A stretch of 24,002 nucleotides of DNA from a virus: positions 1 to 24,002 of IMG/VR virus record IMGVR_UViG_3300030099_004243; one strand, 5' to 3'. Below the pieces are notes generated by a model, which was not told the DNA's origin, did no database searches, and saw only the letters and a list, made by a program, of their open reading frames with translations. Position 1 is the first letter of the stretch, and the number at the start of each line of letters is the position of its first letter. Below are positions 1-24,002 of this stretch, one piece after another. The position numbers were made by a program, and so were the translations under genes.

Positions 1-4
1 TATT

Positions 5-451
5 ATGGCAATTACACAAGCTGTAGCTAACAGTTTCAAAGTGGAGATCCTGAAAGGCCTACACAATTTTACGGCTACAACGGGGAATACTTTTAAACTA
101 GCGCTATATGACAACGAAGCAACTTTAAGTAAATCAACAACTGCTTTTCAACAAACTGACGAAGTAGGTGCATCAGGCACTTATGCAGAGGGTGGAGGAG
201 CACTAACATCAGTAACACCAACTTTATCTACTGATACTGCTGTTTGTGATTTTGCAGACATTTCATTTACAAGTGCAACTATTTCTGCACAAGCCGCTGT
301 TATTTATAACAGTTCAACTGTATCTGGATTAACCACTAATGCAGCCGTTTGTGTTCTTGATTTTGGTGCTGTTAAATCTTCAACTTCTGGCACGTTTACA
401 ATTACGTTTCCAGCGGCTGAAGCAACTGCTGCAATTTTAAGAATAGCATAG
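5..451 (+). CDS. Virion structural protein (marine phage family)
   Basis: A 148-aa protein rich in Thr, Ala and Ser with alternating beta-strand-like segments and no signal peptide or membrane segment. It opens MAITQAVANSFKVEIL and ends in a pattern of the type LDFGAVKS...FTITFPAA...AAILRIA. I recognise this architecture from small structural proteins next to tail genes in marine phage genomes, so a virion role is likely but its exact position (tail decoration, tail tip or neck) is not shown. It is the first of a run of plus-strand virion genes, with a gap of only 10 nt to the next one. The start lies 5 nt from the window edge, so its ribosome binding site cannot be checked, but the N-terminus looks complete compared with the family as I remember it. 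Confidence 0.6.
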   Translation: MAITQAVANSFKVEILKGLHNFTATTGNTFKLALYDNEATLSKSTTAFQQTDEVGASGTYAEGGGALTSVTPTLSTDTAVCDFADISFTSATISAQAAVIYNSSTVSGLTTNAAVCVLDFGAVKSSTSGTFTITFPAAEATAAILRIA

Positions 452-461
452 GAGATATAAC

Positions 462-1382
462 ATGGCCTCTATCCAAGGATGGGGCCGACAAACTTGGAAC
501 AGTGGTGCCTGGAACCAGCAAGCACCTGTATCTGTTACAGGTAATGGCCTCACGTCATCTCTAGGTACTGAGACAGTTGCCACTGACCAAAATATTTCAG
601 TAACAGGTATTGGACTTACCTCTACGGCAGGCACTACTGTAGCAACTGGTATAGCTCAAGTTAATCCTACTGGAATTGCACTTACTTTATCTTTAGGCGA
701 AGAGTCACTTTCAACAGATCAAAACATATCAGTATCAGGATTAGGCCTAACTTTATCTTTAGGTAATGAATCGTCAAGTGTAACAAAAACCACTGGTTGG
801 AATCGTGACACAGACATAAATACTGGTGGATCTATAGGATGGAGTGATCAACAATGGGGTGCTGTTGGAGGTTCATTTGCTGTCACTGGTCAAGCTCTAA
901 CTTCATCTTTAGGTGAAGAATCTCTTACTACAGATCAAAACATTTCAGTTACTGGAGTAAGCACTACTTCATCTTTAGGAACTTTTTCTATATCAGGTGA
1001 CGGACAAATTACAGTTGTAGCTGGATCAGAAACAGCCATGCAATCAGCTGTTGGCACAGCAGAGGCTGATCCTGAATTTGTTGTATTCCCAAGTGGTAAC
1101 GCTTTAACTTCAGCTTTGGGCACAGTAGAGACATCTGTATTTGTAACGGGTGTTGGTATGACCTCTAGTCTAGGAGATGAAACTCAAGAAACAATTTACA
1201 CAGCTCCAAGCGTATCAGCTACTTTAACTATAGGAACAGTTACAGTATCTGGAACTTCGACTTTGACAGTGACTGGTAATTCTGTTACAAGTTCACTTGG
1301 TACTCTACAAGGCACCTTCTGGTCAGAAGTAGACGACTCAAACAGCGATATTAGTTGGACAGAAGTTCATAAAGCTGCATAA
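462..1382 (+). CDS. Repeat-rich virion/tail-associated protein
   Basis: A 306-aa Ser/Thr/Gly-rich protein preceded by AGGAG (451-455) six bases before ATG. The body is a degenerate repeat around the cores VTGxGLTSSLGTE and TDQNISVTG, seen at about residues 23-50, 70-105, 145-175 and again near 205-290. Trp-containing elements (GWGRQTWNSGAWNQQ near the N-terminus, GWSDQQWGAVGG mid-protein) interrupt the repeats, and the C-terminus has another (FWSEVDD...ISWTEV). Short repeats like this suggest a beta-rich fibrous or decoration protein, for example Ig-like or beta-helix strands. The position between a structural gene and a tail-fibre-like gene fits a virion surface role. I do not recognise a specific named family, and the function is inferred from composition and neighbours. 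Confidence 0.6.
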   Translation: MASIQGWGRQTWNSGAWNQQAPVSVTGNGLTSSLGTETVATDQNISVTGIGLTSTAGTTVATGIAQVNPTGIALTLSLGEESLSTDQNISVSGLGLTLSLGNESSSVTKTTGWNRDTDINTGGSIGWSDQQWGAVGGSFAVTGQALTSSLGEESLTTDQNISVTGVSTTSSLGTFSISGDGQITVVAGSETAMQSAVGTAEADPEFVVFPSGNALTSALGTVETSVFVTGVGMTSSLGDETQETIYTAPSVSATLTIGTVTVSGTSTLTVTGNSVTSSLGTLQGTFWSEVDDSNSDISWTEVHKAA

Positions 1383-1426
1383 AAGTTTTGACAAACTTTA
1401 GATTTTAACTTTATATAGGAGATATT

Positions 1427-2641
1427 ATGAGTTCGACGTATTCGACAAGTTTGAGAATAGAGCTACAAGGCACTGGTGAAAATTCAGGAACTTGGGGTAC
1501 TATTACTAATAACAATTTTTCTCAATCAATAGAATTTTCAATCGCAGGTACAGTAAATGTAGCTTGTGGAGACAACGCAGTTACAACACTGACAAATAAT
1601 GATGGTCCACAATCTCAAGCTAATAACCAAGCTAGAAATGCACACATAAGATTAACTGGTGCTCACGGAGCTGTAAGAATTGCACAATTTCCTGCAACAC
1701 AAAAACTTTATTTAATTACTAATGCTACAACAGATTCTGGTTCTTCTGGTCCATATGCAATGACATGCAGGCTAGGAGCTTCTGGTAATACTATTTCAAT
1801 TGAAAACGGAGCTACTAGATTAGTAGCAACTAATGGTACAGACTGGTTTGATGTTTTTGCTTCACCAGGTACTGTAACTGCACCTGTGGATTTAAATGGT
1901 CAAACACTTACTTTAGACGCCGATGCTGATTCTACTATCTCAGCTGCTTCTGATGATGTAATCACATTTAAAGTTGCTAACGCAAATCAAATAACACTTT
2001 CAGATGGAGCCTTATCCCCGTCTACGACAAACGATATTGATCTTGGCACTTCATCTTTAGAGTTCAAAGATGCATTCTTTGACGGCACAGTTCGTATGGA
2101 TGCAATTGGTTTCGGTACTACCTCCATGGCATTACCAACAGGTGATGGATCTGCTGGTCAGTTTATAAAAACAGATGGATCAGGGACTTTATCTTTTGCA
2201 ACAGTATCTACTTCTATTGCTTTAGATGAAATTGCAACAGGTGACGCTGAATCAACTTTAGCTACTACGACAGGAAATATAATTTTAGACGCACAAGGTA
2301 ATGATACAGACATAGTATTTAAAGGCACAGATAATACAGCTGATATAACCATGCTTACTCTTGATGGTAGTGAAGCTGGTACAGCAACATTTAATTCAGG
2401 TGCTGTTTTTGGAGGGTCTGTTTTACCTTCCGCTGATGATACTCATGATTTAGGATCTTCAACAAAACAGTGGAGGGACATATACACTGGTGACTTAAAT
2501 TTAAACAATACAAAAACAAGAGCCAACGAAGTTGATGGCACATCAGGTCATTGGACTATTCAAGAGGGAGATGAAAACCTCTTTATTTTAAATAGATTAA
2601 ATGGTAAAAAATATAAATTTAACTTAGAGGAGATTAAATAA
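1427..2641 (+). CDS. Tail fibre-like protein
   Basis: A 404-aa protein with AGGAG (1417-1421) five bases before ATG. The N-terminus (MSSTYSTSLRIELQGTGE, then NSGTWGTITNNNF) matches what I know as the usual opening of tail-fibre proteins in marine phages. The middle is a low-complexity beta-rich stalk (DLNGQTLTLDADADSTI, NIILDAQGNDTDIVF). The motif DIDLGTSSLEFKDAFFDGTV recurs as HDLGSSTKQWRDIYTGDL near residue 340; such DLGS...W/F(K/R)D(A/I)(Y/F) repeats are common in phage fibre shafts. It should be a virion surface protein contacting the host. The last base of its stop codon is the first base of the next ATG, so the next gene is probably translationally coupled. No intramolecular chaperone or lyase domain is visible. 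Confidence 0.7.
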   Translation: MSSTYSTSLRIELQGTGENSGTWGTITNNNFSQSIEFSIAGTVNVACGDNAVTTLTNNDGPQSQANNQARNAHIRLTGAHGAVRIAQFPATQKLYLITNATTDSGSSGPYAMTCRLGASGNTISIENGATRLVATNGTDWFDVFASPGTVTAPVDLNGQTLTLDADADSTISAASDDVITFKVANANQITLSDGALSPSTTNDIDLGTSSLEFKDAFFDGTVRMDAIGFGTTSMALPTGDGSAGQFIKTDGSGTLSFATVSTSIALDEIATGDAESTLATTTGNIILDAQGNDTDIVFKGTDNTADITMLTLDGSEAGTATFNSGAVFGGSVLPSADDTHDLGSSTKQWRDIYTGDLNLNNTKTRANEVDGTSGHWTIQEGDENLFILNRLNGKKYKFNLEEIK

Positions 2642-3006
2642 TGGCTTTAATAGTAGGTGGTGTAACACTCACAGGAACACAAGTTTTAGATGCAACTAAG
2701 CTCTCTGGGAATTTGCCCGCAATTTCAGGTGCTTCCCTAACAAACCTTCCAGCTCCAAGTGCTGCGAATGTCGGATCTGGTATGGCTGGTATAGAACTTG
2801 ATCAGGTTGGCGCTACTATGATCGGCGTTACTAGCGTAGTTCCTCAATCATCAAATGCAACACTGGCTGGAAGTTCTTTATTTCCTGCTAATTGCGCTGG
2901 ATCTAATGGACCATCATCAGTTTCAGGAACTTATAGAATCATGGGTATAATGCAAAGCCCAAATTCGACGGGACAAAGAGTAACCACCGTTAAAAGGATT
3001 TCATAA
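2641..3006 (+). CDS. Small tail-associated protein, possible fibre accessory
   Basis: A 121-aa protein that opens MALIVGGVTLTGTQVLDATKL followed by SGNLPAISGASLTNLP. The last phrase is typical of the linker preceding variable domains in phage tail-fibre proteins. The C-terminus (GTYRIMGIMQSPNSTGQ..TTVKRIS) looks like a short beta domain. It is coupled on both sides: its ATG shares one base with the preceding stop, and its own stop TAA shares one base with the next ATG (TAATG). A fibre tip, fibre accessory or adhesin role is reasonable from position and the ISGASLTNL-type linker, but no catalytic residues or named domain are seen. Confidence 0.5.
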   Translation: MALIVGGVTLTGTQVLDATKLSGNLPAISGASLTNLPAPSAANVGSGMAGIELDQVGATMIGVTSVVPQSSNATLAGSSLFPANCAGSNGPSSVSGTYRIMGIMQSPNSTGQRVTTVKRIS

Positions 3007-3305
3007 TGAGTATCACATTACTAGCTGCACAAAATCCAAAATGGGTTACTTTAAAAAAACCTACACTAGATGAAAATGGTCAACCTCAAGTTGATTCTAA
3101 TGGAGATATGATACTTGAAGATCAAGTTGATTCTAACGGAAATAAAATAAGAGCTATAAACATAGAAACCAAATGGAGCCATTTAGGAGGCACGGATCAG
3201 CCTTGGGTTACTCATACTGCAACATCATTTGACACTGCAGAACATGGTAAAAATTTATATGATGCCATTATGAATGGTGATCACGGCACAATAGCTGAAG
3301 AATAA
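3006..3305 (+). CDS. Hypothetical protein in tail-fibre operon
   Basis: A 99-aa soluble protein with no signal peptide or membrane segment. It contains a small internal duplication, QVDSNGDMILED followed by QVDSNGNKIRAI (residues about 28-50). A conserved-looking second half follows (KWSHLGGTDQPWVTHTATSF). It starts on the ATG that overlaps the preceding TAA, and it is the last gene of the first plus-strand block. A 122-nt gene-free stretch follows. I remember similar small proteins at the end of fibre cassettes in marine phages but cannot name a function. It may be a fibre assembly factor or a virion accessory. Confidence 0.45.
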   Translation: MSITLLAAQNPKWVTLKKPTLDENGQPQVDSNGDMILEDQVDSNGNKIRAINIETKWSHLGGTDQPWVTHTATSFDTAEHGKNLYDAIMNGDHGTIAEE

Positions 3306-3359
3306 TTTTATCTAGTTTAGTTTTATTTTTTTTGTCAAGAAAACAATTTCAAAAAGTTC

Positions 3360-3417
3360 TGTTGATTTCAAACAAAACATGTTTACATTAGGTTCTCACC
3401 AAAATTAATAATCAACA
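3360..3417. repeat. 8-bp inverted repeat enclosing a 10-bp palindrome
   Basis: TGTTGATT at 3360-3367 is the exact reverse complement of AATCAACA at 3410-3417. Between them lies the perfect palindrome AAACATGTTT at 3375-3384, which falls inside the spacer of the candidate promoter. The arrangement could be an operator or a long-range stem in the leader of the following gene. Chance is a real alternative at these lengths in AT-rich DNA. Confidence 0.25.
3362..3389 (+). promoter_or_regulatory. Weak candidate sigma70-type promoter before the small ORF
   Basis: TTGATT (3362-3367) and TACATT (3384-3389) are separated by 16 nt, each matching the -35/-10 consensus at four of six bases. They lie in the 122-nt gap (3306-3427) between the fibre operon and the cysteine-tailed ORF, at the right distance for an RNA carrying the AGGAG at 3417-3421. 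In sequence this AT-rich such matches arise easily by chance, so this is tentative. The rest of the gap is T-rich and shows no convincing terminator hairpin. Confidence 0.2.
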
Positions 3418-3427
3418 GGAGACAAAT

Positions 3428-3586
3428 ATGGATAATCAAGATTTAAATAAAGCCATTGCCTACCTTGCAGATAAGGTGAGCAAATATCACGAAAGACTAT
3501 TAGCAGTAGAAAGAGACGTTAAAAGACATGAAAAAAATGCTGAACAGCATTGTTGTGATGATTGCACTTGTAAAAAATCTAATTAG
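3428..3586 (+). CDS. 52-aa protein with C-terminal cysteine cluster
   Basis: A short ORF with a strong AGGAG (3417-3421) six bases before ATG and no overlap with a larger credible gene. The product is a charged, probably helical segment (DLNKAIAYLADKVSKYHERL, then AVERDVKRHEKNAEQ) followed by HCCDDCTCKK. The four Cys and one His in ten residues look like a small metal-binding or redox knuckle. Similar tiny helix-plus-Cys-tail proteins occur in other marine phages as far as I recall, but I know no assigned function. Its last 16 bases, including the TAG stop, lie within the upstream copy of the 43-bp direct repeat that precedes the oxygenase gene. Confidence 0.55.
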   Translation: MDNQDLNKAIAYLADKVSKYHERLLAVERDVKRHEKNAEQHCCDDCTCKKSN

Positions 3587-3613
3587 GAGTAGAATCTAAG
3601 ATATCTTTTAATG
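3571..3613. repeat. 43-bp imperfect direct repeat, copy A
   Basis: This segment aligns without gaps with 4242-4284, with 39 of 43 bases identical. It ends exactly on the ATG of the oxygenase at 3611. Read on the minus strand it encodes P-LKDILDSTPN-stop, clearly related to the C-terminus PSLKDMLGSTPK-stop of the minus-strand gene ending at 4250. Copy A is therefore a decayed duplicate of that gene's 3' end, and the two copies bracket the oxygenase gene. Confidence 0.85.
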
Positions 3614-4234
3614 GAAAAGTTTAAATATTTTGTAGACGCAATATTTCCTGTACCTGTTTATTATTCATATGATGTAAAGAATTTCACAAAAAGTGAGTTA
3701 GATTCTGTAGAGAAACACAGAGAAGAAACGTATGGAAATGCTGGAAATATTACTAGCAATAATACGTATATTCTGGAAACAAAACCTTTTGAAAAATTAA
3801 AAAATATTTTGTTAGATCATGTTAACGAATATTTGAAAGTAATACATGCTCCAGAAAATAAAGATTTAAAACTTTATATTACTCAATCATGGTTAAATTA
3901 TACAAACAATAATCAATTTCATCATGCACACTCTCATCAAAATTCTTTTATATCTGGAGTACTGTACATAAAAGCTAATGAAAATGTTGACAGCATTTCA
4001 TTTGCAAAGACAGTTGAAGACAGTGTACGTATAATATCTAAAAATTATGGAATTTTTAACTCTTCAGAATCAATGAAACAAATTAAAACTGGAATGTTAA
4101 TTCTTTTTCCTTCTAGTCTTACACATGGTGTAGAAATAAAAAAAGATAATGAAGAAAGAATAAGCTTAGCTTTTAACACATACTTTAAAGGAACTTTAGG
4201 AAGTGCAAAAAGTTTAACAGAATTAAAACTATAG
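3611..4234 (+). CDS. Putative 2OG-Fe(II) oxygenase
   Basis: A 207-aa protein of the small putative 2OG-Fe(II) oxygenase type common in marine phages (the PF13759 group, by recall). Visible signatures are an HxH-containing strand FHHAHSHQNSFISGVLYI (His 104, 105, 107 and 109) and GMLILFPSSLTHGVEI with the distal His172. EERISLAFN follows, with Arg183 as the likely 2-oxoglutarate contact. The fold is a double-stranded beta-helix hydroxylase, and the substrate is unknown. This is the only member on the plus strand, the only one with the run of extra histidines, and the only one flanked by 43-bp direct repeats. Its ATG is the last triplet of the upstream repeat. No Shine-Dalgarno lies in the 20 bases before it, because the nearest GGAG is about 22 bases away. 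It ends 15 nt before the convergent gene. It looks like a separately acquired cassette. Confidence 0.75.
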   Translation: MEKFKYFVDAIFPVPVYYSYDVKNFTKSELDSVEKHREETYGNAGNITSNNTYILETKPFEKLKNILLDHVNEYLKVIHAPENKDLKLYITQSWLNYTNNNQFHHAHSHQNSFISGVLYIKANENVDSISFAKTVEDSVRIISKNYGIFNSSESMKQIKTGMLILFPSSLTHGVEIKKDNEERISLAFNTYFKGTLGSAKSLTELKL

Positions 4235-4241
4235 CAAATTA

Positions 4242-4284
4242 TAAAAAATCTACTTAGGAGTAGAACCTAGCATATCTTTTAATG
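4242..4284. repeat. 43-bp imperfect direct repeat, copy B
   Basis: Partner of 3571-3613 (39 of 43 identical, same orientation, 671 bp apart). In this copy the sequence is functional coding DNA. It contains the last codons and the TAG stop of the 83-aa minus-strand gene. A 3-nt insertion relative to copy A (ATGATGG against ATGG) begins right after the repeat, where similarity ends. The four differences inside the repeat give one synonymous and three amino-acid changes in the minus-strand reading. Confidence 0.85.
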
Positions 4285-4501
4285 ATGGAGCAAATACTTT
4301 AATATCTCGTCTAATTTTTTCAGCGGTTGTTGAAGTGTTTGGATCATCTATATCTGATTGCATAGCTTCCTCAGATTCATATTCTTGACCTGTATCTATA
4401 TTAGTAATTGTCGTTTCAGTTTTTACGTTGTATTTAGGAACAACTCTACCATCTTGTAATGTTACTGTTCCTATTTGCTCTGCATTTTTAATTATCGGCA
4501 T
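4250..4501 (-). CDS. Conserved hypothetical phage protein (83 aa)
   Basis: A soluble 83-aa protein. The N-terminal half is a possible beta-hairpin (GTVTLQDGRVVPKYNVKT), followed by ITNIDTGQEYESEEAMQSD and the acidic stretch DIDDPNTSTTAEKIRRD. I recognise the ITNIDTG-x-EY...DIDDPNT...IRRD pattern from short hypothetical proteins scattered through marine phage genomes, but I know no function. GGAG lies just upstream of the ATG. The start overlaps the end of the next upstream oxygenase gene by 14 nt, so it belongs to the same minus-strand operon and is its last gene. Its 3' end exists a second time, decayed, at 3571-3613. Confidence 0.6.
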   Translation of the reverse strand: MPIIKNAEQIGTVTLQDGRVVPKYNVKTETTITNIDTGQEYESEEAMQSDIDDPNTSTTAEKIRRDIKVFAPSLKDMLGSTPK

Positions 4502-5078
4502 TTTCTCTCCAATTTATATTAAAACTTAAAATAACTCTGTCCTCATTAGAGCTATTTGTTTTCACCTCATGTTGTAACCATGATGGGAAAAAAATCAATG
4601 AATTTTCTTTTGGTTCAAAATCTACGCTGTGTGCAGTGTATACAGAGGCCTCTTTTCTCTTTGGGGGTGATAACACCTCTGCTTGTGGTTTTGGCTCTAG
4701 AAACACTAAATTACCGCTTTTTTGAGGCACTTTTAGGTAATAAACTCCTGACAGATAATTATACGGATGTGTGTGCACATTATTTCTAGATCCTGGAGGA
4801 TTAATCATACCCCATAAACCTGTCATTTCTGGAACATATTTTTCTTGTACATCTAAATGATCAAAGCATTCTTTTGCTTTTAATAATATATCCCCAACAG
4901 TGCTTTTAAATTCTACCTCTTTGTATAATTCATCATGACTATGCCAGCCTCCAATATTAGATCTAGGCATCCCTTTTTCATCTCTAGCTTTTATTTCGTA
5001 AAGTCGATCCACTAAGTGACCGTGGCCTTTAATCTCTGTCATCATGACAGGCGTAATAAATAATGATTGTAATTTCAT
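4488..5078 (-). CDS. Putative 2OG-Fe(II) oxygenase
   Basis: A 196-aa protein with all the usual marks of the small phage 2OG-Fe(II) oxygenase group. These are SNIGGWHSHDELY (residues 40-52), GMINPPGSRNNVHTH followed by PYNYLSGVYYLKVP with the HxH iron ligands at His102 and His104, NSLIFFPSWLQHEV with the distal His170, and DRVILSFNINW with Arg181 for 2-oxoglutarate. The length is normal for the family and no residue appears to be missing. The predicted reaction is hydroxylation coupled to decarboxylation of 2-oxoglutarate. The substrate is unknown, and virion protein, glycan or nucleic acid all remain possible. The ATG has AAAGG six bases upstream. It lies between a structural gene and the 83-aa hypothetical gene, in an operon that encodes virion proteins. 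Confidence 0.85.
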   Translation of the reverse strand: MKLQSLFITPVMMTEIKGHGHLVDRLYEIKARDEKGMPRSNIGGWHSHDELYKEVEFKSTVGDILLKAKECFDHLDVQEKYVPEMTGLWGMINPPGSRNNVHTHPYNYLSGVYYLKVPQKSGNLVFLEPKPQAEVLSPPKRKEASVYTAHSVDFEPKENSLIFFPSWLQHEVKTNSSNEDRVILSFNINWRENADN

Positions 5079-5089
5079 GATATGCCTTT

Positions 5090-5452
5090 CTATAATTGTC
5101 CTTTTGTAACCTCCATAAAACTTACAATTATATGGACTTGATTTGCAGCATTAGCTTGTGCTTTTAATACGTCCGATTCTTGCAACACAAGAGGCTGAGA
5201 TAATAATTCTGTTGTAGTATTAGTGGCAACACTTTTAGCTTTGAATAATTCAAAAGTTGCCGATGATCTAACTACCTCAAGATCTACTAGTGTGGTGCTT
5301 CCTGAATCATTACAAATTAAAATAGATTTTACTACATCAGTCGTTGGTGGCACAGGAGGAGTAGCGCCAGGGTTAGCCGTTGGCACAGTCAATATAGTTG
5401 TTAAATCTGTAGTTGTGATATCAACCATTGTACTTTTAAATGTATTAGCCAA
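5090..5452 (-). CDS. Small virion structural protein
   Basis: A 120-aa, Thr/Val-rich, probably all-beta protein with no membrane segment. The pattern VVKSILICNDSGSTTLVDLEVV followed by a ligand-like loop, LVLQESDVLKAQA and VHIIVSFMEV resembles the small beta-sandwich head-tail or tail decoration proteins found in many marine phages. The most likely start is TTG at 5452 (giving M-ANTFKSTMVDITTTD), because a strong GGAGG lies nine bases upstream and the MANTFK-type N-terminus is the one I know. An internal ATG (M9) is the alternative. The start overlaps the end of the preceding 55-aa gene by 8 nt. Confidence 0.6.
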   Translation of the reverse strand: MANTFKSTMVDITTTDLTTILTVPTANPGATPPVPPTTDVVKSILICNDSGSTTLVDLEVVRSSATFELFKAKSVATNTTTELLSQPLVLQESDVLKAQANAANQVHIIVSFMEVTKGQL

Positions 5453-5612
5453 GGAAAAAACCCTCCGATTCTGCTTCTTCTTTTAAATCTTGTTGATAGT
5501 TTGTGTTAAGTAAAAGAATAATCTGATCAAGTAGTCTAATCATTTGATCAAACTGACCAGCATCATACTCTGGAGTTGCGTTAGGTAATCTAGTTATTGT
5601 TATTTTAGCCAT
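5445..5612 (-). CDS. Hypothetical 55-aa protein
   Basis: A short ORF that fills the gap between the 614-aa virion gene and the 120-aa structural gene. Its ATG shares one base with the upstream stop (TAATG), and its TAA overlaps the downstream TTG start by 8 nt, so it sits exactly in the operon's overlap pattern. The product is MAKITITRLPNATPEYDAG followed by a helix rich in Leu, Ile and Gln (QFDQMIRLLDQIILLLNTN) and an acidic tail. It is probably a small helical, oligomerising protein. No known function; a virion or assembly role is suggested only by position. Confidence 0.6.
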   Translation of the reverse strand: MAKITITRLPNATPEYDAGQFDQMIRLLDQIILLLNTNYQQDLKEEAESEGFFLG

Positions 5613-7456
5613 TATCTTCTACCATCTGGACGTAGTTGTATTTTCTGTGATCCAAGTCTCCAAGGTGTGTCGTTAACAGTATTAGTCTGATACTTAATTT
5701 TTACTGCTCTACCTCTACCTCTTACACTAATTTTTTCTGTTGTGCTTGTAATACTACCACTTGTTGTGACATTTGCACTAGATTGAGGATATTGTTCTAA
5801 AGTTAAAGTAGCGGTCATTGTATTAGCTAAATTTTTAAAGTCGGGAACCAATTTACTAACAGACATCAGTTGATCCCCATCTGCTATTTCTACGGAACCT
5901 GTTTCTAAAAACGCTGTAATAGCTGTACCATCTGCTTGATTATTTCCAGATTCGTGTTCATACACAAAAGATGATCCAGCTGTAAGTCCTAGAATTGTAG
6001 ACACATTAGCTGTGGCGCTGGCACTGTATTCTGTTGCAATAGGTTTTTCATAAACATAAGCTCCTAACCATGTGGTTCTACCCAAACTTAATGTATACCA
6101 ACTGCCCTCTAAATAATTATATGCCACTGCTCTATCAATTTGTGATGCGTTTGCTGAAGGATAATACCAAATTATTTCATTGTAAGCAGTGTTTAATCCA
6201 ACCGCTATATCGTTTTTATTTGTGTAACTAATATCATCAAAAACAAAATCTTGTACAGAACAGGGCATTTTTTTAACAACACCATCGTAAAGATAAAATG
6301 CATCATCAGACATCCAATAAGCTACACCATTTACCTCTATGGCTGCATGTTGAGCTATCAGTCCTGCGTTAGCACCTAATTGTCTTAAACCAAAAGTAAA
6401 AGGTGTTCCAACAAACTGTATCCCATGTAGTGAAGTATCAGTCCATACTAATATTTGTCCTGCTGATTTTACAGCGCCAATAATTCTTGATCCGTCAGAT
6501 ATACGCAATGAACCTGCTTCATTAGTTGATACAGGAGTGTAGTCTGTTGCATCTTCTCTATCAGAAAATCTAAAAAATAAATCATCCTGTGTTCCCGTGC
6601 TACCTATGGTAGTTTCTGTGCCAAATATTAATAAATGTCTAGTGTCCGTGGAGACAAGACTAAATCTCGATGCAGTGGGAGCGTTGGATAAAGCTGTAGC
6701 TCTTGCAGATAAACCTCCAGAGGTGTCCCATACAAAGGTGCCCCCATCTAAAACAGTCGCAATCAAGTCCTCTCCAAAATTATCTAAAGACCAGTTTCTT
6801 CCTACTAGAACAACATCAGATGAAGAACTTGCTGTATCCCAAGTTCCACTGCCCCAAGTGTCTGTACCCCAACCTAGGCCATAAGTAGATGTGGCTGGTC
6901 CTACATTAATTTGATATTTTGCGTTACCTGATCCACCACCCCCCGAAGTTGATCCAGACGCTGTGCTAGTGTGCGTTACTGTATATGCGTTTGCACTAGT
7001 TATTGATGTGATTTCAAACTCTTGGTTCATATCAAGACCATCTATTGATGAAAATGAATCAAAGGTTACAAAATCTCCTTGTTTTGCATTATGACTGGTA
7101 TCTGCTACAGACACAGTAGTAGTGCCATTTGTTGTAAAAGGATTAGTTAAAGCTTGAGTTTCACGAATGGGAGTGATGTCATAAAAAGCTCCCTCACTAT
7201 AAATATATAATTTTCTATCTGTACCTAATGCTAAATATCTTAAACCATCTAAACCAACCCAAGAGTGAGTATCTCTCACAACTCCTACTAAAGTTTTATT
7301 AGGATTAGGTAAATTTGTCCAGCCACCCCATCTTTCTGGTTTGCCATAATGAAATCTAACGAAATCAGAATCAATATATTTACGTTGATCTCCTGCTGAA
7401 TAAGCTGAGTCTTGTTTGTCTATTCCTGGTTTAAATTTAAGATCTACTAATTTCAT
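5612..7456 (-). CDS. Virion protein, probable tail/head-tail (packaged-DNA stabilisation-like) protein
   Basis: A 614-aa soluble protein with a repeating beta-strand character that suggests a propeller-like fold. The N-terminus (KLVDLKFKPGIDKQDSAYSA, then FVRFHYGKPERWGGWTNL) is a motif I know from a large virion protein present in many marine podovirus genomes. Later landmarks are WVGLDGLRYLALGTDRKLYI (about residue 70), GTPFTFGLRQLGANAGL, NGVAYWMSDDAFYLYDG and NEIIWYYPSANASQIDRAV (about 430). Single blades of the form 'value on display / label / unit' are compatible with tail-needle or gp10-like neck plugs, but a clear homology to P22 gp10 cannot be claimed from reading alone. A Gly-rich break (SGGGGSG, about residue 175) separates an N-terminal domain. 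It is the largest gene of the central minus-strand operon. Confidence 0.6.
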   Translation of the reverse strand: MKLVDLKFKPGIDKQDSAYSAGDQRKYIDSDFVRFHYGKPERWGGWTNLPNPNKTLVGVVRDTHSWVGLDGLRYLALGTDRKLYIYSEGAFYDITPIRETQALTNPFTTNGTTTVSVADTSHNAKQGDFVTFDSFSSIDGLDMNQEFEITSITSANAYTVTHTSTASGSTSGGGGSGNAKYQINVGPATSTYGLGWGTDTWGSGTWDTASSSSDVVLVGRNWSLDNFGEDLIATVLDGGTFVWDTSGGLSARATALSNAPTASRFSLVSTDTRHLLIFGTETTIGSTGTQDDLFFRFSDREDATDYTPVSTNEAGSLRISDGSRIIGAVKSAGQILVWTDTSLHGIQFVGTPFTFGLRQLGANAGLIAQHAAIEVNGVAYWMSDDAFYLYDGVVKKMPCSVQDFVFDDISYTNKNDIAVGLNTAYNEIIWYYPSANASQIDRAVAYNYLEGSWYTLSLGRTTWLGAYVYEKPIATEYSASATANVSTILGLTAGSSFVYEHESGNNQADGTAITAFLETGSVEIADGDQLMSVSKLVPDFKNLANTMTATLTLEQYPQSSANVTTSGSITSTTEKISVRGRGRAVKIKYQTNTVNDTPWRLGSQKIQLRPDGRR

Positions 7457-7470
7457 AATTTTATAATAAA

Positions 7471-8253
7471 TTACTTATTGTTTTGAGGCAAGAATTGAGT
7501 TCCAACGTTACCTTTAAAAGCATAGTTTCCATAATGAGTCATTCCAGATAGAATATCTGCATATATTTTACCGCCTATATTTTGCCATAAACGACAGAAA
7601 GCATAGTCCTCCGACAAGTATCTTTTAGTTTCAGGCTCTATCATTGTATCAAAAAAGGTGTAATTCCAATCTGATGTATTGTGGTAATTAAACTCTTTTT
7701 CGTGAGATTGATTTATGTGCTGATCTGGAATGAATTTTAAATCTGGATAGCTCTTTGCCATCTGCTCAAACACTTGTCTTTTAATTAGCATAAATCCAGT
7801 GGGTCCATCTAATACTTCAATAAATCCTTTTTCTAATAATATATTCTCTGGATTTTTTACGTTTAAATTATATTGCAAAGATTTAGCTAACAATTCGTCC
7901 TCTGATATCTTTGAGTCAATTTCTATATTTTTCTTTACTTTTATCCAATCAATTGTTTTTCTAGGATATATGCCTGTAGTGACATCTTTATCATAATCTA
8001 ACATTCGAATAACCGCTTGTGGATTAAATGCTAGGTCAGAGTCTATAAATAAAAGATGAGTATAATCACCATCCATAAACAATTGCACTAAAGTGTTTCT
8101 TGCTCTCGTTATTAATGATTCATTACCAATAGTGCCAAATTGTAGTTCTATTTTATTTTGAGCAGATAAGGAAACTAATTGCATACAACTTTTAAAATAA
8201 TCTGATGTTAACATGCCTCCATAACAAGGAGTTCCTATAAATAATTTTGTCAT
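7471..8253 (-). CDS. GT-A-like glycosyltransferase
   Basis: A 260-aa protein that opens with a Rossmann-like strand KLFIGTPCYGGMLTSDYF (residues 3-20). GTIGNESLITRARNTLVQLF follows, then THLLFIDSDLAFNP, where DSD at residues 71-73 is the DxD metal/nucleotide-sugar motif. RMLDYDKDVTTGIYPRKTI (about 83-101) completes the pattern seen in phage glycosyltransferases of this type. The expected reaction is transfer of a sugar from a nucleotide-sugar to a protein, glycan or modified base. The acceptor is not evident, because no sugar-nucleotide synthesis genes are in view. The ATG overlaps the upstream oxygenase stop by 4 nt (ATGA), suggesting coupled expression with that enzyme. Confidence 0.75.
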   Translation of the reverse strand: MTKLFIGTPCYGGMLTSDYFKSCMQLVSLSAQNKIELQFGTIGNESLITRARNTLVQLFMDGDYTHLLFIDSDLAFNPQAVIRMLDYDKDVTTGIYPRKTIDWIKVKKNIEIDSKISEDELLAKSLQYNLNVKNPENILLEKGFIEVLDGPTGFMLIKRQVFEQMAKSYPDLKFIPDQHINQSHEKEFNYHNTSDWNYTFFDTMIEPETKRYLSEDYAFCRLWQNIGGKIYADILSGMTHYGNYAFKGNVGTQFLPQNNK

Positions 8254-8762
8254 TCAGATTCTTTATAAAAAATATTTAACGTGTACCTTTTGGAGCTGTC
8301 CCCAAATGATTGTAAATCAGAATGAGGTATTTTGCTACCATTAAAAAATAAAGCTCTATTTTCAATAAACCCAATGTGAGAAGATAGTGATTTACCTGTC
8401 ATAAATCCTGTGCCGTTGTTAAGAAGAGGCTGTCCCTTAACAAATAATAAAAAGTTTGCGACATTGTTTTTTTCAACATCAACGTGAAAAAGAGGCTCTT
8501 TATTGTTTTGTCTTACGTGAGCACTCACAGATATCGGCTCAAGGTTTCTGCTAGGAAAAAAATAGTTCTTTATTAACTTTAACAAAGGATCACTGTGAAA
8601 ACTATGAGGAAATGTGTGTCTATGGCCATAGACTTGACCCTCTGGATTTTTAACCTCTCCATAGTTAATTTTTTGAAATGTTTCCTGTAATGATTCTAAT
8701 GTTTCTATAGACAAAAAGTTATCTACATACATTACAAATTCTGTATGTTTATTGTGTTGCAT
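8250..8762 (-). CDS. 2OG-Fe(II) oxygenase, prolyl-hydroxylase-like
   Basis: A 170-aa protein with a canonical HxD...H...R/S signature rather than the HxH of its neighbours. These are EPLFHVDVEKNNVANFLLFV with His93 and Asp95, ALFFNGSKIPHSDL with His147, and SSKRYTLNIFYK with Arg159. The iron-binding strand followed by FLLF, and the NG-x4-H element, resemble small 2OG-Fe(II) halogenase/hydroxylase-type phage proteins. The N-terminal half (VYGHRHTFPHSFHSDPLL) carries extra histidines. It differs enough from the other three oxygenases of the window to represent a separate subfamily. It sits between the small ORF at 8749-9021 (14-nt overlap) and the glycosyltransferase (4-nt overlap). Confidence 0.7.
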   Translation of the reverse strand: MQHNKHTEFVMYVDNFLSIETLESLQETFQKINYGEVKNPEGQVYGHRHTFPHSFHSDPLLKLIKNYFFPSRNLEPISVSAHVRQNNKEPLFHVDVEKNNVANFLLFVKGQPLLNNGTGFMTGKSLSSHIGFIENRALFFNGSKIPHSDLQSFGDSSKRYTLNIFYKESE

Positions 8763-9021
8763 ACTCTACCTTTAAATATTCTATTTTTCTAACCCACCCT
8801 CTTGGAATAGCTATTGCACCACCACCGTGGTTGTCGTCCTTGTCTACACACCATGACCTCATAATTACAATTTTATCGTCATTATTTACTACCATGTATC
8901 CAACTTCTTGACACACGGCCAAAGGTGCATTTAAAATTTCTTTTATGTGCAACCAACCTGTTTCCATATCTTTTGCGTCTAGCCAAGTAATTCTAACCAT
9001 TGGAAAATTAAGGTTAGGCAT
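8749..9021 (-). CDS. Conserved hypothetical phage protein (90 aa)
   Basis: A 90-aa soluble alpha/beta protein. MVRITWLDAKDMETGWLHIK, APLAVCQEVGYMVVNNDDKI and IAIPRGWVRKIEYLKV form a pattern (WLDA..GW...KE...P.A....VG..V..DD..I.I..S......G....IP..WV..IE.L) that I know from small uncharacterised phage proteins with an Sm-like or beta-barrel look. No catalytic or metal site is visible. No clear Shine-Dalgarno precedes its ATG. It overlaps the following oxygenase by 14 nt and lies 10 nt after the preceding oxygenase, in the same operon. Confidence 0.6.
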   Translation of the reverse strand: MPNLNFPMVRITWLDAKDMETGWLHIKEILNAPLAVCQEVGYMVVNNDDKIVIMRSWCVDKDDNHGGGAIAIPRGWVRKIEYLKVEYATQ

Positions 9022-9031
9022 ATAGTATTAT

Positions 9032-9703
9032 TTATTTTGAGACAATTTTTTTAACTAGATTAAGGTTGAAAGAAACTGATCTTCTTTCCTCGTTTGGAGT
9101 TCTAAAAGGATAAACCATATGAGATAGCCATGCAGGAAATAAATATATATTTCCAACTTCAGGTGTTGCTTGAAAAGCATGTCCGTTAAAAGTTGCTGCT
9201 TGACCACATTCCCATTGTATATCTCCTACACATGGATGATGATCCTCTTTAGCGTATTCCTCTTTTAAACTAGGAGGTATTCTTAAATAAATTACACCTG
9301 ATAAATCTCCATCGTGAATATGTGATGGATTAAAATCACCTGCCCACTGAGATACTACCCACATGCTTTGTAAGACCATTCTATCAACATCTTTTGGTTG
9401 TATAGTATCCGACGCAGGAGGATGAGATATATATTTTTCAACTATAATTTTTAAAGCTTGAAGACATGGTTGAAACTCACTTGAATCTAAAAATGTCGGA
9501 GGATATCTTACTTCTTGTTTAACATTTCCCGCTAAATGCATGGAATGATCCCATTCTTTTGATAATTTTTCATCATTGAATAATTCATCTGCTTTGGAAT
9601 CAAGTAGTTTTATAATACTATCTGGTAAACTTCCTTTAAAAATAGTGGGTCCGAAGGGTCTGTAAGCCTGAAACTCTATTTTGTTATTTAAATCAGTCGC
9701 CAT
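9032..9703 (-). CDS. Putative 2OG-Fe(II) oxygenase, first gene of the minus-strand operon
   Basis: A 223-aa protein of the same broad group as the genes at 4488-5078 and 3611-4234. It reads QSMWVVSQWAGDFNPSHIHD with His128 and His130 as iron ligands, then GDLSGVIYLRIP. NIYLFPAWLSHMVYPF carries the distal His195, and NEERRSVSFNLNLV carries Arg207/208 for 2-oxoglutarate. An insertion between the strands (residues about 145-175, with DHHPCVGDIQWECGQ and NGHAFQATPE) is longer than in its relatives and could shape the substrate pocket. It is the first gene after the divergent promoter region. Its ribosome binding site is weak (AAAAAGA before ATG). Confidence 0.85.
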   Translation of the reverse strand: MATDLNNKIEFQAYRPFGPTIFKGSLPDSIIKLLDSKADELFNDEKLSKEWDHSMHLAGNVKQEVRYPPTFLDSSEFQPCLQALKIIVEKYISHPPASDTIQPKDVDRMVLQSMWVVSQWAGDFNPSHIHDGDLSGVIYLRIPPSLKEEYAKEDHHPCVGDIQWECGQAATFNGHAFQATPEVGNIYLFPAWLSHMVYPFRTPNEERRSVSFNLNLVKKIVSK

Positions 9704-9714
9704 TCTTTTTTTAT

Positions 9715-9743
9715 TTGTTTTATATCAATAATTCGCCTATAAA
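9715..9743 (+). promoter_or_regulatory. Candidate promoter for the plus-strand internal-protein operon
   Basis: TTGTTT (9715-9720) and TATAAA (9738-9743) are 17 nt apart, with a near-consensus -10 (five of six) but a poor -35 (three of six). Transcription would begin near 9750 and leave a leader of about 70 nt before the ATG at 9820. Its -10 overlaps the -10 of the oppositely directed promoter by two bases, so the two could not fire at the same moment. An inverted repeat GCCTAT (9735-9740)/ATAGGC (9755-9760) covers the same place and could be an operator. Confidence 0.4.
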
Positions 9744-9770
9744 TATACAATTAAATAGGCTTAATTACAA
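9742..9770 (-). promoter_or_regulatory. Candidate promoter for the minus-strand operon
   Basis: Read on the minus strand, TTGTAA (9765-9770) and TATATT (9742-9747) are separated by exactly 17 nt, matching the sigma70 -35 and -10 consensus at four and five of six bases. Transcription would start near 9735, about 32 nt before the ATG at 9703. It lies in the only divergent gap of the window, where a promoter is required. Strength cannot be judged from sequence. Confidence 0.45.
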
Positions 9771-9819
9771 GGCCAGCCTCCTTGCATAGTAAAACAATCA
9801 TGAATTGCAAAAGGAGAAC

Positions 9820-10662
9820 ATGCTAAAAAAGATTTTTAAGGCTGCCAAAAAAGCAGCACCCATTATTGGTGCAGGACTAGGATTTCTAGCAGGTAGCCCT
9901 GTGTTAGGTTCCGCTATTGGCGGTGGTCTTGGTAGCTTAGTTGCAGGCAGAAACCCAAGAGATGCACTTAAGTTTGCAGCATTATCTGGACTAACAGGTG
10001 GAGCACTAAATAAATTTGGTGGATTACAAGCTGGACAAGGACTAGGAGGGCTTTTTACTAGAGCTACGTCAACACCAGTGCCACCTAACATTCTTCAAGC
10101 AGTAAGAAGTAATAATCCAGTTGTACTTAAAGATGCAATTATGAAAGGTGTTGTAGAAAAACCAGGTGTTCTTCAATCAATTGTTAATTTTGCAAAGGCT
10201 AATCCCATAAAAACAGCTCTTGGTTTGTCAGCATTAACAGGAGTTGCAGGTGGTTTAGGTGAGGAAGAAAACAAAGCAAAGTCAACATTTGAAGACGTAT
10301 ACGGGACAATGAATCCACTTAAAGATTTAGATGATGCAGGAATAGGTGGAGTTACAACGGTGCCATTTTCTCAATATGGACCTAATTTAGTTAATAGAGC
10401 CATGGGTGGAGAGATAAATGGATTGAAAAAAATCGGTTTAAATGAAGGTGGTTTTCCTCGTAAAAATGGTAAGATAGCAGGACCAGGAACTGAGACTAGT
10501 GATGACATACCTGCAATGTTAAGTGACGGAGAATTTGTTATTAACGCAAAAACTGTTAGAGGGTTAGGAAGAGCCATGGGTGGCGAAGGAACAAAAGAGA
10601 GTAGAGACAGAGGATCAAAATTCTTGTATAGTCTACAAAGAAAATACGGAGATAGAACGTAA
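9820..10662 (+). CDS. Internal/ejection-type virion protein with hydrophobic Gly-rich N-terminus
   Basis: The start is taken at the ATG at 9820, preceded by AAGGAG, which gives 280 aa. A TTG at 9805 would extend it but places the Shine-Dalgarno inside the gene. The first 12 residues (MLKKIFKAAKKA) form a basic amphipathic helix, followed to about residue 45 by a Gly/Ala-rich hydrophobic stretch (IIGAGLGFLAGSPVLGSAIG) that could insert in a membrane. Near residues 221-250 the phrase GPGTETSDDIPAMLSDGEFV then INAKTVRGLG is a motif I recognise from many phage virion proteins. This combination suits a protein packaged in the capsid and delivered with the DNA, although a tail location is also possible. 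The stop overlaps the next ATG by one base. Confidence 0.6.
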   Translation: MLKKIFKAAKKAAPIIGAGLGFLAGSPVLGSAIGGGLGSLVAGRNPRDALKFAALSGLTGGALNKFGGLQAGQGLGGLFTRATSTPVPPNILQAVRSNNPVVLKDAIMKGVVEKPGVLQSIVNFAKANPIKTALGLSALTGVAGGLGEEENKAKSTFEDVYGTMNPLKDLDDAGIGGVTTVPFSQYGPNLVNRAMGGEINGLKKIGLNEGGFPRKNGKIAGPGTETSDDIPAMLSDGEFVINAKTVRGLGRAMGGEGTKESRDRGSKFLYSLQRKYGDRT

Positions 10663-11693
10663 TGGTTGATGAAGTAATACAACGGCAACAACAAGCTCCT
10701 TTTATTGAAAAAAGAGCTGAACAATTACTTGCATCTGTATTTGGTGATCCAACCGCAGTAAGAAGAGAAGGTGAAAGTGAGGCTGATTTCAACTTACGTA
10801 AGTTTGGTAGAGCAGGGATAGCGCAAGCGATACCACAATTTCAATTTGCAGGTTTTACACCTCAACAACAACAAGCATTTGGTTTAGCGAGTCAAAATGT
10901 AGGAGCATTTCAACCTGCTCTACAACAAGCAGGAGGAACTTTAGGTCTTGCAGGAGCTGCGCTAACAGGTGCAGGGCAACAAGCTCTTGGTGCAACACAA
11001 GCATTTCAACCAGGACAAACAACACCTTTCATGGATCAATATCAGGCTGATGTAACACAAGAAGCTTTAAAAGAATTTGATCGTCAGGCACAGATTGCAC
11101 AATCCAATTTAGCAACACAAGCACAAAGAGCAGGAGCTTTTGGTGGTTCACGTTTTGGGGTGCAAGAAGCAGAGCTAGGTCGTAACTTACAAGACATAAA
11201 GTCAAGAAGAATATTTGAAGATTTATCACGAAACTTTCAACAAGCACAACGTGCTGCGATGAGTGCACAAGAAGCACAGCAAAGAAGACAGTTGGCTGCA
11301 GCACAACAATTAGGTGCCACAGGTCAAGGTCTTGCTAGTCTTGGACAAAGACAAGCTGGTCTTGGTGCTCTTGGACAACAATTAGGTCAACAAGATATAC
11401 AATCACTTCTAGGTGTTGGTGGTATTCAACAACAATTAGGTCAAGCTCAATTAGAAGCTCAAAGACAGCAACAAATTCAAGCTCAACAAGAGCCATTTAG
11501 AAGATTAACATTTGCTAGTGATATACTACGTGGTGTTCCAAGTAGCGGTATTGCTTTCACTCAACAACCTTCTGTCAATCCATTTGCACAAGCTCTTGGT
11601 CTTGGTATTGCAGGACTTGGTGCTCTTGGTCAGTTTGGTCAAGGCTTTGGAGGTTTACAAGAGGGTTTTGGTAACTTGTTTGGAGATAACTAA
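10662..11693 (+). CDS. Gln/Ala-rich internal virion (ejection-type) protein
   Basis: A 343-aa protein with extreme Gln, Ala and Gly content, predicted to be mainly helical and coiled-coil. The N-terminus (VDEVIQRQQQAPFIEKRAEQ) is followed by FTPQQQQAFGLASQNVG, then at about residues 155-175 RAGAFGGSRFGVQEAELG, a motif known from structural proteins of many marine phages. The C-terminus is a glycine-rich hydrophobic tail (ALGLGIAGLGALGQFGQGFG). Composition and position between the 280-aa and 358-aa genes, joined to both by TAATG overlaps, suggest one of a set of proteins ejected with DNA. No catalytic residues are seen. Confidence 0.6.
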   Translation: MVDEVIQRQQQAPFIEKRAEQLLASVFGDPTAVRREGESEADFNLRKFGRAGIAQAIPQFQFAGFTPQQQQAFGLASQNVGAFQPALQQAGGTLGLAGAALTGAGQQALGATQAFQPGQTTPFMDQYQADVTQEALKEFDRQAQIAQSNLATQAQRAGAFGGSRFGVQEAELGRNLQDIKSRRIFEDLSRNFQQAQRAAMSAQEAQQRRQLAAAQQLGATGQGLASLGQRQAGLGALGQQLGQQDIQSLLGVGGIQQQLGQAQLEAQRQQQIQAQQEPFRRLTFASDILRGVPSSGIAFTQQPSVNPFAQALGLGIAGLGALGQFGQGFGGLQEGFGNLFGDN

Positions 11694-12769
11694 TGGTTCT
11701 TCCAATAGTAGCAGGGTTAGGAAGTTTAGCTCTGAGAGCTTTGCCATATGCGGTGAGAGGCGCTAGAGCCGTTGTTAATCCAAGAAATATAAAAAACTAT
11801 TTCATAGGGGCTAGATCTAGACCGATTCAAGGACCTGTAAACGTTAGAACTTTTAGATTTGATCCAAATAAAAAAGGCCTAGAGGCTCTTGGAATGGGAG
11901 GAGGAATAACGCCAGGAATACTTAGACCTACTTTTACAAACATAGCAGGACAGTCTGCTGTTTTGGGTGGAGCTGGCTTAGCCTATGACGCCTTAACAGA
12001 TAGTGCTGAACAAAGCACTGAACCGCCAGCAGGATCAGGTGGACCTGCAGACACAGTTCCACAACCTGTAGACCCTAAAAAGAAAGAAGAAACAACTGAC
12101 ACTGCAGCAGATACAACAAGTAAAAATATCAAGGGTGGTGAGTTAGATGATTTTATAAAAGAACGTATAGATGTGTTTGAAAAATACATTGGTGATGACA
12201 CAAGAAAAAGAACAAAAAGTGCTGGGTACAACGCTATGATACAGTTTGGTTTAGAACTAGCTACAAAAAGAGGTAATTTAGTAGAGGGCATAGCAGAGTC
12301 TGCTAAAGAACCTTTAAAAGAATTTGCTAAACTAGGAAACGATTTGATGGACAGAGCTGCAGCTATTAAGAAAGCTGGTATTGAGTCAGGTGTTGAAGCA
12401 TTTGAAGCTGAAGAGGATAGAAAATTAGAAGAAAAGAAAATTGCAGGTGATATTGCAGAAGAACAAATAAGAGCTCAAGCACAAAAACTATCTCCAGGTG
12501 AGTTTATAACTAGTCAGATACAATCAATCGTGGCTGATCCAAATCTTGTAAATGCTATCACAGCCGCTAGCTATGATCCAAATACAAATCAAAAGCTACC
12601 AGGTGCAGACTCAGATGAAACGCTTATAAAACAGTACGCAGCCAAGCAGTATGAATATTATAATGCTACAGAGATACCTGACACTGCATCTGGTAGAGAA
12701 TTGTACGAGTCATTACCGATAGGAACGATGGTATATTACAAAGGACAAATATTTCCAAAGCCAAAATAA
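11693..12769 (+). CDS. Probable internal virion protein
   Basis: A 358-aa protein with a hydrophobic-basic N-terminus (VLPIVAGLGSLALRALPYAV) and a second Gly-rich segment near residue 85 (VLGGAGLAYDALTD). A low-complexity charged linker (PADTVPQPVDPKKKEETTDT) follows. The C-terminal half is helical: KSAGYNAMIQFGLELATKRG and AKEPLKEFAKLGNDLMDRAA (about 180-230) precede a Glu/Lys-rich helix. The order membrane-active segment, disordered linker, helical body is typical of capsid-internal ejection proteins, but no family is named with confidence. Its ATG overlaps the upstream TAA by one base, and nine bases separate it from the next gene. Confidence 0.5.
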   Translation: MVLPIVAGLGSLALRALPYAVRGARAVVNPRNIKNYFIGARSRPIQGPVNVRTFRFDPNKKGLEALGMGGGITPGILRPTFTNIAGQSAVLGGAGLAYDALTDSAEQSTEPPAGSGGPADTVPQPVDPKKKEETTDTAADTTSKNIKGGELDDFIKERIDVFEKYIGDDTRKRTKSAGYNAMIQFGLELATKRGNLVEGIAESAKEPLKEFAKLGNDLMDRAAAIKKAGIESGVEAFEAEEDRKLEEKKIAGDIAEEQIRAQAQKLSPGEFITSQIQSIVADPNLVNAITAASYDPNTNQKLPGADSDETLIKQYAAKQYEYYNATEIPDTASGRELYESLPIGTMVYYKGQIFPKPK

Positions 12770-12778
12770 GGAGAAATT

Positions 12779-15700
12779 ATGGCTCAAAAAATAGTAGACC
12801 CTCTTGGAAATTTAGTAGAGGTTGAAGAAGCAAAAAAGCCGGGAGATAATATACGAACTGGTATTGTAAACAATGTATTTAGAGACCCCGCTGGAAACAT
12901 AATTAAAGTAGATAAACCTGTAGATGTTGGTTTTAATTTTAGTTCTACATCTCGTAATCCAAAGAAAGATCAAAGAGGTTTTTTTGAAAAGTATGTAACA
13001 GATCCTGTAACTGCAGGTCTTGCAGGTGTCGGAGAAGGTGGTTTTAAAATAGCAGAAGGAACGCTGTCTCTTGGAACTATACTTCTTGATCTTGGTGTAG
13101 GGACTAACTTAACAAGAAAAGTAGAAAAATATTTTGATGATAATAAAATTTTAGATGCTTTAGAAGACAAGGCTGACGAATCATGGACTGGTACAGTCAC
13201 ATCTGTTCTTACACAGTTTGGTGTGCCTGGGGGTGTTGCACTTAAAGCAGCCAATGGATTAATTAAAGCAAGAAATATTGGTGGTAAACTAGCAGGTAAA
13301 ACAGATTTTATTTCTAGAAGACCAAATGTTACAAAGGCTGCCCTTGCAGGCGGTGCAGAAGCTGCAGTGGCAACAAGTGATATGGGTACGCTTGGTGATT
13401 TAATTGGCATGGGTCCTACTCAAACAGATGATAGTGATGACATCAATGCAACTGGACGTGAAGTAGCTTTTAAAAGATTAAAAAATAAATTTAAGTTTGG
13501 TGTTGAAGGTGCGCTTGGTTTTACGTTGTTTGATAATGTTATATTTCCTGTAGGTAAAGTTTTATTTAAAGGAAGTGTACCTGCATTTACTGGTATGTTA
13601 AAACATGTAGGAGTGAATAAAAATAATATTAGATTTTTGGAGTTTGATCCAGATACAAACACCAACGTTTTAAAAGAAAAAGCTCTAGACGAAGGTTTTC
13701 AGTTTAATAAAAATAATATCCTGCGATGGGTAGATAAAAACATTTTATCACCATTTCGTGCAAGAGGTAATTTACCAAAAGAAGTCTTTGAAGCTAATAG
13801 AGAAAAGATAAACACGTTAAGATCTGTGGCCGAAAGAGTTAGAATAGAAACTTTAGACCTAGAAAAAGCTGTACAAGAAGCAATCGATCCTGATGTAGGT
13901 AAATTATATAATAAACTAGATGCAATGGGACTGCGAAGAAGAGAAGAAATGATGGAAAACATCTATGATTTTCTAACAAGTGGTGCATACAAAGCAAAAG
14001 TGGATATTAAAACTGGTGCAAAAATTCCAAAGACAGCAGAAGAAATAGCAAAAGCTTTACCTGATAACATACCAAAAGAGTTATTACCTTCAATAACAAA
14101 GATAAGAAACTCGATCGATGAAATGAGTAAGGCTCTTTCTGAAATGCCAAACTTTACCATGAAAGGTGGCGCAGATTTTCAAAACGTTGTGGCTGCTAAC
14201 ATAGGTGAATACATGACAAGATCGTATAGATTGTTTGGTACTAAAGTAGAAAGAGAACAATGGATCAACACTTTAAATAATACACCAGAAGGACAGAAGA
14301 TAATAGAAAAAGCAAAAACATACATTAGAAATAATAATAAAGACATGACCGAAGAGGCTGTTGAACAAGAATTTAGAAGTATGTTAGCAGACGAAAAAGA
14401 AAGTGTTTTAGGTGGTGCCATAGCAAAGTATTCCAAATATGATGACGCAATTAAACAAGTAAGACAGGATATACCTGAACCGCTCAGAGCTTTACTTGGT
14501 GAGATAAAAGATCCTATAAAACAGTACATGAGAACCGCAGCTAAAATAAATACGTACGTAGCTGACACAAACTTTTTCAATACGTTATTAAAGAAAGGAA
14601 AGAATAGATTTTTCTTTGAACCACCAAAACAAATAAGAGGGCAACAACCTAGTAGTGTTCCAATAGGTGAAGGTGGTTTAGAGTTTGGAACTACAATCGT
14701 TTCTGATGGTCCTTTAAACGGTTTTAAAACAACTCCTGAAATTGCAAAAGCATTAGAAAACATAAGTAATTCAAGAAAAAATGCAGATGAATTATCTAAC
14801 TTATATTACAAAGTTTTTCTTGCACCAAAAGCGTGGACACAAGAAGCAAAGACAACTTTATCTCCAATCACACATGCTCGTAACATAATCAGTGCAGCAT
14901 CTTTTACAGGTATGAATGGTAATTTTTTTACAAACCCACTTCGATTTATGGAAGATTTTAAAGAAGCTTACAAAGTTGTTACAGCTAGATCTAAAAGTGC
15001 AATTGAATCTGACATGGGTAGAAAATATTTTAAAAATTCTGGTGACTATGAAAAATACAAAGATGAGTACATGAAATTACAAAATCTTGGTGTTGTTAAT
15101 ACTAGTGCAAGATTAGGAGAACTAACACAAAGTTTGGATGAAGTAACCGCAGGACTACAAAATCTTACAGAAACGGGGAAAATTTTTACAATACTACGTG
15201 GATGGGGAGACAAAACAGGGTTTAATAAAGCACGTGGAATTGCAAGAACCTTGTATCAAGCAGAGGATGACTTATACAAAATACAAAACTTTTATTCTGA
15301 GTCACGTAAATTTAGAGGTGTGTATGAAAAAATGTACAAAGAAAATCAAGCAAAGTTTTTGAAAGATTTTGGTGACGAGATTGCAAGAGTAAATCCTACT
15401 CTCACAAGAGACGAAGCCCTCGCTTCAATGCGAACTCAAGAGGGATTTGACAGATTTATAGATTTAAAAGCTGCAGACACAGTTAAAAACAATATTCCTA
15501 ACTATGATTATATTGGTTCGTTTGGTCAAACATTAAGAAGACTTCCTGTAGGTAACTTTGTATCTTTTCCTTTAGAAATTATTCGTACTAGTTTTAACAC
15601 ACTAAAACAGGGTATTAGAGAAATTACAGATCCAAGTGGTAAACTTGTTGGAATAGGAACAACTAGACTTGCAGGGGTAGCTACATTCGGAGTTGCTTTA

Positions 15701-16930
15701 GGTAAAGGATTAGAAGAAGGAGCACAACTAGTTGCTGGTGTATCTAACGAACAGCTAAATGCATTGAGAGAATATCTTCCAGAGTGGTCTAAAGATTCTA
15801 CTCTCATACCTATTAAACAAGGTAATCAATTATACTACATAGATTTTTCTCACACCAATGCATACGACATTTTAACTTTACCTCTTCGAGCTGCTATGAA
15901 TGGTTTTGATGAATCAAGAGACAAAGGTGCAGGTGTTCTTGCAAGTTTCGATGATGCAGTCATAAGAGCAGCATCCAAGTTTGCAGCACCTTTTGTTGAA
16001 GAATCAATAGCAACACAATTTCTTGCAGATGTATTTGTTCGTGGCGGTTCTACTGCAGAGGGTAGAAGACTATGGAATCCAGAAGATGAAATAGGGACAA
16101 AAATATCTAACACTCTTGCGGAATTATTTAGAACAGCTTCGCCAGGATCTATTAAACAATTTCAACGTTTGTATCTATCAGGTATCGGACAGAAAGATCA
16201 ATATAACAGAGGCTTTAAGTTTTTAAATGAAGCGTCTGGTTTACTTGGATTTAGAATTCAAAATCCTTTTATTCAAGATGGCATAAACTTTAAAATATCT
16301 GATAACAAAAGAGCATTAACTAATTCTAAAAAATTATTTACAAGTGTTGCTTATAGAGCAGATGCTACATCAGCAGAGATTGTCGATGCATATAATAAGG
16401 CAAACGCAGCTAAATTAAGAAATGATCAAAAATTATTTAAACAAATACAAGCAGCTAAAATATTAGGTTTATCTGACAGAGAAATTAGAGCAGTAATATC
16501 TGAAAGATTCTCTAAAAATGAAGCTGCTAATCTACTCAGAAATCGTTTTACACCAATAAAAGTATCCGATTTTGCTTTTCAAAGAATGAAAGAGAACTCA
16601 CAGGCAAGAGATGGTAGTGATGTTAGTAGATCAGTTAGAAGAATAACCAACGGCATATACAGAAACTTATTTAGAACAAATATATTTGATGATGTGGGCG
16701 GTTTATTTAAAGATTCATTCAATATCATAGAGTCACCGCCTCTTGTAACAAGGCCTAAAACCTCGGATGCTAGCCCTATAATAGGTGATCAAAGCAGTCT
16801 AACGGCACCCGTTGTTCCTGTTACACCAATAGAACTACCAGGTGGAGGAACTTTATCACCATCAGATAGATCTCAACTTGCCAAAAGTGGAGATATTGAT
16901 ATAACAGAAGCACTATCAAGGAGAGCATGA
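12779..16930 (+). CDS. Very large virion protein, probable internal/ejection protein
   Basis: At 1383 aa this is the longest protein in the window, with a clear AAGGAG before ATG. The N-terminus carries two copies of a short motif (DPLGNLVEVEE and DPAGNIIKVDK). Long charged helices follow, interspersed with Gly-rich hydrophobic segments (near residues 80-110 and 230-255). At about residue 695, SPITHARNIISAASFTGMNG starts a region I recognise from giant proteins of marine phages. It is followed near 900 by YDYIGSFGQTLRRLPVGNFV and a strand-rich stretch ending YIDFSHTNAYDILTLPLRAA (about 1025). I see no lysozyme, transglycosylase or polymerase motif. Position and size match T7 gp16-like or other large ejected proteins by analogy, not by demonstrated homology. 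Its stop overlaps the next ATG by 4 nt. Confidence 0.6.
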   Translation: MAQKIVDPLGNLVEVEEAKKPGDNIRTGIVNNVFRDPAGNIIKVDKPVDVGFNFSSTSRNPKKDQRGFFEKYVTDPVTAGLAGVGEGGFKIAEGTLSLGTILLDLGVGTNLTRKVEKYFDDNKILDALEDKADESWTGTVTSVLTQFGVPGGVALKAANGLIKARNIGGKLAGKTDFISRRPNVTKAALAGGAEAAVATSDMGTLGDLIGMGPTQTDDSDDINATGREVAFKRLKNKFKFGVEGALGFTLFDNVIFPVGKVLFKGSVPAFTGMLKHVGVNKNNIRFLEFDPDTNTNVLKEKALDEGFQFNKNNILRWVDKNILSPFRARGNLPKEVFEANREKINTLRSVAERVRIETLDLEKAVQEAIDPDVGKLYNKLDAMGLRRREEMMENIYDFLTSGAYKAKVDIKTGAKIPKTAEEIAKALPDNIPKELLPSITKIRNSIDEMSKALSEMPNFTMKGGADFQNVVAANIGEYMTRSYRLFGTKVEREQWINTLNNTPEGQKIIEKAKTYIRNNNKDMTEEAVEQEFRSMLADEKESVLGGAIAKYSKYDDAIKQVRQDIPEPLRALLGEIKDPIKQYMRTAAKINTYVADTNFFNTLLKKGKNRFFFEPPKQIRGQQPSSVPIGEGGLEFGTTIVSDGPLNGFKTTPEIAKALENISNSRKNADELSNLYYKVFLAPKAWTQEAKTTLSPITHARNIISAASFTGMNGNFFTNPLRFMEDFKEAYKVVTARSKSAIESDMGRKYFKNSGDYEKYKDEYMKLQNLGVVNTSARLGELTQSLDEVTAGLQNLTETGKIFTILRGWGDKTGFNKARGIARTLYQAEDDLYKIQNFYSESRKFRGVYEKMYKENQAKFLKDFGDEIARVNPTLTRDEALASMRTQEGFDRFIDLKAADTVKNNIPNYDYIGSFGQTLRRLPVGNFVSFPLEIIRTSFNTLKQGIREITDPSGKLVGIGTTRLAGVATFGVALGKGLEEGAQLVAGVSNEQLNALREYLPEWSKDSTLIPIKQGNQLYYIDFSHTNAYDILTLPLRAAMNGFDESRDKGAGVLASFDDAVIRAASKFAAPFVEESIATQFLADVFVRGGSTAEGRRLWNPEDEIGTKISNTLAELFRTASPGSIKQFQRLYLSGIGQKDQYNRGFKFLNEASGLLGFRIQNPFIQDGINFKISDNKRALTNSKKLFTSVAYRADATSAEIVDAYNKANAAKLRNDQKLFKQIQAAKILGLSDREIRAVISERFSKNEAANLLRNRFTPIKVSDFAFQRMKENSQARDGSDVSRSVRRITNGIYRNLFRTNIFDDVGGLFKDSFNIIESPPLVTRPKTSDASPIIGDQSSLTAPVVPVTPIELPGGGTLSPSDRSQLAKSGDIDITEALSRRA

Positions 16931-18360
16931 TGAGCAAACGTGGAAGCAGAAGAGGAAGACCAGCGAAGGATAAAAAGAAAACTTTTAAGGAATTCAGAGC
17001 TAGCAACAGGCCAACAAGAACTAACAGAAGAACAACGACCAAGTTTGACGATAGTGGTAGAGAGTCTGGCATTAGAGCTGCTAAAACTACAACTACAACT
17101 AGTAAGATAAAAGGTTTAGAACAAAGTGTTGGTAGTCTTGATAGACGAATTAATGAAGCTCTAAAACAAGGTAATACAGACTTAGCAAAAGATCTTCGAT
17201 CAAGATTAAATAAATTTACGACCAGACTGGGTGATGAAAGAGCGATAAGAAGTGGTGGTGTGCTTAGATCAAATGATGGTAGAGTTGTTAGAACAAGTGC
17301 TGGCCGTCCTGTGCTTACAAGTGAGGGGTTCGATATTTTTAATAAAACAAAAGACATGGATTTCCTAGATCCAACAAGAAATCTTATTAACAAGTATCCA
17401 GATCAATATGCAAAAATGTACCCTATAACTGATCAATTAAGACGAGGTTTACCTGGAATTAGAGCTGCCAAAGAGTTTCTTGGTATGGATGATAAAAAAC
17501 AAAAATTTACTGACAGTAAAATGCCAGGAATACGTTATCCTTTAGATAAAACTTTTGGTGCAGGAGAAGGAATAGAAGCGGTGATGGACGATAGAATAAT
17601 AGCAGGTGAATTTGACAAAGGATTAGACGTTGCACCAGATGCTGTGTCTTCTGTTGATATAACAGGAAGAGCTATGGATGTAGCACCGCCAGGTGTTCCT
17701 TTTCAAACTATGGTTGATTCAGATCAGCCATCTTTTCCTACTATAGTTAATCCAACAGAATATGATTTAAGCACCGCTGATATGGATAAAGAAGTTGCAT
17801 TAGGTGATGATAGTTATAAAACCGTAAAAGCAGATGCATTTGTGCCAAAAGTAGTTGATTTTGCAGACTTTCAAAGAGTTAATCCAAAACTTCTAGATTT
17901 AACTCAGCCAAGCTTTGCGGAGTTAGATCAAGAGTTTCAAAAAGAAAGTTTACAACAAAAAGAACCTCCTAAAATGACAACAATGTCTGGTTCTGATTTT
18001 GTTAATCAAGTTGCACAAAATAATTTACAATTAAAAGAAAATGTAATTAATAATCCTAGTTTAAATAATACTCAAAAACTAGCGATCGTAAATCAAATAG
18101 ATAATTTAACACAGTTTCAGCCGATGATTGATCAAACAAGTATACTAGATGTTGACCCTGGTCAGTCAATGTTTCCTACTGCAAGTATTAACGCACTTAA
18201 TCAGGCCAACCCAGAAAGTGAAGCCGCAGCTTTAGAGATATTAAACTCACTAGATAATCAAAATCAAGGGTTTAATTTGCTTGATTTTTTAAGTGATTCG
18301 CTTGATGCTAACCCAGATCAGCCAGGAACTCAATTTTTTAATTTAAATCCTATTCGATGA
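16927..18360 (+). CDS. Hypothetical virion-module protein with basic disordered N-terminus
   Basis: A 477-aa protein. The first 60 residues are strongly basic and disordered (SKRGSRRGRPAKDKKKTFKE, then RPTRTNRRTTTKF), suggesting nucleic-acid binding. The next 60 form a helical stretch (IKGLEQSVGSLDRRINEALK), and the C-terminal half is acidic and low complexity, rich in Asn, Gln and Asp. The gene opens with two ATGs. The first (16927) overlaps the upstream stop, while the second (16930) is six bases from AAGGAG and is equally likely. No domain is recognised. It ends the run of presumed internal virion proteins and shares ATGA with the following mini-gene. Confidence 0.5.
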   Translation: MMSKRGSRRGRPAKDKKKTFKEFRASNRPTRTNRRTTTKFDDSGRESGIRAAKTTTTTSKIKGLEQSVGSLDRRINEALKQGNTDLAKDLRSRLNKFTTRLGDERAIRSGGVLRSNDGRVVRTSAGRPVLTSEGFDIFNKTKDMDFLDPTRNLINKYPDQYAKMYPITDQLRRGLPGIRAAKEFLGMDDKKQKFTDSKMPGIRYPLDKTFGAGEGIEAVMDDRIIAGEFDKGLDVAPDAVSSVDITGRAMDVAPPGVPFQTMVDSDQPSFPTIVNPTEYDLSTADMDKEVALGDDSYKTVKADAFVPKVVDFADFQRVNPKLLDLTQPSFAELDQEFQKESLQQKEPPKMTTMSGSDFVNQVAQNNLQLKENVINNPSLNNTQKLAIVNQIDNLTQFQPMIDQTSILDVDPGQSMFPTASINALNQANPESEAAALEILNSLDNQNQGFNLLDFLSDSLDANPDQPGTQFFNLNPIR

Positions 18361-18512
18361 AGAAGAAAACAAAACAAGATAAAAAGATAAGTAAAGTTAT
18401 GCGAGAATTTAAAAAAGGTAAACTTCCAATTGGTAAATCCAAAAAGAAAGTTAAGTCTAGAAAACAAGCGATAGCTATTGCTTTAAGAGAAGCTGGAGTT
18501 AAAAGAAAATGA
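18357..18512 (+). CDS. DUF6496-like Lys-rich mini-protein (51 aa)
   Basis: A complete short gene joined by ATGA overlaps to the genes on both sides. The product is strongly basic (MKKKTKQDKKISKVMREFKK...KSRKQAIAIALREAGVKRK). The pattern KVM-x-EFK-x-G-x-L...KV-x-S/N-RKQAIAIAL-x-EAG is the signature of the DUF6496 family as I remember it, frequent in marine phages and also found in bacteria. The function is unknown. The charge and RKQAIAIALREAG helix suggest DNA binding or packing, perhaps inside the capsid. Confidence 0.75.
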   Translation: MKKKTKQDKKISKVMREFKKGKLPIGKSKKKVKSRKQAIAIALREAGVKRK

Positions 18513-18712
18513 ACCTGTCAATGCGTGATTGGATATGGGTCATGGGTATTGTAGCTGGTATTGCTACAACGTACGGTATGATGTCATCACGAGTCACGGC
18601 TCTTGAATCAAAGATAAAAGATTTAGATATGTTGCGTATCGATTCACGGCTCTCGGTCATTGAGGTACAAGTCATAGAAATAAACGAAAAGTTAGATAAG
18701 CTACTAGATTAA
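18509..18712 (+). CDS. Single-TM coiled-coil protein, holin-like candidate
   Basis: A 67-aa protein with a short basic N-terminus, one membrane segment at about residues 7-26 (DWIWVMGIVAGIATTYGMM) and a heptad-rich coiled coil from 28 to 66 (SRVTALESKIKDLDMLRIDS, then LSVIEVQVIEINEKLDKLL). This shape is typical of small phage membrane proteins annotated as holin-like or spanin-like, but no lysozyme neighbour is in view to support lysis. It begins on ATGA shared with the DUF6496-like gene. Its TAA overlaps the stop of the convergent gene, so nothing separates the two transcription units. Confidence 0.6.
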   Translation: MNLSMRDWIWVMGIVAGIATTYGMMSSRVTALESKIKDLDMLRIDSRLSVIEVQVIEINEKLDKLLD

Positions 18713-18915
18713 GTTTCTTTATTAATATCTTCAATACACTGCACTTTGAACGTAAAATATTTGTTCATTTCAAACTTCATGAAGTTACGACCCATTTTTT
18801 CACACGATTTTAGATCCATAAATTTATCCTGCAACACCATTTGATTACCAGTATAGACCCATGAATCACCATTAAAACCCCATAAGCTTACCACCAATAC
18901 AAATATCTTAGTCAT
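18709..18915 (-). CDS. Small exported/membrane-anchored protein
   Basis: A 68-aa protein starting at the ATG at 18915, which overlaps the nuclease stop by 8 nt. An upstream GTG at 18945 would add ten residues but disrupts the signal-like N-terminus. Residues 1-15 (MTKIFVLVVSLWGFN) look like a signal peptide or signal anchor. The mature part contains two Cys (SCEKMGRN and KVQCIED) that could form a disulfide in the periplasm. Such two-cysteine mini-proteins are common near phage lysis or exclusion functions, but no homology is claimed. The AAGG directly before ATG is too close to be a good ribosome binding site, so coupling to the nuclease gene is likely. Confidence 0.45.
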   Translation of the reverse strand: MTKIFVLVVSLWGFNGDSWVYTGNQMVLQDKFMDLKSCEKMGRNFMKFEMNKYFTFKVQCIEDINKET

Positions 18916-19210
18916 CCTTATAGAAGTAGCATTTTCCAGTTTCACTTACCATCAATAATTTTACACCCATTTTCTCCTGTGAATCAGAAACCTTTCTTGT
19001 AATTTTATATCCAGCAAATCTTCCTGTTTTTCTAGTGCTTTCACTCTTAACGTCTATCTTAATAATCTCACCATTTTCTCCTAAAGCTATCAAGTCACAC
19101 GGTCCAAGACCGCTGACATTATCAAAGACGTAATACTCTTGAGCTGTGAGCCACTCTATCGCTCTTAGATGATTTAGAAATCCTTTTTGATGTTTCTTAT
19201 CCAACTTCAC
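18908..19210 (-). CDS. PD-(D/E)XK-like endonuclease, possible Holliday-junction resolvase
   Basis: A 100-aa protein with the compact endonuclease pattern: a first helix containing Glu19 (HLRAIEWLTAQEYYVF), then GLGPCDLIALGENGEIIKID with Asp39, and IDVKSE giving Asp53 and Lys55. This is the E...D...(D)xK arrangement of PD-(D/E)XK nucleases. A conserved-looking VKLLMVSETGKCYFY strand follows. It would cleave DNA during recombination, repair or phage genome processing. The start is GTG at 19210, overlapping the polymerase stop by 14 nt; the first in-frame ATG is at residue 81, too late to be the start. It lies directly downstream of DNA polymerase in the replication operon. Confidence 0.65.
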   Translation of the reverse strand: MKLDKKHQKGFLNHLRAIEWLTAQEYYVFDNVSGLGPCDLIALGENGEIIKIDVKSESTRKTGRFAGYKITRKVSDSQEKMGVKLLMVSETGKCYFYKDD

Positions 19211-21077
19211 CCCAAGAAGGACCCATCTCGCAATCTATTTTTGAGGGAACTCTTAGAGGAATTGTATTCTCCATGATTTCAATAATTTTTTTCTTTTGAT
19301 TTTCACTATACACGGAAATATCTAATTCGTCATGAACCTGTATTAAAGGTGTTATGCCTTCCTTAAAAATATCTATCATTGCTTTTTTAGTTTGATCTGC
19401 AGCAGATCCTTGTATCAAGCGATTTAACGCTCTGTATGTAAAAGCACGGCGTATCCGATTGATACCTCCATGTTCATTCTCTGCCTGTTCTCTAGGCAGA
19501 GGTTTGTGAATTCCATATGTTGAGGGCTCCCACAAATCAAAACGACACTTGCGACCAAGTAAAGTTCTAATAAACCCTTTGTCTCCAGCTCTTCTTTGCG
19601 TCCCATCTGTCAATACTTTTACAAAAGGAACGGTGGTATGATATTTTTTAAAAACCTCTTGAGCATCGTCCATATCTAATCCTAGTTGAGAACTAAGTTT
19701 ACCTTTGCCCATGCCATACATCATACCTAAATTAATAGTTTTAGCTGTCTTACGATCTATGTCAGCCATATCAGCTACTATCTGATGAAAATCAGTATCC
19801 TTCTCATTGTTATAATCATCCAATAATTTTTGCACAGTGCCCACATCCCAAGTTGTTGACTCACTAACGAGAGCCCCATAATGAATTAATAATCTAGGTT
19901 CCTGTTGCGAGTAATCAAAACATCCCCACTGCTCTCCTTTTTCTGGTATAAAAAGTTCTCTTATCTTTGGACCTATGTCTTTGTTACGAGCTGGCATCTG
20001 TTGTAAATTAGGGTTTTGCATACTCAATCTCCCTGATATAGTTCCACCAGTTTCAGATCTTAATTGATTAACATCAGCATGTATACGACCATTATGAGTA
20101 TGTTTTAAAATAGAATCTACAAATGTTGTTCTTGCTTTATTTAATTCTCTTGCTTTTACTATATTCTGCGCAAACTCATGAGAGTGAGTTGCTAAAAAGT
20201 TTTTGTCAAAGCTTGGTAATCCTGTTGGTGTTTTGTTATATTTTATTTTAAGTTTATCAAAAGCTTTTGCGATTGATAAAGGTGCTAATATCTCTACTTC
20301 AAAACCACATATCTTATAAAGTTCTTGTAATATTTTTTTCTCTGATTTCTCAAAATCTATTTTAATTTTCTCTGCCTTTTCTGTATCGATAGCAACACCT
20401 TTCTTTTTCATAGCAAACAAAACATGAAATAGTTCAGACTCTACGCTAAAAATTTCTGTCAACTCTTGTTTAACAATCTCTCTTTGTAAAACTTTCCATA
20501 GTTTTAAAGTTATTGAAGCATCTTGCTCTGCATAAGGTCCAACGTACATAGGAGGCAGTTTCCACATCTCGCTCTTTGCATCAACGCCCCATTCTTTTGC
20601 AGCCTCATATAACAAAGTTTCTGATTTTGTTTCCCCCACATATTCTTTTGATAAATCTCTAAGAGTATAATTAAATCTGTTTTCATTTATCAAAGGTGCA
20701 GCTATTAATGTATCTATTATTCTACCATGAACTTTTAAACCCATAGCATCTAGCCATCCTACATCATACATGGCATTATGAAATATCTTATCACAAGGTA
20801 ATTCTAAGATAGGTTTTAGTGCATTAATAAAAATTTTTTTATCTAGATTTCGTCCACCCTCATGTCCAATCGGAAAGTATCCTTGCCAACCATCCACGGC
20901 CAACGCCACACCAATAACTCTACCTTTTTTTGTAGCCCATCCTGGCCCAACACCAGAATTTAAACCATCATCTTTTGTTTCTAAATCAATTGCTATTTCT
21001 TTTGCTTGTCTAAAATCAGGTATTACTTCAGGTGGTATCCATTCACTTGGAGTTTGAAAAAAGTTTCCTTGACTCAT
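19197..21077 (-). CDS. polA: Family A DNA polymerase with 3'-5' exonuclease domain
   Basis: A 626-aa polymerase, of usual length for marine phage PolA, lacking the 5'-3' exonuclease domain. The proofreading domain has ExoI AIDLET (Asp31, Glu33), ExoII HNAMYD (Asp105) and ExoIII YAEQD (Tyr182, Asp186). In the polymerase, SGRLSMQNPNLQQMP (348-362) precedes motif A DYSQQEPR (Asp388). Motif B is RKTAKTINLGMMYG (Arg442, Lys446, Tyr454), and motif C is VHDEL (His582, Asp583). All catalytic residues are present. The residue matching E. coli Phe762 is Leu450, a substitution discussed for marine phages. The ATG shares four bases with the stop of the upstream DUF6378-like gene, and the stop overlaps the nuclease start. 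Confidence 0.93.
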   Translation of the reverse strand: MSQGNFFQTPSEWIPPEVIPDFRQAKEIAIDLETKDDGLNSGVGPGWATKKGRVIGVALAVDGWQGYFPIGHEGGRNLDKKIFINALKPILELPCDKIFHNAMYDVGWLDAMGLKVHGRIIDTLIAAPLINENRFNYTLRDLSKEYVGETKSETLLYEAAKEWGVDAKSEMWKLPPMYVGPYAEQDASITLKLWKVLQREIVKQELTEIFSVESELFHVLFAMKKKGVAIDTEKAEKIKIDFEKSEKKILQELYKICGFEVEILAPLSIAKAFDKLKIKYNKTPTGLPSFDKNFLATHSHEFAQNIVKARELNKARTTFVDSILKHTHNGRIHADVNQLRSETGGTISGRLSMQNPNLQQMPARNKDIGPKIRELFIPEKGEQWGCFDYSQQEPRLLIHYGALVSESTTWDVGTVQKLLDDYNNEKDTDFHQIVADMADIDRKTAKTINLGMMYGMGKGKLSSQLGLDMDDAQEVFKKYHTTVPFVKVLTDGTQRRAGDKGFIRTLLGRKCRFDLWEPSTYGIHKPLPREQAENEHGGINRIRRAFTYRALNRLIQGSAADQTKKAMIDIFKEGITPLIQVHDELDISVYSENQKKKIIEIMENTIPLRVPSKIDCEMGPSWGEVG

Positions 21078-21340
21078 TTTGTTCGCTCATCTATCTCTGC
21101 GGCAACCGCTGCGTAAGCTGCTAGGTCTATGTAATTATCTTTTTTGTGTGCATGCATCAGTCTAGCCACCTTAACTAAAGCCATGCACATTGCTACGTCG
21201 TGAGGTGAAATTTCTTTGCGGAGAAAAACTGACCATAACGCAGCAATGTTCTCATGATTTATAAGTTTATCGCCATATTCTTTTTGACGATCTCCTTTAA
21301 CTAATTCTTTTGCTTGCTCTAAAATATTTTCAGAAATCAT
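21074..21340 (-). CDS. DUF6378-like phage protein (88 aa)
   Basis: An 88-aa helical protein with ISENILEQAKELVKGDRQKE then YGD (residues 2-24), AALWSVFLRKEISPHDVAMC (33-52) and KVARLMHAHKKDNYIDLAAY (57-76). The order (GDRQ-x-YGD...iA.LWS...DV...M...K.aRl....D...DlaaYa) matches the DUF6378 family I remember from phage genomes. Its helical, acidic layout recalls all-alpha NTP pyrophosphohydrolases (MazG-like), but the typical EExxE metal motif is absent, so that activity is not claimed. It is locked between the helicase and the polymerase by ATGA overlaps on both sides. Confidence 0.6.
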   Translation of the reverse strand: MISENILEQAKELVKGDRQKEYGDKLINHENIAALWSVFLRKEISPHDVAMCMALVKVARLMHAHKKDNYIDLAAYAAVAAEIDERTK

Positions 21341-22878
21341 AATATTTCTTTAAATTCTCTGTTTGATTGACTTTCAATGATATGAAGTGATTTTTTTGCT
21401 CTGGTTGCACCAACATAAAACACTCTCCGTTCATCATCCCTTTTTTTAGAAAGACCCATATCAGCCTTCCGTGGTAAGTCTGTTAATAACATAACATTAT
21501 CTGCTTCGCCACCTTTTGATGCGTGTATCGTAGATAATTTTATGTTCTTAGATGGATTTAACTTAGATCTTAATAAAGCCGCACTTACATAGTGTTGCAT
21601 AGACTCTGGTATATTATCCAAAGCCACATTCCATTCACTATTGATATCTACGTCTAATCCATGATGTATAACCAAAGATTCGTAATCATACATGACATCT
21701 TCATTAGCTGTTTTTATTTTATCTTTATATCCATGTTTAATGTTACCATTACCGCTTATGTAATAATAAATATCTCTTACCGTTTGCACATCAACTGCAC
21801 CCTCTTTTAATTTATTCCATCCCTCAACAGCTCTGACCATACGATCAGAAATAGATGATCTATTTTTAAACGTATAAAATAAACCCTCTCTTTTAAGATG
21901 ATCTATAATACCATCCAACATGTAATTTGTTCTTGCTAATATTAACCACTCTCCTTGTGTTAAATCTATATGATTATTAAAACGTAATCGGTGGCGCATA
22001 ACAACTCCCTCATCATCCTTTGGACTCCAATCTTTTTTAACTCTGTCATCAATTTTGTTAATTAAATTAGACGCAACATGGTGCACGGCTCTCGGCACTC
22101 TGTAAGATTGAGTTAATATTTCTCTCTCACCCCCTATTAATTTTAATCTTTTTGTATCAGCACCAGCCCAATCAAATATTGCTTGGTCATCATCCCCTGC
22201 AATAAAAGCTTTTTTTGAATTACGAATTAAAATCTCGACCATTTGCCACTGAATAAAACTAAGATCTTGTGCTTCATCAATAATTACCACATCAAAACTA
22301 GGACATCTTTTTTGATGATTAAACTCTATAATCATATCCGTAAAATCAAATAGAGCACGATTCTTTTTATATCTCTCTAAACCTTTTGCTATTTGTTCCA
22401 ATCTTTCAAAACCAAATTGAATGTGTTCATCACTTCTCATAAACTCATGTGACAGTGAAACATTTTTTATTTTAGCTTGATCTATAATTTTTAAATACGG
22501 ATCTTGTGGCACTGATATACCAAGATCATCAACCGACTTATTTGGATTAATTAATTTTACCTGTAAAAAATCAGAAACTTCTTTATAGTTATCATCATCC
22601 ATGACATCACTGTTTTGTAATCCTAATGATAAAAAAGCCATGCTATGTAGTGTTCTAAAATATTTTAAATCTTTTCTATTAAGATTAAATTTTGCCATGG
22701 CTCTATCAATAGCCTCTCTTGCAGCTTTTTTAGTGAAAGCAAAATACCCTATCTTATCTGGAGCAGTTCCATTTTGTAACTCATGTTCAACTATATTTAA
22801 TAGATGAGTTGTTTTACCTGTGCCAGGTGGACCAAATACTATTTTAATCTTTTTGCTTTGACTGTCTTGTAATATCAT
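21337..22878 (-). CDS. UvrD/PcrA-type SF1 DNA helicase
   Basis: A 513-aa helicase with the complete SF1A motif set: Walker A GPPGTGKTT (16-24), motif Ia FAFTKKAAREA (47-57), motif II VVIIDEAQDLS (198-207), motif III AFIAGDDDQAIFDWAGAD (224-241), motif IV QSYR (257-260), motif V STIHASKGGEAD (449-460) and motif VI FYVGATRAK (487-495). It should unwind DNA 3' to 5' using ATP. It is shorter than bacterial UvrD (about 720 aa), because the 1B/2B subdomain regions are reduced, as in several phage homologues. It starts inside the 3' part of the preceding 57-aa ORF (35-nt overlap) and ends on ATGA shared with the DUF6378-like gene. It is probably the replicative helicase, since no DnaB-type gene is in the window. 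Confidence 0.9.
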   Translation of the reverse strand: MILQDSQSKKIKIVFGPPGTGKTTHLLNIVEHELQNGTAPDKIGYFAFTKKAAREAIDRAMAKFNLNRKDLKYFRTLHSMAFLSLGLQNSDVMDDDNYKEVSDFLQVKLINPNKSVDDLGISVPQDPYLKIIDQAKIKNVSLSHEFMRSDEHIQFGFERLEQIAKGLERYKKNRALFDFTDMIIEFNHQKRCPSFDVVIIDEAQDLSFIQWQMVEILIRNSKKAFIAGDDDQAIFDWAGADTKRLKLIGGEREILTQSYRVPRAVHHVASNLINKIDDRVKKDWSPKDDEGVVMRHRLRFNNHIDLTQGEWLILARTNYMLDGIIDHLKREGLFYTFKNRSSISDRMVRAVEGWNKLKEGAVDVQTVRDIYYYISGNGNIKHGYKDKIKTANEDVMYDYESLVIHHGLDVDINSEWNVALDNIPESMQHYVSAALLRSKLNPSKNIKLSTIHASKGGEADNVMLLTDLPRKADMGLSKKRDDERRVFYVGATRAKKSLHIIESQSNREFKEIL

Positions 22879-23017
22879 CTTGTATCATCATTAAATTTAA
22901 TTTTATCATCTTCAAATCGTTAACTAACATTCTCTTTGTTAACTTTGCTGATTTATTTTCAGTTTTAGCTACAAGTTGTGCAGCTATACCTAAAGTTTCT
23001 TTAATTAGTTTTTCCAT
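22844..23017 (-). CDS. 57-aa hypothetical protein between methylase region and helicase
   Basis: A short ORF whose ATG lies 13 nt inside the end of the WPTP-repeat gene and whose 3' end overlaps the helicase start by 35 nt. The product is MEKLIKETLGIAAQLVAKTE, NKSAKLTKRMLVNDLKMIKL and NLMMIQDDITRQSKQKD. It is a basic, helical chain with a Leu/Met-rich amphipathic segment from about residue 28 to 47. It fits the compact operon pattern but has no recognised homologue, and its own ribosome binding site is not obvious, so it may be coupled to the gene before it. Confidence 0.45.
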   Translation of the reverse strand: MEKLIKETLGIAAQLVAKTENKSAKLTKRMLVNDLKMIKLNLMMIQDDITRQSKQKD

Positions 23018-23991
23018 TCGATTGTCTCCGTTGTTGTCATCTCTTTATCAAATTTTACTTCTTGTAAAAATTGTTTGATGTGATTCCAATCCTTTATGGA
23101 AGGATAAGAAAAAGATCCTCCTCGTCTAAACCAATGTTCAACCTTTGTATAATCTATGCCACTTGCTTTAGATAATTCTTTTGCTGTAGTTTGAGATCTT
23201 AAAAAGTTAACAAACTTTTGTTGTTCTGGAAGATAAGGTCTTGTGGTCATTTCATCTTTCATAATCTCTTCAACTCTATCAGGATCATCTTTTAATTCTT
23301 CCATTGCCACTTGCATTGATAAAGTTTCTTGGACTTTATGTTTTGAAGACCTTTTATTTTTTCCAAGTACAATTCTAGCTGCATATTTTTCTGCCTTATC
23401 TCCTCCATCCATTGCTGTAGGTGTCCTCCATAATTTTTTACCTCTTTCTCTTAAACCCTCTTCAATCATAACCTCTTCCGATAACACCTTACCTCCTTTT
23501 CCATTCGGTCTACTACCAGGATTACTTGCCCTCGGTGTTGGCCATAACTTCCAAGATGGTCTTACCGATGTAGTAGGGGATTTGTGGGACGAGACTGTTT
23601 CCGAGACACTTAAGTCTGTCCACCCGCTTGGGTATCCCATGAGCCACTCTACCCACGTCGGGTTCAGACTCCCACCAGTGTGACCAGCTAGTCTTCCTTT
23701 CTTCTTGGCTTTCTCGTAGTTGGTATTCACCCCCGTATCTTTGTGATCTCTCGCTGTTGGCGTCGGCCACATCGCTACCGCTCTGTCCAGTGTTACTTGA
23801 TAATGTTTCCCTGTCTTTGGATTGTATGCTCTCTCTCCTAGTTTCGCTGGTTGTCCATCCTTGGTTGTTAGTGTCTGTAGTGTTTTGCCTTTCCCTGCTG
23901 CCTGACTCGTTGGCGTCGGCCACATTAGATTTGGATGTGCTACTTGATCGTTCAAACTGATTGGCATTTTCTTTTCGAGTTTCATTTTCAT
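23005..23991 (-). CDS. WPTP-repeat protein overlapping the methyltransferase gene, with C-terminal HTH-like domain
   Basis: A 328-aa protein preceded by GAGGAG, three bases before the first ATG (23991) and nine before the second (23985). The second ATG is as good a start. Four copies of a W(P/R)TP(T/R) element occur: MWPTPTSQAAG (about residue 23), MWPTPTARDHKD (74), LWPTPRASNPGS (149) and LWRTPTAMDGGD (188). Between copies two and three lie LNPTWVEWLMGYPSGWTDL (about 109-127), a phrase found at the C-terminus of many phage cytosine methyltransferase entries. The tail (LPEQQKFVNFLRSQTTAKEL, then YTKVEHWFRRGGSFSYPS) looks like a helix-turn-helix that binds DNA. The first 470 nt are read in a second frame by the methyltransferase gene. 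The frame is also open to the window edge, so a longer form or a fusion cannot be excluded. Confidence 0.6.
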   Translation of the reverse strand: MKMKLEKKMPISLNDQVAHPNLMWPTPTSQAAGKGKTLQTLTTKDGQPAKLGERAYNPKTGKHYQVTLDRAVAMWPTPTARDHKDTGVNTNYEKAKKKGRLAGHTGGSLNPTWVEWLMGYPSGWTDLSVSETVSSHKSPTTSVRPSWKLWPTPRASNPGSRPNGKGGKVLSEEVMIEEGLRERGKKLWRTPTAMDGGDKAEKYAARIVLGKNKRSSKHKVQETLSMQVAMEELKDDPDRVEEIMKDEMTTRPYLPEQQKFVNFLRSQTTAKELSKASGIDYTKVEHWFRRGGSFSYPSIKDWNHIKQFLQEVKFDKEMTTTETIEWKN

Positions 23992-24002
23992 TCTCTCCTC
24001 GG
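23522..24002 (-). CDS. DNA cytosine-5 methyltransferase, C-terminal part (runs off the right edge)
   Basis: The reading frame is open from the window edge to a TAA at 23522, giving about 159 residues. Recognisable parts are two linkers (NVADANESGSRERQ, DVADANSERSQRYGG) of the type seen between target recognition and the last motif in phage C5 methyltransferases. WWESEPDVGRVAHGIPKRVD and RLKCLGNSLVPQIPYYIGKT follow, where LGNSLVPQ is the motif X region (LGNAVPP type). The catalytic PCQ and ENV motifs must lie beyond the window, so activity cannot be judged. The product would transfer a methyl group from S-adenosylmethionine to cytosine C5. About 470 of its bases are shared with the overlapping WPTP-repeat ORF in another frame. 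A GTG at 23923 is not a believable start, since the frame continues upstream. Confidence 0.7.
   Translation of the reverse strand, partial: RGENENETRKENANQFERSSSTSKSNVADANESGSRERQNTTDTNNQGWTTSETRRESIQSKDRETLSSNTGQSGSDVADANSERSQRYGGEYQLRESQEERKTSWSHWWESEPDVGRVAHGIPKRVDRLKCLGNSLVPQIPYYIGKTILEVMANTEGK
23532..23545 (-). repeat. Degenerate repeat, copy 3 (LWPTPRAS / VMANTEGK-stop)
   Basis: TGGCCAACACCGAG on the minus strand gives W-P-T-P in the WPTP frame. The methyltransferase frame reads V-M-A-N-T-E-G-K and stops eight bases later. A fourth, weaker copy (WRTPT) follows at 23414-23430, beyond the methyltransferase stop. Confidence 0.6.
23756..23769 (-). repeat. 14-nt repeat read as WPTP or VADAN, copy 2
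   Basis: Identical over all 14 bases to the copy at 23909-23922 and in the same two frames, 153 nt (51 codons) away, so both readings stay in phase. The codon-level identity is unusual next to the AT-rich surroundings. Confidence 0.8.
23909..23922 (-). repeat. 14-nt repeat read as WPTP or VADAN, copy 1
   Basis: On the minus strand this is TGGCCGACGCCAAC. In the WPTP-repeat frame it gives W-P-T-P, and in the methyltransferase frame it lies within V-A-D-A-N. Confidence 0.8.

Follow-up and report, generated by a model that had tools for sequence, protein, structure and literature searches.

The 43-bp direct repeats that flank a 2OG-Fe(II) oxygenase gene in this phage genome fragment are most plausibly the product of two staggered microhomology joins that overlap, made by illegitimate recombination or by a template switch, rather than an att site. 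In the account that we favour, the seam between two small neighbouring genes would serve as a cargo slot, the oxygenase gene would have been captured there through microhomology from an operon in a second slot, the junction would have been duplicated and its spare part would have decayed, and homologous exchange would have followed. We assign this account as a whole a probability of about 0.74.

Sequence data and comparison set

The window is the entire virus record IMGVR_UViG_3300030099_004243, a genome fragment of 24,002 bases. The named phages with the closest family A DNA polymerase (PolA) are 023Pt_psg01 (54% identity), DSL-LC04 (52%) and HTVC023P (52%), and the window is therefore treated as a relative of the HTVC023P-type pelagiphages, a placement made by PolA identity without a tree.

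Relatives of the region were metagenome contigs, none of them an isolate, fetched by means of either of the two small genes, of 83 and 52 amino acids, that adjoin the oxygenase gene. Occupancy of the site was measured as the stop-to-stop distance between the 52-aa and the 83-aa gene in 73 distinct haplotypes. The region gave no DNA match to named phage genomes, and oxygenase homologues in those genomes reached about 39% identity at best. A scan of bacterial and archaeal genome contigs, which reaches close relatives only, gave no useful oxygenase homologue and one partial match at 31%.

The repeats and the adjoining genes

The following features define the site:

3428..3586, plus strand: 52-aa gene with the end HCCDDCTCKKSN; conserved left neighbour of the cargo slot and homologous anchor, with 141 relatives in viral contigs
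3571..3613, no strand: left repeat; original convergent junction, in which the 52-aa gene (plus strand) has its live 3' end and the 83-aa gene (minus strand) a dead one, LKDILDSTPN-stop
3611..4234, plus strand: cargo, a predicted 2OG-Fe(II) oxygenase of 207 aa; matches PHROG 81 (E=2e-39) and PF13759 (E=8e-21)
4242..4284, no strand: right repeat; here the 83-aa gene (minus strand) has its live 3' end, next to a dead stub of the 52-aa gene end; holds the later breakpoint
4250..4501, minus strand: 83-aa gene; conserved, adjoins the cargo slot on the right; homologous anchor, with 208 relatives in viral contigs

By its profile matches the cargo is a 2OG-Fe(II) oxygenase: PF13759 is matched with 74.7 bits against a curated cut-off of 27, and H105, H107 and H172, in the active-site region, are among the columns that are invariant in four homologues. 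The 83-aa gene had no match in Pfam or PHROG.

PHROG 81 is matched by three genes of the window (3611-4234, 4488-5078 and 9032-9703). An origin of the cargo by local duplication of a neighbouring oxygenase was rejected, as its identity to the genes at 4488-5078 and 9032-9703 is 26-27% in partial alignments. The gene at 8250-8762 matches PHROG 274, named DNA endonuclease V, which is also weakly matched by the oxygenase at 4488-5078, and this PHROG name may be a misnomer. Elsewhere in the window, three copies of a 95-nt repeat (64-77% identical) are found at 537-979, inside a 306-aa gene (462-1382) that probably encodes a repetitive structural protein.

A preliminary description of this DNA had reported the repeats around the oxygenase gene, and both the recount and the profile matches agree with it: 3571-3613 and 4242-4284 form an ungapped direct repeat with 39 of 43 bases identical. 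A repeat search lengthens the pair to 41 of 46 (3568-3613 and 4239-4284). Under a simple composition model, the chance of at least 39 identities in 43 at one position pair is about 2e-18, which gives an expectation of about 7e-10 such pairs over the window as a whole.

Read on the minus strand, the left copy gives LKDILDSTPN-stop and the right copy LKDMLGSTPK-stop. This confirms by translation that the left copy still encodes the former peptide, and the minus-strand 83-aa gene does have its true 3' end in the right copy. The oxygenase ATG had been placed in the last triplet of the left repeat, where it is found (3611-3613). We considered and dropped the idea that this start codon was borrowed from the repeat; the nearest homologous oxygenases begin at the same ATG as the window gene, and therefore the repeat alone does not supply it.

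The left copy had also been called a decayed gene end, which is true of its 83-aa half; the 3' end of the 52-aa gene in the same copy is live. On these reading frames, what was duplicated is a junction between two convergent genes and not just one gene end, because the left copy also carries that live 3' end, and the left copy reads as the original junction.

Four positions differ between the copies. Three of them are amino-acid changes of the left copy in the 83-aa frame (Met to Ile, Gly to Asp and Lys to Asn), at codons kept in live relatives except for three haplotypes that were put out of register by the motif search; the remaining one, a C in the right copy, is synonymous. In this small sample of 4 sites, either copy has changed silently or where its live gene should tolerate change. 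Both copies carry an uncommon Ser codon (GSTPK), where most relatives have Gln or Glu, and therefore one lineage gave rise to both. The base difference between 3570 and 4241 was considered as decay of the 52-aa stub and rejected, since by comparison with the source operon described below 4241 is probably source sequence.

Occupancy of the site in relatives

The site is empty in 40 of the 73 haplotypes, in which the 83-aa and 52-aa genes converge with their ends overlapping by 4, 8 or 11 nt. An insert lies between the genes in 33, and in 31 of the 73 haplotypes it is cargo other than that of the window. These other cargoes of the site, called slot 1 here, are unrelated to one another in several cases. 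Among them are 2OG-Fe(II) oxygenases of other types, a gene with a DUF6445 match and a carbamoyltransferase; several have no Pfam match. The carbamoyltransferase is a cargo of about 1.46 kb (L052, L019, L025, L059, L106, L130 and L149), with its N- and C-terminal domains in two separate reading frames.

Both groups support the earlier proposal that a cassette entered at a gene end and duplicated the junction. The comparison suggested with that proposal was also carried out: genomes with a single junction and no oxygenase are the 40 empty-site haplotypes, and as for other cargo between the repeats, other cargo does occur at the site, but none of it is flanked by the repeat.

In the 31 other filled haplotypes, no ghost of the junction stood clearly above shuffled controls (best scores about 22). 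With the cargo of the window, the junction-duplication scores are 62 and 56 against a shuffle maximum of 23. This cargo is present on two other contigs as well, the duplicated junction is found only with it, and a 46-bp degenerate repeat pattern occurs only in the two contigs having it. Since the repeat is absent around other cargo and the pattern is restricted to one cargo, the duplication marks one event and not the site. The insertion is seen once, and both other contigs carrying the cassette inherit the same insertion.

Neither of the findings that had been named as telling against the proposal was obtained: having two copies is not universal among relatives, and the repeat is no conserved leader with a regulatory role. 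A regulatory element (leader or terminator) on both sides of the gene would explain why the repeat is present at either end, yet relatives have a single copy and this copy is coding sequence of two gene ends. Folding of either copy is at most slightly better than in shuffles (z from -1.15 to 0.35), the terminator scan was empty within the repeat, and its sole promoter-like match (3568-3595) is a weak 9-of-12 in a region without excess over shuffles; we regard such an element as highly improbable.

Short repeats can cause mis-assembly, and an assembly or chimera artefact could have arisen in this way. However, the same structure is found in contigs of metagenomes 3300030330 and 3300012920, one of them with diverged flanks, and the two copies have diverged along functional lines, so that we give this explanation hardly any weight.

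Likely source of the oxygenase gene

The profile search identified six nearest oxygenase homologues with 61-72% identity, at loci L169-L174. In all six the gene is a member of an operon, between genes of 233-235 aa and 195 aa. Relatives of the 83-aa and 52-aa genes are on the same DNA stretch in five of them (L169 and L171-L174), and L170 is a shorter stretch with the same operon. Among the loci of 80 homologues, these five are the only ones, besides that of the window's cargo, to carry 83-aa or 52-aa relatives. In L169 and L171, which were read in detail, the operon lies beyond the 52-aa gene, in a second slot that precedes a minus-strand gene further on. The operon oxygenase overlaps both of its neighbours, with its start within TAATG and its end within ATGA.

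Two features of the window correspond to this operon:

3306..3427, no strand: slot 2, which holds no cargo in the window; conserved intergenic block that precedes the 52-aa gene, with cargo genes behind it in relatives, among them the likely source operon
4235..4244, plus strand: CAAATTATAA, footprint left by the first bases of the gene after the oxygenase in the operon; 9/10 match in register to TAAATTATAA of L169

A 9/10 match level of CAAATTATAA is attained at 1.5e-4 of genome positions. Because CAAATTATAA resembles the start of the next operon gene, the insert looks as if it were cut from the operon of a sister phage and placed opposite relative to the 83-aa gene. The source of the cargo is probably, from this homology, the slot-2 operon of a sister phage. 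Slot 2 is empty in the window, and therefore the source could be another phage or the same genome before loss of the operon.

The block at 3306-3427 is strongly conserved in relatives (L003-L163), and ends with TTGTTTTCTTGACA followed by a TATGTTATA-like stretch. It is apparently a putative promoter that drives the changing cargo genes of relatives. For the cargo itself, no promoter or terminator of its own was identified by a consensus scan, which gave no excess over shuffles and has phage-specific promoter types outside its range.

The source operon bears on 3'-end att-site use, one of the two routes that had been proposed. In such a site-specific integration the 43-bp copies would be attL and attR at a gene end, with an integrase, a satellite or another recombinase acting in trans, and the location at a gene end, the near-perfect flanking direct repeat and the restored gene end are all att-like. 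However, the repeat is found in 0 of the 31 other filled haplotypes, which hold cargo at the same site, and the 46-bp pattern is confined to two contigs with the window's cargo. Moreover, the cargo is a single oxygenase gene with no recombinase, and both ends of the insert match an ordinary sister-phage operon. The att proposal is therefore disfavoured, and we consider it quite improbable. The accompanying statement that no recombinase gene is nearby stands, as none was recognised among the translated ORFs of the window, itself a genome fragment, or among 18 Pfam-scanned proteins.

The insert is flanked by a direct duplication of resident sequence, as a transposon-like insertion with a long target-site duplication would be. 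The target duplications made by transposases are usually shorter than the 43 bp found here, however, and the insert has no transposase gene; instead of running to element ends, it breaks off within the first bases of the following operon gene. A transposon-like origin is scarcely credible on this evidence.

The joins and the proposed capture of the gene

The two joins between source-operon DNA and the junction were placed as follows:

3608..3613, plus strand: TTAATG, left join; common to the junction sequence and to the oxygenase start (stop-start overlap with the preceding operon gene), from an alignment of the window, the right copy and L169-L171
4242..4244, plus strand: TAA, right join of source-operon DNA and junction; source homology extends up to 4244 and junction homology begins at 4242

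The homology profile switches between source and junction at TTAATG (6 nt) and at TAA (3 nt), so that short matches are found at both joins, and the ends of the repeat, picked earlier from the sequence alone, coincide with these switch points. The joins are reconstructed from homologues, because the nearest source sequence is only 72% identical, and matches of 6 and 3 nt in AT-rich DNA are, taken alone, weak evidence for microhomology joins. Recombination through short homology, the other route proposed in the preliminary description, fits these data, since the likely source operon shares a short match with the junction at each join.

In the proposed course of events, the 83-aa/52-aa seam would serve as a cargo slot in an HTVC023P-type relative. 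The oxygenase gene would have been copied from the slot-2 operon of a sister phage and inserted at the seam in the opposite direction, through either microhomology-mediated illegitimate recombination or a template switch in replication. At the left join the match would have been TTAATG, which occurs both at the start of the oxygenase gene and in the antisense of the 83-aa gene end; at the right join it would have been TAA, present where the following operon gene begins and where the 52-aa gene ends. With the second join about 43 nt back from the first, the seam would be copied twice, and therefore both neighbour genes would be left with one undamaged end that selection could maintain, and the redundant half of the left copy would decay. 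Finally, homologous recombination in the genes on either side exchanged the finished cassette, with both repeats, between phages that had diverged. The comparisons show the empty site, the other cargoes, the duplication and its decay, the context and footprint of the source operon, and the later swap. The exact chemistry of the joins, the order of the steps and the role of selection are what we infer here; template switching, staggered-end joining and two separate crossovers leave an identical product.

A two-step route, in which the junction was first duplicated in tandem, or within a larger tandem segment, and the oxygenase later replaced the spacer, yields an identical final order. The common Ser codon, pointing to one lineage for both copies, fits this route and staggered microhomology joins equally well. 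Yet a cargo-free duplicated junction was found in 0 of 73 haplotypes, and the route does not require the repeat ends to fall at the source/junction switch points, with which they nevertheless coincide. We therefore consider it unlikely.

Later spread of the cassette

The same cassette in L002 differs from that of the window at 0 of 113 positions in 3501-3613, at 5 of 628 in 3614-4241 and at 29 of 217 in 4285-4501, within the 83-aa gene. The fitted breakpoint between the two is at 4249-4283, inside the right repeat, and to the left of the 52-aa gene the match is soon lost. With a near-identical cassette, diverged flanks and a breakpoint in the right repeat, the finished cassette therefore moves by homologous recombination via the conserved gene ends. 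Other slot-1 cargoes are likewise independent of their flanks (L067/L079 and L031/L047).

The 52-aa gene in L003-L163 seems to be mosaic, with varied N- and C-terminal versions around a conserved middle, as if crossovers had occurred inside the gene. Tentatively, and with considerable doubt, the two slots beside the 52-aa gene may be a cargo-exchange locus, where small genes persist partly as homology anchors and rare entry by microhomology is followed by homologous spread; the window would then represent an early stage, with the spare junction still untrimmed.

Relation to known systems

Phage morons are cargo genes inserted between genes that adjoin in relatives (PMC3029335). The present case is similar in that one extra gene, variable in its presence, lies between genes contiguous in relatives (the 40 empty-site haplotypes), and differs in that the cargo comes with a duplicated landing site and footprints of its source operon. 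Phage mosaicism has been explained both via short conserved boundary sequences and via illegitimate recombination (PMC3029335, PMC2327257). In line with these models, the initial uptake of the gene has the look of an illegitimate event, and its subsequent spread that of homologous recombination in the conserved ends of the flanking genes. What differs is that both stages are legible at one locus here, with the breakpoint placed within 35 bp in the repeat.

In T4-type phages, mobile regulatory cassettes were reportedly described by Arbiol et al. in 2010, with small cargo genes shuffled between shared flanking sequences. Slot 1 resembles these cassettes in shuffling small cargo between shared flanks, but what is shared here is the coding sequence of gene ends in place of a promoter/terminator motif. 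The resemblance is closer for slot 2, where a promoter-like block is conserved.

According to parts of one source, HTVC023P-type pelagiphages have eight 2OG-Fe(II) oxygenase gene types, often near one another in the genome (PMC9599517). The window belongs to a related group and has the same expanded superfamily of non-orthologous 2OG-Fe(II) oxygenases as described in those parts; two cargo slots and a duplication are not among their descriptions of these phages. The case is a well-documented new instance of a known event, a moron in a mosaic genome, and not a new kind of system, although its footprint is unusually complete.

As a rule, the boundaries from which the first entry of a single gene into a phage genome has to be inferred are clean and old. 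At the present locus one can read how the site looks when empty, which operon probably supplied the gene, where the two joins fall, that the target was duplicated and that a homologous swap came later. The case is of value because capture and spread are separable at one site. The locus supports a two-stage model in which rare illegitimate capture is followed by homologous spread. The site is small and well sampled, and the two-stage model could be measured there in marine populations.
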